Source of the DNA: Rhizobium lentis
GTDB taxonomy: Bacteria; Pseudomonadota; Alphaproteobacteria; Rhizobiales; Rhizobiaceae
Reading direction: 5' to 3'
NCBI RefSeq assembly: GCF_014200175.1
Contig: NZ_JACHBD010000003.1
Location: 1-64,000, forward strand
DNA length: 64,000 bases
Below, piece by piece: positions 1 through 64,000 of this stretch. A program made the position numbers and the translations under genes. The notes below the pieces were generated by a model that saw only the letters and a list, made by a program, of their open reading frames with translations, had not been told where the DNA came from and did no database searches. Position 1 is the first letter of the stretch. Each line of letters opens with the position of its first letter.

Positions 1-542
1 ACGAAGTCCTTGTTCTTGATCCAGTCGAAGTGGAAGCTCGTCCAGCCGAAGTGGTGCAGCGTCTGTTCGAGCCCGAGGCCGGGATCGAGGAACCATTTCC
101 AGGCAACGCCGGTGACGATGAAGGAGAGCGCCATCGGATAGAGGAAGATCGGGCGCAACAGCCCCTCGCCGCGGATCTTCTGGTCGAGCAGGATGGCAAG
201 CAGCAGGCCAAGTGCTAAACAGATGCCGACATAGAGGAAGCCGAAGATCGCCATGTTGGTGATCGAGGTATACCAGGAGGACGGCGGGTCGCTCTCGAAG
301 GTCCAGCGCCACAGCCGCTGATAGGCGCGTGGCCCGGTCAGCGCATAAGACGGAAAGGTCTTGGAATTGGTGAACGACAGATAGGCCGTCCAGACGATGA
401 AGCCGTAGACGAAGATGAGGGTGATGACGAAGCTCGGCGCCAGCACGATCTTCGGCAGCGCATCCTGCAGCCGGCCCCTGAGCGAGATCGGCGTCGCCTG
501 TCGCGGCGTCAGAACCGGATCGGTAGTGGCAACTGTGCTCAT
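1..542 (-). CDS. Sugar ABC transporter permease, N-terminal part (runs off left edge)
   Basis: This open frame starts with ATG at 542 and has no stop before the edge, so about 180 N-terminal residues are visible. Hydrophobic segments lie near residues 31-57, 94-119 and 128-151, which fits a MalF/UgpA-type inner-membrane permease of the CUT1 family. The conserved EAA loop would lie in the missing part. It is the last visible gene of the operon that begins near 6981 and follows the sugar-binding protein gene, with a hairpin between them. Upstream GGGAG supports the start. A partner permease and an ATPase are expected beyond the window. The substrate cannot be read from the sequence. Confidence 0.85.
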   Translation of the reverse strand, partial: MSTVATTDPVLTPRQATPISLRGRLQDALPKIVLAPSFVITLIFVYGFIVWTAYLSFTNSKTFPSYALTGPRAYQRLWRWTFESDPPSSWYTSITNMAIFGFLYVGICLALGLLLAILLDQKIRGEGLLRPIFLYPMALSFIVTGVAWKWFLDPGLGLEQTLHHFGWTSFHFDWIKNKDF

Positions 543-600
543 AAGATATCATCTCCCTTCCCGCAGGATCGGCTCGGCAATGATCGCTGCGGAGCCTGAA

Positions 601-628
601 GCTTCCCCGGCCCAAGAGACGGGGAAGC
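601..628 (-). other. Stem-loop between binding-protein and permease genes
   Basis: A perfect 9-bp inverted repeat (GCTTCCCCG / CGGGGAAGC) lies 19 bases after the stop of the binding-protein gene. It has no U-run. Such hairpins often protect the 3' end of binding-protein mRNA and so give more binding protein than permease; that role is inferred here. Confidence 0.6.
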
Positions 629-646
629 ATTTGTCATCGGCTGATC

Positions 647-1909
647 TCAGCGGGCGTCGTCGATCGCCTGGACGAGCTGCTTGACGGCTTCGTCGGAGCT
701 CTTGATCTGGCCGTGGACGAACTTCGAGACGACGTCCTTATAGGCATTGGCGATCGCCGGCGGGGCGCCGTAACCCTGGGCCAGCGAACCGAACAGCGTG
801 CCGCCTTCATTGGCCGCCTTCAGGTCGGCGATGCCCTTCTTGCCGCAGGCGTCGAAGTCGGTGTCGGGAACGTCGGTGCGAGCCGGCACCGAGCCCTTGA
901 CGACGTTGAAGGCCGACTGGAAGCTCTTCGACAGCGTCGCCGTTGCCAGTGCCACCTGCGCCGCCTTGCGGTCGTCGGGAACGTTGAACATGCCGAACAT
1001 GTCGGAGTTGTAGATGACGCTGCCGTCGGTGCCGGGGAAGCGGTAGCAGAGGAAGTCGGTGTCCGGCGTCTTCTTGGCGGCGACGAATTCGCCCTTGGCC
1101 CAGTCGCCCATCACCTGCACCAGCGCATCACCCTTGATGACCATGGCGGTCGCCAGGTTCCAGTCGCGGCCGGAGAAGTTCGGATCGACGTATTTGACGA
1201 TCTTCGCCAGGTTGTCGAAGGACTTCTTCATCGTCTCCGACTTCAGCGACTCCTCGTCGAGGTCGTTGAAGGCCTTCTTGTAGAACTCCGGGCCGCCGGT
1301 CGACAGCACGATGGAATCGAACATCGTCGCTTCCTGCCAGTTCTGGCCGCCGAGCGCCAAAGGGATGACACCGGCCGCCTTGGCTTTGTCGAGCAGGGCG
1401 ATCAGGTCATCGAAGGTCTTCGGCTGGGTGCCGCCGATCTTGTCCATCACCGCCTTGTTGATCCACAGCCAGTTGACCGAGTGGACATTGACCGGGGCTG
1501 CGACCCATTTGCCGTCATAGACGGAGAACTTCTGCAGCGCCGCCGGCACCGACTTGTCCCAGCCCTCCTTCTTTGCCGTCTCGGTCAGGTCGCCCATGAC
1601 GCCGGCCTCGGCATAATCGAGCACGGTATAACCGAGCATCTGCGAGGCCGTCGGATAGGTGCCTGCCGCCACCATTGCCTTCAGCGCCGTCATCGCCGCA
1701 TCACCGCCGCCGCCGGCAACCGGAACGTCCTTCCAGGCAAAACCTTCCTTCGCCAGATCCTCCTTCAACACGTTCAAAGCCGCCGCCTCGCCGCCTGACG
1801 TCCACCAGTGCAGCATCTGCACTTCCTTGACATCGGCGGCGCGGGCCGCGACATGCGTGCCGGCCAGAGCCAATGCGATCACGGCCGTCGTGGTCAAAAA
1901 CCTATTCAT
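647..1909 (-). CDS. Sugar ABC transporter substrate-binding protein
   Basis: The 420-residue product starts with a signal peptide (residues 1 to about 24, ending AARA) and continues with the start typical of CUT1 family-1 sugar-binding proteins (HWWTSGGE). The Gly-rich stretch near residue 66 and [10 protein letters not shown] resemble glucose/mannose-type binding proteins. It would capture a sugar in the periplasm and deliver it to the permease encoded just downstream. It lies 87 bases after the aldehyde dehydrogenase gene in the same direction, so it may share that transcript or have its own promoter. The sugar type is an inference from general resemblance only. Confidence 0.88.
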
Positions 1910-1937
1910 CGAAGAACCTCCCAGTTCCTTCTTGAAA

Positions 1938-1959
1938 GATGCGGGACCATTCCCGCATC
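1938..1959 (-). other. Intergenic stem-loop upstream of binding-protein gene
   Basis: A perfect 8-bp inverted repeat, GATGCGGG / CCCGCATC with a 6-base loop, lies between the aldehyde dehydrogenase stop and the binding-protein start. On the minus strand it is followed by only a short U-rich stretch, so an mRNA-processing or stabilising hairpin is as likely as a weak terminator. Confidence 0.5.
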
Positions 1960-1996
1960 AATTACCCGCCCTCGCCGGGCGTAGTTGCTTTGCCGG

Positions 1997-3517
1997 CTAG
2001 ACCAGCTTTTCCGTCTGCGGCATCCACCAGCCGGTGCGCTTGCCGATATGCATGTTGAGCGTCTTTGTCTCCGTGTAGTCTTCGACCGCATGGCGGCCGA
2101 GCTCACGGCCGAGGCCGCTCTGCTTGTAGCCGCCGAAGGGCAGTTCCGAGGCGCCGTCCATGAAGGTGTTCATCCACACCGTGCCTGCCCTCATCGACCG
2201 GCCGATCGTCAGGCAGGTGTCGAAATCGCGGCTCCAGACACCGGCCGACAGGCCGTAATCGATCGAATTCGCGATCCTGATCGCTTCGGCTGTTGTTTCG
2301 AACGTCAGAACCGACAGAACAGGACCGAAGACTTCCTCACGGGCCACCGCCATATCAGGCATGACCGCTTCGAGGATCGTCGGCGACATGAACTGCCCCA
2401 TGCCGAGGTCAAGCGTCTCGCCGCCATGGGCGACGCGGGCGCCGCTGCTTCTGGCGCCGGTGACATAGCCTGAGATCTTCTCCAGATGCTGCGGCGTGAT
2501 GATCGCGCCGACCTGCGTTGACGGATCAAGGGGATCGCCGACCTTCACGTCCTTCGCCAGTTCAGCGACGCCCCTGACGACGTCGGAAGCGATCGACTTA
2601 TGCAGGATCAGCCGCGAGCCGGCATTGCAGCACTCGCCCGCATTGAAATAGGCGCCGAAGACCGCGGCATCGACGAACGCGTCGAGGTCGGCATCGGGGA
2701 AAACGATTTGCGGGTTCTTGCCGCCGAGTTCCAGCGAGACCTTCTTCAGTGTCTGCGCCGCATTCGTCATCGTCAGTTTTCCGACACCCGTCGAGCCGGT
2801 GAAGGACACCATGTCGACATCAGGGTGGGAGGTCATGATCGCGCCGACTGCAGGTCCCGTGCCGGTGACAATGTTGACGACGCCATCGGGAACGCCCGCT
2901 TGCTGCAGGATCTCTCCGAGCACGAGCGTCGATCCGGATGTCAGCTCCGAGGGCTTGACGACGGTGGTGCAGCCGGCGGCGAGCGCGAAGGGCAGCTTCT
3001 GGCCGACGATCAGGAACGGAAAGTTCCACGGCGTGATGATCGAGACAACGCCGATCGCCTCGCGCAGGACGACGCCGAGCGTGCCGTCGCCGAGCGTGTT
3101 GTAGCTTTCACCATGGAGATCGCGTGCGAGAGCCGCCGCATAGCGCCAGATGTCGACCGAGCCGGCAATTTCTCCCCGCACCTGGGTGATCGGCTTGCCT
3201 GCCTCGATGGCATCGAGAAATGCCAGTTCCTCAGCCCGTGCGGCGATCAGATCGGCCGCCTTAAGCAGGATGGCGGAGCGTTCGGACGCGGTCATGCGCG
3301 GCCACGGCCCCTCGTCGAACGCCCTGCGCGCGGCAGCGATGGCGTGCTCGGCGTCGGTCCTGCTGCCGGCCGGGAAGCGGCTGACCACGACACCATGGCT
3401 TGGCGCGACGCGCTCGATCGGATCGGAGGCGCCCGCCTCCCATCTGCCGTCGATCAGCATCTTGAAATCGCGTGCCTTGTGGTCGCTGAGCGCAGTCGGG
3501 TTGACGAGGACCGTCAT
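1997..3517 (-). CDS. NAD(P)-dependent aldehyde dehydrogenase
   Basis: The 506-residue protein is a full-length member of the aldehyde dehydrogenase superfamily, which oxidises an aldehyde to a carboxylate with NAD(P)+. Visible family motifs are TPWNFPF (near 162-168), VKPSE (near 187-191), FTGSTGVG (near 239-246), the general-base Glu263 in SLELGGK and the nucleophile Cys297 in FNAGECC. The ATG at 3517 is preferred over the one at 3523 because GGGAGA is then six bases upstream; with it the start overlaps the stop of the crotonase gene as TAATG, suggesting translational coupling. It resembles betaine/aminoaldehyde-type dehydrogenases, but the substrate is unknown. It sits between CoA-ester enzymes and a sugar importer. 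Confidence 0.9.
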   Translation of the reverse strand: MTVLVNPTALSDHKARDFKMLIDGRWEAGASDPIERVAPSHGVVVSRFPAGSRTDAEHAIAAARRAFDEGPWPRMTASERSAILLKAADLIAARAEELAFLDAIEAGKPITQVRGEIAGSVDIWRYAAALARDLHGESYNTLGDGTLGVVLREAIGVVSIITPWNFPFLIVGQKLPFALAAGCTTVVKPSELTSGSTLVLGEILQQAGVPDGVVNIVTGTGPAVGAIMTSHPDVDMVSFTGSTGVGKLTMTNAAQTLKKVSLELGGKNPQIVFPDADLDAFVDAAVFGAYFNAGECCNAGSRLILHKSIASDVVRGVAELAKDVKVGDPLDPSTQVGAIITPQHLEKISGYVTGARSSGARVAHGGETLDLGMGQFMSPTILEAVMPDMAVAREEVFGPVLSVLTFETTAEAIRIANSIDYGLSAGVWSRDFDTCLTIGRSMRAGTVWMNTFMDGASELPFGGYKQSGLGRELGRHAVEDYTETKTLNMHIGKRTGWWMPQTEKLV

Positions 3518-4296
3518 TACCATTCTCCCTTGAACGTTGCCGGGCGCTTCTCGCTGAAAGATGCGACGCCCTCCTTCAGATCGCCGGTTTTCGCCGCGAG
3601 GATCGAGCCAAGGGCTTCGACCGCGGTTCCGTTATCTTCGCCGTTCGCCGATGCGATCATCAGCTTGGCGATCTCGAGGGCCGCCGGTCCCCGCGCCGCA
3701 ATCCGACCGGCATATTGCCTGGCAGCGGCGACCGAGTTTCCTGTCGGAACCACCGCGTCGACGATACCGAGCAGGCGGGCTTCCTCGGCGGTGAAGATCT
3801 CACCGCCCAGCGCCATGCGGCGGACGGCCTGGGCGCCGAACCGGCGCACGAGACGCTGGGTGCCGGACCAGCCCGGCACCATTCCGAGGCCGGTCTCCGG
3901 CAGGCCGATCTTGATGTGTTCCTCGGCGATGCGAATGTCGGCAACACCGGCCAGTTCGAGCCCGCCTCCGAGGGCGTGGCCATTCAGCGCCGCGACCAGC
4001 GGCACCCGGAGCGTCGCCAGTCTTTCGAAGATACGGTGACCGTGCCGAACCCAGGCGTGGCCGAACTCCTGCGGCAGCATTCCGCCCCAGGCTTTGATAT
4101 CGCCTCCGGCGGAAAAGCCCTTTCCTTCACCCGTCAGAACGGCAGCGCGCACATCCGGGTTCGCCTCCACCGCATCGGCCGCCTCGGCCAGCGCTTTCAG
4201 CATATCGAGATCGAGCGCGTTCAACTTCTCCGGACGAGAAATCGTCAGCGTCGCGACATGTCCGTCGATATCGATCCTGACTGTTCCGCTAGCCAT
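3517..4296 (-). CDS. Enoyl-CoA hydratase/isomerase (crotonase) family protein
   Basis: The 259-residue protein has the length and fold signature of crotonases. The oxyanion-hole segments GFSAGGD (60-66) and HALGGGLELA (107-116) are present, and both acidic residues used by true hydratases are kept, Glu114 in LELA and Glu134 in GLPETG. It should therefore be able to hydrate an enoyl-CoA. The ATG at 4296 is chosen because a longer frame would run 78 bases into the upstream gene; with this start it overlaps the CoA-transferase gene by 8 bases. Being sandwiched between a CoA transferase and an aldehyde dehydrogenase suggests a dedicated acyl-CoA pathway, with unknown substrate. Confidence 0.88.
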   Translation of the reverse strand: MASGTVRIDIDGHVATLTISRPEKLNALDLDMLKALAEAADAVEANPDVRAAVLTGEGKGFSAGGDIKAWGGMLPQEFGHAWVRHGHRIFERLATLRVPLVAALNGHALGGGLELAGVADIRIAEEHIKIGLPETGLGMVPGWSGTQRLVRRFGAQAVRRMALGGEIFTAEEARLLGIVDAVVPTGNSVAAARQYAGRIAARGPAALEIAKLMIASANGEDNGTAVEALGSILAAKTGDLKEGVASFSEKRPATFKGEW

Positions 4297-5908
4297 GGAT
4301 GGCGCCCTCCAGTGTACGTGCCCGTTTGGCAGGAAGCGACAAGCCGATGCCTGCCTCGCGGAAGAGGGCCGCATCCATCACCTTCAGGTCGGGCGCGACC
4401 GTCAGCGGAAATTCGGACTGATCGAGGATCTGAGACTGAAGATCGACGCCGGGCGCGATCTCGGTAATGACGATGCCTTCAGGCGTCAGCTTCATCACGC
4501 ACCGCTCGGTGACATAGGTGATATCCTGCCCCTGCTCGATCGCCCGCCCGCCGCTGAAGGTGACGTGTTCGACCTCGTTGACCAGCTTCTTCAGCTTGCC
4601 CTCCCTCTCGATGACGAGAGCCCCATCGGCGGTCGACAGCTTCGCCCCGGCGTTGAACATGCCGGAGAAGACGATCTTCTTCGCCCGCGCCGTGATGTCG
4701 ACGAAGCCGCCGGCGCCGGCCGTCACATGCGGCCGGAAGGAAAGCTTGGAGACATTGACCGACCCGTCCTTGCCGATCTCGAGGAAGGACAGCAGCGACG
4801 CGTCGAAGCCCGCGCCCTGGAAATAGGTGAACTGATAGGGAGACGGCATGTAGGCGTCGGCATTGGAGGCGCAGCCGAAGGCGAAGTCGAGCAGCGGCAC
4901 CCCACCGACCGCGCCTTGCTCGATAACCCAAGTGACGGCGCCGTGGAGGCCTTCTTCCAGCAGAATGCGCGGCACGTTGGCCGAGATGCCGAAGCCGAGA
5001 TTGACGCAGCTTCCCGCCTGCAACTCTTGGGCGACGCGGCGCGCAATGACCTTCTGAACATTGAATTCCGGAACGCTGAAGCTATCAAGCGGGCGGAAGA
5101 TCTCGCCTGATATCGCGGGATCGTAGGCCGTCTGAGTCGTCTGCTTCTGATCAGGATCGACGACGATATAGTCGACCAGCATTCCCGGCACGCGGACGTC
5201 ATGCGGCTTCAGCGAGCCTTCCTTGGTGATCCGCTTGACCTGGGCGATGACGATGCCGCCATTGTTACGGGCGGCAAGCGCCTGATCGAGACCGCCGAGA
5301 TAGGCACCTTCATGCTCGTATGTCAGGTTGCCGCGCTCATCGGCGGTGGTGGCACGGATGATGGCGACCTGAGGGACAATCGAGGGGAAGAACAGCCAGT
5401 CGTCGCCCTCGAAGCTGACGCGCTTGACCACCTGCTGTTCCGAAGCAAGCTCGTTCATCGCACAGCCCTGACGCCGGGGATCGACGAAAGTGTCGACGCC
5501 GACCTTGGTCAGCACACCCGGCCGCTTGGCGGCGGCTTCGCGATGGATGTCGAACAGGATGCCGGAGGGAATGTTATAGGCCGGGATCTCATTGTTGGTG
5601 ATCATCTGCCAGATCAGCGGCGGCTCGGATGATGACGGCCCGGATGGATAGGAGCCGCCGATGATGCACTTGAGCAGGCCTTTCCTGGCGATGTAATCGA
5701 CGCCCTTGATGCCGCTCATATCGCCGGCGGCGATCGGATGAAGGGTCGTGATTCCCAGGGGATGGCCGGTCGCCTCGAAACGCTCGCCAATCGCCTTCAG
5801 CATGAGGTCCGGGCAACCGAGACCGCTCGAAGACGATACCGTGACGACGGCGCCGTCCGGGATGAGCGCGGCCGCTTCGGCTGGGGTGAGATGCTTTTTC
5901 ATGGGCAT
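4289..5908 (-). CDS. Acetate/acyl-CoA:CoA transferase (YdiF type, fused alpha-beta)
   Basis: At 539 residues this is a one-chain family I CoA transferase, with the alpha-like half first and the beta-like half second, as in E. coli YdiF. The catalytic glutamate is Glu330 in VIEQGAVGG, and the Gly-rich NLGFGISANVP precedes it. It would move CoA between acetyl-CoA (or another donor) and a carboxylic acid, activating the acid for the next enzyme. It overlaps the repressor gene upstream by 10 bases and the crotonase gene downstream by 8 bases, so the three are one translational unit. ATG at 5908 or at 5902 (third codon) could both serve. Confidence 0.9.
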   Translation of the reverse strand: MPMKKHLTPAEAAALIPDGAVVTVSSSSGLGCPDLMLKAIGERFEATGHPLGITTLHPIAAGDMSGIKGVDYIARKGLLKCIIGGSYPSGPSSSEPPLIWQMITNNEIPAYNIPSGILFDIHREAAAKRPGVLTKVGVDTFVDPRRQGCAMNELASEQQVVKRVSFEGDDWLFFPSIVPQVAIIRATTADERGNLTYEHEGAYLGGLDQALAARNNGGIVIAQVKRITKEGSLKPHDVRVPGMLVDYIVVDPDQKQTTQTAYDPAISGEIFRPLDSFSVPEFNVQKVIARRVAQELQAGSCVNLGFGISANVPRILLEEGLHGAVTWVIEQGAVGGVPLLDFAFGCASNADAYMPSPYQFTYFQGAGFDASLLSFLEIGKDGSVNVSKLSFRPHVTAGAGGFVDITARAKKIVFSGMFNAGAKLSTADGALVIEREGKLKKLVNEVEHVTFSGGRAIEQGQDITYVTERCVMKLTPEGIVITEIAPGVDLQSQILDQSEFPLTVAPDLKVMDAALFREAGIGLSLPAKRARTLEGAIHG

Positions 5909-6981
5909 TCCTCAGCGTCCTGTTTCGATTTTACGCTCTTGCCGGCCCTTGCCGGTGCGGTCTTGCCGGCGCCGCAGCTCTCGCGAACGACCAGCCGAAC
6001 GGCTGTCGTCATCGTCTCGGCCTCGGCCTTGCCGGCGTTGATCTGCTTGAGCAGCATCTGCGCGCCGCGGCGCCCGATGCCCTGCGGATCGACCGAGACC
6101 GTCGTCAGCGCCGGTACCGCCGCCTGAGCCTCGATGACGTCGTCGAAACCGACGACGGCGAAGTCGACGCCTGGCTCCAGACGACGCGAGCGCAATCCGT
6201 CGCAAACACCGAAGGCAACGGCATCGTTGAAACAGACGGCCGCGGTCGGCCGAAGGCCGAGCGCGATCGCCTTTCCGATTGCCTCCACCCCGCCGGCCCG
6301 CGACGGCGCCGACGAGATGACGAGTTCTTCGTGATAGCCGAGCCCGGCCGCCTCCACGCCATTTCGGTAACCCGCAAGCCTGTCGTCGAAGACGGCGGTG
6401 TCGGGAAAGCCGCCGAGAAAGGCGATGCGCTTGTGACCAAGCCCGGCCAGATGCTTGACCGCGGAGACCATGCCCGCCCGGTTGTCGGAGACGATCGACG
6501 AGACTTTGGCGCCGGGGAGGTTTCGAACGACGACCACGACAGGAATCCCGGCGGCGACAAGCGGCTTGAAGTCGGCGGCATCGGTGGCGCGCGCCGGCGA
6601 GACGATGAGGCCGGAGATACCATGCTCACGCATCGATGCGACAACCTCACGCTGCCTGTCGATGCTCTCGCCGGTGTTCGACAGGAATTGCACGAAGCCG
6701 GCCGACTGGACGACCATATCGACGCCGACCGCCAGCTCCGCAAAGAAGCTGTTGGTCAGGTCGTTCACAACAACTCCGATGATCCGCGATTTGGCACCGG
6801 CCTGCCGAAGATTGGCTGCGCCGCGATTGTAGACGTAGCCGAGATCCCGCATCACGGTATTGACCTTGGCGCGCGTCGCCTCATTGACCAGGGAGGACCC
6901 CTGCAGCACCAGCGACACCGTCGACTTGGAGACGCCGGCGGCCTTCGCGATGTCAATGACGGTTACCCGCGCCTTTGTCAT
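5899..6981 (-). CDS. LacI-family transcriptional repressor
   Basis: The 360-residue protein has the LacI-type helix-turn-helix at residues 6-30 (IDIAKAAGVSKSTVSLVLQG), the hinge-helix region near 50-62, and a periplasmic-binding-protein-like effector domain (IIGVVVND to about 340). It is the first gene of the operon with the CoA transferase, crotonase, aldehyde dehydrogenase and sugar importer, and very likely represses it. A palindrome of the usual LacI-family form lies in its own promoter (7022-7035). The inducer is unknown; a sugar or a pathway intermediate is likely. The C-terminus is Lys/Ala-rich. Confidence 0.92.
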   Translation of the reverse strand: MTKARVTVIDIAKAAGVSKSTVSLVLQGSSLVNEATRAKVNTVMRDLGYVYNRGAANLRQAGAKSRIIGVVVNDLTNSFFAELAVGVDMVVQSAGFVQFLSNTGESIDRQREVVASMREHGISGLIVSPARATDAADFKPLVAAGIPVVVVVRNLPGAKVSSIVSDNRAGMVSAVKHLAGLGHKRIAFLGGFPDTAVFDDRLAGYRNGVEAAGLGYHEELVISSAPSRAGGVEAIGKAIALGLRPTAAVCFNDAVAFGVCDGLRSRRLEPGVDFAVVGFDDVIEAQAAVPALTTVSVDPQGIGRRGAQMLLKQINAGKAEAETMTTAVRLVVRESCGAGKTAPARAGKSVKSKQDAEECP

Positions 6982-7015
6982 TTCCCTCTCCGACCGTGAC
7001 GTCGACTGATGGTAT

Positions 7016-7044
7016 CAGTATTTGGAACGTTCCAATTCTGTCAA
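7016..7044 (-). promoter_or_regulatory. Promoter of the lacI-CoA transferase operon with operator in spacer
   Basis: On the minus strand TTGACA (7039-7044) is followed by the 14-base perfect palindrome TTGGAACGTTCCAA (7022-7035) and then TACTGA (7015-7020, spacing 18) as the best -10 candidate. The palindrome has the central CG of LacI-family operators. A repressor bound there would block RNA polymerase directly, so negative autoregulation is expected. Confidence 0.7.
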
Positions 7045-7128
7045 GAAAAATTTAGTGATCCGCTATAAATTTATTTTATTTCTATCGGGAATTCAGCTTT
7101 ATTCGCTATCGAAATCTCAGCTCTTAAA

Positions 7129-7142
7129 TTGGAACGATCTAA
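7129..7142. promoter_or_regulatory. Second, imperfect LacI-family operator
   Basis: TTGGAACGATCTAA matches the palindrome at 7022 at 12 of 14 positions. The two centres are 107 bp apart, close to ten helical turns, which would allow a repressor loop. It lies on the side of the divergent AhpD-like gene. Confidence 0.5.
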
Positions 7143-7388
7143 ATTCCAGTCACGGTTGACCAGCGCCTATGGACCTCCCCGGCCGGCAGGGTCGTGGAAG
7201 ATTCGAGGCTTGTCCCCTTGGCTTGCTTATCAAGAGACCGGCGAACCGATGCCGAGGACAGACTTGATCTTCTTGTGGAGCATCTAGGCCTCTTAAGCAG
7301 GGCTAACGGCTCGCGCTTGAACTGACGGCGCAGGATTGCTGTCCGGCATATCTACCCTATCCTTCTCGTAACAGAGGAGGACCATGCA

Positions 7389-8012
7389 ATGGCTTTCATT
7401 CACACCCCCAATGCATCCGCCAGCGAGAAGACGACGTCGATGTATGCGTCGGCAGAGGCCAATTATGGTTATCTGCCGAACATGTATCGTGCCTTCGGCC
7501 ACAGGCCGGAGGTGATGGAGTGCTGGGCGGCACTGCTTGCGAGCATTCGCGGCCATATGAGCCTCAGGCGCTATGAACTGGTGACGCTGGCGGCGGCCAA
7601 GGAACTGAAATCCTCTTATTGCATGCTGGCGCACGGTTCCGTGCTGCTGCGCGAGGGGTTTACCAGCGACGCGCTGACGGCTGTCGTCAACGAAACCGAG
7701 AAAGCGCCGATCGATGCCGGCGAACGCGCGATCATGGCATTCGCCGCCAAGGTGGCGCGCGACGCGACGTCGGTGACGCAGCAGGATATAGACGGGCTGA
7801 AGAAGCACGGGCTGAGCGATGCCGAGGTCTTCGACGTCACGGCCGCGGCGGCGGCCCGGTGCTTCTTCTCGAAAATGCTGGATGCGCTGGGTGCCGCACC
7901 CGACCACGCCTATCTCGAGCGGCTGGAGCCGAAAGTGCGCGAGGCGCTCAGCGTTGGCCGGGAGGTCGAGAGGCCTCTTGCGCCTTCCCCATCGCGCGGC
8001 ACATCGCAATGA
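7389..8012 (+). CDS. AhpD-like / carboxymuconolactone decarboxylase family protein
   Basis: The 207-residue product belongs to the peroxidase-related branch of the AhpD/carboxymuconolactone decarboxylase superfamily. The core signature is SYCMLAHG (76-83), with Cys78 and His82. The first cysteine of the AhpD CxxC pair is serine here, so a two-cysteine peroxidase cycle is not possible with this motif; the same is common in this subfamily as far as I know. AGGAGG lies nine bases before the ATG. It is divergent from the lacI operon and could share its operator region. Its exact reaction is unknown. Confidence 0.8.
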   Translation: MAFIHTPNASASEKTTSMYASAEANYGYLPNMYRAFGHRPEVMECWAALLASIRGHMSLRRYELVTLAAAKELKSSYCMLAHGSVLLREGFTSDALTAVVNETEKAPIDAGERAIMAFAAKVARDATSVTQQDIDGLKKHGLSDAEVFDVTAAAAARCFFSKMLDALGAAPDHAYLERLEPKVREALSVGREVERPLAPSPSRGTSQ

Positions 8013-8024
8013 GGGCGTAGGGGC

Positions 8025-9062
8025 CTATTCCTGCGGCTTGTCGGCAAAGTGCCGGATCGCGAAATCGGCGATATTCTGGCTCGCCCGATCGGCATCGTCG
8101 AGCAGCGAAGGAAACAACTGCCACTGATGCGGCATGCCTGGCCAGACCTCGGTCGTGACGTCGACGCCCGCCTGGCGCGCCTTGTCGGCGAGGCGCAGCG
8201 TATCATCAAGCAGGACTTCGCCGGAACCAACCTGCAGCAGCAGCGGCGGAAAGCCCCTCAGTTCGGCATAAAGCGGCGATGCCTGGGGATCGGTCGGAGA
8301 CTTTCGGCCGAGATAGGCCTTACGCAAAGTCTCGATCCAGTCTTTGCCGACCAGCGGATCGCTTTCGGCATTCGATGTCATCGATCCGCCCGTCGCGGCA
8401 AGATCGGTGATGGGACTGAGCGCAATGACGGCCGCCGGCAGCGCCTTTCCGACCTGCATCTGCCGCAGCACGGTCTCGATCGCGATATTGCCGCCGGCGC
8501 CGTCTCCCGCCACGACGACGTTGTCGTTGCGATAGCCATTGTCGAGAAGCCAGCGATAGGCCGTCAGCGCGTCGTTGATCTGCGCGGGATAGGTATATTC
8601 GGGCATCAGCCGATAATCGATGAGAAGAACATCGCTGGATGCGGCCTTGGCGAGCGAGCCGGCAAGCAGGCTGTGGGTGCGGATGGAGCCGCTGGAGAAG
8701 CCGCCGCCATGAATATAGAGGATCACCCTTTCACCGATCGGGTGATGAAGGCGGGCGGGCCACATCAGTTCTGCATCGACGCCGTCGGCATCGACCTGCC
8801 GAACCTGGATGCGTGTCGGCCCCGGCGTCGTCTCCATCAGCGACTTGAAGGCGGTGCGGCGCTGCTGCAGGCTATCGGCGCCGACAAAGTGATTCTTCCA
8901 GAGGTCGACGAGTTTTTCGACCTGCTCGCGCGAGGCTTGGCTTTGCGGTCCGACGTCCTGCCCGAACGCTGCCGAAGCCGACAGCGTCAGCGCGGCTAAA
9001 GCGGAACACAGATATTTGAGCCGCTTTGGCGTTCTTCGATTTGGCACAATCCGACCCTTCAT
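8025..9062 (-). CDS. Exported alpha/beta-hydrolase of the hormone-sensitive lipase family, nucleophile Ser replaced
   Basis: From the ATG at 9062 the product has 345 residues. GGGAGAGG six bases upstream fixes this start against a longer frame. A signal peptide (basic start, hydrophobic residues 17-33, AFG-Q cleavage) suggests export. The oxyanion motif HGGGF (118-122) and the histidine motif PHQWQLF (His312) of the hormone-sensitive lipase family are intact. The nucleophile elbow reads GDGAGG instead of GDSAGG: codon 188 (8499-8501) is GGC, one base from serine AGC. The acidic site (GSGEVLLDD) is also atypical. It is probably not a normal serine esterase; a binding or regulatory role is possible. 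Confidence 0.85.
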   Translation of the reverse strand: MKGRIVPNRRTPKRLKYLCSALAALTLSASAAFGQDVGPQSQASREQVEKLVDLWKNHFVGADSLQQRRTAFKSLMETTPGPTRIQVRQVDADGVDAELMWPARLHHPIGERVILYIHGGGFSSGSIRTHSLLAGSLAKAASSDVLLIDYRLMPEYTYPAQINDALTAYRWLLDNGYRNDNVVVAGDGAGGNIAIETVLRQMQVGKALPAAVIALSPITDLAATGGSMTSNAESDPLVGKDWIETLRKAYLGRKSPTDPQASPLYAELRGFPPLLLQVGSGEVLLDDTLRLADKARQAGVDVTTEVWPGMPHQWQLFPSLLDDADRASQNIADFAIRHFADKPQE

Positions 9063-9364
9063 CAACCTCTCCCGATGATGCTGGTGATGGCGGTATCTTT
9101 GGCCGCTTCGTCCAGCGGAGTCAAAAGGGGGAGAAGCGCAACCTTCGGCTTTTTCACGCCGCTGATGTCCAGCCTGGAGCCCGCCCGCGCCAGGCCGATA
9201 CAACGCGCTGTGCAACCGCGGTGGTCCACCTCGTGCGCGCTCATCGGGCTATCGTGTCAAAAAAATCGACAATCACTGCCGGTACGGCTTGCCATGCGTC
9301 GGGCTTCCGTCAGAAATGGGTCCCCGCCCCGACGCTTCGGCTCGCACAAGAATGAAGGATACGA
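9063..9364. other. Intergenic region without recognised gene
   Basis: This 302-base region separates two divergent genes. I see no convincing gene or strong promoter pair in it. Confidence 0.5.
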
Positions 9365-9928
9365 ATGACCACCATTTACCTTGCCGGCCCGGAAGTCTTT
9401 CTTCCCGATGCCACGCCCATCATGGCCGAAAAACGCAGATTGGCGCGCCAGTTCGGTTTCGAACCGACCGGTCCCGGCAGCGACGAAAACCAGACGCCGG
9501 TGAAGCTGACGGCCGCAGAGATCTACGCACGCAACGACGACGCCATGCGCCGGGCCGATATCTGCCTTGCCAACATCACGCCCTTTCGGGGCGTCAGCGC
9601 CGACCCGGGCACGGTCTATGAAATCGGCTTCATGATCGCGCTCGGAAAATCGGTATTCGCCTATACCAACCACCCCGACGACTATGGCCTGCGTGTTCGT
9701 TCGATCTGGTATGCGGGGCTGGAGATCGATGTCGCGAGCGGACGCCCACGCGGGCCGGATGGCATTGCGATCGAAAATCACGGCATGGCCGATAACCTGA
9801 TGATCGACGGGGGCATCGAGGCAACGGGAGGCAAGGTATTCCGTGCGGCAGAGCTGCCGGAGGATCCTGCCCGCGACCTGACAATTTATTTCGAGGCTCT
9901 TCAGACGATCGCCGGCATGCGCGGATAG
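9365..9928 (+). CDS. Nucleoside 2-deoxyribosyltransferase-like protein
   Basis: The 187-residue protein has the hallmarks of the family: the start IYLAGPEVF (4-12), an Asp/Asn-rich middle with RNDDAMRRADICLANITPF (56-74), and the catalytic-type glutamate Glu86 in DPGTVYEIGF. Family members move deoxyribose between bases in nucleotide salvage, or hydrolyse damaged nucleotides. Length is near the usual 140-190. It stands alone between divergent and convergent neighbours, so its context adds little. The specific base is not predictable. Confidence 0.85.
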   Translation: MTTIYLAGPEVFLPDATPIMAEKRRLARQFGFEPTGPGSDENQTPVKLTAAEIYARNDDAMRRADICLANITPFRGVSADPGTVYEIGFMIALGKSVFAYTNHPDDYGLRVRSIWYAGLEIDVASGRPRGPDGIAIENHGMADNLMIDGGIEATGGKVFRAAELPEDPARDLTIYFEALQTIAGMRG

Positions 9929-9941
9929 GAATTGAGCGTCT

Positions 9942-10829
9942 TTACTCCGCCCTGATCGCGTCGATGACCGCCCTGAATCCCGCCGACATGTGGCGGCGGC
10001 TCGGATAGTAGAGATAGAGCGGTTCCTCCGGCTGGCACCAGTCGTCGAGCACCTGGATCAGCTCGCCGCCGGCAACGGCCTTTTCGGCACGGGGCTCCCA
10101 GATATAGGCAAGACCGACGCCGCCGAGCGCTGCCTGCATCATCAGTTCGTGATCGTCGAGCGACAACGGTCCGTTTGGCTGAAAGCTCACCGTCTGGCCG
10201 TCCTTCTCGAATTCCCAGGCATAACGCGCACCTGATGGAAACATATTCTGGATGCAAAGATGGCGCTTGAGCTCGTGGGGCGTCGCCGGCTTCGGCCGGG
10301 TCTCGAAATAGGCGGGCGAACCGACCACGACCAAGCGGATCCGGGGCTTGATGCGTAGCGCGACCATGCCCTCGGTGACGCGCTCGCCGAAACGGATGCC
10401 GGCATCGAAACCCTCCTCGACGATATCGACCAACCTGTCGGTCGCGTTGATCTCCAGCTGCAAATTCGGATTGTGCTGGAGCAAAGGGGCAATGATGCGG
10501 CCGATGACGAAGGGACCGATCGAATTCGGCACGTTGATCCTCACCTTGCCGAAGGGCGTGTCGCGGTAACGGTTCAGCGCATCGAGCGCCGCCGCCATTT
10601 CCCCGAAGGCCGGAGAGAGATGGGAAATCAGGAGTTCGCCGGCTTCGGTCAACGACACGCTGCGGGTCGTTCGGTTGAGCAGACGGATGCCGATCCGGTC
10701 CTCGAGATTGAGCACGGCATGGCTGACGGCAGAGGCAGTGACGCCCCGCTCCTCCCCCGCCTTGCGGAAGCTCTTGTGCCGCGCCACCGCCGCGAAGGCC
10801 GCAAGCTCGGAGAGTTCGGTCGCGCGCAT
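9942..10829 (-). CDS. LysR-family transcriptional regulator
   Basis: The 295-residue protein has the LysR N-terminal winged helix (residues 3-62, with FRKAGEERGVTASAVSHAV and LNRTTRSVSLTEAG) and a two-lobed effector domain. It is transcribed away from the short-chain dehydrogenase gene at 10960 with 130 bases between them, the usual layout for a LysR regulator and its target. A perfect palindrome at 10860-10873 is a candidate binding site. It ends 13 bases from the convergent deoxyribosyltransferase-like gene. Confidence 0.92.
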   Translation of the reverse strand: MRATELSELAAFAAVARHKSFRKAGEERGVTASAVSHAVLNLEDRIGIRLLNRTTRSVSLTEAGELLISHLSPAFGEMAAALDALNRYRDTPFGKVRINVPNSIGPFVIGRIIAPLLQHNPNLQLEINATDRLVDIVEEGFDAGIRFGERVTEGMVALRIKPRIRLVVVGSPAYFETRPKPATPHELKRHLCIQNMFPSGARYAWEFEKDGQTVSFQPNGPLSLDDHELMMQAALGGVGLAYIWEPRAEKAVAGGELIQVLDDWCQPEEPLYLYYPSRRHMSAGFRAVIDAIRAE

Positions 10830-10859
10830 TGCTGAATTTCACTCATCATAGTTTCGAGA

Positions 10860-10873
10860 ATAAGAAATCTTAT
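10860..10873. promoter_or_regulatory. Candidate LysR binding site
   Basis: ATAAGAAATCTTAT is a perfect interrupted palindrome (ATAAGA-AA-TCTTAT) in the divergent promoter region of the LysR and SDR genes, and it fits the T-N11-A form typical of LysR boxes. Confidence 0.45.
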
Positions 10874-10959
10874 ACATCAGCAAACTTCCGGTCAAACTTA
10901 CCCCGTCAGCACAGAGATGCTGGCGCCCATACACTCGAACAATCCAAGAGGAATTCGTC

Positions 10960-11808
10960 ATGAAAATCTGGTTCATCACTGGTGCATCCCGCGGCTTCGG
11001 CGCGCTGATGACCAAGGAAGCGCTGGCAGCCGGCGATGCCGTCATCGCCAGCGCCCGCAATCCAAAGACAGTGACGGAGCAGTTCGGCGATCATCCGAAC
11101 CTTATTGCCGTCGCCCTCGACGTTACCAATGAGGCGCAGGCGAAAGAGGCTGCGGCTGCCGGCATCGCCCGCTTCGGCCGCATCGATGTTCTCGCCAACA
11201 ATGCCGGCTACGGGCTGCTCGGCGCCGTCGAGGAGGCCACGGCCGAAGAGATCGAAAGGCTATATGCCACGAACGTCTTTGGTCTCCTGAAGGTGACACG
11301 TGCGGTACTGCCCTATATGCGCCGCCAGCGCTCCGGCCATGTCTTGAACTTCTCCTCGATCGGCGGTTATTTCGGCTATCCCGGCTGGGGTGTCTACGGC
11401 TCGACGAAATTCGCCGTCGAGGGCCTGTCGGAATCGATGGCCGCCGAACTCGAACCCTTCGGCATCAAGGTGACGATCATCGAACCCGGCTTCTTCCGCA
11501 CGGACTTTCTTTCCGACACGTCGCTGGCGGTCAGCCCGGCCTCCATTGCCGACTACGAAGGCACGCCGGCCGGCAACATGCGCAATTTCGCCGCCGACGC
11601 CAACCATGCGCAGCCCGGCAATCCTGCCAAGCTCGCTGCCGGCATCATGAGGATGGTCGACTCGGTCAACCCGCCGCTGCGCATGCCGTTCGGCAGCGAT
11701 ACGGTGGCTATGATCGAGGCGCAGCATGCGAGCGTCGAAAAGGAACTGGCCGCCTGGCGGGAGCTCGCTCTCTCTACGGATTTTGCAAGCGAAACGGCTG
11801 TGGCCTGA
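10960..11808 (+). CDS. Short-chain dehydrogenase/reductase
   Basis: The 282-residue product is a classical SDR oxidoreductase. It shows the dinucleotide-binding motif TGASRGFG (7-14), NNAGYG (near 79-84), a serine in NFSSIGG and the catalytic pair in YGSTK (near 147-151). AGAGGAAT a few bases before the ATG serves as ribosome-binding site. Divergence from the LysR gene suggests that it is that regulator's target. The substrate is unknown. A hairpin with GCATCC/GGATGC and GCCGCC/GGCGGC arms follows at 11824-11860. Confidence 0.88.
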   Translation: MKIWFITGASRGFGALMTKEALAAGDAVIASARNPKTVTEQFGDHPNLIAVALDVTNEAQAKEAAAAGIARFGRIDVLANNAGYGLLGAVEEATAEEIERLYATNVFGLLKVTRAVLPYMRRQRSGHVLNFSSIGGYFGYPGWGVYGSTKFAVEGLSESMAAELEPFGIKVTIIEPGFFRTDFLSDTSLAVSPASIADYEGTPAGNMRNFAADANHAQPGNPAKLAAGIMRMVDSVNPPLRMPFGSDTVAMIEAQHASVEKELAAWRELALSTDFASETAVA

Positions 11809-11823
11809 AGAGGCAAAACCGAT

Positions 11824-11860
11824 GCCGCCGATGCATCCACAATTTTCCGGATGCGGCGGC
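11824..11860 (+). terminator. Hairpin downstream of the SDR gene
   Basis: Arms GCCGCC-G-AT-GCATCC and GGATGC-GGCGGC form a long GC-rich stem 15 bases after the SDR stop. There is no clear T-run, so it may be a weak terminator or an mRNA-end stabiliser. Confidence 0.4.
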
Positions 11861-11990
11861 GGCAGCTCTTAACGCAGGAAGGAACGCCTTGCGGCAAATT
11901 GGCGTTCGCCTCTCGTCGCGTGCCGGCGGTCTCGGAAACGATCCTGTGGTGACGCAGTTGGTCGGGAAAACCGGCGCGACAGCTGATGGC

Positions 11991-12030
11991 AAGTAAAAAG
12001 GCGGCCATGGCCCGGCCGCCTTCTTTTACT
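11991..12030. terminator. Bidirectional rho-independent terminator
   Basis: The stem GGCGGCC / GGCCGCC (12000-12020) is flanked by AGTAAAAA on the left and TTCTTTTACT on the right, so it reads as a terminator in both directions. It lies just after the stop of the minus-strand hydrolase gene and downstream of the plus-strand SDR gene. Confidence 0.75.
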
Positions 12031-12961
12031 TTCCGACCTGCTCGGCCCAGTTCGGCGCCTTGCCGCCTCCGTCGAGGAAGGTCATCGCCACGGTCGCCAC
12101 GAGGGGCGAGGCGAAGGTCTCGTAGTGGGTGAGATCGGGCAGGATCGCCAGCCGGTTCTTCGACATGTTCTCCCGCATCCAGCCCGCGTCGCGCAGACCG
12201 CCACCGAGCTTGTGATAGAAGTCGATCATGTGCTCTGGGCGGATCATGTCGGCATCGCCGTAGATCAGCATGACCGGCATGGTGAGCTTGGCGACAGCAT
12301 CGCTATAATCGACGGGTTTGCGCATCAACACCCCCATGGCGTCGAGCAGCTTCGGAAATTCGGAAACGTCAGGCGCCACCGCCTTGTAGGAGAGGAACAT
12401 CGGCGTGTCCTTCATCATCTCGGCCATACCAGAGCCGACGGCCGCCTGCTGCGGCAGCATCTCCGGGAAGAAGCCGTTCTGAGCATAGGGCGCCGAGAGG
12501 ATCACTAGCCGGCGGACGCGGTCGGGCGCATTCGCTGCCATATTCAATGCCACCCCGCCACCGAAGGAATAGCCGAAGACGTCGACCTTTTCGTAGCCGA
12601 GTTGCTTCACCAGGATCGCGAGATCGGCGCCGATATCCGGAAGCTCGATCGGCCGATTGCCGAGCGGCGTGCGACCATGGCCCTGGAGATCGACGGCGAT
12701 CACCTGCCGGTGATCGGTGAAGACAGGCATGACAGGAGTGAACATCTCGATCTGCCCGAGACCGCCGTGCAGCAGCAGCATCGGTTCACCCTCGCCGCGG
12801 ATCTCATAATAATAATCGACGCCGTTGACCGGCACGCTTCCCTTCCTGATGATCGGTGCGGCTGCCTTGTCCTCAATAGAAGGCGCGGCGCCTGCCATAT
12901 CGGGCGCGGCCAGGAAGGCGGCCGCGGTTGCGATCATCGATATCAGCCTCATCTTCGACAT
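12026..12961 (-). CDS. Exported alpha/beta-fold hydrolase
   Basis: From the ATG at 12961 the product has 311 residues, with a signal peptide (hydrophobic residues 5-25, AGAA cleavage region). It is a typical alpha/beta hydrolase: LLLHGGLG oxyanion strand (63-70), nucleophile Ser132 in GYSFGG, acid in YGDADM and histidine in DLTHYET. It is likely a periplasmic esterase or lactonase; no substrate can be assigned. An ATG 48 bases further upstream is possible, but it would place extra residues before the signal peptide. Confidence 0.82.
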   Translation of the reverse strand: MSKMRLISMIATAAAFLAAPDMAGAAPSIEDKAAAPIIRKGSVPVNGVDYYYEIRGEGEPMLLLHGGLGQIEMFTPVMPVFTDHRQVIAVDLQGHGRTPLGNRPIELPDIGADLAILVKQLGYEKVDVFGYSFGGGVALNMAANAPDRVRRLVILSAPYAQNGFFPEMLPQQAAVGSGMAEMMKDTPMFLSYKAVAPDVSEFPKLLDAMGVLMRKPVDYSDAVAKLTMPVMLIYGDADMIRPEHMIDFYHKLGGGLRDAGWMRENMSKNRLAILPDLTHYETFASPLVATVAMTFLDGGGKAPNWAEQVGK

Positions 12962-13325
12962 GTTTCTTGCTCCATGTTTGCAACGATACCGCAAGGACGG
13001 CAGTGGCAATCATTTTCCGACACTGTTTCGAAATTTCTGCCAACCGCCTTTATGCCATTTCTATATTTCTCCCCTCGCCCCGAATGGATTTCCTATCGCG
13101 GCCGGCAGTAGACTCTCGCCATCACTGCAAAGTTCAAAGCCATGCGAAATATCTCCGCCTTCCACCCTCTCCGCCCACGCAGTGTCAGGCGCGGCGGCCG
13201 GCAGATGCTTGAAAAGCGCATTGCGCCGGCAAAACGCAGACCGGCCGAACGGCCGAAGTCCAACTTTTCTTTAACCGGCTTGCTGGTAAAATCTCGGCGC
13301 AGAGACTTCAGACAGCGCGAGACCG
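12962..13325. other. Intergenic region without recognised gene
   Basis: This 364-base divergent region lies between the exported hydrolase and the DUF1883 gene. A 74-codon frame from 13142 overlaps the DUF1883 start and has no recognisable features, so I do not call it. No clear promoter pair was found. Confidence 0.5.
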
Positions 13326-13637
13326 ATGCCGAAACCGAATTTCCGCTTCACCCATTACGATCTTAGGGAACAACGCGCCGGGACGATCGTCGAGGTGTCG
13401 TTGAATGCGGTGAACAATGTGCGGCTGATGACGGCGCCGAACTTCCAACTCTTCACCGAGGTTCTCGATTTCAAATATATCGGCGGCGTGGCGCGCAAAT
13501 CGCCGGTCAAGCTTGCCGTTCCGGAAAGCGGTCATTGGCATGTCGTCGTCGATATGGAAGGTCATCACGGGCTGGCGGAATCCACCGTCAAGGTGATCGC
13601 CGCGCCAGCCAATCAGAAGACGGCGCGGTCCTCCTGA
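13326..13637 (+). CDS. DUF1883 domain protein
   Basis: The 103-residue product matches the small DUF1883 family in length and pattern: an N-terminal FTHYDL, a central strand-rich part with NVRLMTAPNF, and GHWHVVVDMEGH toward the C-terminus. The family function is unknown; in some proteins the domain is attached to TIR domains, but no second domain is present here. It converges on rarA, whose stop is 13 bases away. The ribosome-binding site is weak. Confidence 0.75.
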   Translation: MPKPNFRFTHYDLREQRAGTIVEVSLNAVNNVRLMTAPNFQLFTEVLDFKYIGGVARKSPVKLAVPESGHWHVVVDMEGHHGLAESTVKVIAAPANQKTARSS

Positions 13638-13649
13638 CGTTCAGACGGC

Positions 13650-14966
13650 TCAGCGCGGATTGCGCTCCTTGCGAAGCTTCGCCCACCATTCCAGCCGCTT
13701 GCGGATCTCACGCTCGAAGCCGCGTTCCGGCGGATCGTAGAAGGTCTGCCGGCCCATTTTCTCCGGGAAATAGTCCTGGCCGGAAAAGGCGTCGGGCTCG
13801 TCATGGTCGTAGCGATAACCTTCGCCATACCCCTCGCCTTTCATCAGCTTGGTCGGCGCGTTGAGGATGTGCTTCGGCGGCAGCAGCGAGCCGTTCTGCT
13901 TTGCGGCCTGGCTTGCCGCCTTGAAGGCGGTGTAGACGGCGTTCGATTTCGGCGCGGTGGCGAGATAGACGCAGGCTTGGGCCAGCGCCAGCTCCCCTTC
14001 CGGCGAGCCGAGATAGTCATAGGCATCCTTGGCGGCGTTGCAGATCACCAGCGCCTGCGGATCGGCAAGACCGATATCCTCCACCGCCATGCGCACCAGC
14101 CGCCGGCCGAGATAGAGCGGATCCTCGCCGACATCGAACATGCGGGCGAGATAATAGAGGGCGGCGTCGGGGTCCGAGCCGCGCACGGATTTATGCAGTG
14201 CCGAGATCAGGTTGTAGTGGCCGTCCTGCGCCTTGTCATAGACCGGAGCGCGGCGTTGAACGATGCGCGTCAGGCCTTCGGTATCGAAGGTCTCGCCTTC
14301 GCGCGTCGCGCGCCAGACCTCCTCTGCGAGCGTCAGCACCGCGCGGCCGTCGCCGTCGGCCATGCGGATCAGGCTGGCGCGCGCTTCCTCCGTCAGCGGC
14401 AGCGGCTTCTGCTCGATCGCCTCGGCGCGCTTCAGCAATTCCTCCAGGCTTTCTTCGTCATGCGATTTGAAGGTCAGCACGCGGGCGCGCGACAAAAGAG
14501 CGGCATTGAGCTCGAAGGACGGGTTTTCGGTCGTGGCGCCGACGAGGATGACGGTGCCATCCTCCATAACAGGCAGGAAGCTGTCCTGCTGGGCGCGGTT
14601 GAAACGATGGATCTCGTCGACGAAGAGCAGCGTCTGACGCCCGTCCATGCGGCGCAGGCGGGCAGTCTCAAACACCTTCTTCAGATCGGCGACGCCGGAA
14701 AAGATCGCCGATATCTGCTCGAAGGCCAGCCCCGCCTCGCCGGACAGCAGCCGCGCCACTGTCGTCTTGCCGGTGCCGGGCGGACCCCAGAAGATCATCG
14801 AGCCGAGCGAACCGCTCTCGATCATCCGCTTCAGCACGCCATCCTCACCGGTCAGATGTTCCTGACCGGTGACGTCGGCAAGCGTCTTCGGCCGCAACCG
14901 GTCGGCAAGCGGCCGTTTGGCGGCCACCTCTTCCGGAACACGCGGCGCGAAGAGATCGTTGCTCAT
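13650..14966 (-). CDS. rarA: Replication-associated recombination protein A
   Basis: The 438-residue AAA+ ATPase has Walker A GPPGTGKT (near 60-67), Walker B LLFVDEIHRFN (near 113-123) and the sensor-1 segment GATTENPSF, followed by the MgsA/RarA C-terminal tetramerisation region. It acts at stalled replication forks and is related to clamp loaders. Its ATG overlaps the stop of the upstream protease gene as ATGA (14963-14966), so the two are translationally coupled, an arrangement common in rhizobia. Confidence 0.93.
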   Translation of the reverse strand: MSNDLFAPRVPEEVAAKRPLADRLRPKTLADVTGQEHLTGEDGVLKRMIESGSLGSMIFWGPPGTGKTTVARLLSGEAGLAFEQISAIFSGVADLKKVFETARLRRMDGRQTLLFVDEIHRFNRAQQDSFLPVMEDGTVILVGATTENPSFELNAALLSRARVLTFKSHDEESLEELLKRAEAIEQKPLPLTEEARASLIRMADGDGRAVLTLAEEVWRATREGETFDTEGLTRIVQRRAPVYDKAQDGHYNLISALHKSVRGSDPDAALYYLARMFDVGEDPLYLGRRLVRMAVEDIGLADPQALVICNAAKDAYDYLGSPEGELALAQACVYLATAPKSNAVYTAFKAASQAAKQNGSLLPPKHILNAPTKLMKGEGYGEGYRYDHDEPDAFSGQDYFPEKMGRQTFYDPPERGFEREIRKRLEWWAKLRKERNPR

Positions 14967-16366
14967 CGGAAGAATTGCCGGATGCGCTGACCGTCGCGCT
15001 CGATCTCAACCCGCCAGAGGCCGGGGTCGCTGCTGGCGATTTCGGCCAGTTCTTTGGTGGATTTCACTTCCGTGCCGTTGATCGAGACGATGATGTCCTT
15101 GGGCTCGAAGCCGAGGCGGGCGGCCGGCGAGTCCTCCTTGACGTCCGCGACGACGACGCCGGCCGATTCCGAAGGCATGCGAAGCTCGTCGGCGACACGC
15201 GGCGACAGGTTTTCGACAACGGCGCCGCTAAAGGGCGTGCGTCCGCCGATGAGGCGCTGGTCGCGCGGCGAGCTTTCCGGCGCACGGTCGAGCGCCAGCG
15301 ACAGCTGCTCCTCGCGCCCGTTTTCGATGACTGTCAGATTGACCGACCTGCCGAGGCCAGCCGTCGTCAGCCGATAGAGCAATGCATCCGGGTGCTCGAC
15401 GGAGATGCCGTTGACTGATGTGACGATCTGGCCCGCCTTGAGCCCAGCCTTTGCGGCCGGCCCGCCCTCGGAGACCTTCACCACCAACGCGCCGCGGACC
15501 TTATCGAGCCCGAGTGCCTCTGCGACTTCGGAGGTTACGGCATCGAAGCTCGCGCCGACATAGGGCCGCTCGAAGGATTTGACACCCGCATCAGCGGAAG
15601 CAAGGAAGACCTTGACGAGGTTGGCGGGGATGGCAAAGCCGATGCCGTTCGAGCCGCCGCCGCGCGAAAAGATCGCAGTGTTGATACCGATCAGCTCGCC
15701 TTTCATGTTCATCAGCGCGCCACCGGAATTGCCGGGGTTGATTGAGGCATCGGTCTGGATGAAGAATCCGAACTCGTTCCTGACGACCTGGTTACGCGCA
15801 AGCGCCGAAACGATGCCGCTCGTCACCGTCTGGCCGACACCGAAAGGATTACCGATCGCCAGCACGAGATCGCCGACTTCGACCGCATCGGAGTTGCCGA
15901 TCGGCAGTGTCGGGAAGTTCGCTTTGCTATCGATTTTCAGCACGGCGAGGTCGACGCGGTCGTCGCGCAGCACCACCTTGCAGGGGAATTCACGGCCATC
16001 AGACAACGCCACCTTTATATCGTCAGCGCCCTCGACGACGTGATTGTTGGTCACGACAGTGCCGTTCGCCTCGACAATGACGCCCGAGCCGAGCGAGGAC
16101 TGCTTTTCCGAGCGGTTCGGCATCTGCTGGCCGAAAAACTGCTCGAAGAAGGGATCGCCGGCAAAGGGCGACTGGCGCTGGATGGTCTTTTCCGCATAGA
16201 CATTGACGACAGCGCCCGATGTCTGCTTGACCAGCGGCGCGAAGGAGAGCTGCATCTGCATCTGGCTCTCGGGTACCGTCTTTGCAGTCTCCGCCTGCGC
16301 TGCGGCCGGCAGAAGGAGCGTCAGAGCGAGCAGCGAGAGGGAGGCGTGTTTGAACAGGCCTTGCAT
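14963..16366 (-). CDS. DegP/Do-family periplasmic serine protease
   Basis: The 467-residue protein begins with a signal peptide (about 1-25, AQA-E) and has a trypsin-like domain with catalytic His109 (TNNHVV), Asp139 (RVDLAVLK) and Ser214 (GNSGGAL). Two PDZ domains follow (about 265-350 and 370-455). This is the DegP/DegQ arrangement, used for quality control of envelope proteins. Rhizobia carry several such genes, so I do not choose between degP and degQ. It overlaps rarA downstream by 4 bases. Confidence 0.92.
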   Translation of the reverse strand: MQGLFKHASLSLLALTLLLPAAAQAETAKTVPESQMQMQLSFAPLVKQTSGAVVNVYAEKTIQRQSPFAGDPFFEQFFGQQMPNRSEKQSSLGSGVIVEANGTVVTNNHVVEGADDIKVALSDGREFPCKVVLRDDRVDLAVLKIDSKANFPTLPIGNSDAVEVGDLVLAIGNPFGVGQTVTSGIVSALARNQVVRNEFGFFIQTDASINPGNSGGALMNMKGELIGINTAIFSRGGGSNGIGFAIPANLVKVFLASADAGVKSFERPYVGASFDAVTSEVAEALGLDKVRGALVVKVSEGGPAAKAGLKAGQIVTSVNGISVEHPDALLYRLTTAGLGRSVNLTVIENGREEQLSLALDRAPESSPRDQRLIGGRTPFSGAVVENLSPRVADELRMPSESAGVVVADVKEDSPAARLGFEPKDIIVSINGTEVKSTKELAEIASSDPGLWRVEIERDGQRIRQFFR

Positions 16367-16513
16367 GGATATCCCTTTTGAATCCTCTAGAAAAATTGTT
16401 TTAGCGTCCGACGCTAGAAAGGAAAGAGGGCGGAAGCATGGACGAATAAGGCAACCGAAGAGCTCAAGAGATTTTGCTTGAAGGCCTTACGAATTCGATT
16501 CAGGAGATTGGCC

Positions 16514-16894
16514 ATGCAGCTGATATCAAAAACCAAAATCTGGGCGAAGTCACTGAAGCGTGACATTGTCGCCCTGTGGCTTGGTGCGCGCGATGCCAGG
16601 GTGCCTTGGTATGCAAAAGCAGTGGCGGGCGCCGTCGCGGCCTATGCCCTGTCGCCGGTCGATCTCATCCCGGATTTCATTCCCGTGCTCGGCTATCTCG
16701 ATGATCTCGTCATCGTGCCGCTCGGCATCCTGCTGGCGACGTGGCTTGTTCCGCCCGACTTGATGCGCGAGCTTCGCGAAGAAGCCGCAAGACGCATCGA
16801 ACGCCCTTCCGGCCGGAGCGGCCTGATCTTCATCCTTGTCGTCTGGCTTGCCTGCATCATCTTCCTGGCTCTGGCAGTGCGCAAGCTGGTCTGA
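16514..16894 (+). CDS. YkvA-family (DUF1232) membrane protein
   Basis: From the ATG at 16514 (AGGAG eight bases upstream) the product has 126 residues. The DUF1232 signature SPVDLIPDFIPVLGYLDD lies near residues 46-63, and a hydrophobic C-terminal segment spans about 106-122. These small membrane proteins are widespread and uncharacterised. A frame opening at 16478 is less likely because it lacks a good ribosome-binding site. The next gene starts 21 bases downstream, so the two probably form an operon. Confidence 0.82.
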   Translation: MQLISKTKIWAKSLKRDIVALWLGARDARVPWYAKAVAGAVAAYALSPVDLIPDFIPVLGYLDDLVIVPLGILLATWLVPPDLMRELREEAARRIERPSGRSGLIFILVVWLACIIFLALAVRKLV

Positions 16895-16915
16895 TCGGCG
16901 GCAAGGAGACTTTGA

Positions 16916-17269
16916 ATGATGACAACGAGAGCAATGACGGGAGCCCTTGGTTTTGCAGCTGCAATCTTCGCGTCGGTCATGGCGCAGGCGGCAAGCTTCG
17001 ACTGCGATGCGAAAGAATTGAAGCCGGACGAAGAGACAATCTGCGACAACCGCGCCCTCAACGATGCCGACGTGAAGATGGCGACGACCTTCGAGCTGCT
17101 CTCCGGCCTGCTGGCCATGGGCTCACGTGGGACATTGCAGGACGAGCAGACGGCCTGGCTGAAGAAGCGGCAGGAATGCGGGGCTGATGCCGCCTGCCTC
17201 AAGGCCGCCTATGAGGAGCGGCTGAAGCAGCTCGGCGAGACCTATAAAAACATCAACCGGCCGCTTTGA
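16916..17269 (+). CDS. LprI-like (DUF1311) secreted protein
   Basis: The 117-residue product has a signal peptide (cleavage near AQA-ASF, about residue 25) and a mature part with four cysteines (FDCDAKEL, TICDNRAL, QECGADAACL). This Cys spacing and the ending LKQLGETYKN match the LprI/DUF1311 family, some members of which inhibit lysozyme. AAGGAG precedes the ATG. It follows the YkvA-like gene closely. A role in envelope protection is an inference from the family. Confidence 0.78.
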   Translation: MMTTRAMTGALGFAAAIFASVMAQAASFDCDAKELKPDEETICDNRALNDADVKMATTFELLSGLLAMGSRGTLQDEQTAWLKKRQECGADAACLKAAYEERLKQLGETYKNINRPL

Positions 17270-17308
17270 AAGCGACCGGTCGACAGAGCAGTTGATGGAT
17301 TCGGGCAA

Positions 17309-19147
17309 TTAGCGGGCGTTCAGATCGCGCACAGCACCGCGATCGGCGCTCGTCGCGAAAGCGGCGTAGGCCTTCAGCGCCGTGGTGACGTTGCGCTTGC
17401 GGACTTCTGTGGGATGCCAGCCTTTGCCATCCTGCTCGGCGCGGCGGGCGGCAAGCTCGGCTTCGCTGACGCGCAGGCTGATGGTGCGGTTCGGGATGTC
17501 AATGTCGATCATGTCACCTTCGCGCACCAAGCCGATCGTGCCGCCATTGGCCGCTTCCGGCGAGACATGGCCGATCGAGAGGCCCGATGTGCCGCCGGAG
17601 AAGCGGCCATCGGTGATCAGCGCACAGGCCTTGCCGAGGCCCTTCGATTTCAGATAGCTCGTCGGATAGAGCATTTCCTGCATGCCGGGGCCGCCCTTCG
17701 GGCCTTCATAGCGGATGACGACGACGTCGCCGGCCTTGACTTCGTTGGCGAGGATCGCCTTCACGGATGCATCCTGGCTTTCGAAGACCCTTGCCGGACC
17801 GGAGAATTTAAGGATCGATTCATCGACGCCGGCCGTCTTGACGATACAGCCGTCGACCGCGAGGTTGCCCTTGAGCACGGCAAGGCCGCCGTCTTTCGAG
17901 AAGGGGTGCTCGACCGAACGGATGACGCCGTTCTGGCGATCCGTGTCGAGATCGTCCCAGCGGGCTTCCTGGCTGAAGGCGACCTGGGTGGGGATGCCGC
18001 CGGGAGCTGCGCGATAGAAATTGCGGACAGTGTCGCTGTTGGTGCGGGTGATATCCCAGCGGTCGATGGCGTCGCCCAGCGTCTCGGCATGGACGGTCGG
18101 GCAATCGCGGTTCAACAGACCGCCCTTGTCGAGTTCGCCGAGAATCGACATTATGCCGCCGGCGCGGTGGACGTCTTCCATATGCACGTCGCTCTTGGCG
18201 GGTGCGACCTTCGAAAGGCACGGCACGCGGCGCGATAGCGCATCGATATCGGCCATGGTGAAATCGACCTCGCCTTCATGGGCGGCGGCCAGGATATGCA
18301 GGACGGTGTTGGTCGAACCGCCCATGGCGATGTCGAGGGCCATGGCGTTCTCGAAGGCCTGCTTGGAAGCGATGGTGCGCGGCAGCGCCGTGATGTCGTC
18401 CTGCTCGTAATAGCGGCGGGCGAGATCGACGACCAAGTGGCCAGCTTCGACGAAGAGCCGCTTTCGGTCGGCATGGGTGGCAAGCGTCGAACCGTTGCCG
18501 GGCAGCGACAGGCCGAGCGCTTCGGTCAGGCAGTTCATGGAATTGGCGGTGAACATGCCGGAGCAGGAACCGCAGGTCGGACAGGCGGAACGCTCGATGA
18601 CCTTGACGTCTTCGTCGGAGATCTTGTCGTCGGCCGCGGCGACCATGGCGTCGACGAGATCGAGCGCATGGGTTTTGCCGTGCAGGACAACCTTGCCGGC
18701 TTCCATCGGGCCGCCCGAGACAAAGACGGTCGGGATATTGAGGCGCAGCGACGCCATCAGCATGCCGGGGGTTATCTTGTCGCAGTTAGAAATGCAAACC
18801 ATGGCATCGGCGCAATGGGCATTGACCATGTATTCGACGCTGTCGGCGATGAGCTCGCGCGACGGCAGCGAATAGAGCATGCCGTCATGGCCCATGGCGA
18901 TGCCGTCGTCGACGGCGATCGTGTTGAATTCCTTGGCGACACCGCCGGCCGCCTCGATTTCGCGGGCGACGAGCTGGCCGAGATCCTTGAGGTGCACGTG
19001 GCCGGGCACGAACTGCGTGAAAGAATTCACCACCGCGATGATCGGCTTGCCGAAATCCGAATCCTTCATGCCCGTGGCGCGCCAAAGGCCGCGCGCGCCT
19101 GCCATGTTGCGGCCGTGGGTCGTGGTTCTGGAACGGTAAGCTGGCAT
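17309..19147 (-). CDS. ilvD: Dihydroxy-acid dehydratase
   Basis: The 612-residue enzyme converts 2,3-dihydroxy-3-methylbutanoate and its homologue to the 2-keto acids of valine and isoleucine synthesis. Length agrees with the E. coli enzyme (616). Fe-S ligand cysteines are visible in [12 protein letters not shown] and [19 protein letters not shown], and the C-terminal GRFSGGTSG is intact. The ATG at 19147 (MPAYRSRTT) with GAGGAAG upstream is chosen over a frame that starts 228 bases earlier and lacks family resemblance there. It is not clustered with other branched-chain genes. Confidence 0.95.
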
Positions 19148-19483
19148 CGGTGTCTTCCTCGACGTGTCGGAAATGATCAGGCGAAGCGAAGCGGCATGAA
19201 GCCTGCGGGCCGGGCGAACGCTGCCTTTTGCAATTGTCCTAATCCAATCGACAGGGGCTGTCACTACCGGCAAGGTCAAATCCGGTACGCTGCGGAAGGA
19301 GCGCCTTGGGCGCCATCGATGATATACGGTTCGGCGCGCGGTTTGGTTACAGCCTATTCCATCACAGCCGAACACAAAAAATTGGCTTCCCGTCGGCGAG
19401 ATTCAAGGCATAGACATTAATCCGAACATGCGGGCGGTGCGTTTAAGAACTATATTCAAGAAATCCGCTCTGGAGGTTTCGAC
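19148..19483. other. Divergent intergenic region of ilvD and msrP
   Basis: This 336-base region has no supported gene. CTATAT at 19450-19455 is a plausible -10 element for msrP but lacks a good -35 partner. GGAGG at 19472-19476 is the msrP ribosome-binding site. No leader peptide rich in Ile/Val/Leu was seen in front of ilvD. Confidence 0.5.
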
Positions 19484-20431
19484 ATGCCAAGCTACCGCCC
19501 CCCGAAGATCGCCTCGTCGGAGATCACGCCACGCCAGATCTATATGCACCGCCGGGAATTCCTCGGTGCTGCAACGCTCGGTGCCATGGCGCTTTATGGC
19601 GCCGGCAAGGCGAGCGCGGCCGCCCTTTCGGCCGTCGAGAGCAAGTATAAGGTCGACGAGAAGCCGACGCCGCTCAAGGACGTCACCACCTACAACAATT
19701 TTTATGAGTTCGGCCTCGACAAGGGCGATCCCGCAGCGAATTGCGGCGACTTCAAGCCGCGGCCCTGGACGGTCAAGGTCGACGGCATGGTCAACAAACC
19801 CGGCACCTTCGACCTCGAAGCGCTGATGAAGGAATTCCCGATCGAGGAGCGCACCTATCGGATGCGCTGCGTCGAAGCCTGGTCGATGGTCATTCCCTGG
19901 GACGGCTTTCCGCTGGCATCGCTGCTCGACAAGGTGGAGCCGCTCGGCAGCGCCAAATACGTCGCCTTCGAAACCGTCGTGCGGCCGGACGAGATGCCGG
20001 GACAGAAGGGTTTCTTCCAGTCGCTCGACTGGCCCTATGTCGAAGGCCTGCGGCTCGACGAAGCGCGCCATCCGCTGACGCTGCTTGCCATCGGCCTCTA
20101 TGGCGAAACGCTGCCGAACCAGAACGGCGCGCCGATCCGCCTGGTCGTGCCGTGGAAATACGGCTTCAAGGGCATCAAGTCGATCGTCAGGATCACCCTT
20201 ACCGACCAGCAGCCGAAGAACACCTGGCAGGTGACCAATCCGCAGGAATACGGCTTCTACGCCAACGTCAATCCAGCCGTCGACCATCCGCGCTGGAGCC
20301 AGGCGAGCGAGAGGCGCATTGGCGAAAGCGGCTTCTTCGGCGCGAGCCGCCGCCCCACCCTGCCCTTCAACGGTTATGCCGACGAGGTGGCGAGCCTTTA
20401 TGCCGGCATGGACCTGAAGGCGAATTTCTGA
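19484..20431 (+). CDS. msrP: Protein-methionine-sulfoxide reductase, molybdopterin subunit
   Basis: The 315-residue protein is the catalytic subunit of the MsrPQ system, which repairs oxidised methionine in periplasmic proteins. A twin-arginine export signal HRREFLG lies at 22-28, followed by a hydrophobic stretch and an Ala cleavage region near 45. The sulfite-oxidase fold follows, with Cys129 (MRCVEAWSM) as the molybdenum ligand. Its stop shares one base with the start of msrQ (TGATG), so expression is coupled. Confidence 0.93.
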
Positions 20432-21102
20432 TGGCAGAATTGTCGCTCGCCATCCCGAAACGTTGGCAACCCGCCTCCGTCTGGCTGCTTTATGTCGCGG
20501 GCCTCCTGCCGGCCGCCTGGACCTTCTATCTCGGCGCGACCGATCAGCTCGGCGCCGACCCTGTCAAGACCTTCGAGCTCTTCCTCGGCATCTGGACGAT
20601 CCGCTTCCTGATCGCGACACTTGCCGTCTCGCCTGCCCGCGAGCTGTTCGGCTGGAATTATCTGCGCTACCGTCGCGCGCTCGGCCTTTTGACCTTCTAC
20701 TACGCGCTGATGCACTTTACCGTCTATATGGTGCTCGACCAGGCGATGGATATCCAGGCAGTCATCAACGACGTGCTGAAGCGCCCTTTCATCATGTTCG
20801 GCATGGCAGCGCTTGCCATGCTCGTTCCCCTGGCGGTGACATCCAATAACTTCTCGATCCGCCGTCTCGGTGCGAACTGGAACCGGCTGCATCGCCTGGC
20901 CTACATCATCGCCGCCTGCGGGGCGCTGCACTTCGCGCTTTCGACCAAGATCCTCGACCTCGAGCAATATATCTATGTCGGGCTGATGATTGCCCTTATC
21001 CTTTACCGCTCCTGGCGGCCGATCGCCCGCAGCCGGAAGAAAGCACAAGGAGGGTCGCGCGGACGGCCCGTGGGCTCACCAGCTTCGCGACAATCGGTTT
21101 AA
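20431..21102 (+). CDS. msrQ: Heme-binding membrane subunit of the MsrPQ system
   Basis: The 223-residue integral membrane protein (about six hydrophobic segments) is of the YedZ/ferric-reductase-like family and passes electrons from the respiratory chain to MsrP. Histidines that may bind heme lie in YYALMHFTVY and CGALHFAL. The ATG overlaps the msrP stop by one base; the frame itself is open further upstream, inside msrP, but that part is not real. The end overlaps the convergent DUF2809 gene by 4 bases. Confidence 0.92.
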   Translation: MAELSLAIPKRWQPASVWLLYVAGLLPAAWTFYLGATDQLGADPVKTFELFLGIWTIRFLIATLAVSPARELFGWNYLRYRRALGLLTFYYALMHFTVYMVLDQAMDIQAVINDVLKRPFIMFGMAALAMLVPLAVTSNNFSIRRLGANWNRLHRLAYIIAACGALHFALSTKILDLEQYIYVGLMIALILYRSWRPIARSRKKAQGGSRGRPVGSPASRQSV

Positions 21103-21515
21103 CGCCGCTCAGGCGAAGATGGCCTGTGTGCGGGATCAAAAGCATAGGCCGCAGCTATCCCGATCGCGTAGGCCAAGATATTCCAGGGCGAGAAGACGCG
21201 CCCAAGCAGTAAGGCTCCGGCGGTCGTCAGTCGAAATGCATCGAGCCCGGGTGTGTGGTAGAGCCGGAAGAATTCAACGCAGATGGCAACCGCCAGCGCT
21301 AACACTGCAATTCCTGCGGGCGGCATTCTTGCTGTGAGAGCTGTAACGGCAAGCGCCAGCAGGACATAAACCATGGATCCCCAAAGCAGCGATCCACCAT
21401 ATTTGACGAGGAAGAAGGGTAGACCAGCTGCATAACCGAAGCGTCTCAGCGTCAAACCAAAAACAATGATGAGCAGCAGGGCTGCGAAGCGTCCGGCTTG
21501 AATGCGACCGAGCAT
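21099..21515 (-). CDS. DUF2809 family membrane protein
   Basis: The 138-residue product has four hydrophobic segments (about 10-28, 38-60, 66-84 and 106-128). KYGGSLLWGSMVY, EFFRLYHTPGLDAFR and GRVFSPWNILAYAIG match the DUF2809 family of small membrane proteins of unknown function. It overlaps the convergent msrQ by four bases. Confidence 0.75.
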   Translation of the reverse strand: MLGRIQAGRFAALLLIIVFGLTLRRFGYAAGLPFFLVKYGGSLLWGSMVYVLLALAVTALTARMPPAGIAVLALAVAICVEFFRLYHTPGLDAFRLTTAGALLLGRVFSPWNILAYAIGIAAAYAFDPAHRPSSPERR

Positions 21516-21532
21516 ATGTCAAACGACGCCTT

Positions 21533-21916
21533 TCACGCTGCGACTGTCGGCTGATTGATCATCGCCTCGATATTGTAACCGTCGGGATCCAGTACGAAGC
21601 AGGCGTAATGATCGGGGGCGTATTCCGGGCGTGGGCGGGGAGCGCCGTTATCCCTGGCACCGGCTTGGAAGGCATCGACCTCCCCCTTGCCGCGCGCCCT
21701 GAAAGCGATGTGAATCCGAGTCAGATGCGGCGGGCTATCCGCCTGCTGGATCTCGAACAGGCAGCCATTGCCGATATCGAAGGCCAAGATGACGTTCTCC
21801 TTGCCGAAGGTGAGCCGGTAACCCAGGGGTAAGAACGCCTTTTCGTAGAAGAGCTTGCTCTTCGACAAATCACCCACCGCGAGGTTATGTGGTCGATCAT
21901 GGCGCTGCTCACTCAT
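21533..21916 (-). pseudogene. VOC-family (glyoxalase-like) protein with apparent 5' frameshift
   Basis: The frame from 21916 encodes 127 residues of a single VOC domain (VGDLSKSKLFYEKAF, ILAFDIGNG, IHIAFRA, YACFVLDPDGYNIE). The usual family start, MIDHIT, is present but in another frame, beginning at ATG 21900. Adding one base near 21881-21886 would join MIDHIT to LAVGDLSKSK, the normal family sequence. So a one-base deletion, natural or from sequencing, is likely. Translation from 21916 would replace the first beta strand (which carries a metal-ligand His) by MSEQRHDRPHN, so the product may or may not be functional. Confidence 0.65.
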
Positions 21917-21934
21917 TAAAAATGCCGGCACGAA

Positions 21935-21959
21935 AAAGCCGGGCACAAGGCCCGGCTTT
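21935..21959 (-). terminator. Terminator of the ribosomal super-operon
   Basis: On the minus strand AAAGCCGGG-7-CCCGGCTTT is followed by further T residues, 25 bases after the rplQ stop. This is a classical rho-independent terminator. It precedes the VOC-family gene, which would need its own promoter. Confidence 0.85.
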
Positions 21960-21983
21960 CCAGCTTTCCGAAAGCGGAAAATC

Positions 21984-22406
21984 TTAGGCAGCGACGGCCT
22001 GCTCTTCGGCAGCGACGCGGGCCTTGTCGGCTGCGCCCTTGGCAAAGGTGTCGCGATCAACGAATTCGACCACGGCCATGGCGGCATTGTCGCCCTGGCG
22101 GAAGCCGGCCTTCATGATGCGCAGGTAACCGCCGTTGCGGGTGGCGTAACGCGTTGCGATCGTGTCGAACAGCTTCGAAACGACGGCGGCGTCACGGATC
22201 TGCGAAATCGCCTGACGGCGAGCGTGCAGGTCGCCGCGCTTGCCGAGCGTGACGAGCTTCTCGACGATCGGGCGGATTTCCTTGGCCTTCGGCAGGGTCG
22301 TGACGATCTGCTCGTGGGTAATCAGCGAAGCCGCCATGTTGGCGAACATCGCCTTGCGGTGGCTTGCAGTTCTATTCAGCTTGCGGCCGGCTTTACCATG
22401 GCGCAT
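21984..22406 (-). CDS. rplQ: 50S ribosomal protein L17
   Basis: The 140-residue protein starts [20 protein letters not shown], the signature of L17, and is slightly longer than the E. coli protein because of an Ala/Glu-rich tail (AAEEQAVAA). L17 binds 23S rRNA near the polypeptide exit on the large subunit. It is the last gene of the alpha operon, 123 bases after rpoA, and a terminator follows. Confidence 0.98.
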
Positions 22407-22529
22407 TGCTATTCTCCTTTAATGCAGGTGCCCTTACACTAAGTGGGCCTGCCGTTTCCTGGCACATGCAGGCGATCGGCCTGCTGTTTGACGGGGAAAG
22501 GCAGTCGAAAGAGCCTGCCTTTTGTTTTC

Positions 22530-23540
22530 TCAATATTGGTCTTCGTAACGCTTGGCGAGATCTTCGATGTTCTCGGGCGGCCATGCCGGCACTTCCATGC
22601 CGAGGTGCAGGCCCATGGAAGCGAGAACTTCCTTGATTTCGTTCAGCGACTTGCGACCAAAATTCGGTGTGCGGAGCATTTCTGCTTCGGTCTTCTGAAT
22701 GAGGTCGCCGATGTAGACGATGTTGTCGTTCTTCAGGCAGTTTGCCGAACGGACCGACAGTTCGAGTTCGTCCACCTTCTTCAGGAGAGCCGGGTTGAAA
22801 GCGAGTTCGGTGACTGCTTCCTCTTCGGTTTCCTTCTGCGGCTCGTCGAAGTTGACGAAGACGCCAAGCTGATCCTGGAGGATGCGCGCCGCGAAAGCGA
22901 CGGCGTCTTCGCCGGAGATCGAGCCATCGGTTTCGATGGTCATGTTCAGCTTGTCGTAGTCGAGAACCTGTCCTTCACGGGTGTTTTCAACCTTGTAGGA
23001 CACCTTCTTGACCGGCGAATAAAGGCTGTCGACCGGGATGAGACCGATCGGAGCATCTTCCGCACGATTGCGTTCGGCCGGAACGTAGCCCTTGCCGTTG
23101 TTGACGGTGAATTCCATGCGGATTTCGGCGCCCTCGTCGAGCGTGCAGATCACATGCTCGGGGTTGAGGATTTCGATATCGCCGACCGTCTGGATGTCAC
23201 CAGCCGTAACAACGCCCGGGCCCTGCTTGCGCACGACCATGCGCTTTGCGTCGTCGCCATCCATCTTGATGGCGATTTCCTTGATGTTGAGCACGATGTC
23301 CGTGACGTCTTCGCGGACGCCCGGAATCGAGGAGAATTCATGCAGCACGCCGTCGATCTGCACCGCCGTGACGGCGGCACCGCGCAGCGACGAGAGCAGA
23401 ACGCGGCGCAGCGCGTTGCCTAGGGTGAGGCCGAAGCCGCGCTCCAGCGGTTCGGCAACGAGCGTCGCCCTGGTGCGCGAGCTCGAGGAGAACTCCACCT
23501 TGTTCGGCTTGATCAGTTCCTGCCAGTTCTTCTGAATCAT
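22530..23540 (-). CDS. rpoA: RNA polymerase alpha subunit
   Basis: The 336-residue protein has the N-terminal dimerisation and assembly domain ([17 protein letters not shown] near 40-56), a flexible linker rich in Glu (about 235-250) and the C-terminal domain that binds UP elements and activators ([18 protein letters not shown]). The C-terminal tail is longer than in E. coli, as in other alphaproteobacteria. It lies between rpsK and rplQ; the rpsD gene found here in E. coli is absent. Confidence 0.98.
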
Positions 23541-23637
23541 GAGTTTGCCTTCCGTTCGTTGCCACCATCCAATCGTGACAACCGAGCTTGAAAACCACCG
23601 GGAGCGCGAAGGCGCTCACCGGTGACGATAGCGATGA

Positions 23638-24027
23638 TCAGACGCGGCGCTTCTTGCGCGGACGGCAGCCATTGTGCGGGATCGGTGTCACGTCACGGAT
23701 GGACGTGATCATGAAACCCGCAGCCTGGAGCGCGCGCAGAGCCGATTCACGACCCGAACCCGGACCGCAGACTTCGACTTCCAGCGACTTCATGCCGTGC
23801 TCCTGGGCCTTCTTGGCGCAGTCTTCGGCAGCGATCTGGGCGGCGAACGGGGTCGACTTGCGCGAGCCCTTGAAGCCCTTGGCGCCAGCCGACGACCAGG
23901 CGATTGCATTGCCCTGCGCATCGGTGATGGTGATCATCGTGTTGTTGAAGGTCGAGTTGACGTGAGCGACACCCGACGAGATATTCTTGCGCTCGCGACG
24001 GCGAACGCGGACGGCTTCCTTAGCCAT
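23638..24027 (-). CDS. rpsK: 30S ribosomal protein S11
   Basis: The 129-residue protein shows [18 protein letters not shown] and the basic tail [12 protein letters not shown]11 sits on the platform of the small subunit near the mRNA exit. The gene is 133 bases after rpsM and 97 bases before rpoA. Confidence 0.98.
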
Positions 24028-24160
24028 GCTATTCCTTTCGTTGATCTCTTCACCGCCGTAATACCAGCGGCTACACCGGAACGGCGCCTATATGGTCCCG
24101 CTCCAAACTCAAAAGAGGCCGGCGCAGACCGCCAGCCCCCTCATCCCGGTTTCCCGGAAA

Positions 24161-24529
24161 TTACTTCTTCTTGCCAGCGATTGCCTTTGCCGGACCCTTG
24201 CGGGTGCGGGCATTGGTGTGCGTGCGCTGACCGCGGACCGGAAGGCCGCGGCGATGACGCAGGCCGCGATAGCAGCCGAGGTCCATCAGGCGCTTGATGT
24301 TCATCGCGGTATCGCGACGAAGATCACCCTCGACCTGATAGTCGCGGTCGATGGCTTCGCGGATCTGAAGGACTTCGGCGTCAGTCAGCTGATGCACACG
24401 ACGTTCCGCCGGGATACCGACCTTCTCGACGATTTCCTGTGCGAATTTCGGACCGATCCCGTGAATGTAGGTCAGCGCGATAACAACGCGCTTTGCAGTC
24501 GGGATGTTGACGCCAGCGATACGTGCCAC
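24161..24529 (-). CDS. rpsM: 30S ribosomal protein S13
   Basis: Starting at GTG (24529) the protein has 122 residues and begins [13 protein letters not shown] after the initiator. The GTG is preceded by AAGGAGAAC; an ATG 36 bases earlier would add residues not found in S13. S13 lies in the head of the small subunit, bridges to L5 and touches P-site tRNA with its basic tail (here ending AIAGKKK). It is the first gene after adk, 221 bases downstream; rpmJ and infA, found near here in many bacteria, are absent. Confidence 0.95.
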
Positions 24530-24750
24530 GCCTGTTCTCCTTGCATTCCAGTTGCCATCCGGCAAGTGGGCTTCGTTATGCGGTCTTTGGAACCGCTCGT
24601 TCAGATTTACGTCCGCAACATGTCAAAACGACCGCACCCGGACTTCCTTGGGAAATCCGCGCCGATCGCATGGAATGTCGCGAGTTGGCGCGGTGTTTAG
24701 CGGAATCAGTGCTGAAAAGCAACCGCTCCGCCAAGTTTATTTTCAAAGCC

Positions 24751-25401
24751 TTAAAGCTCGGAAAGAATGGATTCGACCTCGGCTGTCACATGGTCGATCT
24801 CCGCCATGCCGTCGACGGACTTGAGTTTGCCCTTGGCATAGTAGTAGCCGATCAGCGGCGAGGTTTCCTTGTAGTAGACCTCGAGACGCTTGATCATCGT
24901 CTCGGCGTTGTCGTCAGGACGACGCTTGAAGTGAGTCGAACCGCACTTGTCGCACACGCCTTCCTCAACCGGAACCTTGTCCGTGTCATGATAGACAGTG
25001 CCGCACTGAGCGCAGGTGTAACGGCCATCCACGCGGCGGACGAGTTCCTGGTCGTCGACGCGAAACTCGATAACCACCGAAAGGTCGAGTCCCTTAGCTT
25101 TGAGCATCGCCTCGGTGGCGTCCGCCTGGACCAGCGTCCTCGGAAAGCCATCGAGAATGAAGCCGTTGGCGCAATCGGGCTGATCGATTCGCTCGGAAAC
25201 GATGGCGATGACGATATCATCCGAGACAAGCTTGCCGGCGTCCATGACGGCCTTCGCCCGCTTCCCCACTTCCGTACCGGCATTGACCGCCGCACGCAGC
25301 ATATCGCCCGTGGAAAGCTGCGGAATGCCGTGCTTTTCCACGATCCGCTGGGCTTGGGTTCCCTTACCTGCGCCCGGCGGCCCCAAAAGGATAAGTCTCA
25401 T
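24751..25401 (-). CDS. adk: Adenylate kinase, zinc-lid type
   Basis: The 216-residue enzyme interconverts ATP + AMP and 2 ADP. The P-loop GPPGAGKGT is at 8-16, and the AMP-site segments STGDMLRAA and DGFPRT follow. The LID domain holds four cysteines (130, 133, 150, 153) that should bind zinc, as in many Gram-positive and alphaproteobacterial enzymes. The start overlaps the secY stop by four bases (ATGA), as expected for the secY-adk pair of the spc operon. Confidence 0.98.
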
Positions 25402-26738
25402 CGCCCCCTCTTTCCTCCACGCAACTTCGATTTCTTGATCAGGCCTTCGTATTGCTGCGCGATCAGGTGACCCTGGATCTGTGCAACCGTATCAAGAGTT
25501 ACGCTAACCACGATCAAAAGCGAAGTCCCACCAAGGGATAATGGAATGCCGGTTTGCGACACCAATATCTCCGGAAGGATGCAGACGAAGACGAGATAGA
25601 TCGCGCCGATCACCGTAATGCGGGTCAGCACGTAGTCGATATATTCGGCTGTGCGCTCACCCGGACGGATGCCGGGAATGAAGCCGCCGTGCTTCTTCAG
25701 ATTGTCGGCCGTATCCTTCGGATTGAAGACGATGGCCGTGTAGAAGAAGGCGAAGAAGGCGATCAGCGCCGCATAGAGCACCATATAGAGCGGCTGACCA
25801 TGACCGAGCGCCGCAACGATCGACGTTGCCCAGGCCGGCATTGCTGTGGTGCTGGCAAAGCCGGCGACCGTTGCCGGCAGCAGCAGCAGCGATGACGCGA
25901 AGATCGCCGGGATGACGCCCGAGGTGTTGAGCTTCAGCGGCAGATGCGACGTATCGCCCTGGAACATGCGGTTGCCGACCTGGCGCTTCGGATACTGGAT
26001 CAGCAGCCGGCGCTGCGCACGTTCGACGAAGACGATAACGCCGATGACGCCGATTGCGACGAGAATGACGAGCAGGATCAGCGGCGTCGACAGCGCGCCG
26101 GTTCGGCCGAGTTCGAGCGTGCCCGCCAGAGCCGTGGGAAGACCGGCGGCGATGCCGGCGAAGATGATCAGCGAAATGCCGTTGCCGATGCCGCGCGAGG
26201 TGATCTGCTCGCCGAGCCACATCAGGAACATCGTGCCGCCGAGCAGCGTCAGGACGGTGGATAGACGGAAGAACCAGCCCGGGTCGACGACGAGGCCCTG
26301 GCCGCTCTCAAGGCCGGCGGCAATGCCATAGGCCTGCAGTGCGCCGAGAATGACGGTGCCATAGCGGGTATACTGGTTGATGATCTTGCGGCCCTGCTCG
26401 CCTTCCTTCTTCAGGTTTTCGAGCGCCGGCACGACCGAGGTCATGAGCTGCACGATGATCGAGGCGGAGATATAGGGCATGATTCCCAGCGCGAAGATCG
26501 CCATACGCTGAACGGCGCCGCCCGAGAACATGTTGAAAAGGCCAAGAATGCCGCCTGCCTGGCCGCGGAAAGCCTGGGCGTAGGCTTCGGGATTGAGGCC
26601 CGGAAGCGGAATATGGGTGCCGAGCCTGTAGACGAGGAGAGCTGCCAGTGTGAACCACAAGCGCTTCTTCAAATCCTCGGCTTTGGCAAAGGTCGAAAAA
26701 TTGAGGTTGGATGCCAATTGTTCCGCTGCAGAAGCCAT
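25398..26738 (-). CDS. secY: Protein translocase subunit SecY
   Basis: The 446-residue membrane protein forms the protein-conducting channel with SecE and SecG. About ten transmembrane segments are visible, with the conserved [10 protein letters not shown] near 42-51, [14 protein letters not shown] and the cytoplasmic loop FIPGIRPG. It follows rplO by 236 bases that contain a terminator-like hairpin, and overlaps adk by four bases. Confidence 0.98.
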
Positions 26739-26932
26739 GCGATTCTCCGCGCTACCAATTCCGGCCGTCTCTGGGGGATAGGCCGGCCCCGGAATCAGTA
26801 TGAAAATTATTCAAAACCGGGCTTGGAACGGATTGCAGCGCAACCCCATGCCTCACCCTTGTTTTCCAGTCTTACCGGCGTGACGCGAGCGCGCCAGCCG
26901 ATATTTTGTGAGGCCCACATATGGGAGCAAAA

Positions 26933-26959
26933 TCGCCCGGTGTGAAGCACCCCGGGCGA
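26933..26959 (-). terminator. Internal terminator-like hairpin between rplO and secY
   Basis: On the minus strand TCGCCCGG-11-CCGGGCGA is followed directly by TTTTGC, 15 bases after the rplO stop. It has the form of a rho-independent terminator, yet secY and adk continue in the same direction, so it may be a partial terminator, or secY may have a promoter in 26739-26930. Confidence 0.7.
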
Positions 26960-26974
26960 CATATCATCAGATTA

Positions 26975-27451
26975 TTATTCGGCTGCAACAGGAGCCGAAA
27001 GCAGCGTCACGCTGCCGCCGGCCTTTTCGATCTTCTCGACGGCAGGCTTGGAAGCGCCTGCGACGACGATGGTGATCTTGGCCTTGAGTTCGCCGTCGGC
27101 GAGAACGCGAACGCCGTCCTTGGCGCGGCGGATGACGCCGGCAGCCTTGAGGGAGGCTGCGTCAACGGTGGCCTTCGCATCGAGCTTGCCGGCGTCGATC
27201 GCGGCCTGGATGCGGGCGAGCGACACGACGACGAAGTCGGAAGCGAAGATATTGTTGAAGCCGCGCTTCGGCAGGCGACGATAGATCGGCATCTGGCCGC
27301 CTTCGAAGCCGTTGATAGCGACGCCGGAACGGGACTTCTGACCCTTCACACCGCGACCACCGGTCTTGCCCGAGCCCGAGCCGATACCGCGGCCGAGGCG
27401 CTTGCGGCTGTGGGTCGAGCCTTCGTTGTCCTTGATTTCATTGAGTTTCAT
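26975..27451 (-). CDS. rplO: 50S ribosomal protein L15
   Basis: The 158-residue protein starts [12 protein letters not shown] and has the basic Gly-rich N-terminal half typical of L15 ([18 protein letters not shown]). It helps late assembly of the large subunit. The ATG at 27451 is chosen since a frame starting 57 bases earlier overlaps rpmD. It is 16 bases after rpmD. Confidence 0.98.
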
Positions 27452-27467
27452 GAGCGTTTCCTCCGTC

Positions 27468-27677
27468 TCACTTCTCGTCGACGACGCGAACGAGATGCTG
27501 GACAGCACGGATCATGCCACGAACCGAAGGAGTATCCTCCAGCGTGCGGCGACGGTGCATCTTGTTCAGTCCGAGACCGATCAGCGTGCGCTGCTGGACG
27601 TCCGGACGGCGAATCGGGCTGCCGATCTGTTCGATCGTGACAGTCTTCGCTTCAGCCTTCTTGGTAGCCTTGGCCAT
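27468..27677 (-). CDS. rpmD: 50S ribosomal protein L30
   Basis: The 69-residue protein has the L30 core [13 protein letters not shown] and [16 protein letters not shown], with a short Lys/Ala-rich N-terminal extension ([10 protein letters not shown]). It lies between rpsE and rplO with gaps of 13 and 16 bases. Confidence 0.97.
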
Positions 27678-27690
27678 TGGTCAGCTCCTC

Positions 27691-28260
27691 TTATTCTTCA
27701 GAGGCGTTGCCGGAGGCGCTACGACGAGCCTGCAGCGTTGCATACTTGATGCCGCGCTGAGCTGCGATGTCCTTCGGGTGAACCTGGTGCTTCAGAGCGT
27801 CGAAGGTGGCGCGAACCATGTTGTAGGGGTTCGACGAACCGGTCGACTTGGCGACGACGTCGTGCATGCCGAGCGTTTCGAAAACGGCGCGCATCGGACC
27901 GCCGGCGATGATGCCGGTACCGACCTTGGCCGAGCGCAGCAGAACCTTGCCGGCGCCGTGGCGGCCATGAACGTCGTGATGCAGCGTACGGCCGTCACGC
28001 AGCGGTACGAAGATCAGCTCGCGCTTGGCGGCTTCGGTGGCCTTGCGGATGGCTTCCGGCACTTCGCGCGCCTTGCCATGGCCGAAGCCGACGCGGCCCT
28101 TCTGGTCGCCGACGACGACGAGTGCTGCGAAACCAAAACGACGGCCGCCCTTGACGACCTTGGCGACGCGGTTGATCGCGACAAGCTTGTCGACGAATTC
28201 GCTATCGCGCTCTTCACGGCTCTGGCGGTCTTCCCGCTGCGGCCTTCTTTCCTGTGCCAT
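27691..28260 (-). CDS. rpsE: 30S ribosomal protein S5
   Basis: The 189-residue protein carries the double-stranded-RNA-binding fold of S5 (residues about 22-90) with [18 protein letters not shown]. The N-terminal loop is the usual site of spectinomycin resistance, and S5 takes part in decoding accuracy. ATG at 28260 is preferred over one 42 bases upstream, which adds only a basic stretch. A hairpin precedes it in the 133-base gap after rplR. Confidence 0.98.
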
Positions 28261-28358
28261 TGTCCTCTTCCTTTTTCTTTTCCGGGTGCAATCGGCAAAC
28301 AAATGAGGACCGCATCAGCCTCCCCTTTCTTGAGGGGTGCCTGGCGATCCGGCGAAAA

Positions 28359-28387
28359 TCCGGCCGGCGCAAAAGCGTCCGGCCGGA
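28359..28387 (-). terminator. Internal hairpin between rplR and rpsE
   Basis: TCCGGCCGG-CGCAAAAGCG-TCCGGCCGGA folds into a stem of at least eight GC-rich pairs; on the minus strand ATTTTCGCC follows. It lies 7 bases after the rplR stop inside the spc operon and may be a partial terminator or processing site. Confidence 0.6.
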
Positions 28388-28393
28388 AACTGA

Positions 28394-28756
28394 TCAGAAG
28401 GTGAGACCGCCTTCGCGGGCCGCTTCGGCGAGAGCCTTGATGCGGCCGTGATAGATGAAGGCGCCACGGTCGAACACGACTTCCGACACGCCGGCCTTGG
28501 AGGCGCGCTCGGCGACGAGCTTGCCCACTGCAGCAGCGGCGGCGGTATCGGCACCGGTCTTCAGAGAACCGCGCAGATCCTTGTCGAGCGTGGAGGCGGA
28601 CGCAAGCGTCTTGCCGGCCACATCATCGATGATCTGGGCATAGATGTTCTTCGAGGAGCGATGAACCGACAGGCGCGGACGGCCGTTGGCCACCGACTTG
28701 ATATGACGGCGCACGCGGTTGGCACGACGTGCAAGTGCTTCTTTCCTGCTAGCCAT
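28394..28756 (-). CDS. rplR: 50S ribosomal protein L18
   Basis: The 120-residue protein binds 5S rRNA together with L5. Typical segments are [28 protein letters not shown] and [20 protein letters not shown] near the C-terminus. It starts 12 bases after rplF. Confidence 0.98.
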
Positions 28757-28768
28757 TTCGCGTGATCC

Positions 28769-29302
28769 TTACTTCTTCTTGCCTTCTTTGCGGACGATCC
28801 GCTCGTCGGCATACTTGACGCCCTTGCCCTTGTAGGGCTCGGGACCGCGGTATTCGCGGATTTCGGCGGCAACCTGGCCGACCTGCTGCTTGTTGATGCC
28901 GCTGACGACGATCTCCGTCGGCTTCGGCACAGCGATCGAGATACCGACCGGCGGTTCGTAGACCACGTCGTGGCTGAAACCGAGGGCCAGTTGCAGGTTC
29001 TTGCCCTGCATGGCGGCGCGGTAACCGACGCCGTTGATTTCAAGCTTGCGCTCGAAACCTTCCTTGACGCCCTTGAAGATGCCTTCGATCATCGTGCGGG
29101 ACATGCCCCACTTTGAGCGGGCATTCTTGGACTGGTTCAGCGGCGTCACGACGACCGCGTTGTTTTCGAGCTTGAGGCTGATTTCGTCATTCGCGACGAA
29201 GAACAGCTCGCCCTTCGGGCCCTTTGCAGTGACCTTCTGGCCATCGACCGTAGCCGTGATTCCAGCAGGCACCTGAACGGGCTTTTTACCGATACGAGAC
29301 AT
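28769..29302 (-). CDS. rplF: 50S ribosomal protein L6
   Basis: The 177-residue protein begins [14 protein letters not shown] and ends with the L6 signature [17 protein letters not shown]6 lies near the sarcin-ricin loop of 23S rRNA. It follows rpsH after 42 bases. Confidence 0.98.
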
Positions 29303-29344
29303 GTTTCAATCCTGTCTGTTCGCTATGGAGATCCCTGCCCTGTC

Positions 29345-29743
29345 TTAGAAGACCGAGCAAAGAACCTCGCCACCAACGTTCTGTTCGCGAGCCTGGTGAT
29401 CGGCCATCACACCCTTCGGAGTCGAAAGGATGGTGATTCCGAGGCCGTTCGCGACCTGCGGAATGGACTTGACCGAGACATAAACCCGGCGGCCCGGCTT
29501 GGACACACGGCCGATCTCGCGGATCACCGATGCGCCTTCATAGTACTTCAGCTCGATGTTGAGCTCCGACTTGCCATTGCCGAAATCGACAACAGAATAG
29601 CCACGGATGTAGCCTTCGGACTGCAGGACATCGAGAACACGCGCACGGAGCTTGGACGCAGGCGTCGAGACCGACGACTTGCGGCGGGAAGCGCCGTTGC
29701 GGATACGGGTGAGCATATCGCCCAACGGATCAGTCATTGTCAT
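29345..29743 (-). CDS. rpsH: 30S ribosomal protein S8
   Basis: The 132-residue protein has [13 protein letters not shown] at its start and [20 protein letters not shown] at its end, as in all S8 proteins. It nucleates the central domain of 16S rRNA; in E. coli it also represses its own operon through the rplE leader, which I cannot confirm here. It is 12 bases after rpsN. Confidence 0.98.
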
Positions 29744-29755
29744 CTAACCTGCTCC

Positions 29756-30061
29756 TTACCAGCTCGACTTGACGATGCCCGGCACCTTGCCGAGATTGCC
29801 GAGTTCACGCAGCGCAATACGCGACATGCGCAGTTTGCGGTAATATGCGCGCGGACGCCCCGACACTTCGCAACGGTTGCGAATGCGGGTCTTCGATCCA
29901 TCACGCGGCAGGGATGCCAGCTTGATCGAGGCCTTGAACCGCTCTTCGATCGGAAGAGCCTGGTTCATGATGATCGCCTTCAACGCAGCCCGCTTAGCGG
30001 CCTGGTTGGCGACCGTAGTACGGCGGCGCTTGTTCTTTTCAACTGCGCTTGTCTTCGCCAT
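29756..30061 (-). CDS. rpsN: 30S ribosomal protein S14, zinc-free type
   Basis: The 101-residue protein is the long, zinc-free form: it has no CxxC pairs, and the C-terminal part reads [22 protein letters not shown] at 30061 ([10 protein letters not shown]) has a good AAGGAA upstream; the longer frame from 30187 overlaps rplE. S14 lies in the head of the small subunit. Confidence 0.97.
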
Positions 30062-30093
30062 GTCAGGTTCCTTTTCTACGCTCGTCGTTACGG

Positions 30094-30651
30094 TTATTGA
30101 CGGAACGGGAAGCTGAACTCCTTCAGGAGAGTCCGTGCTTCGTCGTCGGTCGTCGCCGTCGTGCAAACGATGATGTCCATGCCCCACATCTGATCAACCT
30201 TGTCGTAGTTGATCTCAGGGAACACAATGTGTTCCTTGATGCCCATGGCGAAGTTGCCACGGCCGTCAAAGCTCTTCGGGTTCAGGCCGCGGAAGTCGCG
30301 AACGCGCGGGAGCGCGATGTTGACCAGACGATCCAGGAACTCGTACATGCGGGTGCCGCGCAGGGTGACCTTCGCGCCAATCGGCATGTTTTCGCGGACC
30401 TTGAAGCCTGCGATAGAGTTGCGTGCGCGGGTGATGACCGGCTTCTGACCGGCGATCGCTGCGAGGTCGGCGGCAGCAACCGTCGGCTTCTTCGAGTCAG
30501 CGGTCGCTTCACCGACGCCCATGTTGATTACGATCTTGTCGAGCTTCGGAATCATCATCTCGTTGGCGTAGGAGAACTTCTCCTGCATCGCCTTGCGGAT
30601 GCGCTCGACATATTCCTTCTTGAGCCGCGGCTCGTACTTTGCCTCAGCCAT
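30094..30651 (-). CDS. rplE: 50S ribosomal protein L5
   Basis: The 185-residue protein binds 5S rRNA and forms a bridge to S13. It shows [19 protein letters not shown] and [17 protein letters not shown]. Its start overlaps the end of rplX by 8 bases. Confidence 0.98.
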
Positions 30652-30952
30652 CGATCACTTCTCCAGAACGCTTGGCCACGCGGACCTTCTTGCCGTCAAC
30701 GACCTTGAAACCGACGCGGGTCGGCTTGCCGTCCTTGTCGACGATTGCAATGTTGGACAGGTGAACCGGGGCTTCCTTGTTGATGATGCCGGCTTCCTGG
30801 GTCTGCGTCTGGCGCTGGTGGCGCTTTACGACGTTGACGCCACGAACGACCGCACGATCTTCCTTCGGCATGACCTGAACGACCTCGCCGGTGCGGCCCT
30901 TGTCCTTGCCAGCGAGCATGACGACCTTGTCGCCTTTACGAATCTTCTGCAT
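30644..30952 (-). CDS. rplX: 50S ribosomal protein L24
   Basis: The 102-residue protein starts [19 protein letters not shown], the KOW motif typical of L24. L24 starts assembly of the large subunit and lies at the exit of the peptide tunnel. It follows rplN by 12 bases. Confidence 0.98.
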
Positions 30953-30964
30953 CGCTTCCGCTCC

Positions 30965-31333
30965 TTACAGTACTTCGGGAGCCAGCGAGATGATCTTCAT
31001 GTGGTTCTTGGCGCGAAGTTCGCGCGGAACCGGTCCGAAGATACGGGTGCCGATCGGCTCTTTCTTGTTGTCGATGAGGACTGCTGCGTTGGTGTCGAAG
31101 CGGATGACCGAGCCATCCGGACGACGGATGTCCTTGGCGGTGCGAACGACAACCGCCTTCATCACGTCACCCTTCTTCACGCGGCCGCGCGGGATCGCTT
31201 CCTTGATCGAAACGACGATGACGTCGCCGATCGAGGCATACTTGCGCTTCGAGCCGCCCAGCACCTTGATGCACATGACACGACGTGCGCCGGAATTATC
31301 CGCGACGTCGAGGTTTGTTTGCATCTGAATCAT
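30965..31333 (-). CDS. rplN: 50S ribosomal protein L14
   Basis: The 122-residue protein starts [18 protein letters not shown] and ends with ISLAPEVL, as typical of L14, which lies at the subunit interface and binds the RsfS silencing factor. It is preceded by an unusually long 262-base gap after rpsQ, so it may be transcribed partly from its own promoter. Confidence 0.98.
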
Positions 31334-31595
31334 ATCAGGTCGCCTTCTTGGTTTACCGGAATGGTTGGGCCTGGGCCCCCTACTCCGGCTTATGAAAATG
31401 TTCGCCGGCCAACCTGCCGTAAGGCAAGTAGGAACGCGGCAATAGCTGAATAGCGCGGGGTCGATCGTGCCAGGGTGGTTTCCCGAACGGGACCTTCCGT
31501 GCGCTCAAAGCAAAAGAACGCCCGGCATTCGAGCGTTCTGACGCTGCTTCATACAGATATTTCGGCGAGACGCAAGGCCTCGCGCAAAATTCTGT
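31334..31595 (-). promoter_or_regulatory. Long rpsQ-rplN spacer with terminator-like hairpin
   Basis: In most bacteria rpsQ and rplN are close; here 262 bases separate them. On the minus strand AGAACGC-11-GCGTTCT (31515-31539) is followed by TTTGCTTTG, which resembles a rho-independent terminator. The rest is non-coding and could hold the start of the spc transcript. No clear -35/-10 pair was identified. Confidence 0.55.
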
Positions 31596-31835
31596 TTACT
31601 TGCCCTGGGCGGCGATCACCGTCCAACGCTTGTCCTTGGAGATCGGCGCGCATTCCTCGATGGATACGGTATCGCCGATCTTGTACTGGTTGTTTTCGTC
31701 GTGGGCCTTGTACTTCTTGGAACGACGAACGGTCTTCTGGAGCAGCGGGTGAGCGAAACGACGCTCGACGCGAACCACTACCGTCTTCTCGTTCTTGTCG
31801 CCAACGACGACGCCCTGCAGGATGCGCTTCGGCAT
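31596..31835 (-). CDS. rpsQ: 30S ribosomal protein S17
   Basis: The 79-residue protein starts [18 protein letters not shown] and has [20 protein letters not shown], the S17 signature. It binds the 5' domain of 16S rRNA early in assembly. It is the last gene of the S10 part before a long spacer. Confidence 0.98.
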
Positions 31836-31847
31836 ATTTTTCTTCCT

Positions 31848-32048
31848 TTAGGCCTTAACTTCTGCCGCCTTCTGGCGGGCAATGGTTTTGACGCGGGCGA
31901 TGTCCTTGCGGACTTCGTTGATGCGCGAGGACTTTTCGAGCTGGCCGGTCGCCTTCTGGAAGCGCAGGTTGAACTGCTCCTTCTTCAGCTTGGCAAGCTC
32001 GTCCTTGAGTTGGTCGGCGGTCAACGCGCGAACATCTGAGGCTTTCAT
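31848..32048 (-). CDS. rpmC: 50S ribosomal protein L29
   Basis: The 66-residue, two-helix protein reads [20 protein letters not shown] at its start and has [11 protein letters not shown] in the middle. L29 is near the tunnel exit beside L23. Gaps of 11 and 12 bases separate it from its neighbours. Confidence 0.98.
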
Positions 32049-32059
32049 GAGCTCAATCC

Positions 32060-32473
32060 TTACTCTGCAATGCGCTGTACGAAGCGCGTCTTGACCGAGA
32101 GCTTGGCAGAGCCGAGACGAAGCGCCTCACGGGCGATCTCTTCGCTGACGCCGTCGATCTCGAACATCATACGACCGGGCTTGACCTTGCATGCCCAGTA
32201 CTCAACGGAGCCCTTACCCTTACCCATGCGGACTTCGGTCGGCTTTGCGGTTACCGGAACGTCCGGGAACACGCGGATCCATACACGGCCGGCGCGCTTC
32301 ATGTAACGCGTGATCGCGCGGCGGGCCGCCTCGATCTCGCGTGCGTTGACGCGGTTGGGCTCCTGAGCCTTCAGGCCGAATTCGCCGAAGGCCAGGTCAG
32401 AACCGCCCTTGGCGACGCCCTTGATGCGGCCCTTGAACTGCTTGCGGTACTTAGTACGCTTTGGCTGCAACAT
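32060..32473 (-). CDS. rplP: 50S ribosomal protein L16
   Basis: The 137-residue protein starts [16 protein letters not shown] and has [20 protein letters not shown] and the segment [19 protein letters not shown]16 helps to position tRNA in the A site. It is 38 bases after rpsC. Confidence 0.98.
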
Positions 32474-32511
32474 TTTCTTACTTCTCCGAGCTTATCTTTC
32501 GCCAGCGCTAA

Positions 32512-33245
<734 letters not shown>

Positions 33246-33246
<1 letters not shown>

Positions 33247-33635
33247 TATGCGGCCTCCTCTGCTGCCTGCACTTCACGAACGACGATCGTCAGGTGCGCG
33301 AAGGGCTTTTCGATGCGCGACGCACGACCGCGGCCACGAGCGTGGAAGCGCTTCATGACGATCGACTTGCCGACATAGGCCTCGGCGACGACGAGAGCGT
33401 CGACGTCGAGATCGTGGTTGTTCTCGGCGTTGGCGATCGCGGATTCGAGCGTCTTCTTGACGGCGCCCGCGATGCGCTTGCGGGAGAACTCCAGCTCAGC
33501 GAGTGCACGCTCGACCTTCTTGCCGCGGATGGCCGCAGCAACCAGGTTGAGCTTCTGGGGGCTGACGCGGAGCGTGCGGGCGACTGCTTGCGCCTCGTTG
33601 TCCTTCAGCCGGCGTTCGGCTTTTGCCTTGCCCAT
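33246..33635 (-). CDS. rplV: 50S ribosomal protein L22
   Basis: The 129-residue protein has [20 protein letters not shown] and the loop region ending [19 protein letters not shown]. The L22 loop lines the peptide tunnel. The C-terminal Glu/Ala tail is a small extension. It follows rpsS after 2 bases and overlaps rpsC by one. Confidence 0.98.
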
Positions 33636-33637
33636 TG

Positions 33638-33916
33638 TTACTTCCTCTTCGCCTTCTTGTCCGCGCCGTGACCGTAGTAGGTGCGGGTCGGAGAGAATTC
33701 ACCGAATTTGTGGCCGACCATGTCTTCATTGACGCTGACCGGGATATGCTTGCTGCCGTTGTAGACGCCGAAGGTAAGACCGACGAACTGCGGCAGGATC
33801 GTGGAGCGACGGCTCCAGATCTTGATCACTTCTGCACGTCCGCCTTCACGAACCTTCTCAGCCTTCTTGAGAAGATAGCCGTCAACGAACGGACCTTTCC
33901 ATACTGAACGAGCCAT
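33638..33916 (-). CDS. rpsS: 30S ribosomal protein S19
   Basis: The 92-residue protein starts [20 protein letters not shown] and has [17 protein letters not shown], as in S19 of the small-subunit head, where it contacts the A-site finger. Confidence 0.98.
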
Positions 33917-33931
33917 TGGAGACTTCCTCTC

Positions 33932-34768
33932 TTACTTCTTACGCTGATGACGCGAGCGCATGATCATCTTGTCGGTCGACTTGTTCGACCGGGTGCGCTT
34001 GCCCTTGGTCGGCTTGCCCCATGGTGTCACCGGATGGCGACCACCGGAGGTGCGGCCTTCACCGCCGCCGTGCGGATGGTCGACCGGGTTCATGACAACA
34101 CCGCGGTTATGCGGACGCTTGCCGCGCCAAACGGTACGACCGGCCTTGCCGTCGTTGATGTTGGCGTGGTCCGGGTTCGACACGGCACCGATCGAAGCGA
34201 GGCAGATGCCGCTGACCAGACGCTGTTCACCGGAGTTCAGGCGAAGGATCGCCATGCCCTGGTCACGGCCGACGAGCTGCGCGTAGGAACCGGCGGAACG
34301 GGCGATCTGACCGCCCTTCCCCGGCTTCATTTCCACGTTGTGGATGATGGAGCCGACCGGAATGTACTGCAGCGGCATGGTGTTGCCGGGCTTGACGTCG
34401 ACAGCCTTTTCCGAAGCGATGACCTTGTCGCCGGCAGCAAGACGCTGCGGGGCGATGATGTAGGCCTGTTCGCCGTCGGCATAGCTGACCAGCGCGATGA
34501 AAGCCGTGCGGTTCGGGTCGTATTCGATACGCTCGACCGTGCCTTCGACATCGAACTTGCGACGCTTGAAGTCGACCAGACGGTAGCTGCGCTTGTGACC
34601 GCCGCCGATGAAGCGGGCAGTGATGCGGCCGAGGTTGTTACGACCGCCGCTCTTGCTCAGACCTTCCGTCAGCGCCTTGACCGGCTTGCCCTTGTAGAGC
34701 GAGGAGCGGTCCACGATGACCAGCTGGCGCTGGCTCGGGGTCGTCGGATTGAATGTTTTCAATGCCAT
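33932..34768 (-). CDS. rplB: 50S ribosomal protein L2
   Basis: The 278-residue protein starts [17 protein letters not shown] and contains the highly conserved [17 protein letters not shown] near residue 220, including the histidine near the peptidyl-transferase centre. It lies between rplW and rpsS with gaps of 11 and 15 bases. Confidence 0.98.
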
Positions 34769-34779
34769 TTTCTTATTCC

Positions 34780-35073
34780 TCAGAGACCGGTGGAGACGTC
34801 GATCGTCTGGCCTTCAGCCAGCGTCACGACAGCCTTCTTCACGTCCTTCTGCTTGCCGACAAAACCGCGGAACCGCTTGGTCTTGCCTTTGCGCAGCAGA
34901 GTGTTGACGGCCGTGACCTTGACGCCGAACAGCGCCTCGACCGCAGCCTTGATTTCCGGCTTCGTCGCCTGCTTGGCGACATTGAAAACAACCTGGTTGT
35001 TCTCGGAGACCAGCGTGGACTTTTCGGTGATCGCCGGGGAGACGATCACATCGTAGTGGCGGAGATCGGTCAC
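34780..35073 (-). CDS. rplW: 50S ribosomal protein L23
   Basis: The 97-residue protein has [18 protein letters not shown] and the rRNA-binding [13 protein letters not shown]23 is at the tunnel exit and docks trigger factor and SRP. Its start overlaps the rplD stop by 4 bases. Confidence 0.98.
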
Positions 35074-35690
35074 TTGAATCGCTCCTCTAGCGCTTCAACC
35101 GCAGCCTTGGAAAGCACGAGCTTGCCGCGGCGCACGATGTCGTAAACATTGATGCCCTGGATCGGCAGAACATCGATGTTCGGGATGTTCTGAGCTGCAA
35201 GCTTGAAGTTGCCGTCAAGCTCTGCGCCGCCGATGAAGAGGGCGTTGGTCAGGCCGAGCGTCTCGAATACGGACGCGAGAGCCTTGGTCTTGGCTTCGGC
35301 GGCGACCAGGTTATCGATGACGATGACGTCATCGGCCTTGATCTTGGCCGAAAGGGCGTGGCGAAGGCCAAGCGCGCGAACCTTCTTCGGAAGGTCGTGC
35401 TCGTGGCTGCGGACTACAGGGCCGTGGGCCTTGCCGCCGCCGCGGAACTGCGGAGCGCGAGCCGAATGGTGACGGGCGCGGCCCGTACCCTTCTGCTTGT
35501 ACATCTTGGCGCCGGTTCGCGAAACTTCAGCGCGGCCTTTTGCCTTGTGCGTGCCCTGCTGCTTCTTGGCAAGCTGCCAGCGGATGACGCGGGCGAGAAT
35601 GTCTTCGCGGGGCTCGAGGCCGAAAATTTCGTCCGAAAGGGAAACCTTCCCGGCGTCTTTTCCCTCGAGGGTCTTGACGTTCAATTCCAT
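35070..35690 (-). CDS. rplD: 50S ribosomal protein L4
   Basis: From the ATG at 35690 ([10 protein letters not shown]) the protein has 206 residues. The tunnel loop region [16 protein letters not shown] and the conserved [10 protein letters not shown] are present. A frame opening at 35771 overlaps rplC and is not used. In E. coli L4 represses the S10 operon; I see no evidence for or against this here. Confidence 0.97.
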
Positions 35691-35703
35691 TGATCTGGCT
35701 CCC

Positions 35704-36345
35704 TTACTTCGCGGCCGACTTGACGGCGTCGCGCACGATGATCCAGGCACCCTTGGAACCGGGAACAGCACCCTTGATCAGGATCAGACCACGATCTTCG
35801 TCGGTCGAAACCACTTCCAGGTTCTGCGTCGTGACGCGCGTCTGGCCCATGTGACCAGCCATCTTCTTGTTCTTGAAAACCTTGCCCGGATCCTGGCGCG
35901 AGCCGGTCGAACCGTGCGACCGGTGCGAGACCGACACACCGTGCGTGGCACGCAGACCGCCGAATCCGTGGCGCTTCATGGCGCCGGCAAAACCCTTACC
36001 GATCGTCGTGCCCGTTACGTCGACGAGCTGACCGGCGGCAAAGTGACCTGCCTTGAGCTCCGTGCCGATCTCGAGCAGATTGTCTTCCGAGACGCGGAAT
36101 TCTGCGAGCTTGGCCTTCGGCTCGACGTTGGCGACGGCAAAGTTGCCGCGCATCGCCTTCGACGTGTTCTTCACCTTCGCCTGGCCTGCGCCAAGCTGAA
36201 CTGCGGTATAGCCATTCTTTTCGACAGTGCGCGTGGCAACGACCTGGCAGCCGTCCATACGCAGTACCGTTACCGGGACATGCTCGCCGGCGTCGTTGTA
36301 GACGCGGGTCATTCCCACCTTCTGTGCAATCACACCTGAACGCAT
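35704..36345 (-). CDS. rplC: 50S ribosomal protein L3
   Basis: The 213-residue protein starts [18 protein letters not shown] and has [19 protein letters not shown] and the loop with [20 protein letters not shown] that reaches toward the peptidyl-transferase centre. It is 33 bases after rpsJ. Confidence 0.98.
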
Positions 36346-36378
36346 CGGTTCAATCCTTCCAACTCAGCTCGAGCAAGC

Positions 36379-36687
36379 TCAGAGCTTGATCTCAACATCG
36401 ACACCGGCGGCGAGATCGAGCTTCATCAGCGCGTCCACCGTCTGCGGGGTCGGGTCTACGATGTCGAGAAGGCGCTTGTGCGTGCGCATCTCGAACTGTT
36501 CGCGGCTCTTCTTGTCGATGTGCGGGGACCGGTTGACCGTAAACTTCTCGATGCGGGTCGGAAGCGGAACGGGGCCCCGGACGCTTGCACCGGTGCGCTT
36601 CGCCGTCGACACGATCTCGCGCGTAGAAGCATCGAGAATCCGGTGATCGAACGCCTTCAGGCGAATGCGGATATTTTGGCCGTTCAT
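36379..36687 (-). CDS. rpsJ: 30S ribosomal protein S10 (NusE)
   Basis: The 102-residue protein starts [19 protein letters not shown] and has [19 protein letters not shown]. Besides its place in the head of the small subunit, S10 is the antitermination factor NusE, which couples ribosomes to NusG (encoded at 53655). It opens the S10 operon and follows tuf after 303 bases. Confidence 0.98.
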
Positions 36688-36990
36688 TCGACGTTATCCT
36701 TGTGTTTGTTTCCCACATGTCTCTGGGCAAGACACGGGTTGTTCTTTCTTCCTAAGGCGGACCACCGGTTTCAAAGATCGAGAGGGTGCCGAAGCGGAAC
36801 CCTATCCAGTCTTCAGGGCCTCTAGCCCACCTTAATTGGTTGTTTAGTCGCCGCTTCGTCATCCGAAGCAGTACGCAAATCGCGCTCGCGCGCCATTTGC
36901 GATATTTCTGTGTAATAAGCAAGCGGCTTGCGCCGCCTGCTTCATAATAATGTCATCGAATCGGCCACTCCGCCGGAGCGGCCGAAGGAA
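36688..36990 (-). promoter_or_regulatory. tuf-rpsJ spacer with two hairpins
   Basis: This 303-base non-coding spacer has two inverted repeats: TCGGCC-A-CTCC-GCC-GGAG-C-GGCCGA (36961-36985), directly after the tuf stop, and GCGGC-TTGC-GCCGC flanked by AAGCA/TGCTT (36918-36943). Neither has a strong U-run. They mark the probable end of the str transcript, and the remainder is the leader of the S10 operon. Confidence 0.55.
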
Positions 36991-38166
36991 TTACTCGACG
37001 ATCGAGGCGACGATACCGGCGCCGACGGTGCGGCCGCCTTCGCGGATGGCGAAGCGCAGCTTTTCTTCCATCGCGATCGGAACGATCAGCTCGACGGCAA
37101 CCGTGACATTGTCGCCCGGCATGACCATTTCCGTGCCTTCCGGCAGCGTGACGATGCCGGTCACGTCGGTCGTGCGGAAGTAGAACTGCGGACGGTAGTT
37201 GGTGAAGAACGGCGTATGACGGCCGCCCTCTTCCTTCGTCAGGATGTAGGCTTCAGCCATGAACTTCTTGTGCGGCTTGACCGAACCCGGCTTGCACAGG
37301 ATCTGGCCACGCTCGACGCCGTCACGGTTCACACCGCGAACCAGTGCGCCGATGTTGTCGCCGGCCTGGCCCTGGTCGAGCAGCTTGCGGAACATTTCAA
37401 CGCCGGTCACCGTCGTCTTCGAGGTCGGACGGATGCCGACGATCTCGACTTCTTCGCCAACCTTGACAATGCCACGCTCGACGCGGCCGGTCACGACCGT
37501 GCCGCGGCCCGAGATCGAGAACACGTCTTCAATCGGCATCAGGAACGGCTGGTCGATCGGACGCTCGGGCGTCGGGATGTAGGAGTCGACCGCTGCCATC
37601 AGCTCGCGGATCGCGTCTTCGCCGATCTTCTTGTCGCTATCTTCAAGAGCGGCAAGCGCCGAACCCTTGACAACAGGAATGTCGTCGCCCGGGAAGTCGT
37701 AGGACGACAGCAGTTCGCGAACTTCGAGCTCAACCAGTTCGAGCAGCTCGGCGTCATCAACCTGGTCGACCTTGTTCAGGAACACGACGATCGCCGGAAC
37801 GCCGACCTGGCGGGCCAGCAGGATGTGTTCGCGCGTCTGCGGCATCGGGCCGTCAGCAGCCGAGCACACCAGGATCGCGCCGTCCATCTGGGCAGCACCG
37901 GTGATCATGTTCTTCACGTAGTCGGCATGGCCGGGGCAGTCGACGTGCGCGTAGTGGCGGTTCGGCGTCTCATATTCGACGTGTGCCGTCGAGATGGTGA
38001 TGCCGCGCGCCTTCTCTTCCGGAGCCGCGTCGATCTGGTCGTACGCCTTGAACTCACCGAAGTACTTCGTGATCGCTGCCGTCAGAGACGTCTTGCCGTG
38101 GTCAACGTGGCCGATCGTGCCAATGTTGACGTGCGGCTTATTGCGCTCAAACTTACTCTTTGCCAT
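36991..38166 (-). CDS. tufA: Elongation factor Tu, first copy
   Basis: The 391-residue GTPase brings aminoacyl-tRNA to the ribosome. The P-loop GHVDHGKT (19-26), DCPGH and NKVD motifs are intact, followed by the two beta-barrel domains. It is the last gene of the str operon, 67 bases after fusA. The protein is identical to the copy at 56236-57411, and the DNA identity stops almost exactly at the ends of the coding region. Confidence 0.98.
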
Positions 38167-38233
38167 TTTCGGCTCTCCGTTTTGCTAGTCCCGAGGGGAT
38201 CTAATTCTTGTTATCGGTCAATTGGTATTCAGG

Positions 38234-40333
<2,100 letters not shown>

Positions 40334-40362
40334 TGTGGACTGCCTTTCGATACCGTTCGGAA

Positions 40363-40863
<501 letters not shown>

Positions 40864-40910
40864 TCATCACGCGGAGGACCTCGCGCAGCGCCGGATTATT
40901 CAAAACCGAA

Positions 40911-41282
40911 TTACTTCGGACGCTTCGCGCCATACTTGGAGCGGCGCTGCTTGCGGTTCTTGACACCCTGGGTATCGAGGACGCCGCGGATGATGTGATA
41001 ACGGACACCCGGAAGGTCCTTGACGCGGCCGCCGCGGATCATCACGACGGAGTGTTCCTGAAGGTTGTGACCTTCACCGGGGATGTAACCAATGACTTCG
41101 AAGCCGTTGGTCAGGCGGATCTTGGCGACCTTACGCAGAGCCGAGTTCGGCTTCTTCGGCGTCGTCGTGTAGACGCGCGTGCAAACGCCGCGCTTCTGCG
41201 GGTTCTCCTGGAGAGCGGGAACCTTATTACGCTTTACGTTCGCCTGGCGAGGCTTGCGGATCAGCTGGTTTACGGTAGGCAT
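40911..41282 (-). CDS. rpsL: 30S ribosomal protein S12
   Basis: The 123-residue decoding-centre protein starts [13 protein letters not shown]. Both lysines whose change gives streptomycin resistance are wild type (TPKKPNSA and GRVKDLPG). It opens the str operon; a promoter is visible about 265 bases upstream, so the leader is long. Confidence 0.98.
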
Positions 41283-41782
41283 TCAACCATCCCTTACGTT
41301 TATCTCGGTACCCTTGCGGGCTTGAACTCGCGCCGTCTCCGGCAATGACGCATGCTTTCGGTTCAATGCGCAAAATATGGCCCGATCCGCTTCCGCAGAT
41401 GGACCACAAGGAGCAGAGGACGCATGAAATTATGCGTCATGCGTGCAGCATCATGACTTCAACGTGCGTTTAGAACCTTGTTTGAGGTGAACTTCAGGGC
41501 GCGTCGCCCCGAACAGCCAAGCCTCACATGGGATCTGATGGGCGGGGTACTACTGGTTTCCACCCCTCCCGTCAAGGCCGGTTAAGAAATAAACTCGCCG
41601 CATCGCCTTGATATGCGGGCCAGACGCCCTGTTTTCGTCCTCCTAGACGAATTCCCGGCCATGCGCCAAGATAAAAACTTGGGCATCGCAGCAAAAGCAG
41701 TTAAGGAATCAGCAATTGCGGCGTTAAGCCCTCATAGCAGGATTCGAGCGATCGAATCGACACTAAAGCCGAAGGACAGGCG
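41283..41782. other. 500-base spacer between rpsL and the opposite small gene
   Basis: No gene is recognised in this region. It contains the str-operon promoter (41547-41575) and, on the plus strand, a weak candidate TTGGGC-N16-TTAAGG (41679-41706) for the small gene at 41783. The rest is the long leader of rpsL. Confidence 0.5.
41547..41575 (-). promoter_or_regulatory. Probable promoter of the str operon (rpsL-rpsG-fusA-tuf)
   Basis: On the minus strand TTGACG (41570-41575) is followed after 17 bases by TAGTAC (41547-41552), with C before the -35 as in rhizobial CTTGAC-type promoters. Confidence 0.55.
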
Positions 41783-42076
41783 ATGATTACGACACCGGAT
41801 AACGACAACAATTTCGACGGGCCGATGATCTTCATCATCATCGGCAAAGGCTATGAGTCTGACTCCAGCGACGGCATCGACCTGCACATCATGCTGAAGG
41901 CGCCCGACGACGATACAGCCGTGCGCGAAGCCTTGAATGCCCTTGCCGAGGAAGGTTTCATCGAGGCCGATCTCGACCAGATTGGCATGCTCACCGAAGT
42001 TCCGGCCGAAGAGCCGCATGCCTCGGCCTATCAGGGCGCGGTCGACGGCGAGGTCGCGATCATCCGGTTCAACTGA
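41783..42076 (+). CDS. Small acidic protein of unknown function
   Basis: The 97-residue product is strongly acidic: about 22 Asp/Glu against four Lys/Arg. It has an alternating hydrophobic strand (PMIFIIIGKG, 14-23), a helix-like ALNALAEEGFIEADLDQIG (50-68) and a C-terminal EVAIIRF. I do not recognise the family. GAAGGA lies before the ATG. It sits on the plus strand between rpoC and rpsL, and shares a bidirectional terminator with rpoC. It may be translated at good level, but its function is unknown. Confidence 0.7.
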   Translation: MITTPDNDNNFDGPMIFIIIGKGYESDSSDGIDLHIMLKAPDDDTAVREALNALAEEGFIEADLDQIGMLTEVPAEEPHASAYQGAVDGEVAIIRFN

Positions 42077-42188
42077 CCGGAGCGGCCGGCGGCGAAACCG
42101 CAGGGGCGAGCACAGCGCCCGCCTGCAGGGCCTGCCAGACACGTAGTTCCCCCTCCCCGCCAGATCGACCAGAGCACAGAAAAATGAG

Positions 42189-42218
42189 AAACCGCCCGGA
42201 TCGCTCCGGGCGGTTTTT
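42189..42218. terminator. Bidirectional terminator between rpoC and the acidic-protein gene
   Basis: A perfect 12-bp stem, AAACCGCCCGGA / TCCGGGCGGTTT with a 4-base loop, has TTTTT on the plus strand and TTTCTCATTTT on the minus strand. It lies 38 bases after the rpoC stop. Confidence 0.9.
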
Positions 42219-42254
42219 CAATTCGTATCTTGAATTCCGGGACTTCAGCCGCGG

Positions 42255-46463
<4,209 letters not shown>

Positions 46464-46615
46464 GCCTGTCTCCTTCATGGGCGAAAGCGCCCTCAAAATG
46501 CGATGGTCAGCGGCAATTTCCCGGGAGCCGCCTCCCTCGCTTAAACGAGAATAACCGCAAGATGCGGCGAAACTTCCCTTCCGGGCCGACATGGATGCGG
46601 CGTCCGGCGGGACCG

Positions 46616-46640
46616 GCGTGCGCCGCATGGCAGCGCACGC
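46616..46640 (-). other. rpoB-rpoC intergenic stem-loop
   Basis: A perfect 8-bp repeat GCGTGCGC / GCGCACGC with a 9-base loop lies 12 bases after the rpoB stop. It lacks a U-run and so is more likely a processing or stabilising hairpin than a terminator. Confidence 0.5.
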
Positions 46641-46651
46641 CCTATCAATGC

Positions 46652-50791
<4,140 letters not shown>

Positions 50792-50954
50792 CGTCGCTCC
50801 TTCAAAATCTTGCACCCGGGCCTGCAACGGACGGGAACCGATGGCCAGTCGACCCCGTCAATCAATGGGTAGTTCAATCTCGTCCGACTCCCAAAAACGC
50901 CCAGCTCGGATTGCTGTGCTGCCCTCGGTGCGAGACTATCCTTTTGAAGAACCC

Positions 50955-50992
50955 ATTACCCAAAAGCCGTTTTGACGCGGCTTTTGGGTAAT
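50955..50992 (-). promoter_or_regulatory. Strong hairpin in the rplL-rpoB spacer
   Basis: A perfect 15-bp stem (ATTACCCAAAAGCCG / CGGCTTTTGGGTAAT, loop 8 bases). It lies 164 bases before the rpoB start. In E. coli an RNase III-cleaved hairpin occupies this spacer; a similar role is inferred here. Confidence 0.65.
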
Positions 50993-51012
50993 TCGTTCAG
51001 AAAAACGGCAAA

Positions 51013-51038
51013 TGGGAGGCGGCAAATGCCACCTCCCA
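51013..51038 (-). terminator. Attenuator-like terminator after rplL
   Basis: On the minus strand TGGGAGG-12-CCTCCCA is followed by TTTGCCGTTTTT, 15 bases after the rplL stop. It resembles the partial terminator that makes L7/L12 more abundant than RNA polymerase in other bacteria. Confidence 0.7.
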
Positions 51039-51052
51039 AAAGCAGTTCAAGC

Positions 51053-51436
<384 letters not shown>

Positions 51437-51492
51437 TTTCTAGTTCCTTTTGTTCGGTTCGAACTGTTGAGTTTGTACAGCGAAAAACCGCC

Positions 51493-52011
51493 TTAAGCGG
51501 CTTCGTCCTTCTTGGCGTAGGCCGCAAACACGCGGGCAAGCTGGCTTGCCGGTGCTGCAACAACCCCAGCGATGCGGGTAGCCGGCGTCTGGATCATGCC
51601 CAGCAGCTTCGCACGCAGCTCATCGAGCGAAGGCAGGGTCGCAAGCGACTTGACTGCATCGGCGTTGAGCGTGGTTGTTCCCATGGCGCCGCCCAGAACA
51701 ACGATCTTGTCGTTGGTCTTGGCGAAATCCATGACGACCTTCGGAGCGGTGATCGGATCGGTGCTGTATGCAATCAGCGTCTGACCCTTGAAGAGATTCG
51801 ACATCCCTTCCGCTTCCGTACCCTGAAGGGCAATTTTGGCCAGGCGGTTCTTCGCGACTTTGACGGTACCGCCAGCTGCACGCATCTTCGAACGAAAATC
51901 GTTCATCTGCGCGACTGTGGCACCAGCATAGTGGGCCACGACAACCGAGCCCGAAGCCTTGAAGACTTCGTTCAGTTCCGTGACGAATTCGCGTTTTTCC
52001 GCTCTTTCCAC
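51493..52011 (-). CDS. rplJ: 50S ribosomal protein L10
   Basis: The 172-residue protein anchors the L7/L12 stalk to 23S rRNA. It shows [32 protein letters not shown] and a helical Ala-rich C-terminus that binds L12 dimers. It lies 56 bases before rplL. A 328-base leader precedes it. Confidence 0.97.
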
Positions 52012-52339
52012 TGCCTATCTCCAGTTGGCGGGACCGAGAACGGGCCCGCCGGGTTGCCTTTTGCCTCCCGGGATCATGCGAGATCCCAAGCGACGCTTGA
52101 GGATCCTGTCCCCCCGCGCTCCCGCGCCAATCAAGGCTAAGAAGGCACAAGGCATCCAAGGCTCGAACCGAGTTTCTAGAAGCGAACTTCATGAATTCGG
52201 GTCTTACCCGTCTCATGCAGGCAAAGTGATTAAGGGAAAACCACCTGCAATCTCGGACAGGATTCCGGATTTCTCCGGAATATTCCGGCCCCTTGCGGGG
52301 CCGGAAATTCAGTGGCCGGACCGCGGTCCGGCAATCAAA
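52012..52339 (-). promoter_or_regulatory. rplA-rplJ spacer / L10 leader
   Basis: This 328-base spacer is non-coding. Just after rplA come two strong inverted repeats: the 18-base palindrome GCCGGACC-GC-GGTCCGGC (52315-52332) and TTCCGGCCCC-TTGC-GGGGCCGGAA (52283-52306). Neither is followed by a long U-run. The remaining 240 bases form the rplJ leader, the place where L10 binds its own mRNA in E. coli; I could not identify that binding fold by eye. Confidence 0.55.
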
Positions 52340-53041
52340 TTATGCAGTCGGTGCTACGGTGACCGAGCCGACTTCGATCTTGACGCCCGGGCCCATGGTC
52401 GAGGAAATCGCCACGCGCTTAACGTAGTTGCCCTTGGCACCGGCCGGCTTCGCCTTGATGACGGCGTCGGCGAAGGCGCGGATGTTTTCTTCCAGAGCCT
52501 TGGCGTCGAAAGAGGCCTTGCCGATACCGGCATGGACGATACCAGCCTTCTCGACGCGGAACTCGACAGCGCCGCCCTTGGAAGCCTTGACGGCTCCGGC
52601 GACATCCATGGTGACGGTGCCGACCTTCGGGTTCGGCATCATGCCGCGCGGGCCGAGAACCTTACCGAGACGACCGACGAGCGGCATCATGTCGGGAGTG
52701 GCGATGCAGCGATCGAATTCGATCTTGCCGCCCTGGACGATTTCGACGAGGTCTTCGGCACCGACGACATCGGCACCAGCGGCCTTGGCTTCGTCAGCCT
52801 TGGCGCCACGAGCGAAGACGGCGACGCGAACCGTGCGGCCCGTGCCGTTCGGCAGATTGACGACGCCGCGAACCATCTGGTCCGCATGGCGCGGGTCGAC
52901 GCCGAGGTTCATCGAGACTTCGATGGTTTCGTCGAACTTGGCGACAGCCCGTTCCTTGACCATGCCGATGGCCTGGGTCAGAGCGTAGAGCTTGGTGGGA
53001 TCAACACCTTCGTTGATCTTGCGAGTGCGCTTGCCAGCCAT
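52340..53041 (-). CDS. rplA: 50S ribosomal protein L1
   Basis: The 233-residue protein of the mobile L1 stalk near the E site shows [30 protein letters not shown] and [20 protein letters not shown]. It starts 4 bases after rplK, so the two are coupled, and L1 may repress them as in E. coli. Confidence 0.98.
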
Positions 53042-53045
53042 GATC

Positions 53046-53477
53046 TTAACCCACCACTTCCAGGCCCATGGCGCGGGCAGAGCCCTCGATCATCGCCATT
53101 GCACCTTCGATATCCGCTGCATTCAGATCCTTCATCTTGGCTTCGGCGATCGTCTTGATCTGAGCCTTGGTGAGGGTACCAGCCTTTGCGCCCTTGCCCG
53201 GGGTCTTGGAACCGGACGTGATCTTCGCTTCCTTCTTCAGCCAGTAGCTGACCGGCGGCTGCTTCATCGCGAAGGTGAAGGACTTGTCCTGGTAATAGGT
53301 GATGACGACCGGAATCGGCATACCCTTTTCCATTTCCTGCGTAGCGGCATTGAACGCCTTGCAGAATTCCATGATGTTAATGCCACGCTGACCAAGCGCC
53401 GGACCAATCGGCGGGGACGGGTTTGCCGATCCTGCCTTGACCTGAAGCTTGAGCTGGCCTGCAACTTTCTTAGCCAT
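53046..53477 (-). CDS. rplK: 50S ribosomal protein L11
   Basis: The 143-residue protein starts [20 protein letters not shown] and has [21 protein letters not shown]11 forms the GTPase-associated centre with L10-L12 and is the target site for thiostrepton and for sensing by RelA. It follows nusG after 177 bases with two GC-rich hairpins (for instance GCCGGA-TCTC-TCCGGC at 53521-53536). Confidence 0.98.
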
Positions 53478-53654
53478 ATCTCTCTGCCTTTCATGAACGA
53501 CCGGTCGCCCGGCCCGTGATGCCGGATCTCTCCGGCGGCTGCGGTTGCGTGGTGCGGATCATTAGGGTCCGGCTAAGACCCCTCACCTTCCACGCGGATG
53601 CGGACGAGGTCCGCGGGAAACAGGCCGCAAGGGCCAGCTTCCAATCTCTTGCAA

Positions 53655-54185
53655 TCAGACCTTCTCGACCTGAGCGTATTCCAGTTCGACCGGCGTCGCG
53701 CGGCCGAAGATCGACACCTCAACCTTCAGGCGCGAACGTTCTTCGTCCACATCCTGAACCGTGCCGTTGAACGAAGCGAACGGGCCGTCGGAAACGCGAA
53801 CCTGCTCGCCGATCTCGAAGGTAATGGAGGCCTTGGGCCGCTCCACACCTTCCTGGACCTGACCAAGAATGCGCTCGGCTTCATAATCCGGAATCGGAAC
53901 GGGCTTATTGTCGGAGCCGAGGAAGCCGGTGACCTTCGGCGTATTCTTGATCAGATGGTAGGCTTCATCCGTCAGATTGGCGCGAACGAGGACATAACCC
54001 GGGAAGAACTTGCGCTCGCTGTCGACTTTGCGGCCGCGACGCACTTCCACCACCTTTTCGGTCGGCACGAGGATCTTCTCGAACAGATGCTCAAGCCCCT
54101 TCTGGCGAGCCTTGTTCTCGATGTCCTCAGCCACCTTCTTTTCAAAATTGGAATACGCGTGGACGATGTACCAACGTGCCGCCAT
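53655..54185 (-). CDS. nusG: Transcription termination/antitermination factor NusG
   Basis: The 176-residue protein has the NGN domain (RWYIVHAYSNFEKKVAEDIE at the start) and a C-terminal KOW domain (EQVRVSDGPFASFNGTV, about 124-140). It binds RNA polymerase, and Rho or S10 through the KOW domain. MAARW at 54185 is the likelier start; MEMKMAARW from 54197 is possible. It follows secE after 17 bases. Confidence 0.96.
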   Translation of the reverse strand: MAARWYIVHAYSNFEKKVAEDIENKARQKGLEHLFEKILVPTEKVVEVRRGRKVDSERKFFPGYVLVRANLTDEAYHLIKNTPKVTGFLGSDNKPVPIPDYEAERILGQVQEGVERPKASITFEIGEQVRVSDGPFASFNGTVQDVDEERSRLKVEVSIFGRATPVELEYAQVEKV

Positions 54186-54202
54186 TTTCATCTCCACCCG
54201 TA

Positions 54203-54403
54203 TCAGTTGCCGGTATTGAGCACGAAGCTCAGAACCCAGCCGATCAGCTGGTCAGCAGCAAAGAAAAACAACGCGGCGAACACCACCATCACAAGCACCA
54301 TAACCGTCGAGATCATCGTCTCGCGGCGCGACGGCCATGTAACTTTGGACGTCTCAGAGCGAACCTGCTGCAGAAACGCAAACGGATTGGATTTGGATGC
54401 CAT
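54203..54403 (-). CDS. secE: Protein translocase subunit SecE
   Basis: The 66-residue protein has one transmembrane segment (about 37-60) and the conserved amphipathic stretch KVTWPSRRET before it, which is the minimal SecE of alphaproteobacteria. It partners SecY (25398). MASKSNPFAF at 54403 is chosen as start; MRGQS five codons earlier is possible. Confidence 0.95.
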   Translation of the reverse strand: MASKSNPFAFLQQVRSETSKVTWPSRRETMISTVMVLVMVVFAALFFFAADQLIGWVLSFVLNTGN

Positions 54404-54597
54404 CGACTGCCCACGCAATTACGGCGCGTAAAGCTGAAACTATCAGCCCCACGCACCGCGTGTCTGTTGAACCCTAAATAAACACCGATTTCCGAATACA
54501 CAAGAGGGAAACCGAAGTTTAACGAAATTACTTGCCACCGATCGATCCCCGGCTGGAACGGCTGCAAGCACAGTCGCGCTGTCCCTATCAAGGAAAA

Positions 54598-54673
<76 letters not shown>

Positions 54674-54737
54674 TCATGCCTCTCCTTCAGCGCCCGGGCC
54701 AAGACCCGCAAATCGCTGCCGAAATGCATGGCGCTCC

Positions 54738-54765
54738 CTTTAAGACGGCGGCGGCGGATTGGCAA
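54738..54765 (-). promoter_or_regulatory. Candidate promoter for tRNA-Trp-secE-nusG
   Basis: On the minus strand TTGCCA (54760-54765) and TTAAAG (54738-54743) are 16 bases apart, and the tRNA begins about 65 bases downstream. Confidence 0.4.
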
Positions 54766-54842
54766 GCACGATTTTCGATTTTCAAAGCCGTTCTGCTCAT
54801 TTGCGAGCGACCAGCCCTTTCAATCGCTTGGCTGGCAAGCAC

Positions 54843-55736
54843 TTAGATCTTCACATATTTCCGCCAGTCGTGCTCTTCCCTGAAGCCCAGCACTTCGCGA
54901 ATCTTGCGATTTGAAAGCAGGCCCTCATATTCGCCGATCTCGCGGGTAAAGGGGACATTCGGGAAGAATCGCTTCGCAAGCTCTTTCGACGGCGTGTTGG
55001 CCGAGACCGTGTCATTGGCGGCGTTGAACACCTGGTAGCCGAGGCCGTCCTTCTCGATGCAGAGATGGCAGATCTGACCGAGGTCGCGGGCGTCGATATA
55101 ACTCCAGGCGATGCGCTTGCGCATTTCGGGATGGGCGAAATAGGTGGGAAACTTCTCATATTCGTGCGGCTCGATGACGTTGCCGATGCGCAGCGCATAA
55201 ATGTCGAAGCCCGAACGCTCGGCAAACGCGCGCGCCGTCTTTTCGTTGACCACCTTGGAAAGGCCGTAGGAATCCATCGGATTGACGTCGTAATCCTCCT
55301 CCAGCGGGAACTGGTGGAAGTCACGATGCCCCTCGGCAAAACAAACGCCGTAGGTCGTCTCACTCGACGCCACGATGATCTTCCGGATGCCGAGCTTCAC
55401 CGCCGCCTCGATGACATTGTAGGTGCCCATCGTGTTGATGCGGAAGGTCTCGTTGTCGGGTTTGATCAGGATGCGCGGGATGGCGGCGAAATGCACGACG
55501 GCATCGAAGGGCTGGACGCCCCTGCCCGCGTCGAGATCGGGAAAATCGCGATGCATGGAGAGCGCGTTGAAGACCTGACCGCTATCGGTAATGTCGGCGA
55601 TGAGATTGGTTACGCCGGGGCTATCCAGCGGCACTAGATCGAGGTTGTGGACCTCATAACCTGATTTGACGAGCCATGGCACGGCATGGCGACCCGCCTT
55701 GCCCGAACCGCCTGTGAACAGGATTCGTTTCTTCAT
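54843..55736 (-). CDS. NAD-dependent epimerase/dehydratase family protein
   Basis: The 297-residue protein is an extended SDR. It shows the NAD-binding FTGGSGKAG (7-15), HFAAIPR (82-88) and the catalytic Tyr157 and Lys161 in DSYGLSK. Such enzymes change sugar nucleotides or uronic acids; the specific substrate is not clear. It is inserted between the second tuf gene and tRNA-Trp, an ancestral boundary, and has no partner gene in view. Confidence 0.88.
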   Translation of the reverse strand: MKKRILFTGGSGKAGRHAVPWLVKSGYEVHNLDLVPLDSPGVTNLIADITDSGQVFNALSMHRDFPDLDAGRGVQPFDAVVHFAAIPRILIKPDNETFRINTMGTYNVIEAAVKLGIRKIIVASSETTYGVCFAEGHRDFHQFPLEEDYDVNPMDSYGLSKVVNEKTARAFAERSGFDIYALRIGNVIEPHEYEKFPTYFAHPEMRKRIAWSYIDARDLGQICHLCIEKDGLGYQVFNAANDTVSANTPSKELAKRFFPNVPFTREIGEYEGLLSNRKIREVLGFREEHDWRKYVKI

Positions 55737-55895
55737 GGAATATCCTCCGCGTCATTCGGAGGCATAGTTAGACGCTTCCGCGCGAAGAGCAAGCGAGCAT
55801 CCTGCGTTCACCCCCGCCTCATCAGGCCGCCTGCATCCGGCGCCTGATCATTCATTTCCAATCACCGCCGAATCCGGCGATGATTTGCAGGGCCG

Positions 55896-56030
55896 TCACT
55901 TGACGACACTGACCTCGTCGATCTGCACGCCGGCCGATTGAACAACCTCTTGCGGAATCGCAGCGATGAAAAACATCGTGAAAACATACATTGCGAATAT
56001 CGTCGCAACAAATGTGGCCTTTGGAATCAT
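55896..56030 (-). CDS. 44-residue single-span membrane peptide
   Basis: From ATG 56030 the peptide starts MIPKATFVATIFAMYVF and has a hydrophobic segment at about 7-26, then a short soluble part ending SVVK. A very good ribosome-binding site, AGAGGAG, lies 7 bases upstream. That site can pair perfectly with CTCCTCT at 56051-56057 (minus-strand reading), which may hide it. I know no family. Its small size makes it easy to overlook. Confidence 0.6.
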   Translation of the reverse strand: MIPKATFVATIFAMYVFTMFFIAAIPQEVVQSAGVQIDEVSVVK

Positions 56031-56037
56031 GCGAACT

Positions 56038-56057
56038 CTCCTCTCTACAAAGAGGAG
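56038..56057 (-). promoter_or_regulatory. Hairpin that can occlude the ribosome-binding site of the 44-residue peptide gene
   Basis: A perfect 7-bp inverted repeat, CTCCTCT / AGAGGAG with a 6-base loop. One arm is the Shine-Dalgarno sequence of the downstream small gene. Confidence 0.5.
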
Positions 56058-56183
56058 TCTGAACTAAAATGAGCCAATCACAAACCGGTTTCTGAACGTG
56101 AGATGAACAAAATACTGTGACGGGCCTGTTTAACGATATTTTTACAACACCTGTTAATCCGTCGATCAGGCATCAAAACGAAA

Positions 56184-56209
56184 AAACCCCGCTGTCGCCA
56201 GCGGGGTTT
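56184..56209 (-). terminator. Terminator of the second tuf gene
   Basis: A perfect 11-bp stem (AAACCCCGCTG / CAGCGGGGTTT) with a 4-base loop is followed on the minus strand by a T-run, 26 bases after the tuf stop. Confidence 0.92.
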
Positions 56210-56235
56210 TTCCTGAATTGCAGGTAATCCCAGGA

Positions 56236-57411
56236 TTACTCGACGATCGAGGCGACGATACCGGCGCCGACGGTGCGGCCGCCTTCGCGGATGGCGAAGC
56301 GCAGCTTTTCTTCCATCGCGATCGGAACGATCAGCTCGACGGCAACCGTGACATTGTCGCCCGGCATGACCATTTCCGTGCCTTCCGGCAGCGTGACGAT
56401 GCCGGTCACGTCGGTCGTGCGGAAGTAGAACTGCGGACGGTAGTTGGTGAAGAACGGCGTATGACGGCCGCCCTCTTCCTTCGTCAGGATGTAGGCTTCA
56501 GCCATGAACTTCTTGTGCGGCTTGACCGAACCCGGCTTGCACAGGATCTGGCCACGCTCGACGCCGTCACGGTTCACACCGCGAACCAGTGCGCCGATGT
56601 TGTCGCCGGCCTGGCCCTGGTCGAGCAGCTTGCGGAACATTTCAACGCCGGTCACCGTCGTCTTCGAGGTCGGACGGATGCCGACGATCTCGACTTCTTC
56701 GCCAACCTTGACAATGCCACGCTCGACGCGGCCGGTCACGACCGTGCCGCGGCCCGAGATCGAGAACACGTCTTCAATCGGCATCAGGAACGGCTGGTCG
56801 ATCGGACGCTCGGGCGTCGGGATGTAGGAGTCGACCGCTGCCATCAGCTCGCGGATCGCGTCTTCGCCGATCTTCTTGTCGCTATCTTCAAGAGCGGCAA
56901 GCGCCGAACCCTTGACAACAGGAATGTCGTCGCCCGGGAAGTCGTAGGACGACAGCAGTTCGCGAACTTCGAGCTCAACCAGTTCGAGCAGCTCGGCGTC
57001 ATCAACCTGGTCGACCTTGTTCAGGAACACGACGATCGCCGGAACGCCGACCTGGCGGGCCAGCAGGATGTGTTCGCGCGTCTGCGGCATCGGGCCGTCA
57101 GCAGCCGAGCACACCAGGATCGCGCCGTCCATCTGGGCAGCACCGGTGATCATGTTCTTCACGTAGTCGGCATGGCCGGGGCAGTCGACGTGCGCGTAGT
57201 GGCGGTTCGGCGTCTCATATTCGACGTGTGCCGTCGAGATGGTGATGCCGCGCGCCTTCTCTTCCGGAGCCGCGTCGATCTGGTCGTACGCCTTGAACTC
57301 ACCGAAGTACTTCGTGATCGCTGCCGTCAGAGACGTCTTGCCGTGGTCAACGTGGCCGATCGTGCCAATGTTGACGTGCGGCTTATTGCGCTCAAACTTA
57401 CTCTTTGCCAT
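56236..57411 (-). CDS. tufB: Elongation factor Tu, second copy
   Basis: The 391-residue product is identical to that of the copy at 36991-38166, with the same [13 protein letters not shown] and NKVD motifs. The nucleotide sequences also look identical over the coding region and diverge right outside it. It lies downstream of tRNA-Tyr and tRNA-Gly, as tufB does in E. coli, and ends at its own terminator. Confidence 0.98.
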
Positions 57412-57746
57412 TTGAATGCTTCCTGTGAACGAAATGGTGGCCCCGGCGAACCGGTTTAGTGCCGCCGTTTAAGGCTTTCGGCGAAATTGCGCAAGACTTA
57501 ATTACAGACGCCATTCTTGGCGTGACAGCGCATATGGGAGACAATTCGCCGCCTGCAAGGCGATTCGCCCAAGCCCCCTCAAAAATCGCTGAAATTCCAG
57601 AGAAAACTGCCTGCCTAACAGGAGAACAGCGCTGGACGCCAGGCGTCGAGCGCCCTCACCTGCCAGACTATCGCCGCCATTGTCGGCGTCCGAAACATCA
57701 TCGGCATCGCCGCGGCAGCGGTCGCATCAACGGACTTCGGGAAAAC
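57412..57746 (-). promoter_or_regulatory. Leader between tRNA-Gly and the second tuf gene
   Basis: This 335-base spacer is non-coding. A weak promoter candidate, TTGCGC (57489-57494) with TTAAAC (57467-57472) after 16 bases, could supplement read-through from the tRNA promoter. CTTCCTG is just before the start codon region on the opposite strand, giving an AGGAAG ribosome-binding site on the minus strand. Confidence 0.4.
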
Positions 57747-57820
57747 TGGAGCGGGTAGCGGGAATCGAACCCGCGTATTCAGCTTGGAAGGCTGCTGCTC
57801 TACCATTGAGCTATACCCGC
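57747..57820 (-). tRNA. glyT: tRNA-Gly (TCC)
   Basis: The minus strand reads GCGGGTATAGCTCAATGG, has the anticodon loop CTTCCAA (anticodon TCC), GGTTCGATTCC in the T arm and an encoded CCA. The length is 74. Confidence 0.97.
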
Positions 57821-57844
57821 GGGATGGTCCGATCCGATGACGAA

Positions 57845-57929
57845 TGGTGGAGAGAGTTGGATTTGAACCAACGTAGGCTGAGCCAACGGATTTACAGTCC
57901 GTCCCCTTTAACCACTCGGGCATCTCTCC
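57845..57929 (-). tRNA. tyrU: tRNA-Tyr (GTA)
   Basis: The minus strand reads GGAGAGATGCCCGAGTGG, has the anticodon loop CTGTAAA (anticodon GTA), a long variable arm as in class II tRNAs, and an encoded CCA. The length is 85. It is 24 bases before tRNA-Gly. Confidence 0.97.
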
Positions 57930-57999
57930 AGTTTTCGTCCGGATCGTTCGACCAAGTTCGTCAGACTTCGAAGCGTTGCCGCCCGTCGTCTGCGCCGCG

Positions 58000-58028
58000 T
58001 ATATGACCGGAGCATTTCTGTCTGTCAA
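58000..58028 (-). promoter_or_regulatory. Promoter of tRNA-Tyr-tRNA-Gly-tuf
   Basis: On the minus strand TTGACA (58023-58028) and CATATA (58000-58005) are exactly 17 bases apart, a near-ideal housekeeping promoter for rhizobia. The tRNA-Tyr begins about 65 bases downstream. Confidence 0.8.
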
Positions 58029-58130
58029 CACGATGACCACGGAAAAAACACGAAAATTTTCATTCGCCGCCGAAAGCCCGCATATGAAAGAAAGCCTATG
58101 CGGCAGCCAACGCCATAGCTATAAAGCCGC

Positions 58131-59021
58131 ATGAGCAAAGACAAGAAATCCAGCGGCAAGGCCGCAGCAGACCCATCCGCCAAGGATACGCATTACGCCA
58201 ATCTCAGGCGTGCGCACCGCGACGCCAAGCGCGAACGCGGCGAGATCCCGACACCTCAGCCGCAGAAGCGCAAGCGTGGGGCCGAAGATTGGAAGCCGCC
58301 GGCGCTGGCGCCCGACCAGGTCTATCTCTACGGCCTGCATACGGTACGCGCGGCGCTCGACAATCCCGAGCGCAAGAAGATCAAACTCTCCGTGACGCAG
58401 AACGCGCTCGCGCGGCTTGAAATCAACATCGAAACGCTCGGCATTGCCTTCGAGATCGTCCCGCCGCACGAGATCGACAAAGTGCTCGGCCCCGAGGCGA
58501 TCCATCAGGGGGTCATGCTGGAGACACGGCCGCTGCCGGTGCGCCGGCTCGAGGCGCTGAAGGACAGCCCTCTCCTGCTCGTCCTCGACCAGGTGACCGA
58601 TCCGCACAATGTCGGCGCGATCATGCGCTCGGCAGTCGCCTTTAATGCCGGGGCGGTGATCACCACCCAGAGGCACAGCCCGACCGAGTCGGGCGTGCTC
58701 GCCAAATCCGCCTCCGGCGCACTGGAACTGATCCCTTATATACAGATCACCAATCTCGCCGATGCGCTCGGCGAATTGCACAAGCTGGGTTTCGCCACCA
58801 TCGGGCTCGATTCGGAAGGGCCGGCGCCGCTCGAAGGCACGTTTTCGGGCGACAAGGTGGCGCTGGTGCTCGGCTCGGAGGGCAAGGGGCTCAGGCAGAA
58901 AACACGCGAGACCGTGACCGCGCTTGCCCGCCTCGACATGCCGGGCGCGATCAAATCGCTCAACGTTTCGAACGCAGCGGCGATCGCGCTTTATGCGGCG
59001 CGGCTTTACTTAAAGGCATAG
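58131..59021 (+). CDS. rlmB: 23S rRNA (guanosine-2'-O)-methyltransferase RlmB-like (TrmH/SpoU family)
   Basis: The 296-residue protein has a basic, disordered N-terminal extension (1 to about 55, Lys/Arg/Ala-rich), a substrate-binding domain and the knotted SpoU methyltransferase domain with DQVTDPHNVGAIMRSA (near 161-176), LVLGSEGKGL and LNVSNAAAIALY. These three motifs bind S-adenosylmethionine and the catalytic Arg lies in the first. RlmB is the closest match, though other TrmH-family targets are possible. Confidence 0.87.
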   Translation: MSKDKKSSGKAAADPSAKDTHYANLRRAHRDAKRERGEIPTPQPQKRKRGAEDWKPPALAPDQVYLYGLHTVRAALDNPERKKIKLSVTQNALARLEINIETLGIAFEIVPPHEIDKVLGPEAIHQGVMLETRPLPVRRLEALKDSPLLLVLDQVTDPHNVGAIMRSAVAFNAGAVITTQRHSPTESGVLAKSASGALELIPYIQITNLADALGELHKLGFATIGLDSEGPAPLEGTFSGDKVALVLGSEGKGLRQKTRETVTALARLDMPGAIKSLNVSNAAAIALYAARLYLKA

Positions 59022-59066
59022 GCTGGACTTAAAGGCGGGCTTACGGGCCGCGGCAAAGGGATTGCC

Positions 59067-59768
59067 ATGAATCGTTCTATGCTTCGGCTGACAATTCCAG
59101 CAACCGCGCTGCTGGCCTACGGTCCGGCTGGCGCGCAGGATATCGATCCCGATATTCTCAGAGCGCAAGCGGGAAGCTATCTGGTCGCGCCGGAAGGCGG
59201 AGGCGCCGGGTGCCGGCTGACGCTCGAAACCGACCTTGCGATCGGCGGCTATTCGCTCTCGGGCCAAGACAGCTGTTCCAAGTCATTGCCGGCGCTTGCT
59301 GAAGCCGCTTCCTGGAATTTCAGCGGCAATGGCGGCCTCATCCTGATTAATCCGACGCGCAAGATCGTCGCCCGTTTCGTCGAGAATGAAGGCTCGCCGA
59401 TGAAGACGGAAGGCGAAACGCCTCTCCTGCTGGTCTCGGCTCCCGACGGGGTCGATCGTCTGCCGACCTTCAGCAGCCTTGCCGGGAAATGGGTAATGCA
59501 AAGACCGGACGGCGAAAAACTCTGCAGCGTGACACTCGAGGGCACTGCAAATACGGACGGCATTGCGCCGTTGTCAATCTCCGGAGACTGCGCCGCCAAT
59601 GTCGCCCGGTTGAAACTCGCCATCTGGCATATCGACGGTTTCAGTCTGACGCTGATGAGTCATGACGGTGCGTCGCTTGACTTCCACATGCGCGCCGACG
59701 GCAATTTCGACAAGTCCCGGGAAGAAGGCGGCAAGCCGCTTTCACTCGTGCGCCGCGACGCGCGTTAG
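59067..59768 (+). CDS. Secreted protein with two AprI/Inh-like domains
   Basis: The 233-residue protein has a signal peptide (AGA-QDI, about 23) and two copies of a small beta-barrel like the AprI/Inh metalloprotease inhibitors. Repeat one (about 34-123) has Cys49 and Cys70; repeat two (about 137-229) has Cys153 and Cys175, so each likely forms one disulfide. Typical barrel phrases are ASWNFSGNGGLILIN and AIWHIDGFSLTLMS. A periplasmic role in protease inhibition is possible, but two-domain members are less studied. Confidence 0.72.
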   Translation: MNRSMLRLTIPATALLAYGPAGAQDIDPDILRAQAGSYLVAPEGGGAGCRLTLETDLAIGGYSLSGQDSCSKSLPALAEAASWNFSGNGGLILINPTRKIVARFVENEGSPMKTEGETPLLLVSAPDGVDRLPTFSSLAGKWVMQRPDGEKLCSVTLEGTANTDGIAPLSISGDCAANVARLKLAIWHIDGFSLTLMSHDGASLDFHMRADGNFDKSREEGGKPLSLVRRDAR

Positions 59769-59936
59769 CTCTTTGTCTTTTGCATGTCGTTATCCCGGAA
59801 CCGGTGTACACTTCCGGGCAACATGCATTAGGCAGCAGAAATCCACTTTTGCCTTGGAATGACCTTCTGGAGCACTATGATCGGGCGGCGATCGATCGTA
59901 GCGACCGGTCACAAGTAAGAAGGAGTGATCCCCGTC

Positions 59937-60095
59937 ATGGCCATTCGACCGCTGATTTTCGGTATCCTGTTCATCGCGGCCTTTGTGGGAATCATCCTCA
60001 GCATCATCTGGGTGGACACCTCGCATCCCGTCCACCAGCCCGATCCTCTGTCGCCGACGGCGCCCGGCCCCGCGACGCCGGGACCGGTGCAATAG
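59937..60095 (+). CDS. 52-residue single-span membrane peptide with Pro-rich tail
   Basis: The peptide starts MAIRPLIFGILFIAAFVGII with one hydrophobic segment (about 5-25) and continues with a Pro-rich outer part (PDPLSPTAPGPATPGPVQ). AAGGAG lies 11 bases upstream of the ATG. A second tiny membrane-peptide gene follows after 61 bases. I know no family. Confidence 0.6.
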   Translation: MAIRPLIFGILFIAAFVGIILSIIWVDTSHPVHQPDPLSPTAPGPATPGPVQ

Positions 60096-60156
60096 GCCGA
60101 GAGGAACGCGGACGGCGATTGTGCGTTAATCCCAACCGAACGAGGATTGAACGCTC

Positions 60157-60294
60157 ATGCGCATAATGATCGCCGTCGTCGCCTTCATGGTCGCCTCCGT
60201 GCTCAGCATAGCGATGATCTCGCCTTCCGGCGCCGGCCAGCCCGGCAAGGGCGACAGGATCGAGGCCAGCGTCAACGAACCGGTCGCTCATTGA
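60157..60294 (+). CDS. 45-residue exported or membrane peptide
   Basis: The peptide starts MRIMIAVVAFMVASVLSIAM, an N-terminal hydrophobic segment of signal-peptide or single-span type, followed by a short polar tail (GKGDRIEASVNEPVAH). ACGAGG precedes the ATG at a short distance. It follows the 52-residue gene and converges on the Trp/Arg-repeat gene. Confidence 0.5.
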   Translation: MRIMIAVVAFMVASVLSIAMISPSGAGQPGKGDRIEASVNEPVAH

Positions 60295-60324
60295 GCTGAC
60301 GGTGCTGAGCGTTCGCAGCTGCGC

Positions 60325-60675
60325 TCAGCCGCGATAAAGCCAGAAGGGGATATCACGATCGCGATGGCGCCACTCGCGGCGTTCCTGCCACCGCTCGGCA
60401 CGCCACCGCCGCCAGCGGCGGTCATCATCGCGCCAGTCGGAGCGGCGCCAATCGCGCCCATCGCGCCAGCCACGGTCGCCACGCCAGTCACGGTCGGCGC
60501 GCCAGTCACCGTCATCACGCCAACGATTATCTCGCCAGCTGTCGCGAATCTGGACAATATCTCCTTGCGCCGTCATCGCCGGCCGTCCGGCCGGCATGGC
60601 GGATGCAGGGGCGACGGCGACGAAAGCCGCAGCGGCGGCAATGGTTGCGGTAAGAATGATGTGTGCGAGCTTCAT
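60325..60675 (-). CDS. Secreted Trp/Arg/Asp-repeat protein
   Basis: The 116-residue product has a signal peptide (about 1-26, ASA) and a mature part dominated by a five- to six-residue repeat of the type D-W-R-x-D. Twelve tryptophans occur in the last ~72 residues, ten of them followed by Arg. It ends IPFWLYRG. The DNA is a degenerate minisatellite. Similar Trp/Arg-rich secreted proteins are scattered in rhizobia, but I do not recognise a named family. Binding to polyanions such as surface polysaccharide or nucleic acid is a speculation. Confidence 0.7.
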   Translation of the reverse strand: MKLAHIILTATIAAAAAFVAVAPASAMPAGRPAMTAQGDIVQIRDSWRDNRWRDDGDWRADRDWRGDRGWRDGRDWRRSDWRDDDRRWRRWRAERWQERREWRHRDRDIPFWLYRG

Positions 60676-60786
60676 GGCTGCGTCCTCATTGATGGTGAGG
60701 AGACAATGCCCCGAAGCGGCTGAACTGCCGCTGAAGCAGCCCTTCAGGCAGGGTTCATCAATGGACAGCGTATCGGAGAATAGGGA

Positions 60787-60862
<76 letters not shown>

Positions 60863-61018
60863 AATAGCTGCCCAACTAACAGATTCTGCGCTCCTGTAAA
60901 GGAAAATCCGATCCCTGCGGACGGTCCGGCTTGGCGGCAAAACGCCGGGCCGTGCAAAACGGCCTTGTCGCAACGGCCTTTTATCCTTTAGCTAGAGCAG
61001 CTTCACAAAGGGCATTGC

Positions 61019-61792
61019 ATGGGCCGTTCATTTCAGACGCTTTCGTTTATCGCCTCGCCGACGATGGAGGCGCTCGCCGCACGCGAAGAGCTGATTCGCA
61101 TCTATGGCGACGTGCCGCAGGACAAGGCGGACGTTATCGTCGCGCTCGGCGGCGATGGGTTCATGCTGCAGACGCTGCACAGCACCATGAATTCCGGCAA
61201 GCTGGTTTACGGGATGAATCGCGGCTCGGTCGGTTTCCTGATGAATGATTACAGCACGGAGCGGCTTCAGGAGCGCATCTGCGTCGCTGTCGAAAACGCC
61301 TTCCGGCCGCTGAAGATGACGACGGCCAATGCCGACGGCACCAATTCAACGGCCCTTGCCATCAACGAGGTCTATCTGTTCCGCCAGTCATATCAGGCCG
61401 CCAATCTCAGGGTCGTGGTCGATGGGCACGTGCGCCTGGAGGAGCTGATTTGCGACGGGCTGATGGTGGCCACCCCAGCCGGATCGACAGCCTACAATCT
61501 TTCCGCCCATGGCCCGATCCTGCCCCTCGAGGCGCCGCTGCTCGCCATGACACCGGTCAGCGCTTTCAGGCCGCGGCGCTGGAGGGGGGCGCTGCTTCCC
61601 AACAAGGTGACCGTCGATATCGACGTGCTCGAGCCGGTGAAGCGGCCGGTGAATGCGGTAGCCGACAATACTGAGGTCAAGTCGGTGCTGCATGTCCGCA
61701 TCGCCCAGTCGGAGCATATGACGGCGCGCATCCTCTCCGATCCCGACCGCTCCTGGTCCGACCGTATCCTCGCCGAGCAGTTCAAAGATTGA
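61019..61792 (+). CDS. nadK: NAD kinase
   Basis: The 257-residue enzyme makes NADP from NAD and ATP. The GGDG motif (ALGGDGFML, near 41-49), NRGSVGFLMN and TPAGSTAYNLSAHGP are the family signatures. It is the short alphaproteobacterial form. Two genes follow with gaps of 4 and -4 bases. Confidence 0.95.
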   Translation: MGRSFQTLSFIASPTMEALAAREELIRIYGDVPQDKADVIVALGGDGFMLQTLHSTMNSGKLVYGMNRGSVGFLMNDYSTERLQERICVAVENAFRPLKMTTANADGTNSTALAINEVYLFRQSYQAANLRVVVDGHVRLEELICDGLMVATPAGSTAYNLSAHGPILPLEAPLLAMTPVSAFRPRRWRGALLPNKVTVDIDVLEPVKRPVNAVADNTEVKSVLHVRIAQSEHMTARILSDPDRSWSDRILAEQFKD

Positions 61793-61796
61793 GGCG

Positions 61797-62300
61797 ATGG
61801 CAATGCGACGGATATTGATGACCACGATTTTCCTCGTCGGATGCTCGGCCGCCACCGCCGCTCCCGCTCAGGACCCCATTCTGCCGGCTACGGTGATCTT
61901 TGCCACCAGCACCGGCTACTGGGAGGACGACGGCAACGCACCTGAAATCGAGCGGGCGCCTTCCGCCACCGAGAATGTTTCCGCCCCTCAGGGAAAGCGC
62001 CATGGCTACTACAAGCTCTTTGCCGTGCGCCAGCCGGATCGGACCTCGAAGGTTTATCTGCAGCAAATTGCCCAGACGGAGACCGGCCCGGCGATCGCCT
62101 CAAACATCGAGCTGCAGGAGATCAGCGACCTGAAGCCCTACGTGACCGACATACGCCCGGAGAATTCGAGCGGCATCAGCAAGCAACCCGGCCTCTTCGC
62201 CACCATCTATCTGAAGACCGACCCGGCGGCCGAGCCGGACGGCTGGACGGTGCTGATCGACGAATTCGGTGACATCACCATCGAGAAGGCGACCAATTGA
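61797..62300 (+). CDS. Exported protein of unknown function, possible lipoprotein
   Basis: The 167-residue product has an N-terminal hydrophobic stretch with the lipobox-like LVGC at residues 13-16, followed by AATAAPAQD; either lipoprotein processing or a normal signal peptidase site (APA-QD) is possible. The mature part is polar without recognised domain. It starts 4 bases after nadK (an ATG six bases later is also possible), and its stop overlaps the next gene. Confidence 0.68.
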   Translation: MAMRRILMTTIFLVGCSAATAAPAQDPILPATVIFATSTGYWEDDGNAPEIERAPSATENVSAPQGKRHGYYKLFAVRQPDRTSKVYLQQIAQTETGPAIASNIELQEISDLKPYVTDIRPENSSGISKQPGLFATIYLKTDPAAEPDGWTVLIDEFGDITIEKATN

Positions 62301-63352
62301 ACAGCGAGACGCTGTTTGCACAGGCTTTGAAGATGAAACTCGGCTTTCGCGACGGGGTACTTTACGATGACCAAAGACCGGACTGGGACGCATTCGGTCC
62401 GCGGCCCGTCAGCTGGTCTCTGTGGTATCCGGCTGCCGATGATGCGCGGGAAAGCGATGTTCGGGAACGAAGCTGGTTTCGCAAGGCGGTGGTCGCCCGC
62501 GACGCGCCGATTCGGCCGGCAAACAGACCTTATCCGCTCGTCCTGCTGTCGCACGGCACCGGCGGATCTGCGGCAGGGCTGGAATGGCTGGCGCGGCGCC
62601 TGGTCGAACGCGGGTTTGTTGCGCTCGGCGTCAACCATCACGGCAATACCGGCATCGAGCCCTATCGGGCCGAAGGTTTTGCCTGTCTCTGGGAACGCGC
62701 GCCTGACCTAAGCCTGATGCTGGATCGCAGTCGCGAATGGCTTGGCGATCTCGCCGGTCGGATTGATACAGCCCGTGCGTTCGCGGCCGGATTTTCGGCC
62801 GGAGCCTATAGCGTCATGCTCCTTCTCGGCGCCATCGCCCAGTTCTCGCAGTTCGAACCGTCGAGGCTGAAACCGGGTGGTCCGCGCGGCCCAAGGGAAT
62901 TTCCCGACCTTGCCGATCATATTCCCTCGTTGCTGCGCGAGAGCGATGTGTTTCGCCGGTCATGGTCCCGCATGTCGCGATCCTATCGGGACAACAGGAT
63001 CAAGGCGGCGCTCCTCTGTGCGCCGGGGCGCTCCATTTTCGCTTTCAGCGAGGAAAGTCTGAAAACGATCGAGGCCCCTGCTCTTATCCTGGTAGGCGAT
63101 GCCGACAGGGCGGCACCGGCCGAAGAATGTTCTGCATGGCTGCATGCTCGGCTGGCGCGCAGCGCGCTGAAGATTTTCGACGGCGGCCTCGGGCATTATG
63201 TCTTCGTACCGGAGGGTACGGGAATAGGCTTTGCCTTTGCGGCCGAGCTCTTCACCGATCCCCCTGATATCGCGCGCGCAGCCATTCATGACGAAACCGC
63301 CGATCTGTCGGCAGCGCTGTTTCAGGGCGGCGACATCCGCGCCATCGTCTGA
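62297..63352 (+). CDS. Alpha/beta-hydrolase (dienelactone hydrolase / PAF-acetylhydrolase-like)
   Basis: The frame opens with TTG at 62297, which overlaps the upstream stop as TTGA, and gives 351 residues; the first ATG is at 62333. HGTGGSAAGLEWLARRLVERG (oxyanion region, first 20 residues HGTGGSAAGLEWLARRLVER), Ser in AGFSAGAYS, Asp in GDADRAAP and His in GGLGHYVF form a full catalytic set. No signal peptide is seen, so it is probably cytoplasmic. A hairpin follows at 63358-63381. Confidence 0.75.
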   Translation: MNSETLFAQALKMKLGFRDGVLYDDQRPDWDAFGPRPVSWSLWYPAADDARESDVRERSWFRKAVVARDAPIRPANRPYPLVLLSHGTGGSAAGLEWLARRLVERGFVALGVNHHGNTGIEPYRAEGFACLWERAPDLSLMLDRSREWLGDLAGRIDTARAFAAGFSAGAYSVMLLLGAIAQFSQFEPSRLKPGGPRGPREFPDLADHIPSLLRESDVFRRSWSRMSRSYRDNRIKAALLCAPGRSIFAFSEESLKTIEAPALILVGDADRAAPAEECSAWLHARLARSALKIFDGGLGHYVFVPEGTGIGFAFAAELFTDPPDIARAAIHDETADLSAALFQGGDIRAIV

Positions 63353-63357
63353 ACGAA

Positions 63358-63381
63358 GAAGGCCCCGTCTCCGGAGCCTTC
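63358..63381. terminator. Convergent terminator-like hairpin
   Basis: GAAGGC / GCCTTC arms enclose CCCGTCTCCGGA between the hydrolase and prfB stops. The T-runs are short on both strands, so termination is only probable. Confidence 0.5.
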
Positions 63382-63407
63382 TCGTCATTCGATCTCGCTG
63401 CTGCCTG

Positions 63408-64000
63408 TCAGTCGACATCCTCGACGACCGCGTCGGCGGCGCCGCTGATGCGGTGGGCAAGGGCCGCTTCCATGAATTCGTTCAGATCGCCGTCGAGTAC
63501 GTCATCAGGAGCGGTGCTGGCGACGCCGGTGCGCAGGTCCTTGACCAGTTGGTAGGGCTGCAGCACGTAGGAGCGGATCTGATGGCCCCAGCCGATGTCC
63601 GTCTTGGAGGCGGCTTCGGCGTTGGCAGCCTCTTCCCGCTTCTTCAGCTCGGCTTCGTACATGCGGGCACGCAGCATTTCCCAGGCCTTGGCGCGGTTCT
63701 TGTGCTGCGAACGTTCCTGCTGGCAGGCAACGACGATCCCGGTCGGGATATGGGTAATGCGCACGGCCGAGTCGGTCGTGTTGACGTGCTGGCCGCCGGC
63801 GCCCGACGAACGATAGGTGTCGATGCGGCAATCGCTTTCATTGATGTCGATATTGATCGAGTCGTCGACAACAGGATAGACCCAGATCGACGAAAAGGAC
63901 GTATGGCGACGCGCATTGCTGTCGTAAGGCGAGATGCGTACCAGGCGATGCACGCCCGATTCCGTCTTCAGCCAGCCATAGGCGTTGTGTCCCTTGATGA
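63408..64000 (-). CDS. prfB: Peptide chain release factor 2, C-terminal part (runs off right edge)
   Basis: About 197 C-terminal codons are visible. The catalytic GGQ lies in [10 protein letters not shown], and [16 protein letters not shown] precedes it, as in RF2, which ends translation at TGA and TAA. The N-terminal part, with the SPF tripeptide and any programmed frameshift, lies outside the window. The C-terminus ends in an acidic tail (VVEDVD). Confidence 0.95.

Follow-up and report, generated by a model that had tools for sequence, protein, structure and literature searches.

A LacI-family repressor encoded in the window (the whole stretch of Rhizobium lentis DNA analyzed here, 64,000 nucleotides) is reasonably likely to repress its own operon from a main operator, O1, located within the promoter, while a second operator, O2, orphaned by the disappearance of a divergent gene, would be kept as a helically phased auxiliary site acting through a DNA loop. 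This reading was built from comparisons of the two sites, of their neighborhood and of the distance between them across the Rhizobiaceae.

The operon and its promoter

The repressor gene (5899-6981, minus strand) encodes a LacI-type helix-turn-helix and a periplasmic-binding-like domain (Pfam LacI PF00356, 1.9e-15; Peripla_BP_3 PF13377, 1.8e-33). The closest named locus is that of R. bangladeshense, whose LacI is 97% identical to that of the window. Among proteins of solved structure, the repressor comes closest in sequence to regulators of the CcpA type. Reading leftward from lacI, the operon comprises genes for a CoA-transferase (4289-5908), an enoyl-CoA hydratase/isomerase (3517-4374) and an aldehyde dehydrogenase (1997-3523), all on the minus strand. 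A downstream gene for a solute-binding protein of the SBP_bac_1 type (647-1909, minus strand) may belong to the same transcript. The lacI and CoA-transferase frames overlap by 10 bp in the window (5899-5908); many relatives carry a Gfo/Idh/MocA oxidoreductase gene between the two, which is missing here.

The operon promoter displays a -35 element, TTGACA (7039-7044, minus strand), and a -10 region, ATACTG (7016-7021, minus strand), a weak hexamer match of inferred register whose first three columns, ATA, are invariant across the 50 distinct upstreams of the window clade. On the lacI strand, the spacer between these elements measures 17 bp (7022-7038) and houses O1, TTGGAACGTTCCAA, a perfect 14-bp palindrome at 7022-7035 (minus strand), invariant in 50/50 distinct upstreams of the clade. 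O2, TTGGAACGATCTAA, is located at 7129-7142 on the plus strand, matches O1 at 12 of 14 positions and lies 107 bp from it, start to start. The first-pass annotation, which had placed one operator exactly between TTGACA and the -10 region and a 12/14 match 107 bp away, was thus correct on both sites. As an even palindrome with a central CG, O1 also has the form given for LacI-family operators in the accessible text of PMC4052901.

The genome (6.59 Mb) holds a single exact copy of the 14-mer; seven places match it with at most two mismatches, against 11 for a reversed-pattern control. Within the window, two places were found with at most three mismatches for 2.26 expected. Since found and expected numbers are so close, motif counts do not separate O2 from chance; its position beside O1 and its conservation do. 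Judged by these sequence matches, O1 and O2 are both confirmed as operators.

Conservation of the operator pair and autoregulation

Conservation was scored with at most three mismatches per site on a pooled set of 239 loci, to which the genus genomes contributed 106 places (105 of the 148 having a lacI orthologue), and which reduces to 177 distinct upstreams of lacI orthologues, that of the window included. Both operators precede the lacI orthologue in 177/177 of these upstreams (one locus, L279, being counted with a corrected start codon), as they do in 80/80 named loci (the best 80 of 138) and in 57/57 loci from family genomes, whose orthologues are 48-100% identical. The first-pass annotation had proposed a search for the 14-mer upstream of orthologous lacI genes in other Rhizobiaceae, and this search shows that both sites are conserved. 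Of the 247 family genomes, 33 carry the exact 14-mer. Among the 57 that have a lacI orthologue, 29 do so, and every one of these has one or more copies upstream of lacI; the other four belong to the 190 outside that group.

The position of O1 relative to the promoter is shared as well: of the 168 orthologues with more than 60% identity, 161 have TTGAC at most 12 bp upstream of O1. On the protein side, the recognition segment of the repressor, GVSKSTVSLVLQ, is identical in 13/13 compared sequences, namely that of the window and those of 12 relatives with identities as low as 48%. The accessible text of PMC2978694, taken apart from its figures and tables, states no rule for the repressor's recognition pair.

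In the four genomes that carry the exact 14-mer and in which no lacI orthologue was found, the site precedes the same kind of CoA-transferase gene, and a second copy with zero to two mismatches is located 34 bp (G085; L127/L164), 24 bp (G012; L128/L165), 24 bp (G243; L129) or 21 bp (G161; L131/L166) away. The CoA-transferase gene is followed by enoyl-CoA hydratase and aldehyde dehydrogenase genes in 3/3 of those for which longer stretches were read. The operator is thus tied to the CoA-transferase operon even without an adjacent lacI, which supports the autoregulation reading. Together with the TTGAC element 5′ of O1 and the constant recognition segment, this bears out the autoregulation proposed in the first-pass annotation, and two predictions from sequence are well supported: that the LacI protein of 5899-6981 binds these operators and that it autoregulates its operon. 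By comparison, autoregulation was reported for 72% of the studied LacI-family regulators in the accessible text of Ravcheev et al. (2014, PMC4052901).

Of the three genomes with a further exact copy of the operator (G216, G071 and G154), the first two were inspected at that place (L162:7270-7283 and L125). In both, a GMC oxidoreductase gene follows the copy, which is some 14 kb away from lacI; this suggests a wider regulon in G216 and G071. The five other two-mismatch places of the R. lentis genome were considered as regulon sites and taken as chance matches, tblastn having found none of the query genes within about 4 kb around each.

Loss of the divergent gene and persistence of O2

On the other side of O2, a divergent DUF993 gene (Pfam assignment on one example) adjoins the operator in 83 of the 177 upstreams. 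Its start is typically about 35 bp from O2, which places O2 in the spacer of the apparent DUF993 promoter. This arrangement is probably ancestral, because it is found in eight of the nine most distant orthologues (48-55% identity). Of the 83 upstreams with DUF993, 81 have a -35-like tetramer ahead of O2, loosely defined as CTTG, ATTG, TTGA or TTGC within 10 bp; the same holds for 11 of the 94 without DUF993 and for five of the 50 of the window clade. The original partner of O2 would thus be the DUF993 gene and not the AhpD-like gene now found beside it, and we infer that the direction of change was the loss of DUF993. The 94 upstreams without an adjoining DUF993 form eight maximal clades on the lacI tree, and parsimony requires at least six changes on the 167-leaf tree.

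DUF993 is absent beside O2 in the window clade, yet O2 is kept in 50/50 of its members, as in all 94 upstreams without DUF993. O2 might be no more than a leftover of the divergent promoter, whose gene has disappeared and whose -35 element has mostly gone; such a relic would hardly have stayed 96% conserved by column in the clade (n=50), against 47% in its flanks, while the adjacent bases and the -35 element decayed, nor persisted across all eight clades (the CoA-transferase gene being divergent in three upstreams). We therefore give this explanation very little chance of being correct. In those three upstreams (L023, L024, L026), which belong to the 94, the CoA-transferase gene itself lies on the divergent side, and the distal site has probably remained in the service of a promoter. 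The distal half of O2 has a non-consensus form, TTAG or TTAA in place of TTGG on the lacI strand, in 50/50 clade members, and this conservation suggests that O2 may be a weaker site by design.

A relocation of DUF993 together with its operator was also considered and rejected: the sole match in the R. lentis genome (G000:C12:197230-198375; L284) is only 59% identical to the divergent type, and no operator with at most three mismatches was found in the approximately 4.5 kb examined near this paralogue.

The present divergent neighbor in the window is an AhpD/CMD-family gene (CMD; 7389-8012, plus strand). O2 could be an independent operator for whichever gene is now divergent, CMD in the window and a histidine kinase or others in relatives. 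Such a role would continue the service of O2 to a divergent promoter in the probable ancestral arrangement, and CMD does lie near O2 in the window and about as near in L043, L047 and L051. However, divergent neighbors vary among relatives while O2 persists: CMD is on the locus in 22 of 25 named clade relatives, its start lies 337-3130 bp from that of lacI (407 bp in the window) and at least 1.9 kb away in 18 of the 22, other genes separate it from lacI in most of them, and the nearest long frame is histidine-kinase-like in 14 of the 25 loci (Pfam assignment on one). In addition, 45 of the 50 clade members lack a -35-like tetramer before O2, and a conserved block upstream of CMD (7329-7388), with at least 75% identity in 21 of the 22 relatives in each 20-bp bin, begins 187 bp beyond O2. 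An independent divergent operator would also leave the phasing of O2 relative to O1, described below, unexplained. We consider this explanation highly improbable. CMD as the divergent target of O2 is rejected in view of its distant starts, the intervening genes and its separate conserved block, and the extension of a loop over the divergent AhpD-like gene that the first-pass annotation had envisaged is not supported.

The block at 7329-7388, which directly precedes CMD, may be the promoter of this gene or a site for a regulator. Between O2 and CMD, the segment 7176-7260 contains, by eye, pieces resembling L035 at about 5377-5810, a sign of a deletion beside O2.

Spacing between the operators and helical phase

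The distance between O1 and O2 ranges from 63 to 573 bp in the 177 upstreams, which rules out that the 107-bp spacing is conserved as such. In the window clade it falls into three classes, 85-86 bp (2 upstreams), 94-99 bp (14) and 105-108 bp (34), with no values between them and with approximately one helical turn (~10 bp) from one class to the next. The DNA separating the operators is near random, with a median identity of 0.53 in the clade versus a shuffled mean of 0.47. Similar short classes are present in distant lineages: 63 bp (L169), 95-96 bp beside DUF993, 105-109 bp in orthologues of 48-55% identity, and about 138-142 bp. Fitting six class means, assigned to 6, 7, 8, 9, 10 and 13 turns, gives a turn of 10.63 bp and an intercept of 0.2 bp; this fit is descriptive, as the turn numbers were chosen by the analyst and 122 bp was omitted. 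That value corresponds to the one lineage that is out of phase, and no lineage was found at 11 or 12 turns.

Counted by lineage, spacings no longer than 145 bp have a coherence R of 0.69 (n=34) and those of 145-250 bp one of 0.04 (n=51), so that the divide between phased and unphased loci is set by length and not by DUF993. The p-values of this count by lineage come out too low, since several lineages contribute the ancestral 106-bp state. The loss of phase at 145-250 bp would fit an effect of torsion that weighs chiefly on short loops. At a period of 10.5 bp and 65% linkage, clusters without DUF993 give an R of 0.70 up to 145 bp (n=32) and 0.42 at any length (n=53); at 60% linkage the latter becomes 0.36 (n=33, p 0.012). 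Clusters with DUF993 give 0.20 (n=57). A scan of periods has its maximum at 10.5-11 bp (0.69-0.71), with lesser peaks at 8.25-8.5 bp (0.55) and 15-15.5 bp (0.60). Within the clade, R reaches 0.80 for the O1-O2 distance versus 0.38 for the distance from O2 to the start codon.

The clade tree requires at least 26 spacing changes. In neutral indel simulations matched to the number of changes and to the spread of spacings, the observed coherence was reached in one of 7351 accepted runs (0/1320, 1/2834, 0/3104 and 0/93 according to the size distribution), and none of 8097 runs reached it when all loci lacking DUF993 and spaced by at most 145 bp were taken together. Simulations with low, uncalibrated indel rates render the phasing nonsignificant, with p up to 0.84. 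Sister pairs of the clade that differ by at least 3 bp are too few to decide on phase: three are in phase and two out of phase.

The last two results would suit a second role for O2, in which it merely raises the local concentration of repressor or acts as a sink for it, the phasing then reflecting tolerated lengths or shared ancestry; the 105-108 bp spacing common to 34 of the 50 clade members also goes in this direction. What speaks against it is that the lengths form three distinct classes, spaced by about 10 bp with nothing between, and that similar classes (63, 95-96, 105-109 and ~138-142 bp) recur in distant lineages; we regard this role as decidedly doubtful.

Phasing would also be predicted if the repressor bound at O2 acted without a dimer-dimer loop, by contacting RNA polymerase at the lacI promoter or by activating from upstream, since a polymerase contact equally requires a fixed helical face; a repressor that looks dimeric by sequence would be suitable for it. 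Against such a contact, the location of O1 in the promoter spacer indicates repression, phase is held at short spacings over some 6 to 13 turns, and without bending of the DNA the upstream distance of O2 is too great for a direct contact with the polymerase. This explanation is unlikely, if somewhat less so than the preceding ones. A service of O2 to the lacI operon as an auxiliary operator, through a DNA loop, is what the conservation and spacing data probably reflect. Of the possible loop raised in the first-pass annotation, the part that gains support is the loop between O1 and O2, with which spacings near whole turns agree, and not its reach over the AhpD-like gene.

Proposed mechanism

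In the mechanism that we propose, the LacI-family protein of 5899-6981 would bind O1 between the -35 and -10 elements and repress its own operon. O2 would have started as the operator of the divergent DUF993 promoter, and both gene and promoter would then have been lost from the locus in the window clade, O2 being retained since it aids repression at O1. Two repressors, one at O1 and one at O2, would sit on one side of the helix and touch across a short DNA loop, and this contact would raise the occupancy of O1. A ligand linked to the substrate of the operon would presumably release the repressor.

The C-terminal end of the repressors is a difficulty for this mechanism. A leucine heptad is the mark of LacI-type tetramerisation. 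In 11 proteins viewed by eye, that of the window included, no LacI-type tetramerisation helix was seen; the tails that follow the conserved ESCG/QSCG are variable, about 9-23 residues long, and show no leucine heptad. The loop contact would thus be of another kind, perhaps as in GalR with HU. No IHF consensus was found between the operators in the 50 clade spacers (0/50), shuffled sequences being expected to give just 0.47; for HU, we know of no clear consensus sequence. The fuller proposal, that O2 is a co-opted looping operator on which selection for phase can be read at about 6, 7, 8, 9, 10 and 13 turns in the Rhizobiaceae, with a loop closed without the LacI tetramerisation helix, is put forward tentatively, as slightly less than an even prospect.

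Comparison with known systems

In the lac operon of E. coli, LacI acts on three operators. The locus described here resembles it by its LacI-family repressor, its strong main operator at the promoter and its weaker auxiliary operator at a phased distance, and the features of a lac-type loop found here are a main and an auxiliary operator, both as sequence matches, and a phased spacing at short range. It differs in that the main operator is located in the repressor's own promoter, that the auxiliary site apparently descends from the operator of a divergent promoter, and that the LacI-type tetramerisation helix is not seen. The gal operon of E. coli has two operators about 11 turns apart and a repressor, GalR, usually called dimeric, which acts through a dimer contact and HU. 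Two operators and a conceivable contact between repressor dimers are common to both systems, but gal has one of its operators inside the first gene.

Divergons of the LacI family share with this locus an even palindrome with a central CG and a region common to the regulator and a divergent operon; phased pairs at 6-13 turns and operators that outlive the divergent gene are absent from the account in the accessible text of PMC4052901. The same text reports more than one site before about 20% of regulated operons and inter-site distances that peak at 13, 22 and 32 bp. In the literature searched, mostly without subscription papers, neither the 14-mer nor the word DUF993 was found. Among the matches listed, likewise mostly without subscription papers and available in part, there was no report of this operon or of natural phased operator pairs, nor, among those listed and available in part, of an operator kept in phase after the loss of its own promoter.

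For LacI loops of E. coli, the accessible text of PMC1762422 describes a strong phase dependence in vivo at 57.5-155.5 bp in engineered constructs, with fits that place the helical repeat between 10.95 and 11.60 bp. Natural genomes appear to repeat this phasing experiment: the two operators recur in many lineages, separated by scrambled DNA, and the distance between them takes lengths about one turn apart below approximately 145 bp and is free above. The locus also points to a possible origin of auxiliary operators, as the second operator of a divergent pair once the other gene has been lost.
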